Source: Nitrospirales bacterium
GTDB taxonomy: Bacteria; Nitrospirota; Nitrospiria; Nitrospirales; UBA8639
Assembly (NCBI GenBank): GCA_029261295.1
Contig: JAJDBP010000032.1
Coordinates: 1 to 64,000, forward strand
Length of the DNA stretch: 64,000 nucleotides
Direction of reading: 5' to 3'
The notes beneath the pieces are model-generated. The model had not been told where the DNA came from. It was given only the letters and a program-made list of their open reading frames with translations, and did not search any database. Position numbers and translations under genes: made by a program. Shown piece after piece: positions 1 to 64,000 of the stretch. Numbering within the stretch: position 1 is the first letter of the stretch; the number at the start of each line of letters is the position of its first letter.

Positions 1-75
1 GGCAATGTAGTCATCCAATTGTTCGGGAAACAAGGTGGCTTGGTGGCGATCGTCGCCTTGAATAAATCCGCGCAT
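1..75 (-). CDS. IS1182-family transposase, N-terminal 25 residues only
   Basis: Reading the minus strand from an ATG at 75-73 gives 25 residues starting MRGFIQGDDR and containing QATLFPEQLDDYI. This is the characteristic opening of IS1182-type (DDE) transposases, which usually begin MRGF.QGxxRxQxTLFPExLDDYI. A textbook ribosome-binding site (GGAGGT, about 84-90) sits 8 bases upstream. The rest of the gene is beyond the left edge, so whether the element is intact cannot be judged. The family call rests on my memory of this conserved N terminus. Confidence 0.8.
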   Translation of the reverse strand, partial: MRGFIQGDDRHQATLFPEQLDDYIA

Positions 76-150
76 TACTCACACCTCCGTTGGAAAGGTG
101 TAGTATACCTTCTTGCAGAGTTTTCACACAGCCTGGGTCGGGAGCAGGCC
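1..150 (-). mobile_element. Left part of an IS1182-family insertion sequence, cut by the window edge
   Basis: The transposase start lies at 75, and the 75 bases upstream of it would hold the element's terminal inverted repeat. A pseudogene ends at 162, so the IS end should fall between about 100 and 160. The stretch around 116-150 (AGAGTTTTCACACAGCCTGG) resembles transposon ends I have seen, but the partner end is outside the window. The exact boundary is therefore a guess. Confidence 0.4.
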
Positions 151-161
151 AAAAGGGTCAT

Positions 162-554
162 TTAATAATAATCGAGAGGCTCATTCTGGTTATCATGAAA
201 ATTAGGGGTTGGTTTTGAAGGGAGTAATTCAACTGATTTTATATTTGGGGGTAATGAGGGAAATCCTGTTAGCTTTAAATAATCATCTACGGCATTCTTA
301 TCAATTTTTATTTTACCGCTTCGTTCCCAATGACGATCGCCGCCTTTTTTCTTTACTCCTGAAATCTAATATTCGTCCCCAGACTCAGTCTCAAAATAAT
401 TACCGCTAGTACCTTGTCCTTTTAACCTCTGAAAAGCCAAGCCATTAAAATAGATGGTAGAACCTGATCTTGAAGTTCAAGGAAATCTGATCCAAGCAGG
501 TCCGTTATTGCTATATCCGGATTTTTGTTCCACGAAAATTAATTCATTATTCAT
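162..554 (-). pseudogene. Small conserved hypothetical protein broken by two in-frame stops
   Basis: A continuous minus-strand frame from ATG 554 to TAA 162 (131 codons) reads like one protein apart from TGA at 477-479 and TAG at 366-368. Recognisable segments are LIFVEQKSGYSNNGPAWIRF, then STIYFNGLAFQRLKGQG, then SGDEY-stop-ISGVKKKGGDRHW, and a C-terminal KIKIDKNAVDDYLKLTG. This matches a widespread family of about 100-residue hypothetical proteins with signatures GYxDNGPAWI, TIYFNG and GDEYWISGVKKxGxDRHW. In that family the position of the TAG is tryptophan, so a TGG to TAG change is likely. The region around the TGA has also drifted from the usual FSKSG segment. Function is unknown. Its place beside an IS element fits gene decay. 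Confidence 0.75.
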
Positions 555-610
555 AATATAGACAAATAACCACTTTGAGTCGTCCCCGGCCACATGCCAT
601 CACTCCTTTT

Positions 611-636
611 AGCCAAATGATCATAAGAGCCAGCAT
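611..636. repeat. 26-bp imperfect direct repeat, copy A
   Basis: AGCCAAATGATCATAAGAGC plus CAGCAT matches 21 of 26 positions with 2869-2894 in the same orientation. The two copies flank the histidine kinase gene at 818-2764. Each lies upstream of a minus-strand start codon, about 55-140 bases away. The rest of 555-817 contains nothing I can support. Confidence 0.5.
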
Positions 637-817
637 TGAGCCAGGAACAAGTTGTTTGGGAGGGAAAGGAATCGGGATATTAAGACAGAGGGTTGCGAAC
701 TCGAACTACCATTTAAGGCGGGATAAATTAGGTGAAGGTGTATTTATACAGATTCATTTCAAAAAATACGTTTGAAATTGTTCCCCGGTCGAGGTCTGTG
801 CGTTGGCGATCTATAGG

Positions 818-2764
818 CTACAAACGCTCCAGAGCCTTCTCGATCTTGTCGAGCAGAGCACTCCTGGTTGCCGGCTTGTGGAGAATGCCAGCTAGGCCTG
901 CGTCTTTGAATCTCGCCAACATCTCATCCTCGGCGAACCCACTTGTCAAGACAACTGGAACACCGCTCCGAATTTCCTGAAGCTCGACCAAGACTTCTTC
1001 TCCATCCTTCTTTGGCATGTTGTGGTCCAACAGGACACAATCAAACCCATCGGGATCCCGACGAAATATGTCCACTGCCTCTTGTCCATCTTCGGCCTCG
1101 ACCGTGGCATATCCGGCGCTTTCAAGCATAGCAACGATCACTATCCGCACACTCTGTTCATCTTCCACAACTAGAATTCGGATGCCCTCCGACACCACTT
1201 TATTTGGTGGCACAACCATCTCAAGATTCGGTATCGACGCCACGAGAGGCAGCCACACAGAAAAAATCGTGCCGACATGTGGTTTACTGTCTATGGAAAT
1301 TGCGCCCTTGTGAGATTTTACAATTCCTAACACGGCAGCCAACCCAAGGCCGTGCCCACGGTTTTTCGTTGTGAAGAATGGATCAAAAATTTTCGCCCGT
1401 ATCTCTGGACTCATGCCCGCTCCGTTGTCGCTGACCGACACACAAACATATTCACCCTCCTGCTGCAGAGGCGGATGGGATTGAAGCATCTCAATGTCTT
1501 CCTTGCCCAACAAGACGGACTTGGTCCCAATGACGATTTTCCCCTCATTGTTTTTGATCGCGTCGGAAGCGTTTGTCATGAGATTCATGAACACCTGCCG
1601 CAGATGGCTACGATCGCCTACTATGCTGAGCGGCGATTTATCGATCTCGAACACCATCGACACTTTTTTCGAGAGGCCGGCCAGCATGAGATCTCCGAGT
1701 TCCTTTACCAAGAGGTTACAATCAAGCGTTTCCTTCACACTGGAGCCTCGACCGGCGTACGCCAACAGCTGTTTGCACAGGTCGGATGCTGCAAGAGACG
1801 TCGAAACGATCCTGTCGAGATTCACTCTGAGGGGGGACTCTTGCGGAAGAGTTCTCGCTGCAATCTGAGCGTTCCCTATCACGGCTGCCATCATGTTGTT
1901 GAAGTCATGGGCGATGCCCCCGGCGAGTAACCCAATGGCCTCCATTTTCGTCGCGTCGCGGAGATGCTCTTCCATTCGGTCGTGTTCGATCGCCAAACCA
2001 ACCATGCGCGCGCAGATTTCGAGCAAATCCATATCATAGGGCCCGGGCGCACTGGGTTCGTTTTTGTACAACGCCAAGGCCCCTAACACTTCGTCCCCTG
2101 TTTCCCCCGTGATCGGAACTGACCAACATGCCGCAACCCCTGCAAGGGCTGCGGCAGCACGCAAATCTTTCCAAAGCAAGTTCTCGGCAATGTTCTCTAC
2201 GACAACGGGCACATTCCAAAACGCCGCCGTTCCACACGAACCCACCGTCGGCCCGATTCGCAACCCCTCGACTGCACTGTTATATTCCTTTGGCAAGCTC
2301 GGGCCTGCACCGACAGACACATGCTTGCCGTCGGTGCTGATTAATAAAATGGAACACCGGCAGCCTTCAGCTTTCGATTCGACAATATGTGCCATTCTTT
2401 CCAGTATTTCTGCCAATGTCGACTTCTGAGGAGCCAATGTACGAGGCATCTTGGATTCAGTCTCATTTTCGGAATGAGGCAACGCGAGTGCCACGACGCG
2501 CCCAGCATCCGTTTTCACACGCCAGCGTAACATCCGCCAGTCATCTTGCTTGGTTAAGTGCCGCGCAAGTACTTCCCCTTCCCCTGAGTCGAGCACGTGC
2601 TTCAATGCCTGTTGGTCATTTGGATGAACCCAGGCCATCAATGGCTTCAAGGCAAGATCCTGGAGAGTCAAGCCATATTCGTCCGTAAAGGCGCTGTTGA
2701 TTTGAGGAGGCTCCCCAGGCACGGTGGACCAAAGAAGCAAGGGGTGCTTCAAAAGGGAAGTCAT
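818..2764 (-). CDS. Hybrid histidine kinase, PAS-GAF-HisKA-HATPase-REC
   Basis: This 648-residue protein has no membrane segment and is probably a cytoplasmic sensor. An N-terminal PAS-like region (about 1-95) is followed by a GAF domain (about 110-265; motif [11 protein letters not shown]). The dimerisation helix carries the phosphoacceptor in GGIAHDFNN (His286). The ATPase domain shows the N box near 395-402, [14 protein letters not shown] and GHGLGLA. A C-terminal receiver (about 528-645) has the acidic pair at 534-535, phosphoacceptor Asp580 (LLDHNMP) and Lys630. The layout predicts phosphotransfer from His286 to Asp580. No output partner lies next to it. It is an intact gene between two decayed ones and is flanked by a short direct repeat. 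The signal sensed cannot be told from sequence. Confidence 0.9.
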
Positions 2765-2868
2765 GGTAATAAATGAGAATGTAGACGAGGAATATTCAGG
2801 GTACTAGATGAAAGTTTCAATGTCCTTGCCATATACTTTATATCAATGTTTGGGTGATTTTCCTATTA

Positions 2869-2894
2869 AGCCATTTGATCGTAAGACCTAGCAT
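2869..2894. repeat. 26-bp imperfect direct repeat, copy B
   Basis: Same orientation as 611-636 and identical at 21 of 26 positions. It lies about 105 bases upstream of the histidine kinase start codon at 2764. Confidence 0.5.
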
Positions 2895-3160
2895 AGCAGG
2901 TAGATTGATCCCATCGCATATTTTCGCGAAATAATGTATCAGCTTCAAAATTGGGGGGGGATTGTTTGCCCTCGTGGGACACAGGGCCATCAAATCAGCG
3001 GGTTAAACATCCGCTGTGGATCGTCAGCGGACGGCTTATCCTCTTTAGGAATTGATTAATCTACAGAAAAATAGACTGCTCAACAGTTCAAATTTTGAAT
3101 CGCTAATATCACGAACCAGGCGACCGCCCAATCTGATGAGGCCGAACTGGCCGTCAATTG

Positions 3161-3214
3161 TTTTGATTCCTTTTCCGGAAAGAAAAGGAATTCAACTGCC
3201 GAGCCGAAACCCAA
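3161..3214. repeat. Hairpin-bearing dispersed repeat, copy 1
   Basis: About 39 of 52 bases match the segment starting at 4312. Inside is a perfect 10-bp inverted repeat, ATTCCTTTTC at 3166-3175 and GAAAAGGAAT at 3182-3191, with loop CGGAAA. The second copy keeps a hairpin at the same place with a different stem, so base pairing has been preserved while the sequence changed. Both copies end in GCCGRGCCGAAACCC. Confidence 0.6.
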
Positions 3215-3329
3215 CACCACAAAATATTATTGGGATTCCTTTTTTCAGGAAATCTGACTTATCAACCTAACCAGAAATCTGACTTTATATTTTTTCATTA
3301 GGCTCGCAACAACAAAAATCGATTTACTT

Positions 3330-3944
3330 TTATTCCTGCGGATTGTTTCCAATACAGTGCTTACCATATGGAGTGCGATCCGTTATGGAAAAACCCTTTG
3401 GATTAGCTTCTCGTAGTTGTTGCGCATGTTTTTTCAAACTTTCTGCTTTTTTGATCATCCCTTTCTGTAATAGGACATCCGAATATTCCAAAAGTATATT
3501 TGAATATTCAATTGGCGCTTCTTTCTCAGAGTTTATTGAATCTAATAGAGGAATCAACTCCGCATAAAACTAATTGGCTTTTTCATACTTACCTTGATCG
3601 TAATTCAAACGCGCGAGTTCCAACACGGACATATATATTGGGCCATTTATGGCCTTATCAAGATCATACGCTTTCTTTAAATATTGTTCGGACTCCGAAT
3701 AAAAACAGGTTACTCCAAGAGATCGACCATATTCGTAGTTAAAAACAGCCCTTGCCTGTGGTTTCATTTTTCCTAATTCTGCGTTTACCACAGCTTTCGC
3801 CCAATGTCTTCTCGCACTATCCCAATTGCCATTAGCTATTTCAGTCTGCGCAGAACGTGCATGGATTACGGCACTCTTTTTATTAATGGCTGACGCACAT
3901 CCAACCATAAGCACCGGAACCAAAACTAAGATAAGTATTTTCAT
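3330..3944 (-). pseudogene. TPR-type lipoprotein interrupted by an amber codon
   Basis: A single frame of 205 codons runs from ATG 3944 to TAA 3330, broken only by TAG at 3570-3572. The start has a good ribosome-binding site (AAGGATG). The N terminus is a lipoprotein signal, MKILILVLVPVLMVGCASA, with lipobox VGC, predicting export and lipidation. The remainder is helical with TPR-like pairs (YGRSL, YSESEQYLKKAYDLD, LARLNYDQGKYEKAN). Just after the stop the same pattern resumes (FYAELIPLLDSINSEKE, then YSDVLLQKGMIKKAESLKKH). The stop therefore replaces a sense codon such as CAG, AAG or TGG inside one repeat. Either the gene is dead or a truncated 124-residue lipoprotein is made. Its original role is unknown. 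Confidence 0.75.
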
Positions 3945-4028
3945 ATTTTCACATCCTTTGTGTTCTTTCTATTGATTATTCTTGCCCATAAATCATTCAT
4001 CCCGTAATTGAATTCTCCAACATCTTTA

Positions 4029-4380
4029 TCACTTTTCGACGCCTTCCATCAGGCCCATGGGGTGGACGCCCAAAAAAATCGGCGGACCTTGTTTGAGCCC
4101 TTCGGCATGACTCAGGACAAACGCAACAAGTTGGTTCTCCATAAATAAGGGAGACAATATACCGCCATCTCCCCTGGCCTTGTGGCATGGCCGAGCCGTG
4201 CAGCCAAACCCGGATAAAAGGCGAGCATTGTTTGAGCGCAGCGAGTTTGCGCGCCGCCGGGATTGGCGAACCGCGCAGGGAACCCGAAGGGCCACGCCAC
4301 GGCCAACATGGTTTTGGCTACTTTTGCCGAAACAAAAGTGGCTCGGCTGCCGGGCCGAAACCCGGCAATTATCTAACAAT
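4029..4380. repeat. GC-rich interspersed repeat segment
   Basis: This stretch is distinctly richer in GC than its surroundings. It contains the phrases GGCATGGCCGAGCCGTGCAG, GGATAAAAGGCGAGCATTG, TTTGAGCGCAGCGAGTTTGC and CTTTTGCCGAAACAAAAG. I recognise this set, in this order, as a non-coding interspersed sequence found in many proteobacterial genomes, where short spurious proteins are often annotated over it. Several overlapping open frames exist here on both strands, none with a ribosome-binding site. The family assignment is from memory and has no formal name I can cite. Confidence 0.55.
4312..4366. repeat. Hairpin-bearing dispersed repeat, copy 2
   Basis: Partner of 3161-3214. The inverted repeat is GCTACTTTTG / CAAAAGTGGC around loop CCGAAA, with one T-G pair. 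It forms the end of the GC-rich interspersed segment, so copy 1 is probably a decayed end of another copy of that element. Confidence 0.6.
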
Positions 4381-4440
4381 GTAAAACATGGGGGATTAGG
4401 TTTCCTCTACCAAAGGTGCTTTATCAATCGGTAGCTTTTC

Positions 4441-4480
4441 ACCCTCACCCCCCAGCCCTCTCCCTTTAGGGCAAGGGGGC
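4441..4480. repeat. CCCTCACCCC-type intergenic repeat
   Basis: ACCCTCACCCCCCAGCCCTC followed by TCCCTTTAGGGCAAGGGGGC forms a C-rich arm and a G-rich arm that can fold back. Sequences beginning CCCTCACCCC(A)GCCCTCTCCC are a very common dispersed intergenic repeat in bacteria. It sits about 50 bases past the asnS stop and could act as a weak transcription stop. Confidence 0.5.
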
Positions 4481-4533
4481 TTTGATAAATTTCAGTTGGA
4501 AGAAAAAACTAGTAATGAAACTACAATGCCCAA

Positions 4534-5835
4534 TTAGGGATAAAGGGTGTAGAGCATTCTTGGGAAGGGGATAGTTTCTCGTACATGGTCTAGGCCACAA
4601 ATCCAGGCGACAACCCGTTCAATTCCCATCCCAAAACCTGCATGCGGCACGCTCCCATACCGCCGCAAATCTACATACCACTTAAACGTCTCTTCCGACA
4701 GATCATGTGCGGCAATTTGCTGACGTAGCGTTTCTAAATCATGAATGCGTTGTCCGCCTCCAATAATCTCGCCATAACCTTCTGGGGCTAACATATCCAT
4801 ACATAAAGCTAGGTCAGGACGTTCGGGATCTCGGGCCATATAAAAAGCTTTGGCTGCGGCAGGATAACGATGTACGAGAACGGGGCGGTCGAAAGAATTC
4901 GCTAATACGGTTTCTTGCTCACTACCGAAGTCATCGCCAAATTGAATGTCCACGTCTTTTTCTTTGAGTCGCGCAATCGCCTCTTCATAGGTGATTTGTG
5001 GAAAAGGTGGCGCCATCGCTTCTAACGCCGTGATATCACGCTCGAGAATTTCTAATTCTTCTCGACGATGTTCCAAGACTCGCTGAATGACCACCGACAC
5101 TAATTCCTCAGCAAGTTGCATCACATCTGGCAATTCGGCGAATGCTATCTCTGGTTCGACCATCCAGAATTCCATGAGATGTCGACGTGTTTTCGATTTC
5201 TCCGCTCGAAAGGTTGGACCAAAACAATATATTTTCCCAAAGGCTACGGCCGCGGCCTCTCCATAGAGTTGCCCGCTTTGCGCGAGATAGGCAGTCTGAT
5301 CGAAATATTGCGTTTGAAAGAGTGTCGTGGTTCCTTCACACGCATTGGGGGTAAATATCGGCGTATCGATGAGAGTAAAGTCTCGTTCATCAAAAAAATT
5401 CCGGCAGGTTTTGATAATCTCATGTCGGACCCGCAAAATGGCATGTTGCCGTCGCGAACGCAGCCATAAATGCCGGTGCTCCATCAAAAACCCAACGCCA
5501 TGTTCCTTAGGTTGAATGGGAAAGGGTTCGGAAAGCTGCACCACTTGAAAATCAGCCACATCGAGTTCAAATCCACCTGGCGCTCGGGCATCCTTTCGCG
5601 GTTGTCCCGACACCACGATCGAAGACTCCTGGGTCACCTGCCCGCATAAGGCAAATTGCTCTTCCCCTACAGTCGCCTTACTGACAATCGCCTGTATATC
5701 ACCCGTGCCATCTCGCACTGTGAGAAAGCTTAATTTTCCGCTCGAGCGCCGCAGGCGAAGCCACCCTTTTATGGTGATATCCTGACCTTCGTACTCTGCA
5801 ATTTGCCCAATAGACACCACACGTTGTTGGGTCAT
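4534..5835 (-). CDS. asnS: Asparagine--tRNA ligase
   Basis: This class II aminoacyl-tRNA synthetase charges tRNA-Asn with asparagine in the cytoplasm. The 433 residues match the family length. An N-terminal OB-fold anticodon-binding domain (about 8-105, with [15 protein letters not shown]) precedes the catalytic domain. Motif 2 is seen as [17 protein letters not shown] around 208-224. Motif 3 is [12 protein letters not shown] near the C terminus. The AsnRS rather than AspRS assignment rests on overall length, the absence of the AspRS insertion domain and the [13 protein letters not shown] pattern. The ATG at 5835 lies next to the divergent leader of the rhodanese gene. A dedicated AsnRS implies direct Asn-tRNA charging. 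Confidence 0.95.
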
Positions 5836-5869
5836 GCTGACTCTCCCTTACGTTCTGACAAAGAATAAA

Positions 5870-5899
5870 TTGACACTCAGAAAATTCAGTCGCTATGAT
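5870..5899 (+). promoter_or_regulatory. Sigma-70-type promoter for the rhodanese gene
   Basis: TTGACA (5870-5875), an 18-bp spacer, then TATGAT (5894-5899). This is a near-consensus promoter. It predicts a start site near 5906 and a leader of about 40 bases before the ATG at 5948. Confidence 0.75.
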
Positions 5900-5947
5900 G
5901 AACGATCTACTTGGAGTTTCTTAGAAATTGAAGGAGGTTTTTCGCAT

Positions 5948-6268
5948 ATGAGTTACACTATTACGGTGCGTGAATTGAAAACTCGACAGGATAACGGGGA
6001 TGCGATTTATTTATTGGATGTCCGTGAACCCCATGAATATTCGATGTGCAAAATTGAAGGGTCCGTGCTCATTCCTTTGGGAGAACTCCCGAACTCTCTC
6101 GATAAATTGGATAAAAATACCGAAATTGTCGCTTATTGCCATAAAGGCATGCGAAGCGCTGATGCTGTGGGCTTTTTAGTGCAACAAGGATTTCCTAATG
6201 TTAAAAATCTCATTGGTGGCATTGAATCCTGGTCGATTGAAATTGATAATTCTGTTCCGCGCTATTAG
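5948..6268 (+). CDS. Rhodanese-domain sulfurtransferase
   Basis: A 106-residue single rhodanese domain. The active-site loop is YCHKGMRS, with cysteine near residue 66, and the family signatures LLDVREPHEY and GGIESW are present. Such proteins carry persulfide sulfur from thiosulfate or cysteine desulfurases to acceptors. The start at 5948 is fixed by a strong AGGAGG sequence at about 5932-5937; an upstream in-frame ATG would lie before the promoter. It is a monocistronic unit between divergent asnS and a convergent epimerase. The physiological sulfur donor and acceptor cannot be told. Confidence 0.88.
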   Translation: MSYTITVRELKTRQDNGDAIYLLDVREPHEYSMCKIEGSVLIPLGELPNSLDKLDKNTEIVAYCHKGMRSADAVGFLVQQGFPNVKNLIGGIESWSIEIDNSVPRY

Positions 6269-6295
6269 GCAAAAGAACTCATTCGACACCCGTTT

Positions 6296-7225
6296 TTATT
6301 TTTGTTGACCTTGAAAATATTCTACGGTCAGCTTAAGCCCCTCTTCTAACGAGACTTGGGGGTCCCAACCAAAACGTTCTCTGAGTTTTGTAGCATTCAG
6401 CACACTTCGTAATTGCTCTCCTTTTTTAGCTGCTCCATATAAATCTTTGCAGGTGCTGCCGGTCAGGGATTTTATGATTCCGTAGCATTCATTCACTGTC
6501 GATTCCAATCCCGTCCCGACATTGAAAATTCCCTGAACATCTTCTCCTATCGTCGCCATAATGGATTCCACCACATCATCGACATAGACAAAATCGCGCG
6601 TCTGCTTGCCCGTGCCATTAATGATGGGCTGCCCGCCCTCCAGCATGAGTTTGGTAAAAATGGCGATGACGCCTGCCTCCCCTTCGGAATCTTGCCTTGG
6701 ACCATAGACATTCGCAAACCGTAGCGCCACCATTCGTAACCCCATGGTATTGGCATAATAGGCTAAATATTTTTCGCCTGCTAATTTGCTAATGCCATAG
6801 GGGGAAAGAGGTTCAGTACGATGAGATTCTGCCGCCGGATACACTTCCTGCTCTCCGTATACGGCACCACCTGAAGAGGCAAATGAAACTTTTCGCACTC
6901 CATTGTGTACCGCATGTTCCAAGATGTTCAGCATGCCTAAAATATTGACATCGGCATCAAAGCCGGGATTCTCTGTTGAATGCCTGACATTCATTTGAGC
7001 GGCTAAATGAATCACGCCAACCGGGCGCTCCTTACGAAAGACACGTTCTACTCGCTTACTCCGGATGTCCATCTTATACAAGACGGCTTTTTTGTTGACT
7101 TGCTTCCGTTTCCCAGTCGAGAGATTATCAATCACGACCACCTGATTACCCTCTTGAATGAGTCGATCGACAAGATGCGATCCAATAAACCCTGCCCCTC
7201 CTGTGACCAACACCTTCTTACTCAT
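6296..7225 (-). CDS. NAD-dependent epimerase/dehydratase (UDP-glucose 4-epimerase-like)
   Basis: An extended short-chain dehydrogenase of about 309 residues. The Rossmann motif is GGAGFIGSHL at the N terminus. The catalytic Tyr-Lys pair is in YGISKLAGEKY, and FASSGGAVYGE supplies the serine/threonine of the triad. Family context predicts interconversion of a UDP-sugar used for cell-surface polysaccharide. A longer start at 7255 adds ten residues that do not belong to the family, so I prefer ATG 7225, where the protein begins MSKKVLVTGG after a G/A-rich stretch. It follows tlyA on the same strand with a 50-base gap. The substrate is not certain; GDP- or dTDP-sugars remain possible. Confidence 0.85.
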   Translation of the reverse strand: MSKKVLVTGGAGFIGSHLVDRLIQEGNQVVVIDNLSTGKRKQVNKKAVLYKMDIRSKRVERVFRKERPVGVIHLAAQMNVRHSTENPGFDADVNILGMLNILEHAVHNGVRKVSFASSGGAVYGEQEVYPAAESHRTEPLSPYGISKLAGEKYLAYYANTMGLRMVALRFANVYGPRQDSEGEAGVIAIFTKLMLEGGQPIINGTGKQTRDFVYVDDVVESIMATIGEDVQGIFNVGTGLESTVNECYGIIKSLTGSTCKDLYGAAKKGEQLRSVLNATKLRERFGWDPQVSLEEGLKLTVEYFQGQQK

Positions 7226-7306
7226 GTATTGCCGACCCTTTCCCCGCACTCCCATTCATGATCATGTTGTACTCCCTACCTACTTAAGAAGTGATCCTAT
7301 CTTGTT

Positions 7307-8077
7307 TTATGGTTTCTGTACCCCTATAAGAATTTCTTTATTACCTTTTTTCCCTAAAATGGGAGAATCTATGAGGCCAACGAGACCTAATGCCAATGAT
7401 TTAGCATAGGCTACAAATTGATTTTTCACTGCTTCTCGCAATTCCTCATCCCGGACAATTCCACCTTTTCCGACTTGCCCTTTCCCAACTTCAAATTGCG
7501 GTTTGATCAATGCCACCAGGTAACCCTGCGGTTTCAGTAGGGGGAGAATCGCCGGCCACACCATTTTCAAAGAAATAAAAGACACATCAATGACAATTAA
7601 ATCTACGAGCTCGGGAATATCCTCAGGACTGAGATACCGAACATTCACTCGGTCCATAACAATCACCCGAGGATCTGTCCGTAAACGCCAATCCAGTTGC
7701 CCATACCCTACATCGATGGCATACACTCGTTGAGCACCCCGTTGCAACACACAATCAGTAAATCCTCCCGTTGATGCTCCCACATCCATCACCACCAAAC
7801 CCGAGCAAGAAAGACCAAAGGCTTCTAGCGCCGGAGCTAATTTTTCGCCTCCTCGACTCGCATACTGGCTCTCTGGTTGAATAATTTCGACGTTGACTTC
7901 GGCAGAGACCAACTTTCCAGGTTTATCTTTTATCAGTCCATCGACCTTTACCCGACCCGCGAGAATGAGACGACTGGCTTGTTCCCGACTAGGAACTAAT
8001 GCCTGGGAGACTAGTAGGGAATCCAACCTCTGTTTTGTGGGTTTTCTAAAAGGGGGAGACGGTTGGTGTGGCGACAT
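7307..8077 (-). CDS. tlyA: TlyA-family rRNA methyltransferase
   Basis: An N-terminal S4 RNA-binding domain (QRLDSLLVSQALVPSREQAS, then ILAGRVKVDG) is fused to an FtsJ-like SAM methyltransferase (VMDVGASTGGFTDCVLQRGA, YAIDVGYGQL, ISLKMVWPAILPLL). TlyA enzymes 2'-O-methylate cytidines of 16S and/or 23S rRNA. The open frame extends upstream to 8209 through xseB, but conserved sequence begins at about 8050, so I chose the ATG at 8077 (257-residue product beginning MSPHQP). It is the last clear member of the xseA-xseB-tlyA run, a common arrangement near isoprenoid and nuclease genes. Whether it modifies one or both subunits is not decidable here. Confidence 0.88.
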   Translation of the reverse strand: MSPHQPSPPFRKPTKQRLDSLLVSQALVPSREQASRLILAGRVKVDGLIKDKPGKLVSAEVNVEIIQPESQYASRGGEKLAPALEAFGLSCSGLVVMDVGASTGGFTDCVLQRGAQRVYAIDVGYGQLDWRLRTDPRVIVMDRVNVRYLSPEDIPELVDLIVIDVSFISLKMVWPAILPLLKPQGYLVALIKPQFEVGKGQVGKGGIVRDEELREAVKNQFVAYAKSLALGLVGLIDSPILGKKGNKEILIGVQKP

Positions 8078-8098
8078 TACATATGCACTGAGTCCAAG

Positions 8099-8118
8099 CT
8101 CCTTTTCTAGAAAAGGAG
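8099..8118. repeat. 20-bp perfect palindrome between xseB and tlyA
   Basis: CTCCTTTTCTAGAAAAGGAG is its own reverse complement. It lies between the xseB stop (8136) and the tlyA start (8077). On the minus strand it contains an AGGAG that could serve as a ribosome-binding site, so folding could hide it. That regulatory idea is inference. Confidence 0.5.
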
Positions 8119-8135
8119 GAGATTGAGAAGGCTCT

Positions 8136-8381
8136 TTAAGACTCAGTTGAATTGGAGTCCTCCAGAGAAAAGGCCTGAATACGCTTTCGACCATCCTTAT
8201 CTTGCACAAGAATCTCTACTTTTCGCTCGGCATCATCCAACATTTTCAAACAGGATTTGGAAAGTTTGACACCTTCTTCAAAAATCCGTAATGAATCATC
8301 CAGAGAAAGCTCACCTGCTTCTAACTCAGTCACGATCGTTTCCAATCGTGATAAGGCTTTTTCAAATTTTATCGCTGCCAT
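8136..8381 (-). CDS. xseB: Exodeoxyribonuclease VII small subunit
   Basis: 81 residues with the XseB pattern FEKALSRLETIVTELEAGELSLDDSLRIFEEGVKL. It pairs with XseA to make the processive single-strand nuclease that cuts from both ends into oligonucleotides. It lies 82 bases behind xseA on the same strand, the usual order. The protein is a short helical hairpin of normal length. Confidence 0.93.
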   Translation of the reverse strand: MAAIKFEKALSRLETIVTELEAGELSLDDSLRIFEEGVKLSKSCLKMLDDAERKVEILVQDKDGRKRIQAFSLEDSNSTES

Positions 8382-8463
8382 GATGATTCTCTTTATGCTC
8401 CTCTCATCTGCTCTGGGATATTATAGACCGACTTCTCCCCGAATCAAAAGCTTCTCCCCGAAT

Positions 8464-9813
8464 TTAGAGACGAATTTGCTCGACACGACAGATTAATTCC
8501 CCTTCAGCTAGAGTCGCCTGAATTTCCTCTCCCAACATCGCATCTGTTGATTTTTTAAGTACTTTTCCCTTACGCAGTTCCTTCACGATGCCATACCCCC
8601 TGGCTAAGACTCCCAAAGGACTCAATTGATGCAGTTGAGAAATTGATAATTCTGCCTGATGCCGCCGAAGGGTGACGACATTGTGGATGCCTTGATCTAA
8701 TTGCCTTTGGAGTTCGGCCATCCGGTCTTGCTCTCGATGGATGGTCGTGCGGGGATTGGCTTCCCAAATCGCTGCTTGGCGCTGCAATAATAACAATTGG
8801 GCATTGCGACACCATTGCTTCACCTTTTGATACAGTTGCCGCTCGAGATCATCTACTCGCTGAATGAAGCCTCCGATAATCAAACGAGGTTCTGGCAATC
8901 GCTGACGACTTCGTTGCACTCTAACGGTGAATGTGGCCACAAGGCTCTTGAGAGCACGCTCTAACTGAATACGATGATGACGTACTTGTTCTTTGATTAT
9001 GGCTCCATCTGGAACCACAACTTCTGCGGCAGCAGAAGGAGTTGGGGCACGATAATCCGCGACAAAATCGGCTAACGTCACATCTGTTTCATGCCCAACC
9101 GCCGACACAATGGGAATGTGAGAAGCCGCAATGGCACGTACGACTTGCTCTTCATTAAATGACCACAAATCTTCTAACGATCCCCCACCCCGTCCAACGA
9201 TTAACACCTCAACTTTTTCTGATGAGGGGCTCCATTGATTAAACATTTGAATAGCGGCTGTAATTTGCCCAGCGGCCATCTCTCCTTGGACAGCCACAGG
9301 CGCCAAGAGGATACGAGCCAGAGGCCAGCGCCGATGCACAACCGTTACCACATCATGCAGTGCAGCGCCTATTGGTGACGTGACGACTCCAATCCGTTCA
9401 GGAAACGCTGGTAAGGCTTGCTTGCGAGATTCTTGGAATAAACCTTCAGCTTCTAGCTTGGATTTAAGTTGCTTGAAGGCTAATTGCAACTCCCCAATTC
9501 CTTTGGGCTCCACTGTTTCTAGCAGTAACTGATAGTCCCCACGAGGCTCGTACACGGTCACCCGCCCTAAGACTAGCACTTCGAGCCCATCTTGAAGAGC
9601 GAATTTCAGCTTTTGGGCCTGACTACGAAACAATACCGCTCGAATTTGACTACCTTGATCTTTTAACGTGAGATATTGATGTCCAGAAGATGGACAACGG
9701 AGATTTGAAATTTCTCCCTCAACCCACACTGCAGGGAATTGGTGTTCTAAATTCGACCGAATTTGCCTGGAGAGTTCTGAAACTGTCAGCAAAGGCGGGA
9801 AAAGATCGGGCAC
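8464..9813 (-). CDS. xseA: Exodeoxyribonuclease VII large subunit
   Basis: 449 residues, normal length. An N-terminal OB-fold (about 1-100; VWVEGEISNLR, SGHQYLTLKD) binds single-stranded DNA. The catalytic core holds GVVTSPIGAALHDV, VEVLIVGRGGGSLEDLW and AVGHETDVTLADFVAD. A long helical C-terminal region binds XseB subunits. Translation starts at GTG 9813, nine bases behind the ymdB stop, suggesting coupling. The complex acts in DNA repair and recombination. Confidence 0.95.
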   Translation of the reverse strand: MPDLFPPLLTVSELSRQIRSNLEHQFPAVWVEGEISNLRCPSSGHQYLTLKDQGSQIRAVLFRSQAQKLKFALQDGLEVLVLGRVTVYEPRGDYQLLLETVEPKGIGELQLAFKQLKSKLEAEGLFQESRKQALPAFPERIGVVTSPIGAALHDVVTVVHRRWPLARILLAPVAVQGEMAAGQITAAIQMFNQWSPSSEKVEVLIVGRGGGSLEDLWSFNEEQVVRAIAASHIPIVSAVGHETDVTLADFVADYRAPTPSAAAEVVVPDGAIIKEQVRHHRIQLERALKSLVATFTVRVQRSRQRLPEPRLIIGGFIQRVDDLERQLYQKVKQWCRNAQLLLLQRQAAIWEANPRTTIHREQDRMAELQRQLDQGIHNVVTLRRHQAELSISQLHQLSPLGVLARGYGIVKELRKGKVLKKSTDAMLGEEIQATLAEGELICRVEQIRL

Positions 9814-9822
9814 GGGAATGCG

Positions 9823-10602
9823 CTATTCAAAAATACGAAGGCGTGTTATTTTGTTAGTTTTTTTAGTCGTGGGATCAAACTCCACAACAGCACCACTTAA
9901 CACTGAGGGGCCAGTTGCAACCTCAAATCGTCGAGGTAATTGTGTCAGAAACTTCTGAATAACCAAATTGGGTTTCATCCCGATGACGGATTGGACCGGA
10001 CCCGTCATCCCCACATCAGTCAAATACCCGGTCCCCTGGGGTAAAATTTGCTCATCGGCCGTCTGCACATGAGTATGAGTGCCTAATACTGCCGACACTT
10101 TCCCATCTAAAAAATATCCCATGGCCATTTTTTCTGATGTGGTTTCTGCATGCATATCCACGAGAATATAGTCGGCTTGGTTTTCCAATTGAGATAATTC
10201 TCGTTCAGCTACTCGAAAGGGACAATCAACCATGGGCATAAATACTCTTCCCATCAATTGCACAACCCCTAAACGTTCACCCTGGACGGTTTCAATCACA
10301 CATGCCCCTTTTCCAGGGACACCATCAGGATAATTAGCCGGCCGAATGACTCGGGCCTCTTTTTGCACATATTCCATTGCTTCCCGCTTATCCCAAGCAT
10401 GATTTCCCAAGGTAATAGCAGAAAGACCTAGGTCGAAGAGTTCTTCTGCAATGTCAGGCGTTATCCCAAATCCCCCGGCCGCGTTTTCTCCATTTCCCAC
10501 GACCAAATCAACCTGATGATCTTCAATGGCCTTTGAGAGGTGCTTTAATAGTACTCGACGACCGGGTTCGCCCATAATATCCCCGATAAACAATACATTC
10601 AT
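9823..10602 (-). CDS. ymdB: YmdB-family metallophosphoesterase
   Basis: 259 residues of the TIGR00282 family. Metal ligands are visible as FIGDIMGEPG near the N terminus, GNGENAAGG, TLGNHAWDK, VDMHAETTSEK and LGTHTHVQT. In Bacillus the homologue hydrolyses 2',3'-cyclic nucleotides and is encoded beside RNase Y, as it is here (30-base gap to rny). This conserved pairing supports a link to RNA turnover. It is also closely linked to xseA downstream. Confidence 0.9.
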   Translation of the reverse strand: MNVLFIGDIMGEPGRRVLLKHLSKAIEDHQVDLVVGNGENAAGGFGITPDIAEELFDLGLSAITLGNHAWDKREAMEYVQKEARVIRPANYPDGVPGKGACVIETVQGERLGVVQLMGRVFMPMVDCPFRVAERELSQLENQADYILVDMHAETTSEKMAMGYFLDGKVSAVLGTHTHVQTADEQILPQGTGYLTDVGMTGPVQSVIGMKPNLVIQKFLTQLPRRFEVATGPSVLSGAVVEFDPTTKKTNKITRLRIFE

Positions 10603-10632
10603 AGGTTAGACAAATTCACTCCTCACCGAAAA

Positions 10633-12195
10633 TTATTTGGCAAATTCGATAAAACGGTTTTCCCGAATCACGGTAATTTTAATTTGGCCGGGATACGTCA
10701 ATTCTTGTTCAATTTTTTTTGCTAAATCTCGAGAAAGTGCAAAACTTTCAGTCTCACTCAGCTCTCCCTGCCTGATAATCACCCGCACTTCCCGACCTGC
10801 TTGAATGGCATATGCCTTATCTACACCTGAATACCCCGTAGCCAACGACTCTAATTTTTCTAAGCGTTTCACATAGGCTTCTAATGTTTCACGTCTTGCA
10901 CCAGGTCGCGCCGCTGAAAGGGCTTCGGCTGCTGCTACCAAGACTGATTCGGGACACAAAGGTTCTACCTGCTCATGATGAGCTGCAATGGCATTTACGA
11001 TGAGTTCAGACTCTCCCCATTTTTTCGCCATTTCAGCCCCCAACATCGCATGCGTACCTTCTTCTTCATGACTCACAACTTTTCCAATATCATGAAGCAA
11101 GGCGCCACGCTTTGCGAGCTTAACATCTAAACCCAACTCAGAAGCCATGATTCCACAAATGTAGGAAGCTTCACGGGCATGGTATAAATTATTTTGGCCA
11201 TAGCTGGTACGATATTTCAGCCGCCCTAATAATTTCACGATCTCTGGATGAAAATCTGAGAGCCCAACCTCAAAAATAACTTTCTCAGCCTCATCTCGCA
11301 TGAGTTTATCCACATCCCCTTTGACTTTTTCCACGACCTCTTCAATCCTGGTTGGATGGATACGGCCATCTTGCATCAAACGTTCTAAGGCAATTTTTGC
11401 CACTTCCCGACGCAAAGGGTCAAAGCCTGAGACGATGACGGCCTCTGGAGTTTCATCAATTATCAAATCAACTCCAGTCGCCGCTTCCAATGCCCGGATA
11501 TTCCGTCCTTCTCGGCCAATGATTCTTCCCTTCATCCCATCATTAGCAAGAGGCACGACGGAAATAGTGGCTTCATTGACATAGTCTCGAGTGATCCGTT
11601 GAATGGATCGAGTGACAATTTCACGGGCATCACGATCGGCTACTTCTTTTGTTTCATCTAATATCCGTTTAGTGAGAAGAGCGGCGTCTAACCTCGCCTC
11701 TGTTTCAATTTCACTCAATAATTGCCGCTTCGCTTCATCCTCTGTAATCCCTGCCACTTGCTCTAATGCGATCCGATGTTCCTTGATGGCCTGCTCGCAA
11801 GCTTCAGTCTGCTTAGCTAAGGTCTCCTCCTGTTTCTTAAGCGCTTGTTCCTTACGCCGCAGTTCCTCATCCCGCTTATCAAACTGACTCACCTTGCGTT
11901 CAAAAGCTTCTTCCCGCTGGCCCAACTTGCGATCTGCCGCATTAATTTCATTTCGCTTTTCTTTTTCCTTGGCCTGAAGCTCAGATTTCGCTTGAAATAA
12001 CAAATCTTTGGATTCGATCTTGGCTTCCTTGACCAAATTCTCCGCTTCTCGTTGGGCATTCTGGGTCATCTGCTGAATGTTATCCTCGGCCTCCGAACGT
12101 CGCTTCCCATCCAAATGTTGTTGCAGCATTTTGGACACACCAAACCCAACAACCAATCCAATTATCCCTGCCAGTATAGGTATTACCAAGTCCAT
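10633..12195 (-). CDS. rny: Ribonuclease Y
   Basis: 520 residues in the classic order: one N-terminal membrane helix (about 3-21), a long coiled coil rich in Lys/Glu (about 30-195), a KH RNA-binding domain (GRIIGREGRNIRALEAATG, about 210-275) and an HD phosphohydrolase domain (ALLHDIGKV around 368). It is a membrane-anchored endoribonuclease that starts mRNA decay. The ATG at 12195 lies after a long leader region with no gene on the same strand. It is transcribed ahead of ymdB and xseA. Confidence 0.96.
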   Translation of the reverse strand: MDLVIPILAGIIGLVVGFGVSKMLQQHLDGKRRSEAEDNIQQMTQNAQREAENLVKEAKIESKDLLFQAKSELQAKEKEKRNEINAADRKLGQREEAFERKVSQFDKRDEELRRKEQALKKQEETLAKQTEACEQAIKEHRIALEQVAGITEDEAKRQLLSEIETEARLDAALLTKRILDETKEVADRDAREIVTRSIQRITRDYVNEATISVVPLANDGMKGRIIGREGRNIRALEAATGVDLIIDETPEAVIVSGFDPLRREVAKIALERLMQDGRIHPTRIEEVVEKVKGDVDKLMRDEAEKVIFEVGLSDFHPEIVKLLGRLKYRTSYGQNNLYHAREASYICGIMASELGLDVKLAKRGALLHDIGKVVSHEEEGTHAMLGAEMAKKWGESELIVNAIAAHHEQVEPLCPESVLVAAAEALSAARPGARRETLEAYVKRLEKLESLATGYSGVDKAYAIQAGREVRVIIRQGELSETESFALSRDLAKKIEQELTYPGQIKITVIRENRFIEFAK

Positions 12196-12914
12196 TGTTT
12201 GACTCCTATTCGTTTCCTTTTGTCCTCAGCCCGAAAAAAAGCACTCCGCTTTTCTGAGCATCAAGACAAAATTGCTATATAGAGACTATGAAAACCCTAT
12301 TAGGGAAGAGAAGAAGGAAGGACTGGGAGAAACTGCCGAATCTCTCTATTAATCGAAGTAGAGTCGGCGAGAGGAAATTTGACGATATTGTAAACGAGAC
12401 GACGTACGTTTTAGAGCCCTATAGCGCAACATCACATGTTTAGGTAGCAACTTTCTATGATGCGATTCAAGGATCGGAATGGGCCTCAGATCTATATCAA
12501 ACCAAGGAATAATGGATTTTAGATCGAAAGACCAGTTATTCGCCTTGACTAGAGCCTCATAAAACTTTTGGGATTTCGATTTCCAAGAAAAGCTTCGATT
12601 TTCAGACAGTCGTTTCCAACATCGTTCAATTCCAATTCTCCAATAACCCACTATGACTAAAATTTTCATTGTCATGGCGGGGTTCCCTTTTCTTTCCCTT
12701 ACGAAGGGAATATTCCTTTCTTTCTTTGAAATTCAATAACTTACGAAGGTTAAATTATCAGAATTTGCCCTCGCAATTCAATAAAAAACGAAGAAGGGCT
12801 CCTGATCATTTTAGCACACAAACTCTCTTGACTAGAATAACTTGCGTGCAACCTTTTGTTTTGAAAGGAGATATCCTGTTTATACTGGGATAATGAGTCT
12901 GACCCAAGGAGGAA
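12196..12914. other. Leader region between zapA and rny
   Basis: About 700 bases with at most one doubtful small gene (12349-12675, minus). TTCCCTT-ACG-AAGGGAA forms a 7-bp hairpin near 12698-12714. In many bacteria 6S RNA lies behind zapA, but I could not see a convincing long bulged hairpin and do not call it. On the minus strand, GTGTGCTAAAATGATC near 12800-12820 offers a possible -10 element. Confidence 0.4.
12349..12675 (-). CDS. Hypothetical basic protein, doubtful
   Basis: An open frame of 108 codons in AT-rich sequence, with ordinary codon use and a G-rich GGGAACC stretch before the ATG. The product is basic and rich in Arg, Lys, Ser and Trp, with no signal peptide or motif that I recognise. 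An internal ATG at 12669 would also work. It could equally be a chance frame in the leader of rny. Confidence 0.3.
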   Translation of the reverse strand: MTMKILVIVGYWRIGIERCWKRLSENRSFSWKSKSQKFYEALVKANNWSFDLKSIIPWFDIDLRPIPILESHHRKLLPKHVMLRYRALKRTSSRLQYRQISSRRLYFD

Positions 12915-13208
12915 TTAGGATGGCCGGGATTCTAAATGCTCGTCAATGGCTTCTACTAAAAGCTCTGCTCTGCGCTCCATCTCGCTTTCGCCAGAATCTT
13001 TATGACGTTGTTGGCGAAAGAGCTGATCGGTCACATTAATAGCAGTCAAAATGGCAAGTTTGGTAGGGGTACTCGTGCGAGTTTGCTTGGCAAGTGTGCG
13101 CATGTGCTCATCAACATACTCGGCCAATTCATGAAAGTAGGCCTCTTCTCCCTCGCCTTGAAGAGAGAATCGATGACCAAAGACTTCAATTTCAATGGTC
13201 TTTGCCAT
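12915..13208 (-). CDS. zapA: Cell division protein ZapA
   Basis: 97 residues, normal size. The ZapA pattern is clear: TIEIEVFGHRFSLQGEGEE, YVDEHMRTLAKQT, then a helical coiled-coil tail with KLAILTAINVTDQLF. ZapA bundles FtsZ filaments at the division septum. GGAACGGAG lies directly before the ATG. It follows a small coiled-coil gene by 15 bases, forming a zapB-like/zapA pair. Confidence 0.92.
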   Translation of the reverse strand: MAKTIEIEVFGHRFSLQGEGEEAYFHELAEYVDEHMRTLAKQTRTSTPTKLAILTAINVTDQLFRQQRHKDSGESEMERRAELLVEAIDEHLESRPS

Positions 13209-13223
13209 GGCTCCGTTCCGTCT

Positions 13224-13457
13224 TTACTCGTTCGAACGGTCTAAAAACTCAAGTTCGTCGAGTACTTTTTCAATTTTTGTACGAATGGTGCTTCGCTCGT
13301 CTTCCCAACCTTCCGACATATCTTGCTGTTTTGCCAGACGCTCACGAGCAGAGTCGAGCTCTTGTTCAAGTTGGGTTTTATTTTGCCGTAACTCCACGAC
13401 TAAATCGAGCAACTTTCGAACTCGAACTTCCAGTTTTTCCATTTTTTCAACACTCAC
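13224..13457 (-). CDS. ZapB-like coiled-coil cell division protein
   Basis: 77 residues that are almost wholly heptad-repeat helix (KLEVRVRKLLDLVVELRQNK, then LEQELDSARERLAKQ). It starts at GTG 13457 with AGGAGG six bases upstream. Small coiled-coil proteins immediately before zapA are commonly ZapB-like partners that connect ZapA to the division site. The name rests on size, coiled coil and position rather than a specific motif. Confidence 0.75.
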   Translation of the reverse strand: MSVEKMEKLEVRVRKLLDLVVELRQNKTQLEQELDSARERLAKQQDMSEGWEDERSTIRTKIEKVLDELEFLDRSNE

Positions 13458-13504
13458 GGATTCCTCCTTCCTTATTGGCTCAAACGAGCCGGACTATAGT
13501 TCGT

Positions 13505-15760
13505 TCAGCAAAACCTGTCAAGAGAAATTGGGGGACAGGTTTGGCCAAATAACGTCCGGTAAATTCGGTAACTTCCGACCACTCGTTTTACATATCCGCG
13601 GGTTTCTCGGTAGCCAATTAATTCAACAAATTCATCAGATGGACGGTGCCCATGTTTTGATAGCCACCGCTGAACGGGCGTAGGCCCCGCATTATATGCC
13701 GCCACGGCATAAATTATATTTCCCTGAAACTCATTGATCAATTGCCCTAAATAATGTGTCCCTAAATGAATATTATAAGGAGGTTGATAGAGCTGGGCCC
13801 GGGCAAACCCGGAACCGGAAAGATGTAATTGTCGGGCCATGCGTTTTGCTGTGGCTGGCATAAGTTGCATAAGACCAATGGCGCCTACAGGAGAGACAAC
13901 TCGGGCACTATAGAGGCTTTCTTCCCGAATGAGCCCTGAAACCAAAAATGGATCCACATGCTGGGGAACAACAGATTGAATAATGCTTTGATAACCCATA
14001 GGGAACGCTCCGGCCCAAGCCGGCGATGATGGCGCCAAGGTCCCTGTTCTGACAGTTTTTCCATAATGGCGAATGGCTAAACGAATCCCAATGTCATAAG
14101 CCCCCATCTCACCAGCCAATGTCACCAAATGAGGGAACATTTGGATGTTTGAGCCGTGCCGGGAATAGATATTCGTAAGCTCTTTTATGGCCTCTTTGGT
14201 TAATTGTAGCTCTTGTAAAACTTGGAGTTGCTTGAAATGGACATCTTGTTGAAGTTGTACAGGAATCGCTCTTTTCTGAGAGCCAGTTGAACCCAAGCCC
14301 ACCCATGTTCGGGCCTTCACGGCTATCGTACCAAGCTTCGATTGAGCTAATTGTCCATAGTAGGTCAGTGGGTATTCTTGGCTTAATTGCTCGAAATGTT
14401 GACGAGCCAAGGCACTCTGCCCCAGATGCTCTTCTGAACGAGCGAGCCAATACTGGGCCTGCGTCAAAGAATGCATGGAGGAAACCGACGTCAGCTTTTT
14501 GGTTTGGTGAATGATCTGCTGAAAAATCGTGATAGCTTCGGCAAATTGCTCGTGTTGATACTGGATCCAACCAACCTTCCACAGCGCCCCAACTTTCCGG
14601 GAAAATTTCTGAGCAACCTGGGCGGCCTTCTCATAGGCCTTCACCGCATCTGACCATTGTTCATGATCGGCTAACCAGATCCCATAAAATGTATACAACT
14701 GGGCTTGTTGGTCTCCAGTGAGCCGATCGGCAGGCAAGGTCTTCACCAATTCACTTAAGGCGTCCCCTTTACCATGTCGCAAAAACGTTCGTCCTAACCA
14801 AACCCAGGAATCATCCTGTCGGGAAGAAGGAAATTGGGTAAGACTCTGCAATACCTTTTCGGCCTGATCATATTGTTTCAACCGAACCCAGGCCTTGGCT
14901 AAAGTGAATTGAGATTGGAAATAGTGGGGAGTATTTTTGGAAGCACTCAGAACTCTTTGAAATTCTTTGATGGCCCTTTTCATGGCGCCACCCCGGTACA
15001 GAGACATTGCCCGCTGAAATCGCTCTCCAATTGTTGGCTCGAAACCTTCTGCTTTCTCCCGCTTTAACCATTGTTCAGCCTGAAGGCTTTCTTCAGAGAA
15101 CGGAAACCGCCACCATAATTCTCGGAAAATCTCTATTCTTTTTTTCTCTTGTCCAAGCAGTCCAGCGCAGACTCCAATTTGATACTTGGCGTTGGCCCCT
15201 TTGTCATGTTTGGGGCTCACCCTTAAGGCTTGTAACAAAACGGATCGAACAGCTTGGCAATCACCAATTTCAGAAAATATTGCACCACCGGCATAAAGCA
15301 CATCCGCTCGGACCCTTGAGTCCTGATGACTATCAGTAAAGATATGAATCACTTTCCCTGCTTCTTCCCACAATTCAGCCTTTACATAGGCATCAAGTAA
15401 CCAATGATTAATGTAATCATCTAAAAGAGGAAATTCGGTTAGTGAAATGCGTAATAAAGGAATGGCTTTTAGGGGATCCACTTTCCGAAGTGCACGAGCA
15501 TAGCGAAGCCTGGCGCGGTTGGCCCACGGCGTTTGGCCAAAAGTGGTAGATAACTGATGAACTAATTGCTCAGACTTGACCGAAGCGGTAGAACGAGAAT
15601 CAATCCGCTCAAGCTCAACAAGTAATTCGACAAAGCATTTTTCTGGGCTCTGACAAGAGACAGGCGTCGGATTAAGTGAAGCAACATGGGAGGGCATGAA
15701 AAACAGACTTCCAAATAGAAGCACTCCACTCCCCCATTGTCGAAGTCGCATTTTCACCAT
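13505..15760 (-). CDS. Soluble lytic murein transglycosylase (Slt70-like)
   Basis: About 751 residues. A signal peptide (MVKMRLRQWGSGVLLFGSLF to about residue 28) is followed by a long helical superhelix with many TPR/SLT repeats. A C-terminal lysozyme-like domain carries the catalytic glutamate in LIREESLYSARV (about residue 613), with GAIGLMQLMPATA and YNIHLGTHYLGQL, AVAAYNAGP as the other family motifs. It cleaves the MurNAc-GlcNAc bond to 1,6-anhydro products in the periplasm. I prefer the ATG at 15760 over a TTG six codons upstream because it starts the signal peptide. The gene lies upstream of the division pair on the same strand. Confidence 0.9.
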   Translation of the reverse strand: MVKMRLRQWGSGVLLFGSLFFMPSHVASLNPTPVSCQSPEKCFVELLVELERIDSRSTASVKSEQLVHQLSTTFGQTPWANRARLRYARALRKVDPLKAIPLLRISLTEFPLLDDYINHWLLDAYVKAELWEEAGKVIHIFTDSHQDSRVRADVLYAGGAIFSEIGDCQAVRSVLLQALRVSPKHDKGANAKYQIGVCAGLLGQEKKRIEIFRELWWRFPFSEESLQAEQWLKREKAEGFEPTIGERFQRAMSLYRGGAMKRAIKEFQRVLSASKNTPHYFQSQFTLAKAWVRLKQYDQAEKVLQSLTQFPSSRQDDSWVWLGRTFLRHGKGDALSELVKTLPADRLTGDQQAQLYTFYGIWLADHEQWSDAVKAYEKAAQVAQKFSRKVGALWKVGWIQYQHEQFAEAITIFQQIIHQTKKLTSVSSMHSLTQAQYWLARSEEHLGQSALARQHFEQLSQEYPLTYYGQLAQSKLGTIAVKARTWVGLGSTGSQKRAIPVQLQQDVHFKQLQVLQELQLTKEAIKELTNIYSRHGSNIQMFPHLVTLAGEMGAYDIGIRLAIRHYGKTVRTGTLAPSSPAWAGAFPMGYQSIIQSVVPQHVDPFLVSGLIREESLYSARVVSPVGAIGLMQLMPATAKRMARQLHLSGSGFARAQLYQPPYNIHLGTHYLGQLINEFQGNIIYAVAAYNAGPTPVQRWLSKHGHRPSDEFVELIGYRETRGYVKRVVGSYRIYRTLFGQTCPPISLDRFC

Positions 15761-16017
15761 CGCTTGTATTGGTGACAAAATTCGTTAATTTTTAAGGTTA
15801 AATCGTGTTAGTACCAATCAACACTGAAGCAACCTATTTTAAGAATCCTACAAGCTTCCTACAGATATGCCAACTGCAAGACATCCATTCCCTTTGTCTG
15901 GATTGAATCTTGAAGGAAATACGTGATTGATTGAAGGACAAAAGGGGCTAGTGGAACCCCTGAGGGGAAATGCAGAAAACTACCTGACGAAAAACCATTC
16001 GCTCTACATTACTTGCT

Positions 16018-16740
16018 TTATAACGAAAAAGGGGAAATCTCTCGCAACCATTTTTGCCAACATGGAAGGTCGTCCCATAACCCTAATTGTAGTAAATAGG
16101 CCTCACCTTCCCATCCAACGACTCCATCACCGTCTTGGGGCATCCCTCCCCCTTCGAGCACATTGGAAATATACACCGCAGTCAAAGGACAAAAACCAGT
16201 ATAAGGAGCCTGAAACGGTCGGTCGTGAAAAGTCACAATATCCAACAATTCTTGTGCTACTCCCCAACGTGCCAAAAACTTGGCTCCGCTTTCGGCATGC
16301 GTGGTTCCTAACAAGTTTTTTTCTAAGGTGCTGAGCTCTTGCCCACGACATTGCGCGAGTTCAACAACAGCCATAAACACCTGTGGTTGATGGGTCAAAA
16401 AAATTAGCATCCCAATATCATGCAACAAACCACCGACAAACGCTTGCCAGGCCAAATATCCTCCGACCTGCTGATGATGTGCAATTAATGCAGCGAGATA
16501 TCCAGTCCGTACACTATGTCGCCAAAGAGCTTGTAAAGAAGAGGGTGCCATTCCAAATCCCTCAGACAGAGTGAATACCTCCACACCAATACTCAACCCA
16601 TGTTCGTAGTGCGGGGGCATCGCTCCTAACTTCGATGTTAATGCGTTGAAAAATTTCTCAAGATCTCCGGTATCAATGACTGATAGTCCCTCTGCCCTAG
16701 AATCTTTGATCATTTCTTCACCGCTAGACGAAAAAGGCAT
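16018..16740 (-). CDS. HDOD-domain signalling protein
   Basis: 240 residues. The central region matches HDOD/HD-like domains: LWRHSVRTGYLAALIAHHQQ, FVGGLLHDIGMLIF, HAESGAKFLARWGVAQELLDI and VTFHDRP. An HD pair is kept (LLHDIG), unlike many HDOD proteins, so residual metal binding is possible. The N-terminal 50 residues lack the usual complete HDOD start. HDOD proteins act in bacterial signalling, often with kinases, and this one is next to a large kinase cluster on the same strand. The exact role is unknown. Confidence 0.8.
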   Translation of the reverse strand: MPFSSSGEEMIKDSRAEGLSVIDTGDLEKFFNALTSKLGAMPPHYEHGLSIGVEVFTLSEGFGMAPSSLQALWRHSVRTGYLAALIAHHQQVGGYLAWQAFVGGLLHDIGMLIFLTHQPQVFMAVVELAQCRGQELSTLEKNLLGTTHAESGAKFLARWGVAQELLDIVTFHDRPFQAPYTGFCPLTAVYISNVLEGGGMPQDGDGVVGWEGEAYLLQLGLWDDLPCWQKWLREISPFSL

Positions 16741-16972
16741 ATAATGGCCACATCCCGAATTATTGAGTGACGAATTCGTCCGTAATTTATTACAAAAAGT
16801 CCCTCAGAAAGACGCCTTATGATCTCTTCGGTTACTCAAAATGGCCTCTTAAGAATTGAACGAAGATCAAGACATAAATACGGGGAACCACCACAAAATT
16901 CAGTAAAGAAATACACAACCCCGTGTTGAAAAAATGTAGGAGAATGCGGCTGGATTCGTAAAAGAAAAAGAC

Positions 16973-18823
16973 TTACAAATCAGGAAAGTGAAAGTTACCT
17001 GGCAAATCTAGAGAAAACGTTGCGCCATGCCCAATTCCCTCACTGTGAGCTCGCAAAGCTCCTCCGATATTTTTGGCCATAAGTGCTCCATTATGGATAC
17101 TCATTCCACCTCGACCCTCATTGGCATTATTTTTTTGTCTGAAAATTTTTGTGAGATCCTCAGAATCAATTCCGACTCCAGAATCCACCACTTCCAAGCA
17201 GAGAGAATCAGGAGGGCCCGGAACAAGTTTTGCCCGCACCGTAAGTTGCTTAAGAGAAACCGAGGTCATGGCTTGGCAAGCATTACGTATCACATCAACC
17301 AAAATCTCCAATACTTTATGCTTATCCACTATAAGTAAGGGGATTTCTTGTAATTCACGGTCTACAATAATTTTCAAAGATTCGACTAGTTCATGATTCT
17401 CCGTTAATGCTTCTTCCAATAATTCCACGACAGAAATAGGCTCAGTTATGTCAGGTGCCTTCGCAAGATCCTGTTGCGATGCCACGCAATGCTGCGCATG
17501 CTGTGCGTTTTCGCGCAATCGATTTAATTCAACGATCGCCGCTTGTTGCTCCTCCCCTAACTGTTTAGCTAATTTTTCTAAATACGCGGGCACCTGTTTT
17601 CCTTTTGGATTGGTAGATAAATAATTACCAAGATCTTCGCGATGTTTTTGGAAAAGTTGTGAGATACGTCCCACATCCCCTACGATTGAATGTTTGACAA
17701 GTTCAGTGACAACTCCGATAGAGACATTAATACTATTCAACACGTTCCCCACATTATGCAGGACATCTGAAGCCACCTCGGCCATTCCTAGCTGTCGAGA
17801 CGTATCCAAAAGCTTCTCATGCAATTCTAATTTTTCTTCTTCCATTCGCTTACGTAGAGTAATATCCTGCGCCACACAAACTAGCCCCTGAAATTGACCC
17901 TGCTCATCTTGCATCATGGAACCGGAAACTGAAATCGGAATGACTTGCCCTTCACTTGTCAAAAAACTGGACTCAATGCCACTCACCGATCCTTGTAGAA
18001 GTAAATTCTCAATAATAGAACCTTGGGCAAATTCTTCGCCAAAAATCAGGCCAGGAGACTGCCCCACTAATGCATCTTCCTCATACCCCAAGAGCTCTAA
18101 CAAGGATGGATTGACCGAGCCAATCGTCAAATTGGCATCGATCACTAATAGAGAATCTGCCATGGACCGTATGACATTATTGACATACACTTTTGAAGTG
18201 GCCAATTCATCCTTAGCCAACGCCAATTCAGCCTCTTGCTCGGCGATACTCGGGTTATCTGAAGACTGGGGAACGGGATCTAACTGACCATTCCTACTCG
18301 TTAACGCTGGTTCATCTGGCTTACTTGAGGTAGATGACGATAATGCGCTTAGACACAACACCAATTGAAAAAGATCTTCAGGCTCTCCTGCCATTCGAAA
18401 CATGGTCCATTGCGCCGAACGACTCAGCCCTTGGCTTATTTGCCAGATCCTTTCATCACTCGGCCAACACACAATACAGAGCAACGTTTCGTCTAACCCC
18501 CACATCTTTTCAATCTGTTCTCTGACCCCATCCCACGAATCCCTTCGTGCTTCCAACAAGATGAGGCCATAGGGTCGACCCATCTGTTTCGCCTCCCAAA
18601 TCTCTTGGAAAACGGCATCCCAATCCTTGACCCTCACCAACCCAAAGGACGAAACACTTTGATCTCCAGCTGTCGGGCTTACAAATGTCGTTGTCTCGTA
18701 GTGAGAAGAGGTGGCGACCTCATGGGAAACCTGCATGGCTTGCCATACAAAATTATCCGTATGAGAGTCATGACAAATAGATAAAACGCGCCGAAGAGAA
18801 GTATGGATTGCCGTAGACATCAT
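16973..18823 (-). CDS. PAS histidine kinase with LHNVGNVLNS phosphoacceptor helix
   Basis: 616 residues, no membrane helix. The first 160 residues look like a receiver-type fold without clear phosphorylation residues. A PAS domain covers about 213-330 (VIDANLTIGSVNPSLLELLG, then VCVAQDITLRKRMEEE). The dimerisation helix reads EVASDVLHNVGNVLNSINVS, with His356 as the likely phosphoacceptor. The ATPase domain has NACQAM, VVDSGVGID and a shortened lid before GRGGMSIHNGALMAKNIGG. The segment YLSTNPKGKQVPAYLEKLAK is shared with the kinases at 20015-21313 and 22026-22892, so they are paralogues. The signal is unknown. Confidence 0.88.
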   Translation of the reverse strand: MMSTAIHTSLRRVLSICHDSHTDNFVWQAMQVSHEVATSSHYETTTFVSPTAGDQSVSSFGLVRVKDWDAVFQEIWEAKQMGRPYGLILLEARRDSWDGVREQIEKMWGLDETLLCIVCWPSDERIWQISQGLSRSAQWTMFRMAGEPEDLFQLVLCLSALSSSTSSKPDEPALTSRNGQLDPVPQSSDNPSIAEQEAELALAKDELATSKVYVNNVIRSMADSLLVIDANLTIGSVNPSLLELLGYEEDALVGQSPGLIFGEEFAQGSIIENLLLQGSVSGIESSFLTSEGQVIPISVSGSMMQDEQGQFQGLVCVAQDITLRKRMEEEKLELHEKLLDTSRQLGMAEVASDVLHNVGNVLNSINVSIGVVTELVKHSIVGDVGRISQLFQKHREDLGNYLSTNPKGKQVPAYLEKLAKQLGEEQQAAIVELNRLRENAQHAQHCVASQQDLAKAPDITEPISVVELLEEALTENHELVESLKIIVDRELQEIPLLIVDKHKVLEILVDVIRNACQAMTSVSLKQLTVRAKLVPGPPDSLCLEVVDSGVGIDSEDLTKIFRQKNNANEGRGGMSIHNGALMAKNIGGALRAHSEGIGHGATFSLDLPGNFHFPDL

Positions 18824-18929
18824 GTTTTGATAAAAAAATCCTTACTGTTTCCTATCGCAAAAATATTCCTAACTATCGCTTTAACCCATGACTATCCCAA
18901 TAAAAAAACCTTCAAGACCATAATGTGCG

Positions 18930-19910
18930 TTACGCCGGTAAGGTCACTGTAAAGATCGATCCCTCTCCAAGGGCCGATTGAACTGATATGGCCCCGCCAT
19001 ATTGGTCGGCAATGCGCTTACAGACCGCAAGCCCAATACCTGTCCCCTCATACTCATCTTTTCTATGTAATCGCTTGAACATGCCAAAAATCTTGTCGAG
19101 GAATTCCGATGGAATACCAATACCTCGATCCTCAATGGAAATCTGACAGAGTTTTTTTGAATTCTTTGTTCCAATTTGCCGTCGATCCTGAATCATCATG
19201 CCTGAAATTCGAATGACTGGGGCCACGCCCACTTTGTGGAATTTCAAGGCATTCCCAATGAGATTCTGAAACAACTGTCGCATGAGCACGGCATCACCCT
19301 GAATCACAGGAAGCTCTTCCACCTGAATTTCGGCCTGCAACTCTTCTACTTTCGATTCAAAATCCGACAGAATATCGTGCACCATTCTCTCCAAAGACAG
19401 AGGGACACATTGCGAATCTGGGGCATTGATTCGGGAGTAGAGCAATAGCCCTTCAATCAATTGCTGCATTCGACTTGCTGCTAAGGTTACCCGATCGAGA
19501 TAATGATGCCCCTGCTCATTTAATCCCGAGCCTTGTTTCACTCGCAGTAAATCTATAAACACTTGAATCGAATGAAGCGGTTCCTGCAAATCATGGGCTG
19601 CCAAAGAGGCAAATTGCTCTAAGGCCTCGTTTGATCTGGCCCATTCTTCAGTCTTTTGGCGCAGAGTCGACTCCGTTTGATTCAATGCCTGCAATTCCGT
19701 CAAAGCTTGGTCTCGGCAAGCAGAAATTTCCAGATTACGCGCTTCTAATTCACGAATCGATTCCGTTAATTGACTTATCGTTTCTTCTTCCTGAACCCCG
19801 GCTTGCACCAAACTACGATTACCCTCCTTCAATTCTGCACATTGAATGGTATTTGACTCCTCAGATTCCGATTGAGGAAGCTCAGCCATTCGCCTTGAAA
19901 ACTGGTTCAT
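18930..19910 (-). CDS. Sensor histidine kinase (phytochrome-type HisKA)
   Basis: 326 residues. An N-terminal coiled coil (about 25-95) leads to a standard dimerisation domain with FASLAAHDLQEPLHSIQVF (His106). The ATPase domain shows NLIGNALKFH, IEDRGIGIPSEFLDKIFGMF and GTGIGLAVCKRIAD. It has no sensor domain of its own, so a separate partner probably supplies the signal. Unlike its neighbours it belongs to the common phytochrome-like HisKA class. It lies between two LHNVGN-type kinases on the same strand. Confidence 0.9.
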   Translation of the reverse strand: MNQFSRRMAELPQSESEESNTIQCAELKEGNRSLVQAGVQEEETISQLTESIRELEARNLEISACRDQALTELQALNQTESTLRQKTEEWARSNEALEQFASLAAHDLQEPLHSIQVFIDLLRVKQGSGLNEQGHHYLDRVTLAASRMQQLIEGLLLYSRINAPDSQCVPLSLERMVHDILSDFESKVEELQAEIQVEELPVIQGDAVLMRQLFQNLIGNALKFHKVGVAPVIRISGMMIQDRRQIGTKNSKKLCQISIEDRGIGIPSEFLDKIFGMFKRLHRKDEYEGTGIGLAVCKRIADQYGGAISVQSALGEGSIFTVTLPA

Positions 19911-20014
19911 GAGTTAAGAAAGAAAACGAGAGAAAGGAGAAGAAGGGAAATTGGAAAGCACGTTAGACGGCTTGATGACCCCACATATACGCCAAGGCTG
20001 AAACGCCTTGCCAG

Positions 20015-21313
20015 TCATGCTAACACTACCTCTTTTTGAACTGGGAAGGTGAGTGTAAACATGGCTCCAAGGCCCACGCCGTCACTGTGAACATGCATGG
20101 ATCCCCCCATATCCTGAATGGCCGCAATCGAACTATGCAATCCAATCCCATTACCATCTTTTTTCGTGGTAAATCCTCGAGTGAACATTTTTGATAGATG
20201 TTCAGGTGCAATGCCAATCCCACTATCTTGAATGGTCATCACTACCGAAGATTTATCCTTATCTTGATAATCCACCCGAAGACGTAACTCATGACTGTCT
20301 TGAGATTGTTGTCGCATCGCTTGCTTGGCATTCCTAAGAAGATTCACCAAAATTTGAAGTAATTGATGTTGATCAACCAATACAGGCGGCACCTCTTGAT
20401 ATTCACGATGAATGGTAATCCACGTGGAATCGCCGGGTTGAAAACTTAATTCCATGGCATGAGAAAGCACATCGGCCAATGCAATCTGCTCCGCATGTCC
20501 TGCTGATTTGGCCATAGTCTGATGCGACGCAATAATTTGCTTCATATGGCGAATATTCCTGACAAGTCCCTTCATTTCATTCAGGACCTTTTGCTGTTCA
20601 TCAACAAGGTGTGTCCCAAGTTTCTCGAGAGAGGTCGGAATACGCTTCCCTTTTGGATCTTCTGTGAGGTAGGTCCCTAAACTCTCTTGATGCGTATTGA
20701 TAAGTTCTGCCATACGATTCACAAGTGTGACGGGGGATTGATCAACAACCGACTCCACCATATGTGCCGCAACGGTCACACTGGTGAGCACATTGCCCAC
20801 ATTGTGTAAAACAGTTGAGGCCACATCCGCCATTTCAATTTTATAGGCCGCTTCGCCCAACTGATTCCTCAGGCGTTCTTGTTCAACGAGAAATTGTTTT
20901 CTTTCCTGAGCCCGCTGAAGGACCCATTTCAATGCCATCGGTGCCATCGTTTCATCTACGCGATACCCCTTGTCATCTTCAAGAATTTTGCCTGCCTCAC
21001 TTTTGTCCTCTGAGACATTCATGATTCCAAAAGGAATTCCATGTTCTCCTCCTGGAACTACCTGATTCAACTGCAGCCACGCCTTTAGGTCTTTTCGGCA
21101 ATCACAGATCAGCACGTCGTACTGAATTCCTGAAGAAGGTTCGGTTTGAGACTTTTGAGGGGTCGCGGCCCATTCAATGGATGGCTCAGAATCTAGAGAG
21201 GAGATAACAGGGCGGAGGAACAACGGGATCGAATCCTGCTCAAACGCCACCATTAAGATATGAATGGGGTAGCTACTAGAAATAGACTGAGAATCAGAAG
21301 GTAACATGGACAT
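20015..21313 (-). CDS. Histidine kinase with LHNVGNVLTS phosphoacceptor helix
   Basis: 432 residues. A degenerate receiver-like domain (about 15-130) precedes a coiled coil and the helix DVASTVLHNVGNVLTSVTVA (His170). The linker YLTEDPKGKRIPTSLEKLGT matches the paralogues at 16973-18823 and 22026-22892. The ATPase domain is complete: NLLRNAKQAM, IQDSGIGIAPEHLSKMF, FTTKKDGNGIGLHSS. It is the best-preserved catalytic core of the three paralogues. It sits about 150 bases downstream of the response regulator gene, on the same strand. Confidence 0.9.
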   Translation of the reverse strand: MSMLPSDSQSISSSYPIHILMVAFEQDSIPLFLRPVISSLDSEPSIEWAATPQKSQTEPSSGIQYDVLICDCRKDLKAWLQLNQVVPGGEHGIPFGIMNVSEDKSEAGKILEDDKGYRVDETMAPMALKWVLQRAQERKQFLVEQERLRNQLGEAAYKIEMADVASTVLHNVGNVLTSVTVAAHMVESVVDQSPVTLVNRMAELINTHQESLGTYLTEDPKGKRIPTSLEKLGTHLVDEQQKVLNEMKGLVRNIRHMKQIIASHQTMAKSAGHAEQIALADVLSHAMELSFQPGDSTWITIHREYQEVPPVLVDQHQLLQILVNLLRNAKQAMRQQSQDSHELRLRVDYQDKDKSSVVMTIQDSGIGIAPEHLSKMFTRGFTTKKDGNGIGLHSSIAAIQDMGGSMHVHSDGVGLGAMFTLTFPVQKEVVLA

Positions 21314-21462
21314 TCATTTGACGGGTAAACAAATAAGAAGGCACGCTTATAAGGAATATGGGTTAAGCCGGATGGGGAAAATTTCTCTTACCATCCGGGA
21401 TGACCTCTTCAACTCTTAAACCTGAGGGCATAAAGAAAGGATAAGACCCTCCAGGATTTTCT

Positions 21463-22026
21463 TTAGTTCGCTTTGACCGTTTCTTCTGCCCGCTCTTCAG
21501 CCCATTTGGCCAACAAATCTAATTGGGATTTAGCTTGCCGTGATTCAGCCCACCGCTTGGTTAATGAATTCGCCAACTGCCAAACTTCAATGTTATCAAA
21601 TGGCTTTCTGAGGATAAGCAATTGGTCATTTTTATTTAATCGTTGGATCACATCTTCCCATGCATGATCAGAGAACGCTGTGCAGATGACCACTTGTAGG
21701 TCAGGATCTTCTTGCCATAAATGCTCAACTGTCTCGACCCCATCCCATCCCGGCGGCATACGCATATCGACAAAAGCCACGGCGTAAGGTCGTTCGGCCT
21801 TCATAGCCTCTTGAACCATGCGATAGCCCATTTGCCCTTGATCAGCACATTCAACCTCGAATTTTTCCACGATTTTTTGCTCTTCGACATCATCGAATAA
21901 TTCAGCACGAACTTCCTGGAGTAATGATGTGTCCAGAGAACGTTCCAAAATTTTCCGGAAATCATCGTGAATGGCCACATTATCATCAATCACCAAAATC
22001 CTGCGGTTTGCCTGTTCCATATCCAT
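21463..22026 (-). CDS. Response regulator with extended receiver domain
   Basis: 187 residues. The receiver shows RILVIDDN, phosphoacceptor Asp87 in FVDMRMPPGWDG, CTAFSD and Lys141 in LRKPFD. A roughly 30-residue insertion after the first helix (around 31-62, acidic) matches a receiver subfamily with the MRMPPGWDGVET signature. The C terminus is helical without a DNA-binding domain. Its start overlaps the stop of the preceding kinase by one base (TAATG), so the two are translationally coupled and probably form a cognate pair. Confidence 0.9.
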   Translation of the reverse strand: MDMEQANRRILVIDDNVAIHDDFRKILERSLDTSLLQEVRAELFDDVEEQKIVEKFEVECADQGQMGYRMVQEAMKAERPYAVAFVDMRMPPGWDGVETVEHLWQEDPDLQVVICTAFSDHAWEDVIQRLNKNDQLLILRKPFDNIEVWQLANSLTKRWAESRQAKSQLDLLAKWAEERAEETVKAN

Positions 22027-22892
22027 TATTGAATTTCCTCCATGTGAATAACTGGTATATCAAGCGTAAAAGTCGCTCCCCGTTGCAAACCATCACTCCA
22101 AACCCGTAGGGAGCCCCCAAGGTATTTGGCAGCTAGGGCACTGGCGTGAAGGTCCGGTATCTGATGCGATTGTTCCCCCAATTTTGAAGGTAAAAATACC
22201 CGAGTTAAACAATCCGATGAGATTCCTCGACCCGTATCTTCAACCTGAAACCGCACAAATCCATCACGATCTGGACATGGCAAGACATGGAGAATTAATT
22301 TTGAGGTTTTTTCTGCAGTATCTCGCATCGCATTCAGGGCATTTCGAATAAGATTCACCAAAATTGGGCTCAACTTGGATACCTCTAAAATGCCTTCCCC
22401 CACCAAATGATAATCTCGAATCACCTTAATCCCCATCCGATCCAGTTCTCCTTGATGGGGAATTATGGCTTCATCCATGACTTCCGCAAAGTGAACGGTA
22501 TCCTTGAATCCACCAACCCGATCAGGCGTTTGCCCTGCCGTCAAGAAATATTCCAACTGCTCAAGGTAATAATTCAGTGTCGACAGTTCCGCAAGGGTAT
22601 TCAAATGGGTCTGACGCAATTCAAGACTTAATTGCCCTAAAAAATGTGGAATTTTTATTCCTTTAGGATCCTGCGTGAGATACCATCCAACGTTATCTTG
22701 GTGAGCCTCCAGCATATCGGCAATACGACCAACATCATCGACATGGAATTCCCGTAGTTGATGTTGAATCAAACCCGCTGAGACATGCACACTATTCAAA
22801 ACATTCCTCATTTTATGAAAAACAGCCTCGCCCCCTTTGTTTGGGGCCACATCTATGTCTGATTCTTTTGGAAAAACAGTGCTTGTTCCCAT
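22026..22892 (-). CDS. Degenerate LHNVGN-family histidine kinase
   Basis: 288 residues, the smallest of the three paralogues. The helix reads VFHKMRNVLNSVHVS (His26) in place of LHNVGNVLNS, and YLTQDPKGIKIPHFLGQL keeps the family linker. The ATPase domain retains NLIRNALNAM and VEDTGRGIS, but the usual G2 box (GxGLxxxH) is replaced by IPDLHASALAAK. Nucleotide binding may therefore be weakened. It is coupled to the response regulator by a TAATG overlap. It could be an active kinase of an odd type, a phosphatase, or a pseudokinase scaffold. Confidence 0.82.
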   Translation of the reverse strand: MGTSTVFPKESDIDVAPNKGGEAVFHKMRNVLNSVHVSAGLIQHQLREFHVDDVGRIADMLEAHQDNVGWYLTQDPKGIKIPHFLGQLSLELRQTHLNTLAELSTLNYYLEQLEYFLTAGQTPDRVGGFKDTVHFAEVMDEAIIPHQGELDRMGIKVIRDYHLVGEGILEVSKLSPILVNLIRNALNAMRDTAEKTSKLILHVLPCPDRDGFVRFQVEDTGRGISSDCLTRVFLPSKLGEQSHQIPDLHASALAAKYLGGSLRVWSDGLQRGATFTLDIPVIHMEEIQ

Positions 22893-23199
22893 AAATCATC
22901 TTACCCAATGGTAGATAAATCTTTACCCAAGGTTCTCTGAGCCTAGAGCATAAATCTCTCTTACCTTCACTAAAACTCTTTATGCCAAAGGCGCGAACCA
23001 ATCTGGTCTTTATTCCCTGACCAGAACGCTTTTCCAGTATTAGAGAATAAATCGGTTATTTGACCAAGAACTTTAAAGAGATTTCACCAAGTCCCGGCTC
23101 CAAAATATTTCTGATATCCCCAAAAACATGGTAATATTCAGTCATTCTTGGTCATGACCTTCACTTCCTCATACCCAACACATCCTCCTCCTGCACTCC
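22893..23199. other. Divergent intergenic region
   Basis: 307 bases between the minus-strand kinase operon and the plus-strand acyltransferase fusion. It should hold both promoters. I see no RNA gene and no near-consensus promoter. Confidence 0.4.
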
Positions 23200-26100
23200 A
23201 TGACTAATCCTTTCTCAACGACTCCAGACAATGCGGCTTCCACCAGGGCACTGCGTGGACTCCTTATTACGCAATTTTTTGGAGCCTTCAATGATAATGC
23301 CTGGAAACTCATGATTGCCCTTTTGGCCATCAAGCAAGTGGCGACCACCGGCGTTGGATCCGGGCCAGCATTTGAGTTGGCATCACAAGCTCAAACCACT
23401 CAAGCCTTTGTGATCTTTACCCTTCCCTTAATGGTGTTCTCTGCCTTTGCCGGAGTCTTTTCTGACCGCTTCAGTAAACGCACCGTCATTGTCATGATGA
23501 AAGGGCTAGAAGTTCTTTTGATGAGTGCAGGGACAGCTGCTCTGTTCTTTAACCCAGAAGGAGGCCTTTTCCCTCTTCTCGTTCTCGCTGGAATGGGGGC
23601 ACAAAGTGCATTCTTCAGTCCTTCAAAATATGGCATTCTCCCAGAACTATTACCCCACAACCGGTTATCATGGGGAAATGGGCAACTGGAAATGTGGACC
23701 TTTCTCGCAATTATTGGTGGAACTGCGATGGCAGGCCCCTTGCTCGACCTGTCCGGTCACATGCCCTGGTTGGCTGGACTTGCGTTGGTTATATGTTCAG
23801 GAATAGGGCTCTGGGCCTCCCTCTCCATACCTCCAGTTCCCCAAGCCCGACCTGATGGAGGAATTCACGAAACATGGCAGGCAGCCATTGACGCTCTCCG
23901 CACAGATCGAACTCTCACTTTAGGTGTTCTAGGCTCCATCGCATTTTGGTCGTTAGCCAGCTTGGTTGGACAAGACGTTTTAGTCTATGCGAAAGCCGTC
24001 CTGCATTTATCCGATACCTATTCTGGCTTTCCTCTCGCAGCGTTTGGGATAGGTGTCGGATTGGGCTCTCTCCTCGTCGGAAAACTCTCGGCTACAAAGG
24101 TAGAAATGGGATACCTCCCTTTTGGGGGAATTGGCATTACGCTTAGCCTTGTGGCCTTGGGTTTCTTAAAACCAGAATTAGTTGGCACCTTATTGGGGAT
24201 GGCCTGCTTAGGACTCTCAAGTGGATTTGTGGTCGTCCCTCTCAATGCTCTTATTCAATGGCGAGCACCAGCAGATCGCCGGGGAGCTGTCATAGCCTTT
24301 TCTAATACTTTGGTATTTGGAGGGGTTCTCATTGGATCCTTGGGGTGCGGCGCGTTGGCCTCCCTGGGTTTGAATGCCAGTACCATTTTTCTAGTTTCTG
24401 GAATTGGAAGTGGCCTACTCACCCTTTGGGCCATGTATCAATTACCCGAAACATTTATCCGTCTCGTCTTGGTTCTATTTACTCATAGTCTGTATCGACT
24501 CACCATTCTTGGAAGAGAGAACCTCCCTCAAAAAGGAGGCGCACTCTTAATTCCCAACCATGTGTCTTTCATTGACGGATTCCTGCTTTTAGCCACGACT
24601 GACCGACCCATTCGCTTTGTCGTGGATCAAATCTATTACGATAATAGATTCCTCAACCCATTCGCGAAAATTATGGGGGCTATTCCCATTTCTTCCAACG
24701 GCTCCCCAAAAGAAATTCTCTATGCTTTACGAGAAGCGGGACGTCGGTTAGATGACGGGGAATTAGTCTGTATCTTCCCTGAAGGCCAAATTACCCGCAC
24801 AGGGAATCTTTTACCCTTTCGCGCGGGATTCACTCGGATTGTCAAAGGTCGTGATATTCCTATCATTCCTATCCATCTTGATCGTGTCTGGGGAAGCATT
24901 TTTAGTTTTATTGGTGGAAAGTTTTTAGCCAAGTGGCCTTCACGTATTCCCTATCCCATCACCATTTCATTAGGGAAACCTCTTCCGGCAACCACATCGA
25001 CAGATGGTCTTCGTCAAGCCATTCAAGAACTAGGGGAGGTAGCCTGGTCGGTACGAAAATCTAGTAGCCGTCCTTTACACCATAGCTTTGTCTCATCTAT
25101 GCGAAAGCACCCCTTTCGCTTTGTATTTGGAGATGCAACCAAGCCACATATGTCCTGTGTGCAAGCCTTGATCGGGGCGATTGCTTTAGCAAGGGCCTTG
25201 CGACCAGACTGGGAAGGGCAACACACTGTCGGATTACTCTTGCCACCAAGCGTTGGTGGAGCACTGGCTAATATTGCGGCCACACTTTCCGGTCGAACCA
25301 GTGTTAATCTAAATTATACAGCTGGCATCACGGGGCTCGAATCTGCTTCCAAGCAAGCCGGATTGATGACTGTCTTGACCAATCGAGTCTTCCTTGAAAA
25401 GGCAAAAGTTCAACTTCCAAGCAACCTCATTCCTATCTGGATTGAAGATGTGCGAAACACCATTGACTCACGTGCTAAAGTCACGGCTCTTCTCCTTGCC
25501 ATTTTCGCCCCTATTCGATTTCTTGAGCGTGCCTGTGGAGCCATTACACATCCGACCAATGAAGATTTAGCCACAATTATTTTCAGTAGTGGGAGCACCG
25601 GAGAACCCAAAGGGGTCATGTTGAGTCATTTCAACCTGGACTCTAATGTGGAAGGCATCGCACAATTACTCCACGTGGACCAACATGACCGTCTGTTGGG
25701 AATTTTGCCCTTTTTCCATTCTTTTGGATATTTAGCCACCCTTTGGTTTCCCAGTATCCATGGAGCTGGAATTGTCTTTCATCCCTCCCCCTTAGATGCA
25801 GTAGGGATCGGGGATTTGATTCATCGCCACAAGGCTACGGTCCTATTGGCAACACCTACGTTCTTACAACTTTATGTTCGCCGATGTTCCCCGGAACAAT
25901 TCGGTTCCCTTCGAATTGTTCTCACAGGCGCGGAAAAATTATCCGATAGACTCTTAACAGCTTTTGAAGAGCGCTTTGGTATTCGCCCAATTGAAGGATA
26001 CGGCGTGACTGAATGTTCCCCAGTGATCGCAGTAAATTGCCCTGATTTTCGTGCGGCTGGATTCTTTCAACCGGCTTCCCGACAAGGTACTGTCGGAAAA

Positions 26101-26661
26101 GCTCTCCCTGGAGTTTCACTCCGGATTGTCGATCCAGACACCTTTGAGCCATTACCAGTTGGCACCGCGGGCATGCTTCTGGTGAAAGGACCGAATGTCA
26201 TGGATGGCTATTTAGGTCGTGAAGATCTGACAAAAATGGCGATCCGGGAAGGGTGGTACATCACAGGTGATATTGCCAAACTTGATGAAGACGGATTTCT
26301 GACCATTACAGATCGTCTCTCCAGGTTTTCGAAAATTGGTGGAGAAATGGTTCCCCATGGACGGATTGAGGAAGCTTTTCACCAAGCGATTCAGGCCGAT
26401 AGCATGATGCTGGCTGTCACAGCTATTCCCGATGAACGTAAAGGGGAGCAGCTCGTGGTGTTACACACACTTGAAGAATCCACAATTCCAGATATACTAG
26501 AAAAAGTAACAGTTGGTGGGCTCCCGAATCTTTTCATTCCACGACGGGACAATTTCATAAAAGTCGACCAACTCCCCGTCCTTGGAACTGGAAAATTGGA
26601 TTTACGTGAGCTCAAACGCATAGCCCTAGAACATATTGCCAAACCACAATTATCTCAATAA
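23200..26661 (+). CDS. Trifunctional MFS transporter / PlsC acyltransferase / AMP-dependent acyl ligase
   Basis: 1153 residues in three parts. Residues 1-about 415 form a 12-helix MFS domain of the LplT type (GAFNDNAWKL, SDRFSKRTV). About 425-620 is a PlsC-type acyltransferase with the HX4D motif in NHVSFIDGF (from residue 453) and FPEGQITRTG. About 640-1145 is an AMP-binding ligase with FSSGSTGEPKGVMLSH (from residue 794), GYGVTECSP and YITGDIAKLDEDG. In E. coli LplT flips lysophospholipids and Aas (acyltransferase plus acyl-ACP synthetase) re-acylates them, so this fusion likely recycles lysophospholipid at the inner membrane. No clear ribosome-binding site precedes the ATG at 23200. Confidence 0.9.
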   Translation: MTNPFSTTPDNAASTRALRGLLITQFFGAFNDNAWKLMIALLAIKQVATTGVGSGPAFELASQAQTTQAFVIFTLPLMVFSAFAGVFSDRFSKRTVIVMMKGLEVLLMSAGTAALFFNPEGGLFPLLVLAGMGAQSAFFSPSKYGILPELLPHNRLSWGNGQLEMWTFLAIIGGTAMAGPLLDLSGHMPWLAGLALVICSGIGLWASLSIPPVPQARPDGGIHETWQAAIDALRTDRTLTLGVLGSIAFWSLASLVGQDVLVYAKAVLHLSDTYSGFPLAAFGIGVGLGSLLVGKLSATKVEMGYLPFGGIGITLSLVALGFLKPELVGTLLGMACLGLSSGFVVVPLNALIQWRAPADRRGAVIAFSNTLVFGGVLIGSLGCGALASLGLNASTIFLVSGIGSGLLTLWAMYQLPETFIRLVLVLFTHSLYRLTILGRENLPQKGGALLIPNHVSFIDGFLLLATTDRPIRFVVDQIYYDNRFLNPFAKIMGAIPISSNGSPKEILYALREAGRRLDDGELVCIFPEGQITRTGNLLPFRAGFTRIVKGRDIPIIPIHLDRVWGSIFSFIGGKFLAKWPSRIPYPITISLGKPLPATTSTDGLRQAIQELGEVAWSVRKSSSRPLHHSFVSSMRKHPFRFVFGDATKPHMSCVQALIGAIALARALRPDWEGQHTVGLLLPPSVGGALANIAATLSGRTSVNLNYTAGITGLESASKQAGLMTVLTNRVFLEKAKVQLPSNLIPIWIEDVRNTIDSRAKVTALLLAIFAPIRFLERACGAITHPTNEDLATIIFSSGSTGEPKGVMLSHFNLDSNVEGIAQLLHVDQHDRLLGILPFFHSFGYLATLWFPSIHGAGIVFHPSPLDAVGIGDLIHRHKATVLLATPTFLQLYVRRCSPEQFGSLRIVLTGAEKLSDRLLTAFEERFGIRPIEGYGVTECSPVIAVNCPDFRAAGFFQPASRQGTVGKALPGVSLRIVDPDTFEPLPVGTAGMLLVKGPNVMDGYLGREDLTKMAIREGWYITGDIAKLDEDGFLTITDRLSRFSKIGGEMVPHGRIEEAFHQAIQADSMMLAVTAIPDERKGEQLVVLHTLEESTIPDILEKVTVGGLPNLFIPRRDNFIKVDQLPVLGTGKLDLRELKRIALEHIAKPQLSQ

Positions 26662-26701
26662 AGAAAATTGAGCCATAACTGAAGGGACCACCTTTCCTCG
26701 C

Positions 26702-27724
26702 ATGATCAACATCCCCGACAAGTCCATAATTGATTGTCATGTTCATCTGGCTGCCTTGCCAGATTCAAACAACGGTTGTTTGATTTCTTCTTCTATGCTG
26801 AAGAGTCCTCTCTTCCGTTTCTTATTATGGAAACACAAGCTATCGCCTAAAGACCCGCGCGCAGCTAACAGAAAATATATTCAAGATTTGTTAGGAGAAT
26901 TACGAGCTTCACGCTACGTTCAACAAGCGGTCCTGCTGGGAATGGATGGGGTCTACACCAACGATGGGCGCCTTAACCATCAAGCGACCGAATTCCTCAT
27001 CAGTAATGATTACGTCCTACAGCAAGCCCAGGCGTTTCCAAACGAATTTCTAGCAGGGGTATCGATCAACCCCCAGCGAATAGATGCCATTGAGGAACTT
27101 CATCGTTGCGCAGAAGCCGGAGCTACACTGGTGAAAATTTTGCCAAATTCCCAGCAATTTGACCCAGGGCATTACCGCTACCAAGCCTTCTATCGAGAAC
27201 TTGCCAGGTTGGGCCTTCCATTACTCAGTCATGTGGGATATGAATTTAGCCGGATGGGGAAAGATCAATCGGCAGGGGACCCCAACCGACTTCGCACCGC
27301 GTTAGAAGCGGGTGCCACGGTAATCGCCGCCCATGCGTGTAGTTATGGGCTAATGATGTATGAAAAGTATTATCCCACATTATTGGAATTCGTGAATCAT
27401 TACCCCAATTTTTATGCAGACATATCTGCACTCACACTTCCCAACCGACTGGGCATGTTACTCAAACTTCGTCACCATCCTGAAATTTTTGATCGCTTGA
27501 TTTTTGGCACCGATTATCCTCTTTCTGTGTTTCATCTTCCCATGTGGGGATTGGCCGATTTCTCTACCATCCGCAAGATAATGCGCACCACCAACCGCTT
27601 CGATCGACAATATCTTGTCTGCAAAAACTTGGACCTCGGATTTATCTCGCTTCAAAGCATTCTCAAAACAACCCACACCCTTGCTCCACCTATCCCCACA
27701 CCACTCCTTGCCTCTACTGTTTAG
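26702..27724 (+). CDS. Amidohydrolase-family protein (metal-dependent hydrolase, COG2159-like)
   Basis: 340 residues with the TIM-barrel amidohydrolase metal set: DCHVHL at residues 11-16, LLSHVGYEF in the middle, AAHACS, and FGTDYPLSVFH near residue 268-277. No signal peptide is visible. It starts 40 bases after the acyltransferase fusion on the same strand, so co-transcription is likely, though a functional link is unproven. Related enzymes are hydrolases or decarboxylases of varied substrates. Confidence 0.8.
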   Translation: MINIPDKSIIDCHVHLAALPDSNNGCLISSSMLKSPLFRFLLWKHKLSPKDPRAANRKYIQDLLGELRASRYVQQAVLLGMDGVYTNDGRLNHQATEFLISNDYVLQQAQAFPNEFLAGVSINPQRIDAIEELHRCAEAGATLVKILPNSQQFDPGHYRYQAFYRELARLGLPLLSHVGYEFSRMGKDQSAGDPNRLRTALEAGATVIAAHACSYGLMMYEKYYPTLLEFVNHYPNFYADISALTLPNRLGMLLKLRHHPEIFDRLIFGTDYPLSVFHLPMWGLADFSTIRKIMRTTNRFDRQYLVCKNLDLGFISLQSILKTTHTLAPPIPTPLLASTV

Positions 27725-27893
27725 ACCAGATTCAGTTGAATCTTTGCCCTTAAAGATCCCTGTTAAGCCCACCGAAAATAGTCATAAGGGCGGGTACCAC
27801 CTTATCTAAACTAGGGACAGCCATTTACCGGGAATCAAATAAGCAACCACTTTTCCATCAAGCTCAATTTACTTCCATAGGAGAGTCCATATT

Positions 27894-28280
27894 ATGGGTC
27901 GTGTATTAATCGCCGATGATTCATTACTCCAGCGCAAAACCCTCTCTGCTATCGTGGGCGACGCCGGGTATGAAGTAGACACCGCCTGTCATGGTCAAGA
28001 GGCCATTGATAAAATCCAAGCCAACCCTCCTGATTGTTTACTCTTAGACATGCTCATGCCTGTCATGGATGGAGTCCAAGTTCTCGAACAACTAAAAACT
28101 CTAGGCGTGAAAATTCCAATCATCGTCATCACCGCAGACGTTCAAGAATGGTTGAAAGACCACTGCCTCGAACTCGGGGCCAGTATCTTCTTGAATAAGC
28201 CAGTCAAACAAGACCACATTCATAAGGCGTTACAACAGATTTTCACGACTTCCCAAACCACGGAGAGCCCATGCAGATAA
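27894..28280 (+). CDS. CheY-like single-domain response regulator
   Basis: 128 residues, one receiver domain and nothing else. It has LIADDS, phosphoacceptor Asp52 in LLDMLMPVMDG, ITAD and Lys102 in LNKPV. TAGGAG lies about 10 bases before the ATG. It overlaps the following cheC by 10 bases. With CheC and a hybrid kinase behind it, it probably forms a phosphorelay output, not necessarily chemotaxis, since no receptor, CheA or CheW gene is nearby. Confidence 0.92.
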   Translation: MGRVLIADDSLLQRKTLSAIVGDAGYEVDTACHGQEAIDKIQANPPDCLLLDMLMPVMDGVQVLEQLKTLGVKIPIIVITADVQEWLKDHCLELGASIFLNKPVKQDHIHKALQQIFTTSQTTESPCR

Positions 28281-28897
28281 ATGCCGAACAACTGGATGCG
28301 TTACAGGAACTCCTGAACATTGGGGTCGGGCGAGCAGCTGGTTCCCTGAACCAAATGCTAGAAAAGCCGATTCGATTGCATATCCCTTTCCTCCAATTGG
28401 GGAAAATGGAAGAGCTTTCCCAGGAAGTCCAAAAAATGAAGGATACAACACTCTCCTCGGTACAATTACCCTTCAAAGGAACATTTTCAGGATCTTCTTG
28501 CCTCCTCTTTCCAACGGATAGCGCAAAAGCGTTAGTTATTGCCTTAACCGGAGAACCAGATGATCCGGACACCATGGATTCTCTTCGAGAATCCACACTC
28601 ACCGAGATTGGCAACATTGTGCTCAACGGCGTGATGGGCTCTTTGGCCAATATCCTCAACCATCAAATCATCTATTCCGTTCCGTACTATCAAGAAACAT
28701 CGATACAGGGTTTACTGCAACCCACACCATCAGACTCTTCAGAGGTAATTCTTTGGGCTCGAACACAATTTACCATTGAAGAATACGATTTGACCGGGGA
28801 TATTTTGCTCATGTTCGGGATTCCTGACTTGGGACTCCTTATTAATGCTGTCAGCGAATTCATGCAACCAACCTCTACCCCGCATGCCTCAATCTAA
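28271..28897 (+). CDS. CheC-like phosphatase
   Basis: 208 residues. The two CheC active-site motifs (E-x2-N) are present: LQELLNIGVGRAAGSLN and TLTEIGNIVLNGVMGSL. CheC proteins dephosphorylate CheY-type regulators, and this gene overlaps one by 10 bases. Both half-sites are kept, so activity is likely. It ends 14 bases inside the next kinase gene. Confidence 0.88.
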   Translation: MQINAEQLDALQELLNIGVGRAAGSLNQMLEKPIRLHIPFLQLGKMEELSQEVQKMKDTTLSSVQLPFKGTFSGSSCLLFPTDSAKALVIALTGEPDDPDTMDSLRESTLTEIGNIVLNGVMGSLANILNHQIIYSVPYYQETSIQGLLQPTPSDSSEVILWARTQFTIEEYDLTGDILLMFGIPDLGLLINAVSEFMQPTSTPHASI

Positions 28898-31800
28898 TAC
28901 ACCCTTCAATTTTGAAATTCTTGATCATCTTCCTCAAGGTGTGTTCATTATTGAACCCGGTGGCATTGTAAAATTTTGGAATCAATGCCTTGAGGAGTGG
29001 ACAGGTATTCTCAAATCCATGATTATAGAATCCAGTATTCATGTCCATTTCCCTCATTTAAATACCCCTAAATATCTATCACGCTTTGAACCTTTATTTG
29101 AAGGTGGAGCCCCCGCCACTTTCGCCTCACAGTTTCATCCACAATTTCTGCCCTGCGTTCTTCCAAGCGGACAACCGAGAATCCAGCAAACGATTGCCAA
29201 GGCTATTTGGGACAACCCAACTCAAAAATGGCAGGCCTTGATCATCATCCAGGACATTTCTGATTTACATCGACAAGTGGCCAAATCTCAACGCCTTCGG
29301 AAACAAGCTCAATCAGAAATCCTTGAACGTCAGAAACACCAGCGTTTGCTTGAAGGAATCAGACAAATTGAGTCGACGTATATTTCTACAAAAAATGCCA
29401 ATCAAACATTTGATGACGTTCTTGCCCAATTATTAGCCATTTCCGAGAGCGATTACGGCTTCATAGGAGAGGTCCTAGATAAAGATGGCAAGCCCTACCT
29501 TAAGACTCATGCCATCACCAATATTGCATGGAATGACCAAACCCAAGCACTATATGATCGCTTTGCTCCCAATATGGAATTTTTCAATCTCCAGACATTG
29601 TTTGGAAAGGTCTTAACTACTGAAGAATATGTCATCTCAAATAATCCACAAACTGATCCTCGAAGAGGGGGACTTCCCGAAGGTCATCCCGCTCTCAACG
29701 CGTTCCTTGGCATTCCCATATTCCATGGGGGCCAATTTCTGGGCATGGCCGGGCTAGGCAACCGAGCTCAAGGGTACGATTCCCAACTCGTGGAGTATCT
29801 CCAACCTCTGTTGGCCTCTTGTGGAAAAATTCTTCACGCCTTCCAAAATGAACAAGACCGCCAAGCCACTCAGGTCGCCCTAGAGGAAAGTCAAGAACGC
29901 CTTTCACTAGCAACGGCATCCGCAGGAATGGGCATTTGGGATTGGGATATCCACAATAACATTTTGACATGGGATCCCATGATGCTTCACCTTTATGGGA
30001 TTACCCCTGAAAACTTTTCTGGGGCATACGAAGCCTGGAGCCAGGGTGTCCACCCAGACGACCGTAAACGTGCAGAACACGACTTGAAGCTTGCCCAAGA
30101 AGGAAAGAAAAATTTTAATACAGACTTTCGAGTTATTTGGGAAGATCAATCTATCCATTCCATTGCCGCTCGTGGCCACGTCAAACACGACGAAAATGGA
30201 ATTCCAATTCGTATGATCGGCGTCAATTGGGACATTACTAATCAAAAACAGGATGAAGAAAATCGCTTACACCTTCAACGGGCAATTGAGCAAAGTGTTG
30301 AAGGCGTGGCATTGCTTGACCAGCAGGGAAAGTTTACCTTTGTCAATCATGCTCATGCCGAGATGTATGGGTACAGGGTAGATTCTCTTTTAGGCCAATC
30401 ATGGAAAATCCTCTATTCTAAAAATCAATTGCCCTATATTGAGGAACACTGCCTCCCTGAACTCAAGGATTCTGGAAAATGGCAAGGGGAACTTATTGGC
30501 CTTCGGAAAGATGGAACGAGTTTCCCCGTTGAAATTTCTCTTTCAAATCTCCTCCATACGGATCAATCATCAGCGGGCCTCGTGTGTACCTGTCGGGACA
30601 TTACGGAACGGAAGATGGCAGAGGGCACGATTTCCCAAGCCACTCAAACCTTAGAAAAACAAAATCAGGAACTAGAATTAACCCGAGATCAAGCCCTCAA
30701 GGCAGCACGGTCCAAGAGCGAATTTTTGGCTACCATGAGTCATGAAATCCGCACTCCTCTAAATGGAGTCATAGGCATGACAGACCTACTCCTAGGTTCT
30801 GCGTTAGATTCAGATCAACTAGAAATGGTTGAAACAGTTAAACATTCTGGAGAATTTCTACTCACGGTCATTAACGATATTCTTGATTTTTCAAAAATTG
30901 ATGCAGGAAAATTGGATTTAGAATGCATCAATTTTGATATTCGTGCCGCGGTAGATGAAGTGCTGGATATCCTTGCAGAACGGGCAAGCCAGAAAAACCT
31001 TGAACTGATTGGCTTAGTCTATGGCCAAACCCCTTGGCAATTACGGGGGGATCCTGGAAGGATCAGGCAAATTCTTTTTAATCTTATCGGGAACGCAATC
31101 AAATTTACTCAAGATGGAGAAATTGTGGTCAATGTTTCACTGATTGAATCAACCACCGATACCACCACACTTCGTTTTTCCGTTACCGACACGGGCATTG
31201 GCATTTCCCCTCAAGCACAAGATGGCCTCTTTGATACATTTACACAAGCCGATAGCTCCACTACCAGAAAATTTGGGGGAACTGGATTAGGATTGGCAAT
31301 TTGCAAAAAATTAGTAACCCTGATGAACGGGGATATTGGAGTCCTGAGTGAAAAGGGGCAGGGCAGTACATTTTGGTTCACGATTCCCTTCCCTCACAAC
31401 TCCACAGTCCCCCAAGATCCAATTCCCGCAGTCTCCCTTGAAGACCGTCGTATTTGTATTGTCGAATCAAATAACACCATTCGATTCCTTTTACAACATT
31501 ACGCACAATCTTGGGGAATGACTTGTGTGGTAGCTGATAATGGGAGCGAGGGCTTGGCCCTCCTCCAACAACATGCAAAAGAAGGGACGGCTTTCGATGT
31601 GGCCATTTTGGATCACACCCTATCAGACACTACCCAAGAAGACGGACTCTCCTTGGCAAAACACATTAGGCAGAATCCTGCGATTTCCCACACTCCCCTC
31701 ATTCTTCTTGCTGCACTTGGAAAACGAGGGGAGGGAAATTTGGCTCGAGAGGCTGGGTTTAATGGGTATCTCACGAAACCCATTCGGCATCAACAATTAC

Positions 31801-32786
31801 AAAAATGTTTGCAAATGATTCTCAGTGCAGATCAACAGACTTCTTCAGCCACCACTCAGCAATCCTCTTCATTAATCACTCGACACACCATATTAGAAGC
31901 TCAAGCACACACACAGGTGCATGTGCTTCTGGCTGAGGATAATTTGGTCAATCAAAAGGTAGCGGTTCGAATGTTACAAAAAATTGGCTATCGCGTTGAT
32001 GTGGTCGCAAATGGACAAGAAGCAGTGGAAGCCGTTGAACGAAAAGCTTATGATCTCGTGCTTATGGATTGGCAAATGCCTGAGGTCGATGGCTTAGAAG
32101 CCACGCGGAGGATTCGTGAAGCCGAGCGAGTCAGACAGGAAGCCAAAGAAAAAACATCCCCTGCCACTTCGGCCCATCCCTCTCACGAACGTGCACGAAT
32201 ACCAATCATTGCGATGACAGCCAACGCCTTACCTGGAGACCAAGAGGCTTGTTTTGAGGCTGGTATGGATGATTTCCTGACCAAGCCCGTAGGAATAGAA
32301 CAGCTAAATGCCATGATTGCAAAATGGACAATTCCCCGCGAAGGGAAAGAAGGGCAGGACTCTTCTGCAACCAAAACCTTGCACAAAGATTCTCCCTGCC
32401 TTTCTCCTTGCCTTGATGAAGAGGTCATCACCGACCTCAAAACTCTCTGCGGGGAAGACGATCCTAATTTTTTTATTGCGGTGATCGAGCAATTTCTCCA
32501 AGATCTTCCTCGTTATCTTGAAGGAATTGAACTGGCCGTCACGCGTCAAGACGCACAGGATTTAGTAAAAATAGCCCATGCGTGTAAGGGCTCTTCCCGG
32601 TCAATTGGAGCCCTTTCACTCGCAGAAACCAGTTATGCCTTGGAGGTAATAGGAAGGGAGGGAACCATGACAGACGCAAACGCAACCTTTATACAATGGC
32701 TCAAAGAAAAGGATCGCACCATTCTGGCACTTCAACAAGAACGAGAGCACCTCACCACACCGACTTCCTCACCCTCACTTTCCTAA
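28884..32786 (+). CDS. Multi-domain hybrid histidine kinase (PAS-GAF-PAS-PAS-HisKA-HATPase-REC-REC-HPt)
   Basis: About 1300 residues. An N-terminal PAS (about 8-120) is followed by a GAF domain (about 170-330), then PAS domains at about 340-450 and 460-590. The kinase core has ATMSHEIRTPLNG (His620) and FGGTGLGLAICKKL. Two receivers follow. The first has a weak acidic pair (IVESNN) but keeps VAILDHTLSD. The second is canonical, with Asp1062 in LMDWQMPEVDG. The C-terminal HPt domain carries His1232 in AHACKGSS. This predicts a full internal His-Asp-His relay able to feed the CheY-like protein upstream. I chose ATG 28884, next to the PAS domain; ATG 28845 is possible. No membrane helices are seen. 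Confidence 0.9.
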   Translation: MPQSNTPFNFEILDHLPQGVFIIEPGGIVKFWNQCLEEWTGILKSMIIESSIHVHFPHLNTPKYLSRFEPLFEGGAPATFASQFHPQFLPCVLPSGQPRIQQTIAKAIWDNPTQKWQALIIIQDISDLHRQVAKSQRLRKQAQSEILERQKHQRLLEGIRQIESTYISTKNANQTFDDVLAQLLAISESDYGFIGEVLDKDGKPYLKTHAITNIAWNDQTQALYDRFAPNMEFFNLQTLFGKVLTTEEYVISNNPQTDPRRGGLPEGHPALNAFLGIPIFHGGQFLGMAGLGNRAQGYDSQLVEYLQPLLASCGKILHAFQNEQDRQATQVALEESQERLSLATASAGMGIWDWDIHNNILTWDPMMLHLYGITPENFSGAYEAWSQGVHPDDRKRAEHDLKLAQEGKKNFNTDFRVIWEDQSIHSIAARGHVKHDENGIPIRMIGVNWDITNQKQDEENRLHLQRAIEQSVEGVALLDQQGKFTFVNHAHAEMYGYRVDSLLGQSWKILYSKNQLPYIEEHCLPELKDSGKWQGELIGLRKDGTSFPVEISLSNLLHTDQSSAGLVCTCRDITERKMAEGTISQATQTLEKQNQELELTRDQALKAARSKSEFLATMSHEIRTPLNGVIGMTDLLLGSALDSDQLEMVETVKHSGEFLLTVINDILDFSKIDAGKLDLECINFDIRAAVDEVLDILAERASQKNLELIGLVYGQTPWQLRGDPGRIRQILFNLIGNAIKFTQDGEIVVNVSLIESTTDTTTLRFSVTDTGIGISPQAQDGLFDTFTQADSSTTRKFGGTGLGLAICKKLVTLMNGDIGVLSEKGQGSTFWFTIPFPHNSTVPQDPIPAVSLEDRRICIVESNNTIRFLLQHYAQSWGMTCVVADNGSEGLALLQQHAKEGTAFDVAILDHTLSDTTQEDGLSLAKHIRQNPAISHTPLILLAALGKRGEGNLAREAGFNGYLTKPIRHQQLQKCLQMILSADQQTSSATTQQSSSLITRHTILEAQAHTQVHVLLAEDNLVNQKVAVRMLQKIGYRVDVVANGQEAVEAVERKAYDLVLMDWQMPEVDGLEATRRIREAERVRQEAKEKTSPATSAHPSHERARIPIIAMTANALPGDQEACFEAGMDDFLTKPVGIEQLNAMIAKWTIPREGKEGQDSSATKTLHKDSPCLSPCLDEEVITDLKTLCGEDDPNFFIAVIEQFLQDLPRYLEGIELAVTRQDAQDLVKIAHACKGSSRSIGALSLAETSYALEVIGREGTMTDANATFIQWLKEKDRTILALQQEREHLTTPTSSPSLS

Positions 32787-32820
32787 GGCTCGCCAGCTTT
32801 TAGAAATTTGTTCTCATCAC

Positions 32821-32837
32821 CAGAAGGCAACCTTCTG
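32821..32837. terminator. Hairpin between convergent kinase and dapL genes
   Basis: CAGAAGG-CAA-CCTTCTG is a perfect 7-bp stem that fills the gap between the stop codons of the converging genes. It lacks a clean T-run on either side. It may be a weak bidirectional terminator. Confidence 0.4.
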
Positions 32838-34013
32838 TTACCAACTAACTTTTTGCATTCGGTCAACGGCTTCTGCCAACCGCTCTTTGGTAGTTGTGAC
32901 AGTCATACGGATGTACCCTTCTCCTGGATCGCCAAACCCATTACCCGGAGTTGTCACTATTCCAGCCTTTTCGATGAGATGCGCCGTAAAGGAAGCAGAC
33001 GTGTACCCTTTTGGTACTTCAATCCAGACATAAAATGCCGCTTCAGGAATATCCAAGGACAAGCCAAGCCGTTTCAAGCCAGCTACCAGAACATCCCGAC
33101 GTTCTTGATAAATACCTCTTAGATCATTGGTAATCGAATCATCCAATTCTAAGGCCGTAATACCCGCTTCTTGAATGGCTTGGAATACACCAGAATCTAT
33201 ATTCGTTTTAACTTGCCCTAATCCGGCAATGACTTCTTTGCGACCAACAGCAAAGCCAATCCGCCAACCCGTCATATTAAAGGTCTTGGAGAGGGAATGA
33301 AATTCAATTCCTACCTCCATTGCACCTTCAGCTTCTAAAAAGCTGCCGGGTCGTTTGCCATCGTAATAAATTTCCGTATAAGCGGCATCATGACACACAA
33401 TGATCTGATGCTCTTTCGCAAAATCGACCACTTTCTTGAAAAATTCTTTGCTGGCCACAACCGACGTCGGATTATTCGGAGAATTCAAAAACATCAATTT
33501 AGCTTTTTTCGCCACATCTTTGGGAATCGCCTCGAAATCAGGCAAGAACCCATTGCCTTTGGTTAAAGGCATTTCATGGGATATACCACCTGCGAAACTC
33601 ACTCCAACAGGATAGACCGGATAGCCAGGGCTCGGGACTAACACCACATCTCCCTTATCAATAAACGCCAAAGGCACGTGGCCGATCCCTTCTTTGGAAC
33701 CAATGAGCGTGAGCACTTCGGTTTTAGGATCTGCCGTCACCCCAAATCGACGTTGGTACCATTTTGCGACAGCCGTCCGAAACGAAAGCATCCCGTCATA
33801 CGATGGATATTGATGATGCTTGGGATCACCAGCCGTTCGGCGTAACGACTCAATAATCGGCTCTGGGGTGGGCAAATCTGGGTCGCCAATACCTAAGTTA
33901 ATAATATCCATGCCACCCTCGATGGCTTTTCGCTTCATGTCATCAATCGCCGCAAATAAATAGGGTGGCAACGTGCGAATGCGATCTGCATACTGAATGG
34001 GAAACCCCGTCAT
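32838..34013 (-). CDS. dapL: LL-diaminopimelate aminotransferase
   Basis: 391 residues of fold-type I PLP enzyme. Marker segments are INLGIGDPDLPTP, YPSYDGMLSFRTAVA, FLNSPNNPTSV, CHDAAYTEIYYDG and the PLP lysine in HSLSKTFNMTGWRIGFAVG. DapL converts tetrahydrodipicolinate directly to LL-DAP, bypassing the succinylase route, for lysine and peptidoglycan. The DapL assignment rather than a general aspartate aminotransferase rests on the opening PPYLFAAIDDMKR and GIGDPDLPTP. The next gene upstream is unrelated. Confidence 0.9.
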   Translation of the reverse strand: MTGFPIQYADRIRTLPPYLFAAIDDMKRKAIEGGMDIINLGIGDPDLPTPEPIIESLRRTAGDPKHHQYPSYDGMLSFRTAVAKWYQRRFGVTADPKTEVLTLIGSKEGIGHVPLAFIDKGDVVLVPSPGYPVYPVGVSFAGGISHEMPLTKGNGFLPDFEAIPKDVAKKAKLMFLNSPNNPTSVVASKEFFKKVVDFAKEHQIIVCHDAAYTEIYYDGKRPGSFLEAEGAMEVGIEFHSLSKTFNMTGWRIGFAVGRKEVIAGLGQVKTNIDSGVFQAIQEAGITALELDDSITNDLRGIYQERRDVLVAGLKRLGLSLDIPEAAFYVWIEVPKGYTSASFTAHLIEKAGIVTTPGNGFGDPGEGYIRMTVTTTKERLAEAVDRMQKVSW

Positions 34014-34155
34014 GAATATCTACTCCTTTTCTGTCAATTAGAGAATAAAAATTAAAAGGCTACCGTACCAAATTTTCAGCTGTTTGGGGTACTGTCAACA
34101 CCATAAAGTGTAAAGAGGCTGATTCGAAGGAGACCTTCGGTGGAACCACGTAAAT

Positions 34156-34833
34156 TTATTGGGTGAGATAATTTGTCAAAAGGTCTGCAAATTGATGGAG
34201 GCGTGGCAAATACGGATGAGCTTGCGATTGAATTATTTCTGGAGAGAGCCCTCCTTTTTTGAGATCTTCAGGACATTCCTCACATAAGTTTTGCAAACCG
34301 GACATTTCTATTTCTGGGTGAAATAATAATCCATAGCAGCGTTCCCTCACACGAAAGGCTTGGACAGGAAAATCTGGTGAGGACACCAGGGCCTTTATCT
34401 CAGAAGGAAGGGTAATCCCTTCTCCATGCCATTGAATAACTTGAAAAGTGGGAGGCAATTGACTGAAGACTGAATCAGCATGACCCTCATCGGTTAATGA
34501 CACATTCACCATCCCAATTTCAAAAGTTGGGCCTGGCGCAATTGAACCACCCACCGCCAGGGCCAACAATTGTGAACCAAAGCAAATTCCTAAAATAGGA
34601 ATATCGGTTAGCAACGCCGCTTGGACAAAAGCCATTTCTTCCGCAATCCAAGGTTCCGAATCGTTAACGGACATTGGGCCGCCCATTATCAGCAAAAAAT
34701 CACCAGGGGCTGCTGGCAGTCCCTCAGAAGGAACAAGTGTTGTCTGAACAGTATACCCCCGTGTTTCTAAAGACTGACGAAACATACCAGGGCCTTCAAA
34801 CGGCACGTGCTGTAGGCAGGTAGCAACTTTCAT
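34156..34833 (-). CDS. Type 1 glutamine amidotransferase (GMP synthase-like)
   Basis: 225 residues. The class I amidotransferase triad is visible: nucleophile in ILGICFGSQLLA and His-Glu in LLFHPEIEMS. It stands alone without a synthetase domain, so it belongs to the free-standing group whose members include gamma-glutamyl hydrolases and amidases. The substrate cannot be told from sequence or context. Confidence 0.85.
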   Translation of the reverse strand: MKVATCLQHVPFEGPGMFRQSLETRGYTVQTTLVPSEGLPAAPGDFLLIMGGPMSVNDSEPWIAEEMAFVQAALLTDIPILGICFGSQLLALAVGGSIAPGPTFEIGMVNVSLTDEGHADSVFSQLPPTFQVIQWHGEGITLPSEIKALVSSPDFPVQAFRVRERCYGLLFHPEIEMSGLQNLCEECPEDLKKGGLSPEIIQSQAHPYLPRLHQFADLLTNYLTQ

Positions 34834-34981
34834 GATCTACCTATTGAAAATAACGAGAAAATGCTTAGATATGGGGAAAAGTCAAAAGTTGAAATACGTT
34901 TTTATTGGACGAAAGTAACGGGAGGAAAACCTCTCACAAACTGAGTGTGCCGTTGCTAGTTTTCGGTAAACCCAGCAACCA

Positions 34982-35653
34982 TTAAGTCGCATGCCCATTA
35001 ACAACAAAACCATTTGTGAAGAGGGGTTGTTCCCCATTCTTCTTATTGACACATTCAACCAAATGCCAAAACCGAAGAGGATTCACTTTCTTTTTACTCG
35101 CCACGATCAAACTCGTACCTTCCAAGACCGTATTGAGTGCCAAATCGGTCCGAAATCCAATATGCTTACACATGGGTGAAATAAATTTCTCAACGGCCGC
35201 AATGACTTTATTCCCATTGCTAAAATGATTCAACATGACGATCCTTCCACCAGGCTTACATACGCGAATCATTTCATTCACAACTTTTCGGTAGTCTGGA
35301 ACGGCCGTCACAACATAGGCCGCCATCACAATGTCAAAGGTATCATCAGGAAGCTGCATATTACCCGCATCCATAGTTTGAAGAGTGACATGGGCTAAAT
35401 TGAATTCATCCACTCTTCGATGGGCATGCTCTAGCATTCCCTCAGAAAGATCAATCCCTAGCACATCACAATGAGCGGGATACAAAGGCAAAGCCTCCCC
35501 CGTTCCAACCCCCACCTCCAGAACCTGGCAACCAGGTTCAATGGATAATCCCCGAACAGCGGATTCCCGAGATTGTTTAAAGGCTTTCCCAAAGGTATGG
35601 TCATACACTGACGCATAGGCCGTGTAAACTCGCTCTACTTTCTTATTGTCCAT
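34982..35653 (-). CDS. Class I SAM-dependent methyltransferase (PmtA-like)
   Basis: About 223 residues. The SAM-binding loop is VLEVGVGTGEALPLYP, followed by VLGIDLSEGMLEHA and the post-I motifs MDAGNMQLPDDTFDIV and KPGGRIVMLNHFS. The opening YDHTFGKAF and the late NHFSNGN/CKHIGFRTDL pattern resemble phosphatidylethanolamine N-methyltransferases of the Rhodobacter PmtA type, but ubiquinone-type methyltransferases look similar. Start 35653 is supported by GGAGGA five bases upstream; a longer frame to 35686 lacks one. Confidence 0.8.
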   Translation of the reverse strand: MDNKKVERVYTAYASVYDHTFGKAFKQSRESAVRGLSIEPGCQVLEVGVGTGEALPLYPAHCDVLGIDLSEGMLEHAHRRVDEFNLAHVTLQTMDAGNMQLPDDTFDIVMAAYVVTAVPDYRKVVNEMIRVCKPGGRIVMLNHFSNGNKVIAAVEKFISPMCKHIGFRTDLALNTVLEGTSLIVASKKKVNPLRFWHLVECVNKKNGEQPLFTNGFVVNGHAT

Positions 35654-36044
35654 GAGTCCTCCATAGTGGTGTCCCGTTCTTACCACACCTCTTCGAAGAC
35701 CGTTGAATTGGTAACATCAAATTTGTTTTTGCTGAAACTGGGGAATTGAAAACGATGGCGGGAACCCAGATTTTTGTGCCGGCCTGGGGACGGCCCACCT
35801 AGCAATACAACATGCGCCGATAATCTACCGAAGTAGAGGGAGGGAGTCAACTATTTATCTCCACAAGTATCTGATTTTAGAACAATTTATTCCTCACTAT
35901 CGAAGATCACTTTTGTGCAATATCTGGACATATTCAATCACCTCGATGAGGGAAGATTCTAGGGATTGCAAAGCTTCAAGGCCTCCTCTACAATTTCGCA
36001 ATTGTCTGTCCCTCGTATCAGTCATTGCTGGAAGGAGAATATTC
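35654..36044. other. Intergenic region, no gene seen
   Basis: About 390 bases between divergent genes. It includes a GC-rich imperfect hairpin around 35780-35803 (GCCGGCC...GGCCC). An open frame from 35913 runs into the next gene but precedes its ribosome-binding site, so I leave it out of the coding region. Confidence 0.4.
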
Positions 36045-36710
36045 ATGGGTATTGGCTCTTCATCATTCATTCCACTCTCAGTTTTCCTTTTCGCTGTAGT
36101 GAATATGAGTGCCATGATCTTTCCTCCGGTTTCCCACAGCATTGATTTGTCAATTTCCATTGAGGAAGCCAATAAGTCACTTGCAGCAGGCCGACAAACC
36201 ATGGAGTCCGCTGAATCCGTGGAAGATGTGGCTGAGGTCATGAAGGCCTCGGAGAAAGTGAGTCGGGTAGGAGCTGACCCTGAAGTTGACCCTTGCGGTA
36301 CCCATGCCATCTTGCGAACCCGCCGATATTGGTTAGAGTATTTCGGAAGACGCGAGGCTGCAGAATCTAAACGCCAAAAACAGGATATCCGGATGCCGGA
36401 ATCTAAAATCCAAGAAATTTTAAATATGCCTTACCTTGAGGTCGAAGTCCGATTATGTGGAGAAGAGGAATTTTTTGCTGAAGGTGCAGAAATCGCTCTT
36501 CAACAAGGTAACTTGATGGCACGCCCCGTCGATATTGGCCCTGCCGAACGAGGCCGCAAGAATCCCGGCCCCAAGCCAAGTTTTCGCTCCCGTTTTACAG
36601 CACGTTTTGCGTATGCCGACTTTGACCCACAAGCACCTGGGACCCTGGCGGTATTTTTCCCTGATGGCAAACTCATCAATATACCTGCAGATTTTTCAAA
36701 AATTCCTTAG
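36045..36710 (+). CDS. Secreted protein of unknown function
   Basis: 221 residues. The ATG at 36045 has GAAGGAG about 9 bases upstream. An N-terminal hydrophobic segment (FIPLSVFLFAVVNMSAMIF) with a short start region suggests a signal peptide or signal anchor. The mature part is charged and shows no family I recognise; the end reads FADFDPQAPGTLAVFFPDG-like beta structure (YADFDPQAPGTLAVFFPDG). It converges on the ABC exporter gene with 65 bases between stops. Confidence 0.7.
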   Translation: MGIGSSSFIPLSVFLFAVVNMSAMIFPPVSHSIDLSISIEEANKSLAAGRQTMESAESVEDVAEVMKASEKVSRVGADPEVDPCGTHAILRTRRYWLEYFGRREAAESKRQKQDIRMPESKIQEILNMPYLEVEVRLCGEEEFFAEGAEIALQQGNLMARPVDIGPAERGRKNPGPKPSFRSRFTARFAYADFDPQAPGTLAVFFPDGKLINIPADFSKIP

Positions 36711-36775
36711 CCACTAAATCCCTCCACATTGGGAATTGGCTTCAGATTCCCCTGAACTTAATGACTCATCCGACT

Positions 36776-38521
36776 TCAGCCTTGAGCCACATCTGCTATT
36801 CCCTCCACTTCCCGTAGAGTATAGAGATGGTGATAAAGTCCACGTTTTTCCAACAGGACGTCGTGCTGGCCCTCCTCAACAATCATCCCCTTATGTAGGA
36901 CAAGAATTCGATCTGCTCGTTGAATTGACGAAAAACGATGTGCAATCATCAAGGTCGTACGTCCTTTCATCAACTCAACCAACGCACCTTGCACCAAAGA
37001 CTCTGCTTGACTATCCAAAGCGGAAGTGGCTTCATCGAGAATGAGAATTCTTGGATCTTTGAGTAGGGCCCTGGCAATGGCCACTCGCTGTCGTTGACCA
37101 CCCGAAAGGTTCACACCTTTTTCCCCTAAGACCGTCGCATACCCCTCCGGTAGGTCTTTGATAAAGTCATGGGCATTGGCACGCCGACTGGCTTCCAGAA
37201 CATCAGCTTCGGCGGCTTCCCAACGACCGTATCGAATATTATCCATGATGGTGCCCCCGAAAAGAAAAGTTTCTTGAGGAACCAATGCAAGTTGGCCATA
37301 CAAACTGTCCAATTGAATAGATCTCACATCATGGCCATCAATGAGCACTCGCCCCTTTGTCGGATCATAAAAACGATGCAGAAGATTGATTATGGTGGTT
37401 TTCCCGGCTCCAGTTGGCCCCACAAGCGCGACACATTCACCAGCCTCAATTGAAAATGAGACACCTTCCAACACAGGCGGGCGTTCTTCATAGGCGAATT
37501 CTACCTCTTCGAATTGCACATCACCGCGAATGGGCACCACAGGCTGAGATTCAGGGCTATCTTGAATATCCAACGGCGTATCCAGCAGTTCAAACACGCG
37601 CGTCATGGCCCCTTGCACTTCTTTCACCTGAGAAAAAATCCTCGCAGCCGATCCAAATGGACCAATTAAAATTCCGGCAAAAAGAACAAAGGCAAACAAT
37701 TCCCCTGGAGACAACTGCCCTTCGATAACTTGTTTACCTCCGTACCACAATACCCCTATTGCCATAACAAACGTAAAGAACGTAATAACGGGGACAAAAA
37801 CGGCCAATACCGACGTTCTCTGCATCGTCGTAGCCAATAGCCCTTCCAAGGCTGTTCGAAATCGCGCTTCTTCTCGTTGACCCTGTACAAATGATTTTAC
37901 TTCGCGAATGCCTGACACCACTTCTTCAATGAGTGTCGTGACATGGGCTGTTTGATCTTGAATTGCCATGGAAAGGGCTTTCAAACGTTTCCCAAAGAGA
38001 CGTGCCACAATTGCAAGCAAGGGCAAAAGAATAAGGATCAGCAAACACAAACGCCAATTCATGAAGAAAAGAAACCCCACGCCTCCGATAATCGTCACCA
38101 AATGCTTCAGGACATCTATGGGGGTTTCCGTAAGGAGATTTTGAATCACCCCGACATCGTTTATCAGCCTGGAAATCAATTCACCTGTGCGTCTCTTGGC
38201 AAAGAAATTGAGGGATAACCGATGAAGATGAGAAAAGACATGCGTTCGAAAATCGGCCATCACATGCTGGGAGGCCAAAGCCGTCATATAACTATGTCCC
38301 ATCGACAACACCCCTTGGCCGACCACTAAACCAATAAATAGCCAGACCATTGAGGTTAATTGCTGTAAATCTTTTTGGACGGTAATCAAATCCCACAGAG
38401 ACCCTGCTAACCGGATTAGAATCAAATTACACGCAGCCACACCCATAACGGCCACTCCTGCACAAGCCATGACCAGCCACTGTGGACGAATAAAGGGCAG
38501 AAATCGAGACCACTGAGTCAT
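36776..38521 (-). CDS. ABC exporter, fused permease and ATPase (MsbA-like)
   Basis: 581 residues. Six membrane helices (about 1-310) precede one nucleotide-binding domain. Walker A is GPTGAGKTT, the signature is NLSGGQRQR, Walker B is LILDEATSALD and the switch is MIAHRFSS. As a half-transporter it should act as a homodimer. MsbA-type family members flip lipid A or other lipids, but multidrug exporters share the same architecture, so the substrate stays open. Confidence 0.9.
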   Translation of the reverse strand: MTQWSRFLPFIRPQWLVMACAGVAVMGVAACNLILIRLAGSLWDLITVQKDLQQLTSMVWLFIGLVVGQGVLSMGHSYMTALASQHVMADFRTHVFSHLHRLSLNFFAKRRTGELISRLINDVGVIQNLLTETPIDVLKHLVTIIGGVGFLFFMNWRLCLLILILLPLLAIVARLFGKRLKALSMAIQDQTAHVTTLIEEVVSGIREVKSFVQGQREEARFRTALEGLLATTMQRTSVLAVFVPVITFFTFVMAIGVLWYGGKQVIEGQLSPGELFAFVLFAGILIGPFGSAARIFSQVKEVQGAMTRVFELLDTPLDIQDSPESQPVVPIRGDVQFEEVEFAYEERPPVLEGVSFSIEAGECVALVGPTGAGKTTIINLLHRFYDPTKGRVLIDGHDVRSIQLDSLYGQLALVPQETFLFGGTIMDNIRYGRWEAAEADVLEASRRANAHDFIKDLPEGYATVLGEKGVNLSGGQRQRVAIARALLKDPRILILDEATSALDSQAESLVQGALVELMKGRTTLMIAHRFSSIQRADRILVLHKGMIVEEGQHDVLLEKRGLYHHLYTLREVEGIADVAQG

Positions 38522-38628
38522 AAAAATCTCACTGAATTATTCATACCTTAAAAAAAATGAAAATTCGTCGGAAATTTGTAGAAAGGGAGTAGCCCAGGAA
38601 AGGAAGGGTAGAACAGGACAGGCGATTG

Positions 38629-38850
38629 TCAATCGAGTTGAACAACTGATTCGATTTGCATTTTATTGAGGGCGACAAACTCCGAATGGTGCACGTCATC
38701 AATCACGACATCGGTCAAATTGACAAAGAGGACCGATTCATCATTTAACACGTCCGAAATTCGATTCCTCATAGGAGGAATTAACAGTTCGCCGACATAG
38801 GTTGACAGGGAGGAGCGTACCCGAATCCGAGTTTTTTTCCCCTGGGTCAT
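38629..38850 (-). CDS. Small conserved hypothetical protein
   Basis: 73 residues beginning MTQGKKTRIRVR. It has a beta-rich look: TYVGELLIPPMRNRISDVLN, then SVLFVNLTDVVIDD. AAAGGGG before the ATG makes translation plausible. A GTG/ATG two codons upstream (38856) is an alternative. I do not recognise a named family; the size and pattern recall small regulator-like beta proteins. It is followed upstream by a ribosomal micro-protein gene on the same strand. Confidence 0.6.
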   Translation of the reverse strand: MTQGKKTRIRVRSSLSTYVGELLIPPMRNRISDVLNDESVLFVNLTDVVIDDVHHSEFVALNKMQIESVVQLD

Positions 38851-38882
38851 AACCATGCCCCTTTCCCTGCTAACCTATGAAA

Positions 38883-38978
38883 TTAATTACGCCGTTTGGC
38901 GAATTTCATGCGGCGACGAAGTTTTTTATGTTTATGCTTGCGCATCTTCTTCCTCCGCTTTTTGACCACACTCGACAT
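38883..38978 (-). CDS. Small ribosomal protein bS22 / AURKAIP1-COX24-like, 31 residues
   Basis: From ATG 38978 to TAA 38883 the frame encodes MSSVVKKRRKKMRKHKHKKL, then RRRMKFAKRRN. This is the KKRRKKMxKHKxKKxxKRxR pattern of the AURKAIP1/COX24 (DUF1713, bS22/mS38) family. In the bacteria where it is known it binds the small ribosomal subunit. The size of about 31 is typical for these bacterial members. An AGGAA lies about 10 bases before the start. It is too short to be seen by simple length filters. Confidence 0.8.
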   Translation of the reverse strand: MSSVVKKRRKKMRKHKHKKLRRRMKFAKRRN

Positions 38979-39206
38979 AGAGATGGATTCCTGGGTTAAA
39001 AAATGATGCGATGGCAAGCCAACAGTATACCACTCAACTTTACACTTAATAGAGAAAACGACAAACGAACAGCCGGTTTTCCTATCATAGGGCCAAGAAA
39101 AGTGTCAAGAAAACAGTGTATCATACCCGCTCTCGCACCCTAGAGTCATCTCTTCCACAAAAATTTCCTTGACCCTCTATAGGAGCCTTCTTCATTATAG
39201 GGTCCG

Positions 39207-39704
39207 ATGCGGACCAAACTCTGTCTTGTTAATCACCTTTCAATATGGACGATACTGGCTTTCCTAGGAATGGTCTGCCTAACTGAAACTGGATGTTCAA
39301 CCAAAACTCCAAAGTATCCTGAAGATCATGCACGATTTCAACGTGTGGTCCAAGCCATAAAAACACTCGAAACCGCTTATCTTAATCAAGATGCACCCAC
39401 ATTCCATGAACTCCTTCTACCCCTGGAGCAACTAGAAATTTTGGAGGCCGATGCCAAGCAGGACTTTGCTATATTTTCGTCAATCCTCCTTGATCTTACC
39501 CTTGATCGCATTGTCATTGATGGGAATCGCATTTCAGCCTTTATTTCGTGGCAAGGGACCTGGAAGCGGTCAACTTCAGAATCCGGCGACTCAGCAAGCG
39601 GCCATGGGGTTCTACTTTGGAGTGGGAACCAAGTGATTTTGCTGAGAGGAATACAAGGGGACATTCCTTTTGGGATAAACTCCCGCCTCAAAGGATCTTC
39701 CTGA
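39207..39704 (+). CDS. Predicted lipoprotein, NTF2-like size, unknown function
   Basis: 165 residues. The signal has a charged start, a hydrophobic core (ILAFLGMVCLTET) and lipobox-like TGC at residues 28-30, so export and lipidation are likely. The mature part starts with a helical segment (FQRVVQAIKTLETAYLNQDA) and ends in beta strands, a pattern like a cystatin/NTF2 fold. I cannot name a family. It lies 60 bases ahead of nadB on the same strand and may share a transcript. Confidence 0.65.
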   Translation: MRTKLCLVNHLSIWTILAFLGMVCLTETGCSTKTPKYPEDHARFQRVVQAIKTLETAYLNQDAPTFHELLLPLEQLEILEADAKQDFAIFSSILLDLTLDRIVIDGNRISAFISWQGTWKRSTSESGDSASGHGVLLWSGNQVILLRGIQGDIPFGINSRLKGSS

Positions 39705-39763
39705 TTCCTTAGCCCACCCAACCCTTCATCTTTACCATGCTTTCTTTTTCGGCCTAACCATCT

Positions 39764-41371
39764 ATGGACGATCCCATTTTTTCAACTGATTTCCTCATTA
39801 TTGGGGCCGGTGTGGCTGGACTACGCGCCGCAGTGGAACTTTGCCGGCATGGGGAGGTCACCATGGTAGCAAAAGGCGGACCACAAGATAACAATTCTTT
39901 CTATGCACAAGGCGGTGTCGCCGTAGCTTTAAGTGAAGAAGACGATGTCGACCTCCACTTTACCGATACTGTTAAAGCTGGCCATCAACTAGGGTCCCGT
40001 CCAGCCACCAAAGCATTGGTGGAAGAGGGGCCTGCCCGTATTCAGGAACTGATTGAGTGGGGAGCGAAATTTGATACGGTCGATGGACAATTAGCTTTTA
40101 CGAAGGAAGGTGCCCATAGCCGCCACCGTGTCTTAAGAGCCGGCGGTGATGCCACTGGCAGTGAAATGGTTCGAGCGTTAAGCGTCAAAGCTCAAGGCCT
40201 AAGAAATTTGAAATGGCTCGGCAATCATTTTGGGGTCGAGTTATTGCTTCAAAACGGTCGATGCTGTGGCGCTATGGTGCTAGATGAACAAACAGGACGC
40301 TGTAAAACAATTCTGGCTTCGGCCGTTCTTTTGGTCACAGGGGGAGCCGGGCAGATCTATTCACGCACGACCAATCCAGCCAATGCCACCGGGGATGGAA
40401 TCGCCATGGCTTTTCGAGCCGGAGCTCTTCTAGAAGATATGGAATTTGTCCAATTTCATCCTACCTCCTTATATCTTCCATCAAGCCCTCCGTTTCTCCT
40501 TTCGGAAGCCTTGCGGGGTGAAGGTGGGATCTTGAGAAATAATCGCCGCGAACGATTTATGAAACACTATGATCGCAATCAAGAACTCGCACCCCGAGAC
40601 ATTGTCTCCCGAGCTATTTGGGCAGAAATGCAAAAGACCAAAGCCCGTCACGTCTATTTGGATGTTACTCATTTAGGTTCAACATTTTTAAAAGGACGCT
40701 TTCCCACAATTTATTCCACCTGCTTGCGATATGATATCGACATCTCTGAAGAATGGATTCCCGTTTCACCCAGCGCTCATTATTTCATGGGGGGAGTAAA
40801 AACGGATCTTCATGGTGCCTCGAACCGGCCTGGCCTGTTTGTCGCGGGAGAGGCCGCCTGCTCAGGAGTCCATGGAGCCAATCGATTAGCAAGCAATTCA
40901 CTCCTAGAAGGATTAGTCTTCGGATTGCGCGCTGCCGAGGCGGCGGCACGCTTTGCCAAAAGCCATCCGCCACCAAAGTCAGCCCCTCACAATTTTCGGC
41001 CAAAGCCTGTTACACGAAAAATGTCCGAGCAGGATATTGAAAAACTTCGGAACTCTCTACGCCGATTGATGTGGACTAAGGTTGGGTTAATTCGAACAGC
41101 AGATTCTTTACAGAAATGTCTAGAACAGCTTCAACAGTGGTCTCGAAAGCTGCTGACGCCCCCCTTCCATCGAATCGGCCTAGAAACACAAAATATGGTC
41201 CAGGTTGGACTCTGCGTCACCCAAGCCGCTCTTTGGCGAACAAACAGTGTGGGAGCCCACTACCGAGAGGATATCCCCTACTTCAAAGGGTTAAAGTGGA
41301 AAACCCATAGCCAGTGCAGGCAAACAACCCCTCCTACTCGTTTATCGTCTCGCCCCAAAAAACATAAATAA
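39764..41371 (+). CDS. nadB: L-aspartate oxidase
   Basis: 535 residues. The FAD motif is DFLIIGAGVAGLRAAVEL, the Arg/His catalytic segments include GGVAVALSEEDD and HSRHRVLRAGGDATG, and HPTSLY, GEGGILRN and GANRLASNSLLEGLVFG are typical of NadB and fumarate reductase flavoproteins. NadB oxidises aspartate to iminoaspartate for NAD synthesis. The partner nadA and nadC are not in the window. The C-terminal helical domain is complete. It converges with pabC; a plus-strand terminator lies 90 bases past its stop, inside pabC. Confidence 0.94.
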   Translation: MDDPIFSTDFLIIGAGVAGLRAAVELCRHGEVTMVAKGGPQDNNSFYAQGGVAVALSEEDDVDLHFTDTVKAGHQLGSRPATKALVEEGPARIQELIEWGAKFDTVDGQLAFTKEGAHSRHRVLRAGGDATGSEMVRALSVKAQGLRNLKWLGNHFGVELLLQNGRCCGAMVLDEQTGRCKTILASAVLLVTGGAGQIYSRTTNPANATGDGIAMAFRAGALLEDMEFVQFHPTSLYLPSSPPFLLSEALRGEGGILRNNRRERFMKHYDRNQELAPRDIVSRAIWAEMQKTKARHVYLDVTHLGSTFLKGRFPTIYSTCLRYDIDISEEWIPVSPSAHYFMGGVKTDLHGASNRPGLFVAGEAACSGVHGANRLASNSLLEGLVFGLRAAEAAARFAKSHPPPKSAPHNFRPKPVTRKMSEQDIEKLRNSLRRLMWTKVGLIRTADSLQKCLEQLQQWSRKLLTPPFHRIGLETQNMVQVGLCVTQAALWRTNSVGAHYREDIPYFKGLKWKTHSQCRQTTPPTRLSSRPKKHK

Positions 41372-41404
41372 TCAGCAAAAAGGACCATCCGACTTAGGTC
41401 TGAT

Positions 41405-42280
41405 TCAAGTTGTTAGGGGAGGTCCCAAATATCGATACAGATTTTTTCTGAAGACTGTACAAAGGACCTGAGTCAAAGGTCCTTTTTTGCCTTGCCCTAT
41501 CTGGATATTACCAATTTTCGAAACTGGCATAACTTCAAAGCCCGTATTCGTGATAAAGCATTCATCAGCTTGAAGTAATTGCTTTATTGAATAACCCCCT
41601 TCTTCCACCGTAAGGCCTTGCTCCTTGGCTAATTCCATGACCACGTCTCGCGTAATGCCTTTCAATATCCCACACTCAACAGCCGGAGTTTGCAATCGCC
41701 GGGCCTTAATCAAAAAGATATTACTCGTTGTGCATTCGGCAAGCTGGCCCTCCATATTCAACATCAAGGCATCATCTGCTTCCATGGCAATCGCTTCCTG
41801 TTTCGCCATTATATTATTAAGAAAACTGGTGGCCTTAATTTGAGGAGACTGCGCGACCTCAGGGTTTCGTCTTACAGAAGAGAGATGCAGAGTGAGACCT
41901 TCTTCGAGCTGCTTCTCCGAATATGCTCCTGTCGGCTTCGCCATAACCACAACTGTCGGGGCAGGACACAACATTGGATCTATACCAATTTCTCCTTCAC
42001 CTCGAGACACAGTCACGCGTAAACCAGCATCCTGAAGTGTATTTCTGGTCAATAGTTCCCTAATAATTGGGTTCCATTGTTCATCTTGGATAGGAAGATC
42101 TAATCCAATGAGTTCACAGGATCGATGCAGGCGAGCTACATGCCGTTCCAATTGGAACACTCTTCCCTGATAGACACGCAGCGTCTCATAGACGCCATCC
42201 CCATATAAAAACCCATGATCAAATACGGAGACCCGAGCATCCTCTTTCCGAACACACCGATCATTCAAATACACCCACAT
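41405..42280 (-). CDS. pabC: PLP-dependent class IV aminotransferase / aminodeoxychorismate lyase
   Basis: 291 residues. Family marks are VFDHGFLYGDGVYETLRV, IKATSFLNNIMAKQEA (PLP lysine) and GQLAECTTSNIF. Class IV includes branched-chain and D-amino-acid aminotransferases and 4-amino-4-deoxychorismate lyase. The place directly after pabB (nine-base gap) favours the folate lyase role, PabC, making p-aminobenzoate. Sequence alone does not exclude IlvE-type activity. Confidence 0.82.
   Translation of the reverse strand: MWVYLNDRCVRKEDARVSVFDHGFLYGDGVYETLRVYQGRVFQLERHVARLHRSCELIGLDLPIQDEQWNPIIRELLTRNTLQDAGLRVTVSRGEGEIGIDPMLCPAPTVVVMAKPTGAYSEKQLEEGLTLHLSSVRRNPEVAQSPQIKATSFLNNIMAKQEAIAMEADDALMLNMEGQLAECTTSNIFLIKARRLQTPAVECGILKGITRDVVMELAKEQGLTVEEGGYSIKQLLQADECFITNTGFEVMPVSKIGNIQIGQGKKGPLTQVLCTVFRKNLYRYLGPPLTT
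41461..41488 (+). terminator. Rho-independent terminator for nadB, inside pabC
   Basis: AAAGGACC (41461-41468), a nine-base loop, GGTCCTTT (41478-41485), then a T-run to 41488. It reads correctly on the plus strand, 90 bases behind the nadB stop. The same bases encode the GKKGPLTQVL end of PabC on the other strand. Confidence 0.7.
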
Positions 42281-42289
42281 ACCGGCTTC

Positions 42290-43804
42290 TTACATTCCTT
42301 GATGAGGTTGAAGAACCTGAAAAAACGCCTGAGCCTTATGAAGCGTTTCTTCATATTCTCGATTCGGATTGGAATCTGCCACGATGCCGGCCCCAACTTG
42401 AAGATACCCACAATCCTTCGACAACAGTAGCGTACGAATCACGATATTCAGATCCACATTTCCATTCCATCCAATGAACCCTATTGATCCGGTATAAAGC
42501 CCACGCCGCACTGGCTCTAACTGCTCAATAAGCTCCATGCAATGAACTTTTGGTACTCCCGTAATGGTGCCACCAGGGAAAACCGCTCGTATTAAATCAA
42601 AAACATCGCTCTTCTCGTCCAATCGTCCCAAGACATGTGAAACCAGGTGCATCACATGAGAATATCGTTCCACCGTCATGAACTCATCAACGTGAATAGA
42701 TCCATATTGGCACACTCGTCCTAAATCATTTCGAACGAGATCAACAAGCATGAGATGCTCGGCGCGCTCTTTGATATTGGAAAGAAGGTCTTCAGCAAGA
42801 CGTCGATCTTCACCCACTCCTTTTCCCCTTTGCCGAGTTCCAGCAATGGGACGCATATCCGTATAGCCATCCGAAAGCCGTACAAGTCGTTCAGGCGAGT
42901 TACAAACAATGACATCTGATTCAAGCACGAGAAAAGCTGAATGTGGAGAAGGGTTCATACGCCTTAATTGCTGGTACAGCCTTGCTCCAGCTACTGCCGG
43001 TGACGGAAATGGATCAATGAGGCCTTCTACTTGAAACCGATGAGAGAGATTGGCTTGATAGATATCTCCATCGCCAATAAATTTCTGGCATTCCAATACC
43101 CGATCTCGATAGGCAGAAGCGGATTGGCCCTCATGAATACGGAGCGAAGGAAACCCCGGCATTTTTCCGTCCAACTCCTGATCTACAGATTTCAGCTTCG
43201 CTTCAAGCTCCAATAGACGAAACTGTCCTTCTCGATGCAGGTCTTCCAAATTCTCATTCAGAAGTCGTTCTGGGAAAGGCGAAAAGACAAGCCATACACC
43301 ATCCATTTGATGATCAATAACGATAAACGCTTCGACAAAAAGAAAATAAATGTCTGGAAACTGAAGATCATCTTGGGTTTGCTCTGGGAGAACTTCAAAC
43401 CTCCTGGCCAAGTCATAACTGAAACATCCAATGGCTCCACCGACAAAAGGCAGAGGAAACGGGGCCATACGAACAGGTCGTTCATTAAACTGCTGTCGCA
43501 ACGATATAAAAGGATCGCCTTTTTGTTCCTTCCAAACGCCCTCATTAAACGTTTGGACAGAATTCCTCTTCCCTCTGATTATTCGGGTCGGATCACATCC
43601 CAGGTAGGAAAATCGACGTGTGTGTCTTCCATGACCACTATCATGCTCAATGAAAAATGAGTGTGGGCAATACCCCGTCACCCGGCCATACAACTCAAAC
43701 GGATCGTCAAAATCTACCGAGCAAGGTTGCAGGAGAGGGAAGGCATCATTGAAAGGAAGGGTGGTACCAGCCTCCCCTTCACTCTGGGTGGGAAGAGCAG
43801 ACAA
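42290..43804 (-). CDS. pabB: Aminodeoxychorismate/anthranilate synthase component I
   Basis: 504 residues of the chorismate-binding fold. Key segments are FVGGAIGCFSYDLARRFE, GDIYQANLSHRF, NPSPHSAFLVL, ERLVRLSDG, RPIAGTRQRG, HLMLVDLVRNDLGRV, FPGGTITGVPK and the end GAGIVADSNPNREYEE. It aminates chorismate using ammonia from a PabA-type glutaminase. Adjacency to pabC suggests the PabB role. The PIAGT segment carries alanine where E. coli PabB has its active-site lysine; alanine is more usual in TrpE. Start is TTG 43804, four bases behind the preceding gene's stop. Confidence 0.85.
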   Translation of the reverse strand: MSALPTQSEGEAGTTLPFNDAFPLLQPCSVDFDDPFELYGRVTGYCPHSFFIEHDSGHGRHTRRFSYLGCDPTRIIRGKRNSVQTFNEGVWKEQKGDPFISLRQQFNERPVRMAPFPLPFVGGAIGCFSYDLARRFEVLPEQTQDDLQFPDIYFLFVEAFIVIDHQMDGVWLVFSPFPERLLNENLEDLHREGQFRLLELEAKLKSVDQELDGKMPGFPSLRIHEGQSASAYRDRVLECQKFIGDGDIYQANLSHRFQVEGLIDPFPSPAVAGARLYQQLRRMNPSPHSAFLVLESDVIVCNSPERLVRLSDGYTDMRPIAGTRQRGKGVGEDRRLAEDLLSNIKERAEHLMLVDLVRNDLGRVCQYGSIHVDEFMTVERYSHVMHLVSHVLGRLDEKSDVFDLIRAVFPGGTITGVPKVHCMELIEQLEPVRRGLYTGSIGFIGWNGNVDLNIVIRTLLLSKDCGYLQVGAGIVADSNPNREYEETLHKAQAFFQVLQPHQGM

Positions 43805-43808
43805 GGAA

Positions 43809-44405
43809 TTAGGGATGATCTTGTGAAACTGGGGGAGCTGTTGATTTCAATGCATTGGCCGCTTCTTCAGGAGCTAATATTCCTTTCTGCACCAATGACT
43901 CTAAGAGACCTTTAACCGCCTCTCCTGGCGAACGACGAAGCCCACGGACTCGGATATTTGGTGGATAAAAACGAAGATAATCAGGATTACTCACGCGAAT
44001 CGTCACCGCTTCACTTTCACTATAAGGTCCAAGCTCTTGATCGGCATTGGGAATTCTAAAAAATGGCTTCCCATTCGCCAATAGACCATCGGGAGCTTTA
44101 ATCTCCACCCGATCCGAAATATCAGCACCTGATATTTCTCTTACCCTGTCCACAACAAGAATTAACGACTCTGCTACCACTGGATCACCTGTTTGATTTT
44201 TGACCGTAACAATAAATTCCACTTCACTCACCGAGGTTAATCCTGTCCCGGAAAGTGCTTGGGCATGTTTATATTGAACAACTGGAACAACGCCCTCCGT
44301 TAAATCTGGCAAATCGTCTACAGAAGGATTGGCCCATACCAACATTGCACTCAAGGCAATATGAACCAAAATAACGCCAACTAGGCCTTTGACCATTGTT
44401 AGCAT
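43809..44405 (-). CDS. Secreted protein of unknown function upstream of pabB
   Basis: 198 residues with a signal peptide (MVKGLVGVILVHIALSAMLV to WANPS). The mature part looks like an immunoglobulin-type beta fold (VSEVEFIVTVKNQTGDPV, ESLILVVDRV, AVTIRVSNPDYLRF), followed by a helix. I recognise no enzyme motif; an adhesion or assembly role is only a guess. Its stop is four bases before pabB, so the genes are probably co-transcribed without an obvious shared function. Confidence 0.7.
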   Translation of the reverse strand: MLTMVKGLVGVILVHIALSAMLVWANPSVDDLPDLTEGVVPVVQYKHAQALSGTGLTSVSEVEFIVTVKNQTGDPVVAESLILVVDRVREISGADISDRVEIKAPDGLLANGKPFFRIPNADQELGPYSESEAVTIRVSNPDYLRFYPPNIRVRGLRRSPGEAVKGLLESLVQKGILAPEEAANALKSTAPPVSQDHP

Positions 44406-44524
44406 CCTCCTGAGTAAAAATGGAACGGAAAATATTTAAAAGCCTTCAAATATTTTTTACCTGTTCAAGAGACTTAACGCTAGGCATACTGTACCATATC
44501 TAATAAATTATAGGATGTACTTCC

Positions 44525-44554
44525 TTGACAAGATTTAGGAATTTTTGGTTGAAT
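44525..44554 (+). promoter_or_regulatory. Probable promoter of the F0 ATP synthase operon
   Basis: TTGACA (44525-44530), 18-bp spacer, TTGAAT (44549-44554). A start near 44561 leaves a leader of about 30 bases to the ATG at 44593 and argues against the longer frame that begins at 44545. Confidence 0.6.
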
Positions 44555-44592
44555 GTAGCCCCTTCCAACGACTCGCTTTGCAGGTTTCATTC

Positions 44593-44811
44593 ATGGCACC
44601 TTCTCAAGATCCACTATTTGCTGGGCTTGGGCAGGCCATGCGAGTGGGAACTGACCTGCTTGCCGCTCTTATCGTCGGTGGATTCCTCGGATGGTTAATT
44701 GATTCGTATATATTTGATTCTACACCGTGGGGTGTAGCTATAGGCTTGGTTTTAGGATTGATCACTGGAATTCGTAACGCCTACCGCGCAGCACAGCGGT
44801 GGAATACATAA
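44593..44811 (+). CDS. AtpZ/AtpI-family ATP synthase-associated protein
   Basis: 72 residues with two membrane helices (LLAALIVGGFLGWLIDSYIF and GVAIGLVLGLITGIRNAYRA) and the short FAGLGQAMRVGTDL start typical of AtpZ/AtpI. These proteins precede F0 genes and help c-ring assembly or magnesium uptake. It starts the atpB-E-F run with a 21-base gap. AtpI versus AtpZ cannot be settled by eye. Confidence 0.85.
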   Translation: MAPSQDPLFAGLGQAMRVGTDLLAALIVGGFLGWLIDSYIFDSTPWGVAIGLVLGLITGIRNAYRAAQRWNT

Positions 44812-44832
44812 GCAGTTAGACAAGGTCCCGCT

Positions 44833-45558
44833 TTGGAAGATCCCTTACATTCCTTCGAACTTCATACTTTCATCCCGCTTTCTCTTTTTGGCCTAGACAT
44901 TTCGGTTAACAAAGCCGTATTGGTCATGTGGATTGTGGTGGGTGTGGCCTCCGTCTTCTTATTGAAGGCGGCAGGATCAAAATCACTCGTCCCTTCAAAA
45001 ATGCAAAGCATGGCTGAATTGCTCGTTGAGTTTATTCGAGGCATTATTCAGGACACCATGGGAGCCTCGGGAATGCGTTATTTCCCGCTTATTAGCTCGC
45101 TTTTTATTTTCATTTTATTTAGTAATCTTCTAGGACTCATTCCAGGTTCCTATACTGTCACGAGCCAAATTATCGTCACAGGGGTCTTTGCCCTTGGGGT
45201 CTATGCCCTGAGCCTCGTTATTGGGTTTCAATTACATGGTGCCAAATTTTTAGGCATTCTCGTCCCCCCAGGAACCCCTGGATGGCTGCTTCCTTTAATG
45301 ATTCCCATAGAGCTCATCAGTCAATTAGCTAGACCAATCTCACTCGCTGTGCGATTATTTGCCAATATGACAGCTGGCCATGTCATTCTTGGAGTATTAT
45401 TTGGATTGACGATTGCTGGCGGCGTGCTTATTGGATGGCTCCCTTTTTCGTTTACAATTGTGCTTTATGGCCTTGAAGTTGGTATCGCGTTTATCCAGGC
45501 CTATATCTTTACCGTGTTAACGTGTGTGTATATTGGCGATGCCATTCATCTACACTAA
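44833..45558 (+). CDS. atpB: ATP synthase F0 subunit a
   Basis: 241 residues, about six membrane helices. The essential arginine is in SLAVRLFANMTAGH (about residue 176). IQAYIFTVLTCVYIGDA is the conserved last helix. It starts at TTG 44833 with AAGGT six to seven bases before it. It forms the half-channels through which protons reach the c-ring. Confidence 0.93.
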   Translation: MEDPLHSFELHTFIPLSLFGLDISVNKAVLVMWIVVGVASVFLLKAAGSKSLVPSKMQSMAELLVEFIRGIIQDTMGASGMRYFPLISSLFIFILFSNLLGLIPGSYTVTSQIIVTGVFALGVYALSLVIGFQLHGAKFLGILVPPGTPGWLLPLMIPIELISQLARPISLAVRLFANMTAGHVILGVLFGLTIAGGVLIGWLPFSFTIVLYGLEVGIAFIQAYIFTVLTCVYIGDAIHLH

Positions 45559-45625
45559 TCACGTTCGAGACATGAAAGTCTGTCATTACTATTAGTCCCT
45601 TTTAAACTGGGAGGACCACATCACA

Positions 45626-45853
45626 ATGGATTCTGCAGCAGCAGCACTTTTGGGAATGGGCCTAGCGGCCGCAGGTTTTGCCGGTGCCGGCATTGGCATC
45701 GGGTATATTTTCGGAAAGATGATTGAAGCCGTCGCTCGGCAACCAGAGGCAGAAGCGCGGGTTGGCAAGTACATGTGGATTGGATTCGCATTAGTGGAAG
45801 CCATTGCACTGTACGGTCTCGTCATTGCCTTCATCATCATGGGCAAAGGGTAA
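45626..45853 (+). CDS. atpE: ATP synthase F0 subunit c
   Basis: 75 residues, a two-helix hairpin with the loop ARQPEAE and the ion-binding glutamate in GFALVEAIALYGL (about residue 58). The residue after the glutamate is alanine, not serine/threonine as in sodium-binding rings, and no helix-1 glutamine is seen. A proton ring is therefore most likely. GGGAGG lies before the ATG. Confidence 0.94.
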   Translation: MDSAAAALLGMGLAAAGFAGAGIGIGYIFGKMIEAVARQPEAEARVGKYMWIGFALVEAIALYGLVIAFIIMGKG

Positions 45854-45867
45854 AGGGCGACTGAGTT

Positions 45868-46374
45868 ATGCCACAATTTGATTCACATTTCTTTTCGTCT
45901 CTGATTTTTTGGGAAGTTCTGTCGTTTAGTATTTTATTTTGGATATTGTATAAGTATGCCTGGCCTCCGATTCTAGAAACCCTTGAGACTCGAGAGAGAA
46001 AGATTCGGGAAAGTTTAGATCAGGCAGAACAAAGTCGTGCGACGGCAGAGCAAAAGCTGAAGGAATACGAGACAAAGCTTCAGGTTGCAGCCAAAGAAGC
46101 TGAAACCCTGATGACCGAGGCGAAACACAAAGCGCAACAATTACTTGACGAAAACCAACAACGCCTTCGTGCTGACACAGACCGCATCAAAGAAGAGGCG
46201 ACTCAAGACATTGAGCGGGAGCGTCGAAAAGCCGTAGATGACATCAAGCGTCAAACCGCAGACCTCGCAATTTTGGTGGCTGAAAAAGTCATTGGACGAA
46301 GCTTATCAGATGACGATCACCGTCGATTTGCACAAGAGGCACTTGCAGAAGTTGCAGCGCATTCAAAAAATTAA
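45868..46374 (+). CDS. atpF: ATP synthase F0 subunit b
   Basis: 168 residues: one membrane helix near residues 8-27 (LIFWEVLSFSILFWILY), then a long charged coiled coil (ESLDQAEQSRATAEQKLKEY and onward). It is the peripheral stalk that holds F1 to F0. It starts 14 bases after atpE and is followed by a terminator, not by atpH/A/G/D/C. Confidence 0.93.
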   Translation: MPQFDSHFFSSLIFWEVLSFSILFWILYKYAWPPILETLETRERKIRESLDQAEQSRATAEQKLKEYETKLQVAAKEAETLMTEAKHKAQQLLDENQQRLRADTDRIKEEATQDIERERRKAVDDIKRQTADLAILVAEKVIGRSLSDDDHRRFAQEALAEVAAHSKN

Positions 46375-46451
46375 TGCCGTCAGAATAGCCAAACATCCTG
46401 CTGACTCATCTTCCCATTGGGAAGCACGCTGGTAACTTTTGGAAATAGGTT

Positions 46452-46482
46452 AAAGAGGGAAGGACAACTTCCCTCTTTTTTT
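46452..46482 (+). terminator. Strong Rho-independent terminator after atpF
   Basis: AAAGAGGGAAG (46452-46462), loop GACAA, CTTCCCTCTTT (46468-46478), then TTTT. A perfect 11-bp stem ends the F0 operon. Confidence 0.9.
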
Positions 46483-46517
46483 GCCTGCTACTGGCTGTTT
46501 TTGTAATCTTTCCAATC

Positions 46518-47327
46518 CTAATTCCCTCCACCAGCTCGATACCCCTCCAAATCAATGGTGACGGTTGTAAAACCAATTTCCTTCAAAGCCTCGAGAACCC
46601 TAATACGCCGACCTGACTCTACCAACTTGGATATTTCCCAATAGCCCACTTCGATCCGAGCCATCTCGCCATGGAGACGAACACGCACCTGCATCAATCC
46701 TTCTGAGAGCAAAAACGATTCGGCCTTTTCCACTCGAGACAATAACGTTTTGGTGATGGGAATGCCTCTTGAGATACGGGATGACAAACAGGCGGCCGCG
46801 GGTTTATTCCAGTTGGCTAAACCCAAAACTTGCGCAAGGTGTCGAATATCAGACTTACCACAATTCGCCTCAAATAACGGGCTTCGCACACCCAATTGCT
46901 TTCCAGCCTGAATGCCCGGTCGATCCTCACCTATATCATCCACATTGGTTCCATCCACGATGGATTGGAAGCCTGCAACTCGTCGAACACTAGATAACAA
47001 TTGGTACAGATCCGTCTTGCAATGGAAGCAACGAGTCGCATCATTCTGTACAAATGCCTTAATTTTCAGTTGGTCAGTTTTTACGACTTCTAGTTGAACC
47101 CCGATGGCTTCACACAATTGATGAGCATCATTCAGCTCACTGGCTGGGAGAGTGGGAGAAGTCGCAATAACAGCCTTAGCCGACTCTCCAAGAACATCCA
47201 CCGCGACCTTCAAGACGACTGTACTATCAACCCCACCTGAAAATGCGACAACGACGGAGCCGAGGTCTTGCAACAACTTCTTCAGATGTTCGTATTTACT
47301 TTGGAGAGCTGGTTCAAGACTCTGCAT
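46518..47327 (-). CDS. larE: ATP-dependent sacrificial sulfur transferase LarE
   Basis: About 269 residues. The PP-loop SGGVDSTVVL lies near residue 30. The sacrificial cysteine is in PAAACLSSRI, and CFHCKTDLY and DGTNVDDIGEDRPG are family marks. LarE adenylates a pyridinium dinucleotide and donates its own cysteine sulfur to build the nickel-pincer cofactor of lactate racemase. I chose ATG 47327, 14 bases inside rlmN; ATG 47375 would add 16 residues foreign to the family. LarA, LarB and LarC are not in the window. Confidence 0.88.
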   Translation of the reverse strand: MQSLEPALQSKYEHLKKLLQDLGSVVVAFSGGVDSTVVLKVAVDVLGESAKAVIATSPTLPASELNDAHQLCEAIGVQLEVVKTDQLKIKAFVQNDATRCFHCKTDLYQLLSSVRRVAGFQSIVDGTNVDDIGEDRPGIQAGKQLGVRSPLFEANCGKSDIRHLAQVLGLANWNKPAAACLSSRISRGIPITKTLLSRVEKAESFLLSEGLMQVRVRLHGEMARIEVGYWEISKLVESGRRIRVLEALKEIGFTTVTIDLEGYRAGGGN

Positions 47328-48411
47328 AAATAGGAAGAGATGGCTTTGATTGCGGCGGCACGGATTCGAGTACATCGGAAGCCGATCGCCCTAATTGTCC
47401 GCATGCCCCTAACACATCATCGCCGCGGCTTTTACGGAGAAACACATCCAACCCACGACGGCGAACAGTTTGTTGAAACACATCAATGATATCTGATGAC
47501 GGACGCCGAAAGACATTTCCCGGAAACTCATTAAATGGAATTAAATTAATTTTACATCGCATACCACGCAACAAGGAACTCAATCGATTCGCATCTGCTA
47601 CTGAATCGTTAACCCCAGCCAATAACACATATTCAAAAGTTAAAGGGCGCTCAGAATCTTCCAGGTATATTCTGCAGGCATCGAGTAAATCTTCCAAACA
47701 ATAGCGCTTATTCACTGCGGGCATGAGATGGTCACGTTGCGCATTTGTTGTCCCATTTAAAGAGATGGCTAAATTCACCCCAAGACGCCGAACATCAGGA
47801 AACCGTGGAATCCATCCAGCCGTCGAAACCGTAATCCGCCGAGGGGAAAAACCTAATCCCCATTCGATATTGGTGAGGCGTTGAATGGCGTCTGCCACTG
47901 CATCAAAATTCACTAACGGCTCACCCATACCCATAAATACGAGAGACGTGAGATGCTCCCCTTCGGGAAGATCAGCTTGCACATTCAGCACCTGTCCGAC
48001 TATTTCATGAGCGAACAAGCTGCGCTTGATCCCCATCTGGGCCGTCAAACAAAATCCACAGTCCAAGGTACAGCCAACTTGCGAAGATACACATAATGTC
48101 CGACGCCGTTCTTCCGGAATTAATACCGTTTCAACTGCCAGCCCATCTTCAAGGCGCCATAAATATTTTCCCGTACCGTCACCCGCCAATTGACGAGAGA
48201 TCAGCGTATCCTTTTGAAGAGTCGCCACTTGCTTCAAACGAACCCGGTCGGCTTTAGACAAATTTGTCATCGCATCAATATCAGACACGTGATTCTGATA
48301 GAGCCATTTCAAGATTTGGTGGCTTCGATAACGAGGCCACCTAAATCCCTGGACCAATTCTTCGATTTCCCTAATATTGAGTGAAAGAAGATTGAAAGGA
48401 GGTGTATTCAT
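47314..48411 (-). CDS. rlmN: 23S rRNA A2503 / tRNA A37 C2-methyltransferase RlmN
   Basis: 365 residues, radical SAM. The cluster cysteines are Cys114, Cys118 and Cys121 in QVGCTLDCGFC. FMGMGEPLVNFDAV binds SAM, and a conserved cysteine near the end lies in DDVLGACGQLG. It methylates A2503 of 23S rRNA and A37 of some tRNAs. It overlaps larE by 14 bases, suggesting co-transcription. Upstream lies a long AT-rich stretch. Confidence 0.95.
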   Translation of the reverse strand: MNTPPFNLLSLNIREIEELVQGFRWPRYRSHQILKWLYQNHVSDIDAMTNLSKADRVRLKQVATLQKDTLISRQLAGDGTGKYLWRLEDGLAVETVLIPEERRRTLCVSSQVGCTLDCGFCLTAQMGIKRSLFAHEIVGQVLNVQADLPEGEHLTSLVFMGMGEPLVNFDAVADAIQRLTNIEWGLGFSPRRITVSTAGWIPRFPDVRRLGVNLAISLNGTTNAQRDHLMPAVNKRYCLEDLLDACRIYLEDSERPLTFEYVLLAGVNDSVADANRLSSLLRGMRCKINLIPFNEFPGNVFRRPSSDIIDVFQQTVRRRGLDVFLRKSRGDDVLGACGQLGRSASDVLESVPPQSKPSLPIYAES

Positions 48412-48844
48412 GTGAACTCTTTTATTCTATTGCGCCCTCTTCAAAAAACCCTGCCAGATCATACCATCTCATTAAGCCCTCGCAAGAAAGATTTTTGGTA
48501 TTTTAAATTGATTCCATATATTTAACATTAATAATTAATACGTATCTATATATAGATAAGGAATTACAATTCAATCAAAATCAATTATCTACACCAATTA
48601 TTCGAATGAAAAAGTGATTAAAGCAGCTTTCATTATGATCAGTAAAAACATCAGAACCGTAATTCATCTGCTTATGTATCTTCCATAAAAAACTTTTCCC
48701 CATGCTTTGAATAAAACACTAGATATTGTCTAACTCATCCCAATATATAAGTACTAATGGATATATTACCCCTTCAATGAAATAGACGATGTAGAGTGGT
48801 GCAAACATACCATTCGATCAATTATATTAAATCATCATTTATAG

Positions 48845-48857
48845 CCTACTCAGTAGG
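48845..48857. promoter_or_regulatory. Operator-like palindrome
   Basis: CCTACT-C-AGTAGG, a perfect 6-bp inverted repeat with a one-base centre, 33 bases upstream of the -35 hexamer. It could bind a dimeric regulator. This is inference from symmetry and position. Confidence 0.4.
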
Positions 48858-48889
48858 ATTACATAAAAAAATAATTTAAAGCTTGCTTG

Positions 48890-48918
48890 TTGACTTTGCT
48901 TTAAAACATGAATAAAAT
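48890..48918 (+). promoter_or_regulatory. Strong sigma-70-type promoter for the HARE-HTH gene
   Basis: TTGACT (48890-48895), 17-bp spacer, TAAAAT (48913-48918). Ten of twelve bases match consensus. A start near 48925 gives a leader of about 23 bases to the ATG at 48948. Confidence 0.75.
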
Positions 48919-48947
48919 TTCAATCAACATATGGTGGAGCTAGGACG

Positions 48948-49472
48948 ATGGAGAGTCAAGATGATGAGCTTGAAGATATTCTTAGGGGGTTGGAACAGCG
49001 GATCAGTGTATATGAACGCAAACGTAAGGACCTTCAAAAGAAACGGGAGCAATTAGGAGATGAAATCGCTACGGTCGAGAAATACCTTGAGTTGGCAAAA
49101 ACCTTGTATCGTGTGGAAGCTGACAAAGCGAAACTGGCCAGCCTCTCCTTCCAAATTACCTCTCACGAAAAGGGGGAAGTGTCGACACCTGACGTCGACG
49201 TTGCGGCCAAATCGCGGGAGATTCTTTTGGGGCGGAGTAAGTATGTCGGACGCAGCGTCCCCGATGCGGTGTACATGGTTTTGCAAGAGGTAGGTCGCCC
49301 ACTCCATGCGAAAGATTTGTATCAACGACTTAAAGAGGGCGGAATGCCCATCAGAGGAAAAACTCCGGTGACATCAATAGCCACCTCCTTAAAGCGAGAC
49401 GCACGGTTCCGCAAAGTCGGACCCAATACGTTCGAAGTCAATCACGATAAGCCCTTAACCAAAGCCGTCTGA
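48948..49472 (+). CDS. Coiled-coil HARE-HTH domain protein
   Basis: 174 residues. The first 70 form a charged coiled coil (RISVYERKRKDLQKKREQLG and beyond). The last 75 are a HARE-HTH winged helix (VPDAVYMVLQEVGRPLHAKD, then LYQRLKEGG, TSIATSLKRDARFRKVGPNTF). HARE-HTH domains are found in ASXL proteins, RNA polymerase delta subunits and some restriction enzymes, where they bind DNA or chromatin-like targets. A dimeric DNA-binding or nucleoid role fits the layout. It has its own strong promoter and is followed by a tiny Lys/Ala-rich gene. No known operon partner is beside it. Confidence 0.85.
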   Translation: MESQDDELEDILRGLEQRISVYERKRKDLQKKREQLGDEIATVEKYLELAKTLYRVEADKAKLASLSFQITSHEKGEVSTPDVDVAAKSREILLGRSKYVGRSVPDAVYMVLQEVGRPLHAKDLYQRLKEGGMPIRGKTPVTSIATSLKRDARFRKVGPNTFEVNHDKPLTKAV

Positions 49473-49521
49473 CTGGGCAACGACACAAGTGTTCCCTTCT
49501 CGGTGAAAGGAGGTGAGTGAC

Positions 49522-49608
49522 TTGGCAGTGACGAAAAAGAAAGCCGCTCCAAAGAAAAAGGCGGCATCGGCCAGACCAAAGGCAAAGGCCGCTACGAAAA
49601 AGAAGTAA
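49522..49608 (+). CDS. Lys/Ala-rich basic micro-protein, 28 residues
   Basis: An AAAGGAGGTGA ribosome-binding site lies seven bases before TTG 49522. The product reads MAVTKKKAAPKKKAASARPK followed by AKAATKKK, about 43% lysine. It resembles the tails of histone H1-like and other nucleoid proteins that bind DNA non-specifically. It starts 50 bases after the HARE-HTH gene and ends just before a terminator, so the two likely share one transcript. A GTG two codons further in is a poorer start by spacing. Confidence 0.65.
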   Translation: MAVTKKKAAPKKKAASARPKAKAATKKK

Positions 49609-49631
49609 TTTGACAGTCCCGCCAGAAGTAC

Positions 49632-49669
49632 CGCCGGGGGTAGGGCCACCTGCTCCCGGCGTGTTTTTT
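49632..49669 (+). terminator. Rho-independent terminator after the basic micro-protein
   Basis: CGCCGGGGGTAGG (49632-49644), loop GCCA, CCTGCTCCCGGCG (49649-49661), then TGTTTTTT. A 13-position stem with two mismatches of the G-T type closes the HARE-HTH transcript. Confidence 0.85.
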
Positions 49670-49773
49670 GTAAAACACTCACCACAAATTTACTGCTCTC
49701 CTAATAAAATCTGGACAAACTTGGGATTGCCCGGCGTATCGGTTATGCTGCGGTCAATCAGCCCCACCACACC

Positions 49774-50598
49774 ATGACACTCTCCAAAAACGAAATTGAC
49801 GATCTCACACAAACCGCCATTCAAGCGGCACGATTGGGTGGCTCAATCCTTCAAGACTATGCCCAAAAAGGCTTTACCGTGCATTCAAAAGGCGAGACAA
49901 TTAACCTCGTCACCGAAGCCGACTTACATTCAGAAAAAGCCATCATTCAATCAATCCGAAACACCTTTCCAGAACATCAGATTTTGAGCGAAGAACAAGG
50001 GCTACAAGATATTCCCAAGCATCCCATTAAATGGGTCATTGATCCCCTCGACGGAACAGTCAACTTCGCCCATGGCTTTCCCATGTACAATGTCTCGATT
50101 GCAGTGGAGTACGAAGGGACCTGTGTAATTGGGGCGATATTCGATCCTACGCGCAATGAACTCTTCCTAGGACAACAGGGACGTGGCGCCACGCTTAACG
50201 GCACTCCGATACATGTGTCGTCCTCTCCAACGCTCGCCGAAGCCTTGCTCGTCACAGGGTTTGCGTATGATATCCATACCGCCACAGACAATAACCTCAA
50301 AGAATTCAGTGCCTTCACCGTTCGCGCAGGAGGTATGCGTCGTACTGGTACCGCCGCCATTGACCTCGCCTACATCGCCTGCGGCCGACTCGACGGATTC
50401 TGGGAATTGCAACTAAGTCCCTGGGACACCGCAGCAGGAAAAGTCATTGTGGAGGAAGCAGGAGGAAAAATCACAAACTACGCAGGAGAACCCTACTCTA
50501 TTTATGGGCAAACCACCCTTGCGAGCAACGGCCTCATCCATTCTGAGATGTTAGGGGTCCTACAAGAAATCCGCTCTCAATACATACCCAGAGATTGA
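49774..50598 (+). CDS. suhB: Inositol monophosphatase family protein (SuhB-like)
   Basis: 274 residues. Metal ligands are in LSEEQG and WVIDPLDGTVNFAHGFP, and the closing motif is GTAAIDLAYIACGRLDGFWE with SPWDTAAG. These enzymes hydrolyse inositol-1-phosphate and related sugar phosphates. SuhB also acts with the rRNA antitermination complex in E. coli, but whether this homologue does is unknown. It is a single gene between a terminator and a converging thioredoxin gene. Confidence 0.9.
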   Translation: MTLSKNEIDDLTQTAIQAARLGGSILQDYAQKGFTVHSKGETINLVTEADLHSEKAIIQSIRNTFPEHQILSEEQGLQDIPKHPIKWVIDPLDGTVNFAHGFPMYNVSIAVEYEGTCVIGAIFDPTRNELFLGQQGRGATLNGTPIHVSSSPTLAEALLVTGFAYDIHTATDNNLKEFSAFTVRAGGMRRTGTAAIDLAYIACGRLDGFWELQLSPWDTAAGKVIVEEAGGKITNYAGEPYSIYGQTTLASNGLIHSEMLGVLQEIRSQYIPRD

Positions 50599-50631
50599 TA
50601 GCCAGTAATAATCATCGTTTCCATTTTGGCT

Positions 50632-51162
50632 TCATGCAGGTTCAGCTAAGAGGCGTTGAATAATTCTTTCCGTTTGTTCGTAGGCCCCTTCACCAATGCG
50701 TGTGTATTGGATGGTGCCTTTTTTATCAATCACATACAACGTTGGCCAGTAACGGTTTTTATAACGACGCCAATTTCGAAAATCATTATCGATAGGGACA
50801 GGATAAGAGATACTGTTCTCCTCCACGTAGTCTTTCACTCGAGCGACTTCTTTTTCGTGGTTGAATTCTGGGGAATGCACCGCAATGACGACTAACCCAT
50901 CTTTTTCATATTTCTTGTGCCAAGCTTTGACATAGGGCTCGATATTCCGACAGTTCCAACAGCCAAATGTCCAAAACTCCACCATCACCACTTTCCCACG
51001 CAGCTCTTCCAACTTGAGTGGCTCTGAATTAATCCACGTAGGACTCATGATTTCAGGCGCTGGTGTACTTTCCGCAAAGCTTAGCGAAGCTGAATAGCAA
51101 ACCAATCCAATTATTCCAAAAACGGCCCAACTCTTTAAAATTTTCATGGCTTTCTTGCCCAT
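50632..51162 (-). CDS. TlpA/DipZ-like periplasmic thioredoxin-fold protein
   Basis: About 176 residues. A signal peptide (KSWAVFGIIGLVCYSASLSF) is followed by a thioredoxin fold with the active site WTFGCWNCRNIEPY (Cys-Trp-Asn-Cys). The YWPTLYVIDKKG segment holds the cis-proline. Such proteins reduce or guard disulfides in the periplasm, often for cytochrome c maturation. AAGGAG lies eight bases before ATG 51162. The partner reductase is not in the window. Confidence 0.88.
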   Translation of the reverse strand: MGKKAMKILKSWAVFGIIGLVCYSASLSFAESTPAPEIMSPTWINSEPLKLEELRGKVVMVEFWTFGCWNCRNIEPYVKAWHKKYEKDGLVVIAVHSPEFNHEKEVARVKDYVEENSISYPVPIDNDFRNWRRYKNRYWPTLYVIDKKGTIQYTRIGEGAYEQTERIIQRLLAEPA

Positions 51163-51629
51163 AGTCACAGCTCCTTATGAGTTATCCTGAATCCTTCGAA
51201 CTCTCCACTAGAGCAATTACAGGCATCCGGGTGTAACCCGAATGACGCGGCCACCCTCAACCCAATCTTGTCCTCTCTTCGAGTCCAAGTCCCTCAAGAG
51301 CGAGGGAGTTCCAACATAATTTCTAAAGCTTAAAATCCAGCCTTCTTGATTAGTCTTTTTTCTAATCGCGTCGTTACACAACATTTACCGTAAGGGATGC
51401 TGTAGATGCCTTTGCCAGTAACCCATTTCATTTGGCCTACCTCTACCGCCTGAAGCAATGAACGAAACCTCCCAAGCATCGGCTCGGCTGAGGGTAACAA
51501 GTAGTAGCACACCCCTAGGTGCCTATAAATGTGAAAATGAAAAACTAGCAAGACGAGAATAAGTCCAAATATTTTTCAAGGATGGACTAGAACGGACAAA
51601 CTATCGATAGGGAAAAACTACGAAAATTT
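51163..51629. other. Intergenic region, no supported gene
   Basis: A 73-codon frame at 51330-51551 (minus) has a start within ordinary AT-rich sequence and no ribosome-binding site or motif, so I do not call it. GGGTGTAACCCG at about 51228-51239 forms a short hairpin just upstream of the thioredoxin gene. Confidence 0.4.
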
Positions 51630-51818
51630 TTATTGTCGAGGAAATGGGGAGTGTTGACTGCGTTGATCACAATAGGTCGATTGCGTGCCATTACTATGTT
51701 CATAGGTTTCACAGGGATTGCCATTTTCATTCCATGAGCTTCCAATGTATTCTCCAAAACATCCTCCCAAGAGAAAAGGAAAAACCATTCCCAAGATGAT
51801 ATACGAGGTACGCCTCAT
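51630..51818 (-). CDS. Small lipoprotein behind prfC
   Basis: 62 residues starting MRRTSYIILGMVFPFLLGGC, a compact lipoprotein signal with lipobox LGGC (Cys20). The mature part is short, polar and contains two more cysteines (NPCETYEH, STYCDQ) that could form a disulfide. It starts four bases behind the prfC stop, suggesting read-through translation or coupling. No clear ribosome-binding site is seen. Family unknown. Confidence 0.6.
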   Translation of the reverse strand: MRRTSYIILGMVFPFLLGGCFGEYIGSSWNENGNPCETYEHSNGTQSTYCDQRSQHSPFPRQ

Positions 51819-51822
51819 GGAT

Positions 51823-53424
51823 TTAACCCATATCATTGAAGTCATGTTCGGGGTTTCGTTCACGTGCAAAATTCTTTGACCAAGAGCTGCGGAACAGGAC
51901 AACGGCTCGATCCTGGCCATCTTTGACTACCATGGCATCAGACGGCGGCTTAAAGGTTTTCACATCTCCCACGAGCCACGCACTTGATTCATATGGGAGC
52001 GTATCCACAATCGCTTTGACACGATATTCATTTTGTAATCGAAATTCCAGCACATCAAATTGAAGGCGTCCGACTGCTCCAACAAAAAACTCTAGACCAT
52101 CCAGACTCCGCATGATTTGAATGGCACCTTCTTTCGCCAGTTGCTCGATACCTTTATCAAAGGATTTTCGCATGGTGGTATCCTTTGGACGTACTCGCGC
52201 AAACACCTCGGGCTGAAATTGAGGAAGCGGTTTGTAGTTAAATCCTTCCGTCAACGAGATCGTATCGCCAATCTGAAACGCACCCGTATTGATAATACCA
52301 ATGACATCGCCAGGATATGCGACATCCACCGTATTTCTTTCTTTGGCAACCATACTGTGTGGACGTGACAATCTCACTTCGCTTTTCGTTCGATGGTGTT
52401 TCACGACCATATCCCGATCAAACTTCCCTGAGCAGATCCGCATGAAGGCAGTGCTATCACGGTGACGCGGGTTCATATTGGCCTGCAACTTAAAGACATA
52501 GGCGCTAAACGGCACCTCAGCGGGATCTATGGCCTGTTCTTCGCCATCTGGAAAATCAGCAACCCGCGCATGGGGATGCGGGGCCATGTCAACGAATGCA
52601 TCGAAAAAGGTTTCCACACCAAAATTCGTGAGAGCGGATCCAAAAAAGACTGGCGTCACCTTTCCATTTTGAAACTCATCTTTGGAAAATGGATTTCCGG
52701 CAATTTCTAATAATTCAAGATCATGCTCTAGCTCTTCCCATATATATACGGGCACACGACCTTTCAATGAAGGGTCATCTAAGGAAAGTTCCATCAACTC
52801 AGGTTTAGCAGCACCCGCCTTTGCTGTCTTGGTATAGAGCAACACCTGGCGCGTTTCTCGATTCACCACTCCCATAAACTCTCGCCCAGATCCAATAGGC
52901 CAATTAATGGGACTGGCATGAATCCCCAAAATTTCTTCGACCTCGGCCATGAGATCCAAAGGGGGCCTGCCTGGAAGATCCATTTTATTAATAAACGTGA
53001 GCACGGGAATTTGACGAAGGCGACACACCTCAAATAGTTTTCTGGTTTGGGTTTCCACGCCTTTCGCCGCATCAATCACCATGATCGCACTATCCGCTGC
53101 CGTGAGGGTCCGATAGGTATCTTCACAAAAGTCCTGATGGCCCGGTGTATCTAAGACATTGATCACGGCTTGCTTGTAGGGAAATTGCATAGCCGACGCG
53201 GTGATGGAAATTCCTCGTTCCTGTTCCATTTCCATCCAGTCCGAAGTGGCCAATTTGGCATTTTTCCGTGCACCGACCATCCCAGCCGTTCGGACCATAC
53301 CTGAATAGAGCAAGAGCTTTTCCGTTAAAGTCGTCTTTCCGGCATCAGGATGACTGATAATGGCAAACGTTCGCCGCTTACTAGCCGCGGTACGAATTTC
53401 TTGTTGAAGTTGTGATGTCGTCAT
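51823..53424 (-). CDS. prfC: Peptide chain release factor 3
   Basis: 533 residues. The GTPase motifs are ISHPDAGKTTLTEK, VLDTPGHQDF and FINKMDLPGR, and the switch region carries DWMEMEQERGISITASA, typical of RF3. The C-terminal domains keep the RF3-specific ending around LQFDVLEFRLQNEY. It is the GTPase that recycles RF1 and RF2 after peptide release. It lies behind the efflux operon on the same strand with a 27-base gap. Confidence 0.95.
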   Translation of the reverse strand: MTTSQLQQEIRTAASKRRTFAIISHPDAGKTTLTEKLLLYSGMVRTAGMVGARKNAKLATSDWMEMEQERGISITASAMQFPYKQAVINVLDTPGHQDFCEDTYRTLTAADSAIMVIDAAKGVETQTRKLFEVCRLRQIPVLTFINKMDLPGRPPLDLMAEVEEILGIHASPINWPIGSGREFMGVVNRETRQVLLYTKTAKAGAAKPELMELSLDDPSLKGRVPVYIWEELEHDLELLEIAGNPFSKDEFQNGKVTPVFFGSALTNFGVETFFDAFVDMAPHPHARVADFPDGEEQAIDPAEVPFSAYVFKLQANMNPRHRDSTAFMRICSGKFDRDMVVKHHRTKSEVRLSRPHSMVAKERNTVDVAYPGDVIGIINTGAFQIGDTISLTEGFNYKPLPQFQPEVFARVRPKDTTMRKSFDKGIEQLAKEGAIQIMRSLDGLEFFVGAVGRLQFDVLEFRLQNEYRVKAIVDTLPYESSAWLVGDVKTFKPPSDAMVVKDGQDRAVVLFRSSWSKNFARERNPEHDFNDMG

Positions 53425-53451
53425 GATGTTATTCGAAAAGCGTCTGAAATC

Positions 53452-54819
53452 TTACAGGTCTTGCAGGCGTCCTTGCGACCGAGCGAGGTTAATCCGTCCA
53501 GCATTAAAATTAAACAGCGCCTCAATGACATTATCTCGCGCCTGAGCCACAGAAGTTTGAGCATTGGTGACTTCGATATTCGTGGCTACCCCCACGGCAA
53601 AACGTTCACGAGCTAATTCCAATTCCGTCAAAGCAAGCTTTAACCCCTGTTCCGCGACTGCAACCTGTTTTTTTGCCGAATGCAAAGTAAGAAGGGCATC
53701 TCTGACTTCTAGGGTCACTTGATAGCGTATATTTTGTGTATTGATAGCTTCCTGTCTTACCAAACTTCGGCTTTCAGAAATACGGCCTTCAAGCTGTCCA
53801 CCATCCCAGATGGGAACAGACATCAAAACCTGCACATTATCGGTTGTGAGCATGTCAGGAATTTGGTTGCCAATAAGCCCCACGTCACCTGATGCCTGGA
53901 TGGTCGGCACTCGTTGATGGGCAACAGAGCTGAGAGTCAATGAGGCTAATCGCTCTTTTTGCTTTTGCGCTTTGAGTTCCGTTCTATTTTTTTTGGCGAC
54001 GGCCAAAGCCTCGGCCATCGTTTGCTCTGGAATCACAATCATGGCCATTTTATCAGTCAGTACCAAAGAGACATCGAAGGAAAGACCAATAGCTCGAATA
54101 AGATTGAGTTTTGCACGATCGCGATCGTTCTCAGCCACCAATAATCGTTGCCGTTCATTTTCCAATTGCACTCGGGCACGGGTGACATCCAATCTCGTCG
54201 CCATCCCTGCCCCCTTCCGTTCGGTGGCAAGGCGCAATAACTCTTTGTTCAGGGTCACATCAGCCCTTCGTGCCTTCACGGCCGCTTTTGCGCGAAGAGT
54301 CTCCAAATACACCAACCCTACGGTTGCCATCGTATCCCGCTTTGCCACTTCTGCATTCAACGAGGCAACATCGACTCCAGATTTTGCTGCCCGCCATTTT
54401 TGAATTAGACTCAGACTAAACACATTCTGTGTCAAAGCTGCCCGCGCTTCATAAAAATCTCGAGGACGAGAAACCGTTGGACTCCCCCCGAAGGACCCCG
54501 TAAAAAAACGTCTTCTGGCCCCACTCAACCGACCAGATAAGTTCGGGAGCAAGGCTCCAAACTGGCTATCCGCTGCGCCTTGTGCTTGATAAATGCGCTC
54601 TTGAAATAACCGAACGTTAGGATTTTGAGCGACAGAAGCCTCCATAGCATCCCGCAAGCTTAATTTCAAAACCGGAGTTTTTGGTTTCGCATCCAGAGAG
54701 ACCTTCGTCTCAGCGATGACCGTCGGAACCATTCCATAGAAGAGATTGATTACCATAAAGCTCAGCAACCATACCCAAAGATTGAACCTTCCCCTGTGTC
54801 TGTGAATTGGAGGAATCAT
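53452..54819 (-). CDS. TolC-family outer-membrane efflux protein
   Basis: About 455 residues. A signal-like hydrophobic segment (WVWLLSFMVINLFYGMV) is followed by the two long helical repeats of TolC: LRDAMEASVAQNPNVRLFQE and, in the second half, ALTELELARERFAVGVATN with NAQTSVAQARDNVIEALFNF. It forms the outer-membrane duct for the RND pump encoded directly upstream (gap 8-34 bases). ATG 54819 has AAGGA ten bases before it; GTG 54846 is an alternative. Confidence 0.9.
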   Translation of the reverse strand: MIPPIHRHRGRFNLWVWLLSFMVINLFYGMVPTVIAETKVSLDAKPKTPVLKLSLRDAMEASVAQNPNVRLFQERIYQAQGAADSQFGALLPNLSGRLSGARRRFFTGSFGGSPTVSRPRDFYEARAALTQNVFSLSLIQKWRAAKSGVDVASLNAEVAKRDTMATVGLVYLETLRAKAAVKARRADVTLNKELLRLATERKGAGMATRLDVTRARVQLENERQRLLVAENDRDRAKLNLIRAIGLSFDVSLVLTDKMAMIVIPEQTMAEALAVAKKNRTELKAQKQKERLASLTLSSVAHQRVPTIQASGDVGLIGNQIPDMLTTDNVQVLMSVPIWDGGQLEGRISESRSLVRQEAINTQNIRYQVTLEVRDALLTLHSAKKQVAVAEQGLKLALTELELARERFAVGVATNIEVTNAQTSVAQARDNVIEALFNFNAGRINLARSQGRLQDL

Positions 54820-54853
54820 GTGTCGAACGTCCTTGCTACGCTTCACCTATGAC

Positions 54854-57800
54854 TTACACTTCTCTCATACTTGCTGGCACGGCAGCCTTCGACACCAGAA
54901 GGCGTGACCCAGACTTCTTGAGATCCATGAAAAAGCTAAATAAGGCTGGTACCAATATCAGGGTAAAAATCGTTGAAGTCACAAGGCCACCCAACACAAT
55001 ACTGCCGATGCCACGGTAGAGCTCCGACCCAGCTCCCGATGACACCACTAAAGGAAAAAGGCCAAATGTGGTCGTCAACATACTCATCATGATAGGACGA
55101 AAGCGTGTTCGAACAGATTCGGCGATAGCCTCTATGGGATCATCCGTTGACCATGTACTTGTTGTCATAGCTGGCTCATTCCCTGCACGTCGCTTAGGGT
55201 CCAGAAAATTTAAAGCCTGGTGGACAACCAGAATAGCATTGTTCACGACCACCCCGAGCAGGATAATAAAACCCAACATCGTTAAAACATCCATCGGTTG
55301 ATAGGCGACAAACTGATTGACCAAAGCCAAACCAACCAATCCTCCAGCTGCAGCAAGAGGCACACTCGTGATAATGACCAATGGATAGAGAAAACTTTCA
55401 AACAAGGCGGCGATTAACAAATAGGTAATCAATAACGCCAATATCAAATTCCATTTTAGGGCATCATACGTCTGGGTCAAATCATCCGCTGTTCCCGACA
55501 ATCGGATGTTATAAAGTTGCCCTAAGGATCCTTCTTGCTTCAGAGGGCTTATAATCTTGCTTCGTAAAAGAGCCATCGCGGTTTCAATCGGCATATCGGA
55601 AGGGGGAATGACCGAAATCACAATCGCACGCTCTCGTTCAATGTGATTAATTTGATCAGGTCCTGGAACAAGCTTCACATTGGCGATCGCACCCACGGTG
55701 GTTAATCTCCCGCCAGGCGTATGAATAGGAATTCTTTCAAGATCTTGAGTCCTTGTCGAGTAACGATCCTCTCCACGAACAGTCAAGTCAATCTCATCGC
55801 CTTCATATTTGTAGTCACTCGCTTTGGCCCCATCAACTAAGGCATTAATCGTAAAGCCCAGTTCTTGATTGGTCAGTTGTAAATCAGCGGCGCGATCGCG
55901 TCGGAGCTTTACATGCAGCTCAGGTGTACCTAAGTCCAAACTCGGTTTCGGTCGGACTTGCGCATTGGGAATCAAGCCCTTCACCTGTTGGAAAATTCTT
56001 CCACCCAACCCTACCAAGACATTCAAATCCGGCCCGGTAATTTCCATGTCAATATTTCGGCCCTCGCCCAATCCTCGTTGAAACAGACTGCGCTGCGTGA
56101 TGATACTGATCACACCTGGCAAGTCTGCCGTGGCTCGTCGCATTAACGGAATCAATTCTTTAGCGCGCCCATCCTCATTGGTCCGTGCACCCATAAACAC
56201 CATTCGCCCACGGGCCACATAGAAGAAATTTCTGATACTGGGGCCGTCCAACTCCAATTCTTCAGGAGTTCCAGGCTTTGCCGACCAATATGGACGAAGA
56301 ACTGCCTCAATGGTATTTCCCATTTTAACAAAGGTTTCCATGTTATAACCTGGAGGAGGCAACAGGATTCCGATAACAAGATTCCTATTACCAGTCGGCA
56401 AATATTCCGCTTGGGGAATTAACGTCCAGGTCAGGCCACACGATAAGCCAATGAGACCAACAATCGTGATGAAACGACGGGTTGAATTCGCGCAAATATT
56501 CGAGACGAAATTACCGAGCTGATTCGCTAACGTATGCGACCGAGTCGTCATGGTTCGATCTAATATTGAACCTTCATAGTCATCATCCACGTCGTCCTGA
56601 TTCATCGATTCATTATCCTGACCTTTTCTTGTCGTCAGGATTCGAGCTGAAAGACTAGGAATGACCGTAATAGAAACCAAGAGACTGAGTCCCACACCGG
56701 CACTAATCGCAATGGCAATATCTCGAAAGAGTTGCCCCGATTGCTGTTCAATAAACACAATGGGAATGAACACAGCTATAGTCGTGAGGGTACTGGCCAA
56801 CACTGCCCCCCAAACTTCGGCAGTCCCGTCATGGGCAGCCTGGACAAGAGATTTCCCCCTTTCGCGATGACGATAGATGTTTTCCAGCACGACGATGGAG
56901 TTATCCACCAACATGCCGGCAGCAAACGTCATCCCGGCCAAACTAATGACATTTAAATTTCGCTCTAAAAGCCAGAGCGCAATGAAGGTCCCCATGATAC
57001 TGATAGGAATCGCCAAGCCGATCACCAACGTTGTACTACCGGTTCGTAAAAACAGGTAGAGGACGATGATGGCCAACAAACTCCCAACCACCAAATTTTG
57101 CTGAACTAACGACAGTGAACTATAGATATAATCCGTTTCATCATAGACTTGATAGAGTTTAAAGCCTCGGGGATTCAGCCGCGCTTGATTGAGTTCGCGC
57201 ACGGCTTCTCGCAATCCCTCCATGATTTCCAACACATTCGCCCCGGGTTGCCTCACCGCATTCACAGCAATACAAGACCGCCCGCTTTGCCGAACAACAT
57301 TGGTAGGATCCTTGTAAGCCAGCTGGACTGAAGCCACATCACGAACATAGACAGGCGCACCATTCCGGCGCGCAAGGATCACAGATTCAATATCCTCTGG
57401 AGTTTTGTATTCGCCAACAGTCCGTACCACATAGGAACGCTTGCCTTCATCAAAATCTCCACCACTAAAATCTCGATTTTCTTGATCAAGTGCTCGAGCC
57501 AGATCGAGCCAAGTGAGCGAACGTGCGGCTAACTTGGCAGGATCCACCAACACTTGCATTTCCCGCTCACGCCCACCATAGACATTCGATGCCGCCACTC
57601 CGGGCACACGCTCAAAGCGAGCCTTAATCACATCCTCTGCGTAATCGTACATCGTATTGATGGCCACCGGATTATTTTCTAAAGCCTCAAAAATAAACCA
57701 GCCTATGGCCGACCCCGCAGAATCGGCGCTACTCAAGACTGGTTCATCCGTTTCTTCTGGATATTCTTTCACCTGATTCAAGCGATTAGAGACAAGAAGG

Positions 57801-58114
57801 AGCGAGGCATCGGTGTCAGTTCCGGCTGGGAACCGAAGAATAATTTTCCCACTTCCAAAAGAACTTTGGGAAAACATGCGCTCTAAACCTTGAACACCTT
57901 TCAGCTGCTCTTCTTGCTCTTCAATAACTTCTCGCTCAATTTCATGGGAGCTGGCGCCATTCCAGCGAGTATCAACGGTAATTTCTTCTTTGGTGACGTC
58001 AGGTGTGAGTTGAATAGGCAAGCGCAACAAGGACACCACACCAAATAGCACAACGAATAACACCCCAACCGCGGTGGTCACTGGATAGCGAATGGCCGAT
58101 TGAATCACGTTCAT
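54854..58114 (-). CDS. RND-family efflux transporter (AcrB/HAE1-type)
   Basis: 1086 residues with the duplicated RND layout: a first helix (PVTTAVGVLFVVLFGVVSLL), a large periplasmic porter loop, a six-helix bundle with GMTFAAGMLVDNSIVVLENI, a second porter loop, and a final bundle with LGFIILLGVVVNNAILVVHQAL. The charged intramembrane residues of the proton relay lie in the GMLVDNSIV segment. It is a trimeric inner-membrane proton antiporter. Its start overlaps the adaptor gene stop by four bases (ATGA). The substrate range is unknown. Confidence 0.94.
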   Translation of the reverse strand: MNVIQSAIRYPVTTAVGVLFVVLFGVVSLLRLPIQLTPDVTKEEITVDTRWNGASSHEIEREVIEEQEEQLKGVQGLERMFSQSSFGSGKIILRFPAGTDTDASLLLVSNRLNQVKEYPEETDEPVLSSADSAGSAIGWFIFEALENNPVAINTMYDYAEDVIKARFERVPGVAASNVYGGREREMQVLVDPAKLAARSLTWLDLARALDQENRDFSGGDFDEGKRSYVVRTVGEYKTPEDIESVILARRNGAPVYVRDVASVQLAYKDPTNVVRQSGRSCIAVNAVRQPGANVLEIMEGLREAVRELNQARLNPRGFKLYQVYDETDYIYSSLSLVQQNLVVGSLLAIIVLYLFLRTGSTTLVIGLAIPISIMGTFIALWLLERNLNVISLAGMTFAAGMLVDNSIVVLENIYRHRERGKSLVQAAHDGTAEVWGAVLASTLTTIAVFIPIVFIEQQSGQLFRDIAIAISAGVGLSLLVSITVIPSLSARILTTRKGQDNESMNQDDVDDDYEGSILDRTMTTRSHTLANQLGNFVSNICANSTRRFITIVGLIGLSCGLTWTLIPQAEYLPTGNRNLVIGILLPPPGYNMETFVKMGNTIEAVLRPYWSAKPGTPEELELDGPSIRNFFYVARGRMVFMGARTNEDGRAKELIPLMRRATADLPGVISIITQRSLFQRGLGEGRNIDMEITGPDLNVLVGLGGRIFQQVKGLIPNAQVRPKPSLDLGTPELHVKLRRDRAADLQLTNQELGFTINALVDGAKASDYKYEGDEIDLTVRGEDRYSTRTQDLERIPIHTPGGRLTTVGAIANVKLVPGPDQINHIERERAIVISVIPPSDMPIETAMALLRSKIISPLKQEGSLGQLYNIRLSGTADDLTQTYDALKWNLILALLITYLLIAALFESFLYPLVIITSVPLAAAGGLVGLALVNQFVAYQPMDVLTMLGFIILLGVVVNNAILVVHQALNFLDPKRRAGNEPAMTTSTWSTDDPIEAIAESVRTRFRPIMMSMLTTTFGLFPLVVSSGAGSELYRGIGSIVLGGLVTSTIFTLILVPALFSFFMDLKKSGSRLLVSKAAVPASMREV

Positions 58115-59220
58115 GCAGGTGATTCCTTTTCAAGCACACGGACAGGCTGTCCAGGAAATAAGCGCTCATTCCCTTCCACGACTACGATCATACCGGGCTC
58201 TAGGGCTCCAGTGATTTCCACATCGCTATTGACGTGATTCACTGCCTTCACAGGAATTTGTGCCACCTGGCCGTCCTTCATCACAAAGACAAACTCAGCT
58301 CCGCCACGAAGAACCAGAGCATCCTTGGGGACAACCAAGGCTTCATAGGGGGCACCTACCTGCAACTGCACGCGAGAGACTAATCCACTTTTGATAGTGA
58401 GATCAGCGTTCGGCAATTCCACTTTGATAGGAAAGGTTCGAGAGTTTCGATCAGCCTGAGCGACAACAGAAAAGACCTGCCCTTTGGCCTCAAAGCCTCG
58501 CAGTCCATCAAACACGGCGGTGACTGGAGCCCCCACCTTGATTTCGCCGACAAAACGTTCGGGCAACGGCACCTCGACTTGCACTCGAGAAAGATCCACC
58601 AATTCAACAATAGGGCCACCTGCTTGAATCCATTGGCCAACTTCAGTGAATTCTTCCGTCACCCACCCATTGAAGGGCGCCAACACTCGAGTTTTCTTCA
58701 ATTGATCTTTGACCTGAAACAACTCGGACTCTAGCAGGACCAACCGTTGGGCCAAGGCCGCCTCCTGGGTCACCGCATCGTCATATTCTTTTTGGGTCAC
58801 CAATTGTTTGACAAACAGAGTCTTAATACGTGCCAGATCTTTTTTGGCCTGTTGATAGCGCGTTTCCGCTTCACGATGGGAGGCATCAGCCGAATTGACT
58901 TGAATCGCTAACGTATCGGTACGTAATTGCGCCAGAACTTGTCCGCGTTTGACAAACATCCCTTCTTCTACGGGAAATTTCTCTATCAAAGCAGCAAGCT
59001 CTCCAGCCACTACACTTCGGCGCCATGGTTCGACGGTGCCGACAAGTTGGACGGTTTGTTGGACGGTCCGATTCATCACTTCTGCCACACGAACCGGTGT
59101 GGGTGGCCGCCCTTTTGGTGGTTGGGCCGCTTGTTGTTCACTACACCCCTGCAGTCCTAAGACAACAAAGATGAGGGCAAACCAAAAGAAACTCTTGTAA
59201 AATTGAATCGTCATTAACAT
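58111..59220 (-). CDS. Periplasmic adaptor (membrane fusion) protein, HlyD/AcrA-like
   Basis: About 369 residues. A lipoprotein-type signal ends in GLQGCSEQQ, so the adaptor is probably lipid-anchored. Next come the biotinyl-lipoyl, hairpin and barrel domains: VQLVGTVEPWRRSVV, ALIEKFPVEEGMFVKRGQVL, RVLAPFNGWVTEEFTEVGQW and GLVSRVQLQVGAPYEALVVP. I chose ATG 59220, preceded by TAAGGT; the longer frame runs back through tetR. It joins the RND pump to TolC. Confidence 0.9.
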   Translation of the reverse strand: MLMTIQFYKSFFWFALIFVVLGLQGCSEQQAAQPPKGRPPTPVRVAEVMNRTVQQTVQLVGTVEPWRRSVVAGELAALIEKFPVEEGMFVKRGQVLAQLRTDTLAIQVNSADASHREAETRYQQAKKDLARIKTLFVKQLVTQKEYDDAVTQEAALAQRLVLLESELFQVKDQLKKTRVLAPFNGWVTEEFTEVGQWIQAGGPIVELVDLSRVQVEVPLPERFVGEIKVGAPVTAVFDGLRGFEAKGQVFSVVAQADRNSRTFPIKVELPNADLTIKSGLVSRVQLQVGAPYEALVVPKDALVLRGGAEFVFVMKDGQVAQIPVKAVNHVNSDVEITGALEPGMIVVVEGNERLFPGQPVRVLEKESPA

Positions 59221-59227
59221 GCTAACC

Positions 59228-59887
59228 TTAGGTTTTCGTTGTGCCAGAACCAATGCCATCAAGAAACAAAGCACCCAACCACTCGCCCTTAGATATAAGG
59301 GACTCTTTAGGACCCGCCTGTAAAATCCATACATAGATGGTGGAATTCAACATACCATTTAAAGCCAGCGAGGTGTCTTTCGGATTCACTTTTCGAAACT
59401 CTTTCGATTTAATGCCTGCCTGTATGAGATCAGCCACAAGGTCAATTTGAGCTAAATATTTTTTCCATACCCGATCGCCAAATGCACTTTTTACGGTCCA
59501 TTCAAATCCACTCCACTCGGAAACATAAATCCGAAAAAAGTCCCGGTTTTGGTCCGCAAAGGCCAATTTCACTCGAATCACTTCACGAAGTTTTTCAGGA
59601 GCCGTTGGCCCAATCTTGGTAGCTTCCCTCAAAAGATTCAGAAGTTCCTCTACCTTAGCTTCAACTAAAGAAATATATATCTCTTCCTTACTCTTAAAAA
59701 AACGATAGACGGTGCCCATTGCAAATTGGGCCGATTCCGCGATTTCCGCCATGCTGGTTTTAAAAAACCCGTTTTGGGAAAACATCCGTTCAGCCGCTAA
59801 GAGAATTTCTTCCCTCCTGGCTTCATACTCCCGCTGCTTTCGTTGAGACCGCTGATCCACGTTTTTCCTCTGGGGCTCTGAAATCAT
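59228..59887 (-). CDS. TetR-family repressor of the efflux operon
   Basis: 219 residues. The N-terminal helix-turn-helix reads ILLAAERMFSQNGFFKTSMA, then EIAESAQFAMGTVYRFFKSKEEI, the hallmark of TetR. The C-terminal region is the ligand domain. A start at 59926 would place the promoter inside the gene; ATG 59887 gives a leader of about 11 bases from the predicted start site. It heads the tetR-mfp-rnd-tolC operon and has palindromes over its own promoter, pointing to self-repression and control of the pump. Confidence 0.9.
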   Translation of the reverse strand: MISEPQRKNVDQRSQRKQREYEARREEILLAAERMFSQNGFFKTSMAEIAESAQFAMGTVYRFFKSKEEIYISLVEAKVEELLNLLREATKIGPTAPEKLREVIRVKLAFADQNRDFFRIYVSEWSGFEWTVKSAFGDRVWKKYLAQIDLVADLIQAGIKSKEFRKVNPKDTSLALNGMLNSTIYVWILQAGPKESLISKGEWLGALFLDGIGSGTTKT

Positions 59888-59896
59888 CCCTGAAGT

Positions 59897-59953
59897 GAAT
59901 AGGTATTCTAATAAATGAATAGACAATCAACAAGATAGAATAGCTATTCATTT
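59897..59953. promoter_or_regulatory. TetR operator palindromes upstream of the efflux operon
   Basis: Two 12-bp palindromes share the pattern GAATA-N2-TATTC: GAATAGGTATTC at 59897-59908 and the perfect GAATAGCTATTC at 59938-59949. A single half-site AAATGAATAG lies between them at 59913-59922 and pairs with CTATTCATTT at 59944-59953. The centres of the two palindromes are 41 bases apart, close to four helical turns. Confidence 0.7.
59905..59933 (-). promoter_or_regulatory. Promoter of the tetR-efflux operon
   Basis: On the minus strand TTGTTG (59933-59928), a 17-bp spacer, then TAGAAT (59910-59905). The -10 overlaps one operator palindrome, and the other lies just upstream of -35. Start of transcription is near 59898. 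Confidence 0.65.
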
Positions 59954-60118
59954 ATCATATCATGAACCTCATCGGTCAGGGCTGGCAAGTACCAAAGAAG
60001 GGAAACATTGAATATGCCTAGTTACTAAGCCATTGAATGTTCACGGAAGGGACAATTTGAGAAAATCCTGGGTATTTGTCTGAGATTGGTCGAGTCGCCC
60101 AAACGCTGCCGAATGAAA

Positions 60119-60727
60119 TTAGCCGACCAAAGCTCCTTGACCATGAGGCCCACCGGAAACTCCACCCGACACAATGAATGCCATAACCTCAGAACTTTCA
60201 ACTTCTAGCGGCCTCACCTGTTCCTTGGGGAACACCAACAGATGGCCTGCAAAGTTATAGGACTGGGGGAAATATACGGCGACATGATTGAGTAATCCCA
60301 AAAATTCTAAATCAGTTCTGGTCACAAATCCGACTGCCTCCCCATGCCCACCATGAGAGAGAGAGACTAAAACCGGCTGATCAAACCGGCGTTTTTCCCC
60401 CATAAACGCAGCAATGAGATCTTTGATCGAGGTGTAGACTAATTTCACAAAAGGCGCTTTCACCATGACTCGCTCCATCATATCTAACACCTTCTGGACA
60501 AATACCGTCGACGCATAGCGACCTGTCAACGTGATGAGTCCTAAGGTTACAAGTAAGCCCACACCAGGAATGGGAATATTCAACCATCCATCTACTCCCT
60601 GCACGATCAACCAGGCCACAGAGATCGTGGCGACGACCGGAACCAGAATTAATAACCCTTCTAGGAAATTCCTGGCTAAGTCATTCAGATTCATATTCGC
60701 CCAAAATTTCCGCCGTTTCGTATCCAT
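60119..60727 (-). CDS. DUF502 family membrane protein
   Basis: 202 residues. Two membrane helices (LLILVPVVATISVAWLIVQG and IPGVGLLVTLGLITLTGRY) are followed by a soluble part with VKAPFVKLVYTSIKDLIAAF, VGFVTRT and VYFPQSYNFAGHLLVFP, the DUF502 pattern. The family is widespread and has no firm biochemical role. It stands alone between tetR and a small plus-strand gene. Confidence 0.88.
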   Translation of the reverse strand: MDTKRRKFWANMNLNDLARNFLEGLLILVPVVATISVAWLIVQGVDGWLNIPIPGVGLLVTLGLITLTGRYASTVFVQKVLDMMERVMVKAPFVKLVYTSIKDLIAAFMGEKRRFDQPVLVSLSHGGHGEAVGFVTRTDLEFLGLLNHVAVYFPQSYNFAGHLLVFPKEQVRPLEVESSEVMAFIVSGGVSGGPHGQGALVG

Positions 60728-60970
60728 ACAGTCTTACCCCCTCAAAATATGAATATGGTCGAGCTCATATGCCAGCATCAACCCATCGCTAGGATGACGG
60801 GTGATGGAAAATGCAGTCTCTCCCTTACCGTGCAAGAAGGAATGTACCCCTACCAGTCAAGGCCAGACAAGCCAAGGGAAAATTCAAAAATGGCGAGGAG
60901 AGGAGGTTACAGGCAGGAGCCGAATACAGTACAATTCATAAATTAGACATTTTGAACGAAGGAGATAGGC

Positions 60971-61237
60971 ATGGCACAGGGCGACTCCGGAGCGGGAACC
61001 TCATCTTCCAAGGCTCCAACCACATCCCCGGAAACAGAAATTCTGCATGTGGTGATCAAACGAGATGGAAAACTCGTTAATGCCAATTGGGGTCTCCACC
61101 CTAACTTAAAAGAAGAACTGAAACCTGAGGAATTACAAGAACTGACCGAAATAATGGGAAAAGTTACCACCATAGTCGGTAAAAGATTTGCTCAAATTCT
61201 CACCCAAGCAGAAGAAGACGTATCCGGGACTGCCTAA
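60971..61237 (+). CDS. Small hypothetical protein
   Basis: 88 residues, starting at an ATG with GAAGGAG eight bases before it. The N-terminal 25 residues are Ser/Thr/Pro-rich and probably disordered; the rest predicts a strand (ILHVVIKRDGKLVNANWG) and two helices (LKPEELQELTEIMGKVTTIV, then KRFAQILTQAEED). No family recognised. It is divergent from the DUF502 gene. Confidence 0.6.
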   Translation: MAQGDSGAGTSSSKAPTTSPETEILHVVIKRDGKLVNANWGLHPNLKEELKPEELQELTEIMGKVTTIVGKRFAQILTQAEEDVSGTA

Positions 61238-61406
61238 GCCGCGTTTCTTTCTCCAAAAATATTCGCACTCACGTAGTCAATTCTTCAGACAGCCTTCTTA
61301 GCCAACGATCTTCTCTAAAATCAGAACATTTTGCCGCTGCTGTTCCTGAAATTCAGGAAAATACCCAGAGGATCAAGACCAATCTCCTGTCATCTTTTTT
61401 AAAAAT

Positions 61407-62699
61407 TTATTGGCCAAAATTCTGAATCGAATTGAAATCAGCCATTCCTGGAAGGGAAAAGTCTTGAGGTGAATCACCCGTGCGCATGAGAGAAATGGCC
61501 ACAGGGATCATATTGGAATAATCTTGGAAAGTCCCGACTAGCTGTTGCCCATTCGCAGACAACGAGGTACTGGATTGACCCATCGTCCCTAAGGCAGTGC
61601 GATACATCATTTCTAATTGGTTCCCTTGCAATTGCCCTTCTCCCTCCGCCGTCACCATGGTCCCTAAAAGGCTGGTCGTCACCTCTTTCATGGTGACATG
61701 AGTGCCTTGTTGGGTTAAGACATAGGAGATGGTGGGTTCAGCAGGATTCTTCCACACACCTGTTACCCCCAATTCTTTTCCTACTTGTAAGGTGGCCTTC
61801 AACATTAGCCGTTCCCCAGAACGAAGATCAATCGTACGCCCCCAAGAACGAAAGCCCTCCTTCGTGACCATCACATCATATTCGTCCGGATTAAGATCAG
61901 ACACCACAATTGGGCCTTGAGAAGTTTGCCCAACAAATTCATCATCAACAAACACTTGGGCATGGGAAGGGGTTGTTTCAATGACCAACGCCGCCATCCC
62001 AGGCTTGACAACAGGCGAAGGGGTCGGCTGAGGTTTCGCAACGTGCTTAGGATAGCCAGGCCACTTTTCTACCGTAAATTTAGCAATCTGAGCAGGCTTG
62101 GCATTGGCAAATTGCCCCGTTACTTCCATCACCACCCCGATCACTCCACCTTGATACAACACAGGACCTCCAGAATTTCCCTCTCCTACCGCTCCAGAAA
62201 ATTTTAGAATGGGTCCATCAAAACCTGAAACGATACCTTTCGTGACAGCCCAGGCATTACCTCCAACACGAGGAAACCCAATTAAATGAATTTCCTCTCC
62301 TCCGCTGACCGAACTGGCGGTATCCCAGGATAAAAAATGCACATCATCCGGCAAATCCCCTTTGACCTTTAACAACGCGAGCCCTTGCGGATCCCCGCCT
62401 TCTTTTTTTACCACCTTAGCCGAGAATGCTTCTTCTTGGTGAGTAAAAAACGTCACGAGGATGGACTTTGCGGCCTCCATCTCTTTTTCCACAACATGAG
62501 AAGCTGTGACAATATAGAGGTATTTTTTTCCCTTTGCCGCGATAAACCCCGTCCCGACTTTTCTCGCATTCGAAAACTCAGTCGCAATCTTGACGACCCC
62601 CTTTTTGAGCGTTGCGATATCCGTTTGCGCCCAAGCCGAAGACATCCCAACGCTTACAAAAAAAAGACTCACTACCATGAATCGAATAAAAATGTTCAT
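61407..62699 (-). CDS. Secreted trypsin-like serine protease with PEGA domain
   Basis: About 430 residues. A signal peptide (MNIFIRFMVVSLFFVSVGMS to AWA) is followed by a chymotrypsin-fold protease with TASHVVEK (His), GLALLKVKG in the region of the Asp, and GEGNSGGPVL (nucleophile Ser). A PEGA domain follows (SHAQVFVDDEFVGQTSQG, EYDVMVTKEGF), then a C-terminal beta domain (VWKNPAEPTISYVLTQQGTH). It is likely periplasmic or surface-bound. A paralogue follows upstream on the same strand. ATG 62699 starts the signal; a frame to 62747 adds unrelated residues. Confidence 0.85.
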   Translation of the reverse strand: MNIFIRFMVVSLFFVSVGMSSAWAQTDIATLKKGVVKIATEFSNARKVGTGFIAAKGKKYLYIVTASHVVEKEMEAAKSILVTFFTHQEEAFSAKVVKKEGGDPQGLALLKVKGDLPDDVHFLSWDTASSVSGGEEIHLIGFPRVGGNAWAVTKGIVSGFDGPILKFSGAVGEGNSGGPVLYQGGVIGVVMEVTGQFANAKPAQIAKFTVEKWPGYPKHVAKPQPTPSPVVKPGMAALVIETTPSHAQVFVDDEFVGQTSQGPIVVSDLNPDEYDVMVTKEGFRSWGRTIDLRSGERLMLKATLQVGKELGVTGVWKNPAEPTISYVLTQQGTHVTMKEVTTSLLGTMVTAEGEGQLQGNQLEMMYRTALGTMGQSSTSLSANGQQLVGTFQDYSNMIPVAISLMRTGDSPQDFSLPGMADFNSIQNFGQ

Positions 62700-62796
62700 A
62701 GAAAGTTTACACAATGAAGTGAACGAACCAACGTCTAATCTTGCCAAATCACTTCACAAATGCCAAGTAAATTATTCCCGCTTGGCCACAGCGCTT

Positions 62797-63999
62797 TCAT
62801 TTCCCTGCAACCAGGGTCCGCACAGCTCGAACATACGATTTATGTAACCGACCTTCACCCATTCGTCGATGGTGAATGCGCCCACTGTCAAAATTGACAA
62901 AGACTTCCCAAGGGCCCACCACAAATACATTCTGAGAGTTGACCTGCTTAATCAAACGATCCGACGTGCCACATTCCCATTGGGTAGGATCAAACAACGG
63001 ATCAATAAACAACCCGTCGTTTTTCCCAATAGGCTCTAACAAAGAACCCAATTCCTCCACGGTCGGCAACCGCCAATCTGAAAAGCCTCCAGCTTGCTGT
63101 TGATTCAATTGTTGCACATAGACAGCCGGGCCTTGTTCTTCCGGCCCAAACGAGATGGGCTCATTTGATCCACCACGTTGCCACATCAACTCGGTGGCAT
63201 GGTCAATAACCACAGGAAAATCTTGGACCGTTTTGGCTGCGTAAGAATGCCGAAAGGTCCCCATCCATCCACCAAGCAAACCCTCTGCACTCCCATCAAA
63301 TGGATGGTGAAAGCCTTTTTGACGAATCAAGTCCTGTAAGTACACCATAGAAATTGTGGCAGGTTCCGCCCGCAACCGCACCCCGAACTGAATGCTCCAA
63401 CTCTCAAGATCGTATTGTGCCAACACAGCCGGAGCCGCATAGGCAAAGGGAGGGCTAGATTCAGTCACAATCCCGATGACCTGATGATCTTTCAACACGG
63501 GCCCTCCAGAATTCCCTTCATCGATGGCCCCAGAAAAGACAAGGTCACGACCTTTCCTCCCAACCAATTCGCCCTGTGTCACCGCCCAGGGTGCCCCCGC
63601 ATGCCGCGGAAATCCAATCACCGCTACCGATTCTCCAGATTCAAGATTGGCGCTGGCATTGAGAGACAGCACTCGAACCTTGTCAGGAAGATCGTCTCGC
63701 ACCACGAGCAAAGCGAGCCCCCGAGGATCCCCACCCTCCATACCCACAATCACTGAAGGAACCGGTCGTGTGGGCTGAGAAAAAAACTGAACAAGAGGAC
63801 GCGGATCGCCCTCAATCACATGTGAGGCCGTCGCAATAAAAATGGCATTCGATTCCTCTCGAATGACAATACCGGTCCCCACCTTCGACTGCCCATTCAC
63901 ATGCGCCGTGATCTTCACCACTCCATGCTTCATCCCTTCAATATCATGGGCATAGGAAGAAACAGAACCCCACAAGACTATTGTGAACGAGACAAGCAC
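62797..63999 (-). CDS. Secreted trypsin-like protein with DUF1566-like C terminus, 5' end outside window
   Basis: At least 400 residues, cut at the right edge of the window. The visible part begins inside a signal peptide (LVSFTIVLWGSVSSYAHD) that lacks its charged start, so the true start lies beyond 64000. The protease domain shows TASHVIEG (His), GLALLVVRD and DEGNSGGPVL (Ser), as in its neighbour. The C-terminal part, with ATELMWQRGG, GGFSDWRLPTVEEL and SYVRAVR, is the DUF1566/Lcl type found in bacterial surface proteins. It is a paralogue of 61407-62699 with a different tail. Confidence 0.85.
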   Translation of the reverse strand: MLVSFTIVLWGSVSSYAHDIEGMKHGVVKITAHVNGQSKVGTGIVIREESNAIFIATASHVIEGDPRPLVQFFSQPTRPVPSVIVGMEGGDPRGLALLVVRDDLPDKVRVLSLNASANLESGESVAVIGFPRHAGAPWAVTQGELVGRKGRDLVFSGAIDEGNSGGPVLKDHQVIGIVTESSPPFAYAAPAVLAQYDLESWSIQFGVRLRAEPATISMVYLQDLIRQKGFHHPFDGSAEGLLGGWMGTFRHSYAAKTVQDFPVVIDHATELMWQRGGSNEPISFGPEEQGPAVYVQQLNQQQAGGFSDWRLPTVEELGSLLEPIGKNDGLFIDPLFDPTQWECGTSDRLIKQVNSQNVFVVGPWEVFVNFDSGRIHHRRMGEGRLHKSYVRAVRTLVAGK

Positions 64000-64000
64000 A

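Follow-up and report, generated by a model that had tools for sequence, protein, structure and literature searches.

Sequence comparison across Nitrospirota indicates that the locus described here is an operon-like pair, a gene for a winged-helix protein accompanied by a micro-ORF for a polycationic micro-protein that consists of hardly anything but Lys and Ala, with some Thr and Pro. In the window (the whole 64-kb stretch of DNA that was analysed) the winged-helix protein is of the HARE-HTH type (Table 1). The micro-ORF, and not the HARE gene, is the deepest-conserved part of the locus. Its winged-helix partner is replaceable, being either a HARE-HTH or an ArsR-type wHTH-MNT protein, and can be lost.

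Table 1 Features of the HARE-HTH and Lys/Ala locus, in window coordinates.
Feature	Position	Strand	Details
rlmN	47314-48411	-	divergent from the HARE gene
intergenic DNA, AT-rich	48412..48889		separates divergent rlmN from the HARE gene; GC 0.30
promoter TTGACT-17-TAAAAT	48890-48918	+	sigma-70 type, 10/12 matches
HARE-HTH protein, 174 aa	48948-49472	+	PF05066 above the curated cutoff
Shine-Dalgarno AAAGGAGGTGA of the micro-ORF, perfect	49506-49516	+	33 bases after the HARE gene
Lys/Ala micro-ORF, 28 aa, peptide MAVTKKKAAPKKKAASARPKAKAATKKK	49522..49608	+	TTG start; TAA at 49606-49608
Rho-independent terminator, 13-bp stem (49632-49661) and T run	49632..49669	+	GCCA loop, G-C closed

The peptide of the window has 11 Lys and one Arg, no acidic and no aromatic residues, and a calculated pI of 11.6. 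An earlier note on this DNA had its length right, and the lysine content of about 43% given there corresponds to Lys plus Arg, with Lys alone at 39%. Chance occurrence was evaluated within the window: a K/A ORF with a Shine-Dalgarno was found in 0 of 19,882 random 190-mers, and after one of 97 ORF ends, which was the 49522 micro-ORF itself. When the window's own genome was searched for a second K/A gene with two patterns, only the 49522 ORF matched.

To document the conservation of the pair, we counted the distinct HARE-orthologous loci with enough downstream sequence. In all 124 a Lys/Ala ORF was present behind a strong Shine-Dalgarno (122 detected by script, and two, which cross N runs, read by eye). 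This search for conserved adjacency over Nitrospirota supports the view of the earlier note that the two ORFs form a conserved unit; loss of the micro-ORF or its ribosome-binding site in relatives, named there as grounds for giving up the idea, was looked for and not found. After unrelated ORF ends in other loci, K/A ORFs were detected in 31 of 2,128 cases, mostly the same micro-ORF reached via overlapping frames or neighbouring genes, with a few second K/A copies. Across Nitrospirota the peptide ranges from 11 to 113 aa in length, and is 18 aa long in Nitrospira defluvii (FP929003) and 12 aa in N. moscoviensis (NZ_CP011801).

The pN/pS of the micro-ORF, calculated for length classes of at least three sequences, was 0.06-0.35 in ten of eleven classes and 0.61 in the remaining one (37 aa, three divergent sequences). 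Nucleotide changes were mostly at third positions, and Ala codons take all four bases. The free variation of the third base of Ala codons argues for selection on the amino acids and not on a purine tract, and these comparisons indicate that the micro-ORF is under purifying selection at the amino-acid level. A chance ORF in purine-rich DNA was rejected based on the pN/pS, the conservation of the Shine-Dalgarno and start, and the random stretches described above. The composition of 100 distinct peptides was 47% K, 32% A, 7% T and 7% P, and their 2,762 residues included a single acidic and no aromatic one; the second residue is Ala in 88 peptides and the C-terminus is KKK in 85. In most of the distant family f20, and also in the likewise distant f5, f10 and f11, the partner stop codon lies inside the Shine-Dalgarno of the micro-ORF (GAAAGGAGG-TGA), so translation of the micro-ORF is probably coupled to that of the partner.

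A scan of contigs gave, as its best 80 matches, contigs titled Nitrospirota/Nitrospirae or a member, except one titled Nitrospinota (L145), with a peptide identical to that of a locus in the window's family (L020). In families f13, f15 and f27 the patterns used did not bring up a convincing K/A ORF, and HARE and a K/A tail fused in one chain were seen in none of the loci examined. In one locus (L030, minus strand, about 1310-1470) HARE is followed by a tandem pair of complete 12-aa K/A ORFs, and each of the two has a Shine-Dalgarno to itself.

The upstream gene was correctly recognized as a HARE-HTH gene in the earlier note: the protein matched PF05066 with an E of 1.1e-7 and 32.6 bits (cutoff 25.9) over profile positions 2-67 of 71, and the same profile was found in 26 of 26 HARE family members at E 0.01 or better. 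The gene is single-copy per genome in 38 of 41 relatives. HARE occupies residues 103-163 of the 174-residue chain; a long helix precedes it, and the protein has no acidic tail. An AlphaFold2 model (pLDDT 81), for which the 26-row family alignment was the input, predicts an N-terminal, coiled-coil-like helix (2-71), a disordered linker (~72-85) and a winged helix (~100-165), the latter as HHH-EE at residues 104-164 with pLDDT of about 80-91; both the coiled coil and the oligomerisation of the protein are predicted. The calculated pI is 5.5 for the helix half and 10.4 for the winged helix.

The top Foldseek match of this model was the Rok DBD (5zuz, E 4e-3). VIA-align matched it to forkheads, RNAP delta (2m4k, Z 8.5) and linker-histone globular domains (Z 7.7-7.9). 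Structures of the RNAP delta NTD (2m4k and 8x6g_E) rank among the better fold matches, and H1x (2lso) was aligned over 70 residues with a Z of 7.9 and rmsd of 2.7, with similar Z for forkheads and delta. With a best Foldseek E of 4e-3 and VIA-align Z near 8, the matches of the predicted structure reflect the common winged-helix arrangement and say nothing of function.

The strong promoter proposed in the earlier note was recovered upstream of the HARE gene (Table 1), and the two genes are presumably co-transcribed from it. Based on its position the transcript is predicted to start at ~48925, with a 5' UTR of ~23 bases, so almost none of 48412-48947 would be leader. The note had taken these 536 bases as an AT-rich leader with three palindromes and as a part of the unit. 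The region is AT-rich, with 30% GC vs 50% in the HARE gene, and the AT-richness of the DNA upstream of HARE is kept in relatives within the genus by composition alone. As a leader the region did not hold up: it is mostly untranscribed by this prediction, it has one weak palindrome (73%), and the genus alignment showed conservation of the promoter-proximal 60 bp and otherwise of short blocks only. We therefore rejected the AT-rich leader and its palindromes as functional parts, the conservation being that of the promoter-proximal sequence. An Rfam search of the 64-kb window for RNA in the leader or terminator gave no match.

Repeats of GCTTGCTT/TTGCTTT flank the promoter and are conserved throughout the genus, and the promoter-proximal GCTTGCTT repeats suggest possible autoregulation. 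Short conserved blocks (CATACCATCT, CTACATATAGATA) were observed at 48430-48560 of the window and in relatives (L002-L008), inside otherwise unconserved intergenic DNA; they are probably signals of the divergent rlmN.

At the other end of the locus, the clean terminator described in the earlier note was found as such, and among the stem-loops of the 64 kb only the one at 49632-49661 has that strength with a 4-nt loop. Within the order, compensatory changes are seen in its stem, and there is almost no variation in the GGCCAC loop. In Nitrospira (L025-L029 and L149-L190) the GGCCAC loop and compensatory stem changes are kept in the 13-bp hairpin, yet many copies are without the T run, for which reason the hairpin may do more than terminate.

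Elsewhere in Nitrospirota, the peptide ORF is downstream of a gene for a wHTH-MNT protein, as observed in 55 of 55 loci examined (one by eye, just under the script threshold), at a distance of about 19-110 bases. This partner is a 180-aa protein unrelated to HARE, with an ArsR-type winged helix joined to an MNT/pol-beta nucleotidyltransferase fold, and MntA structures were the best fold matches of its MNT part. Among 296 genomes sampled over Nitrospirota, HARE was present in 107 and wHTH-MNT in 110, and both were found only in G179, where the HARE match is weak (5.6e-7) and lies elsewhere in the genome. The two partners are mutually exclusive, with one weak overlap. A convergent lpxC gene is downstream in 72 of 126 HARE loci and in most wHTH-MNT loci without a HEPN gene; the window's genus is without this arrangement. 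In families f14, f17, f18 and f38 (L294-L302) a HEPN-like gene comes after wHTH-MNT, and the K/A ORF is third in order, 450-610 nt further downstream. The HEPN (PF05168, 5.7e-9) and Polbeta/MNT (2.5e-9) profiles were matched in L294, and the HEPN-like gene was read by eye in L295 and L298.

The peptide is also retained where the partner is missing or decayed. In six genomes (99-100% complete) of the f3 genera g17, g18, g20 and g22, no HARE orthologue was found beyond one short interrupted remnant. The same genomes encode M-ATKKAAKKKKK, or a peptide differing from it by one or two residues, with an intact Shine-Dalgarno and, where inspected, an intact hairpin, and four of the six retain the operon promoter (TTGAC-N-TATA). 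HARE relics were detected upstream of the peptide in G174 (E 1.7e-16, with a stop and shifts) and, more weakly, in G186, G225 and G220, so that at least four genomes of the Nitrospira group retain HARE only as a relic, beside an intact peptide, Shine-Dalgarno and hairpin. The two-protein HARE/Lys-Ala system of the earlier note is thus valid as a pairing and too narrow in its HARE specificity, given the micro-ORF behind the wHTH-MNT gene and its retention after HARE decay.

Stand-alone peptide genes occur as well (L193, L340 and L071-L077), and tandem or second K/A copies are common. Most members of the window's genus carry a second, stand-alone K/A/P gene (ATKKKAPAKKKAPA..., 36-53 aa; L071-L077, e.g., G019:C1:1065225-1065257, minus strand), which has a terminator and a long upstream region to itself, and the window's own genome seems to be without it. 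Tandem or distant second K/A micro-genes of up to 95 aa were observed in other Nitrospirales (L314-L328), those in Nitrospira being 14-24 aa long (e.g., MATKKAAAKKPVKKAAAKKKK). In family f21, which is without HARE or wHTH-MNT matches, one genome (G049, L340) has a stand-alone 33-aa K/A/T micro-gene (MPTAKKATKTTK...AKKK) with a terminator-like hairpin. A DNA topoisomerase I-like protein in G206 (L349) starts with LAKKAAKTQTKRS after GGAGG, a K/A-rich end on a DNA-handling protein.

The single ingredients of the locus, i.e., the HARE domain, the H1-like Lys/Ala tail and the Rok-like architecture, have known relatives. The linker histones H1/H5 likewise have a winged helix and a K/A/P-rich tail of the same composition, and H1x (2lso) was among the fold matches; however, winged helix and tail are in one polypeptide there and in separate ORFs here, where the winged helix is of the HARE type with an N-terminal helix and there are no nucleosomes. 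The HARE domain is the domain of RNAP delta. In B. subtilis delta (RpoE) a short lysine tract, 96-KAKKKKAKK-104, directly follows it, and mutants of this tract were less fit and transcribed less from unstable promoters (PMC9136928). Delta, which binds RNA polymerase between the beta' shelf and jaw, combines in a single chain an N-terminal HARE domain and an acidic C-terminal region, an architecture that the window protein does not have, its HARE domain being C-terminal and the lysine tract a separate gene. Rok is a nucleoid-associated protein of Bacillus, of the H-NS-like bridging type. Its N-terminus is predicted to form a coiled coil and its C-terminus is a winged helix (PMC6936261), a layout also predicted for the HARE protein; Rok differs in its neutral Q-linker, has no known companion polycation peptide, and is only 16% identical to the HARE protein. 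Bacterial H1-like proteins such as AlgP share with the peptide the disordered, low-complexity Lys/Ala/Pro repeats of varying length; their tails have been linked to DNA and polyP, and the KPAA domain of AlgP is needed for polyP granule spacing (PMC9239181). AlgP has 352 aa with a fused helical N-terminal domain, whereas the tail is alone here, without any other domain and down to 11 residues. In a search of open-access papers, we came across no account of a family of free K/A micro-proteins whose winged-helix partners can be exchanged.

We tentatively prefer, with a confidence somewhat short of even, a reading in which the peptide acts on DNA as a free polycation resembling an H1 tail and is usually partnered by an oligomerising winged-helix protein. 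The peptide would be disordered and abundantly translated, and would neutralise and bridge polyanions, with DNA as the first target and possibly RNA or polyphosphate. The HARE protein, with its helix and winged helix, would oligomerise and supply DNA or RNA-polymerase binding, as Rok or a linker-histone globular domain does. By cooperating, the two would resemble a linker histone made as two polypeptides, one the globular domain and the other the tail, leaving the tail length free to vary (11-113 aa) through repeat expansion. The adjacency in 124/124 HARE and 55/55 wHTH-MNT loci, the coding constraint and the composition were counted for this reading, as were the exclusivity of the partners, the peptides kept with HARE relics and as stand-alone genes, the fold shared with the Rok DBD, RNAP delta and H1, the Rok architecture, and the AlgP-type tails. 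The peptides of Nitrospira sensu stricto (11-13 residues) may be too short for an H1 tail, and since the peptide persists without a winged-helix partner, joint action would not be obligatory.

Alternatively, the locus could encode a split delta, i.e., an RNAP modulator in which HARE docks on RNAP and the separate lysine peptide tunes contacts between RNAP and nucleic acid. The HARE domain itself, the delta NTD structures among the better fold matches, and the Nitrospira peptides (MATKKAAKKKKK), which resemble the delta tract KAKKKKAKK, are in line with this, as is the reduced fitness and transcription when the tract after HARE is mutated in delta (PMC9136928). We take it as a serious rival, though an unlikely one, with the HARE domain of the window being C-terminal after a long helix and without an acidic tail, and with other lineages swapping in the ArsR-type wHTH-MNT protein, which has no known RNAP role. 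A peptide that outlives HARE, exists on its own and resembles the KPAA domain of AlgP in composition (PMC9239181) could also be a counter-ion for polyphosphate or RNA and organise granules or condensates as AlgP does, the winged-helix gene being a mere neighbour or an operon regulator; a swappable HTH neighbour would suit a local regulator. But the locus has no granule-specific gene, AlgP combines a long tail with a separate N-terminal domain, and a mere regulator would not need such strict adjacency to one or other of the two winged-helix genes; we find this role improbable.

The order wHTH-MNT, HEPN-like gene, K/A ORF in f14, f17, f18 and f38, with the HEPN and Polbeta/MNT profile matches in L294 and the MNT structural matches, would suit a toxin-antitoxin-like remnant in which the K/A ORF had been added for regulation to an MNT-HEPN module that has since decayed. 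Such an origin is quite improbable in our view: most wHTH-MNT loci have no HEPN gene in between, the HARE protein is without an MNT domain and yet the peptide is under selection, and the relic and stand-alone copies are unlinked to HEPN or MNT. The very short ORF in Nitrospira, with the conserved GGCCAC-loop hairpin immediately after it, could indicate a function other than as a protein, either as a lysine-rich leader peptide/attenuator or as a purine-rich RNA element before the terminator. We give this very little credence against the low pN/pS with silent changes in Ala and Lys codons, the in-frame length variation (11-113 aa) and the existence of stand-alone and tandem copies. With a convergent lpxC often downstream there would be nothing to attenuate, and a leader/attenuator was rejected on this point and on the 10-fold variation in length among copies.

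Returning to the H1-tail-like polycation, the nucleoid or transcription role suggested in the earlier note is a fair reading, based on the winged helix and the H1-tail-like peptide. The comparisons indicate that an ultra-short gene (11-12 residues, MATKKAAKKKK) is selected in well over a hundred species and outlives the decay of its operon partner, and the peptide family would be an unusually clear-cut example of a very small protein with a function. The class of histone-tail-like micro-proteins in Nitrospirota is probably mostly unannotated, and gene callers likely miss the micro-ORF due to its short length and TTG start. The locus would also be a natural split of the H1-like halves, winged helix and basic tail, and with the series of tails of 11-113 residues this split could be used to test what a lysine-rich tail does alone. 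In Nitrospirota, widespread free histone-tail-like micro-proteins may make up a split linker histone whose winged-helix partners can be interchanged, and in which the tail would be the conserved, selectable chromatin unit, a broader proposal that we regard as possible though somewhat doubtful. Nitrospirota include major nitrite oxidisers, and their chromosome organisation appears, to our knowledge, to have been little studied; the pair would provide a candidate nucleoid or transcription factor for these bacteria.
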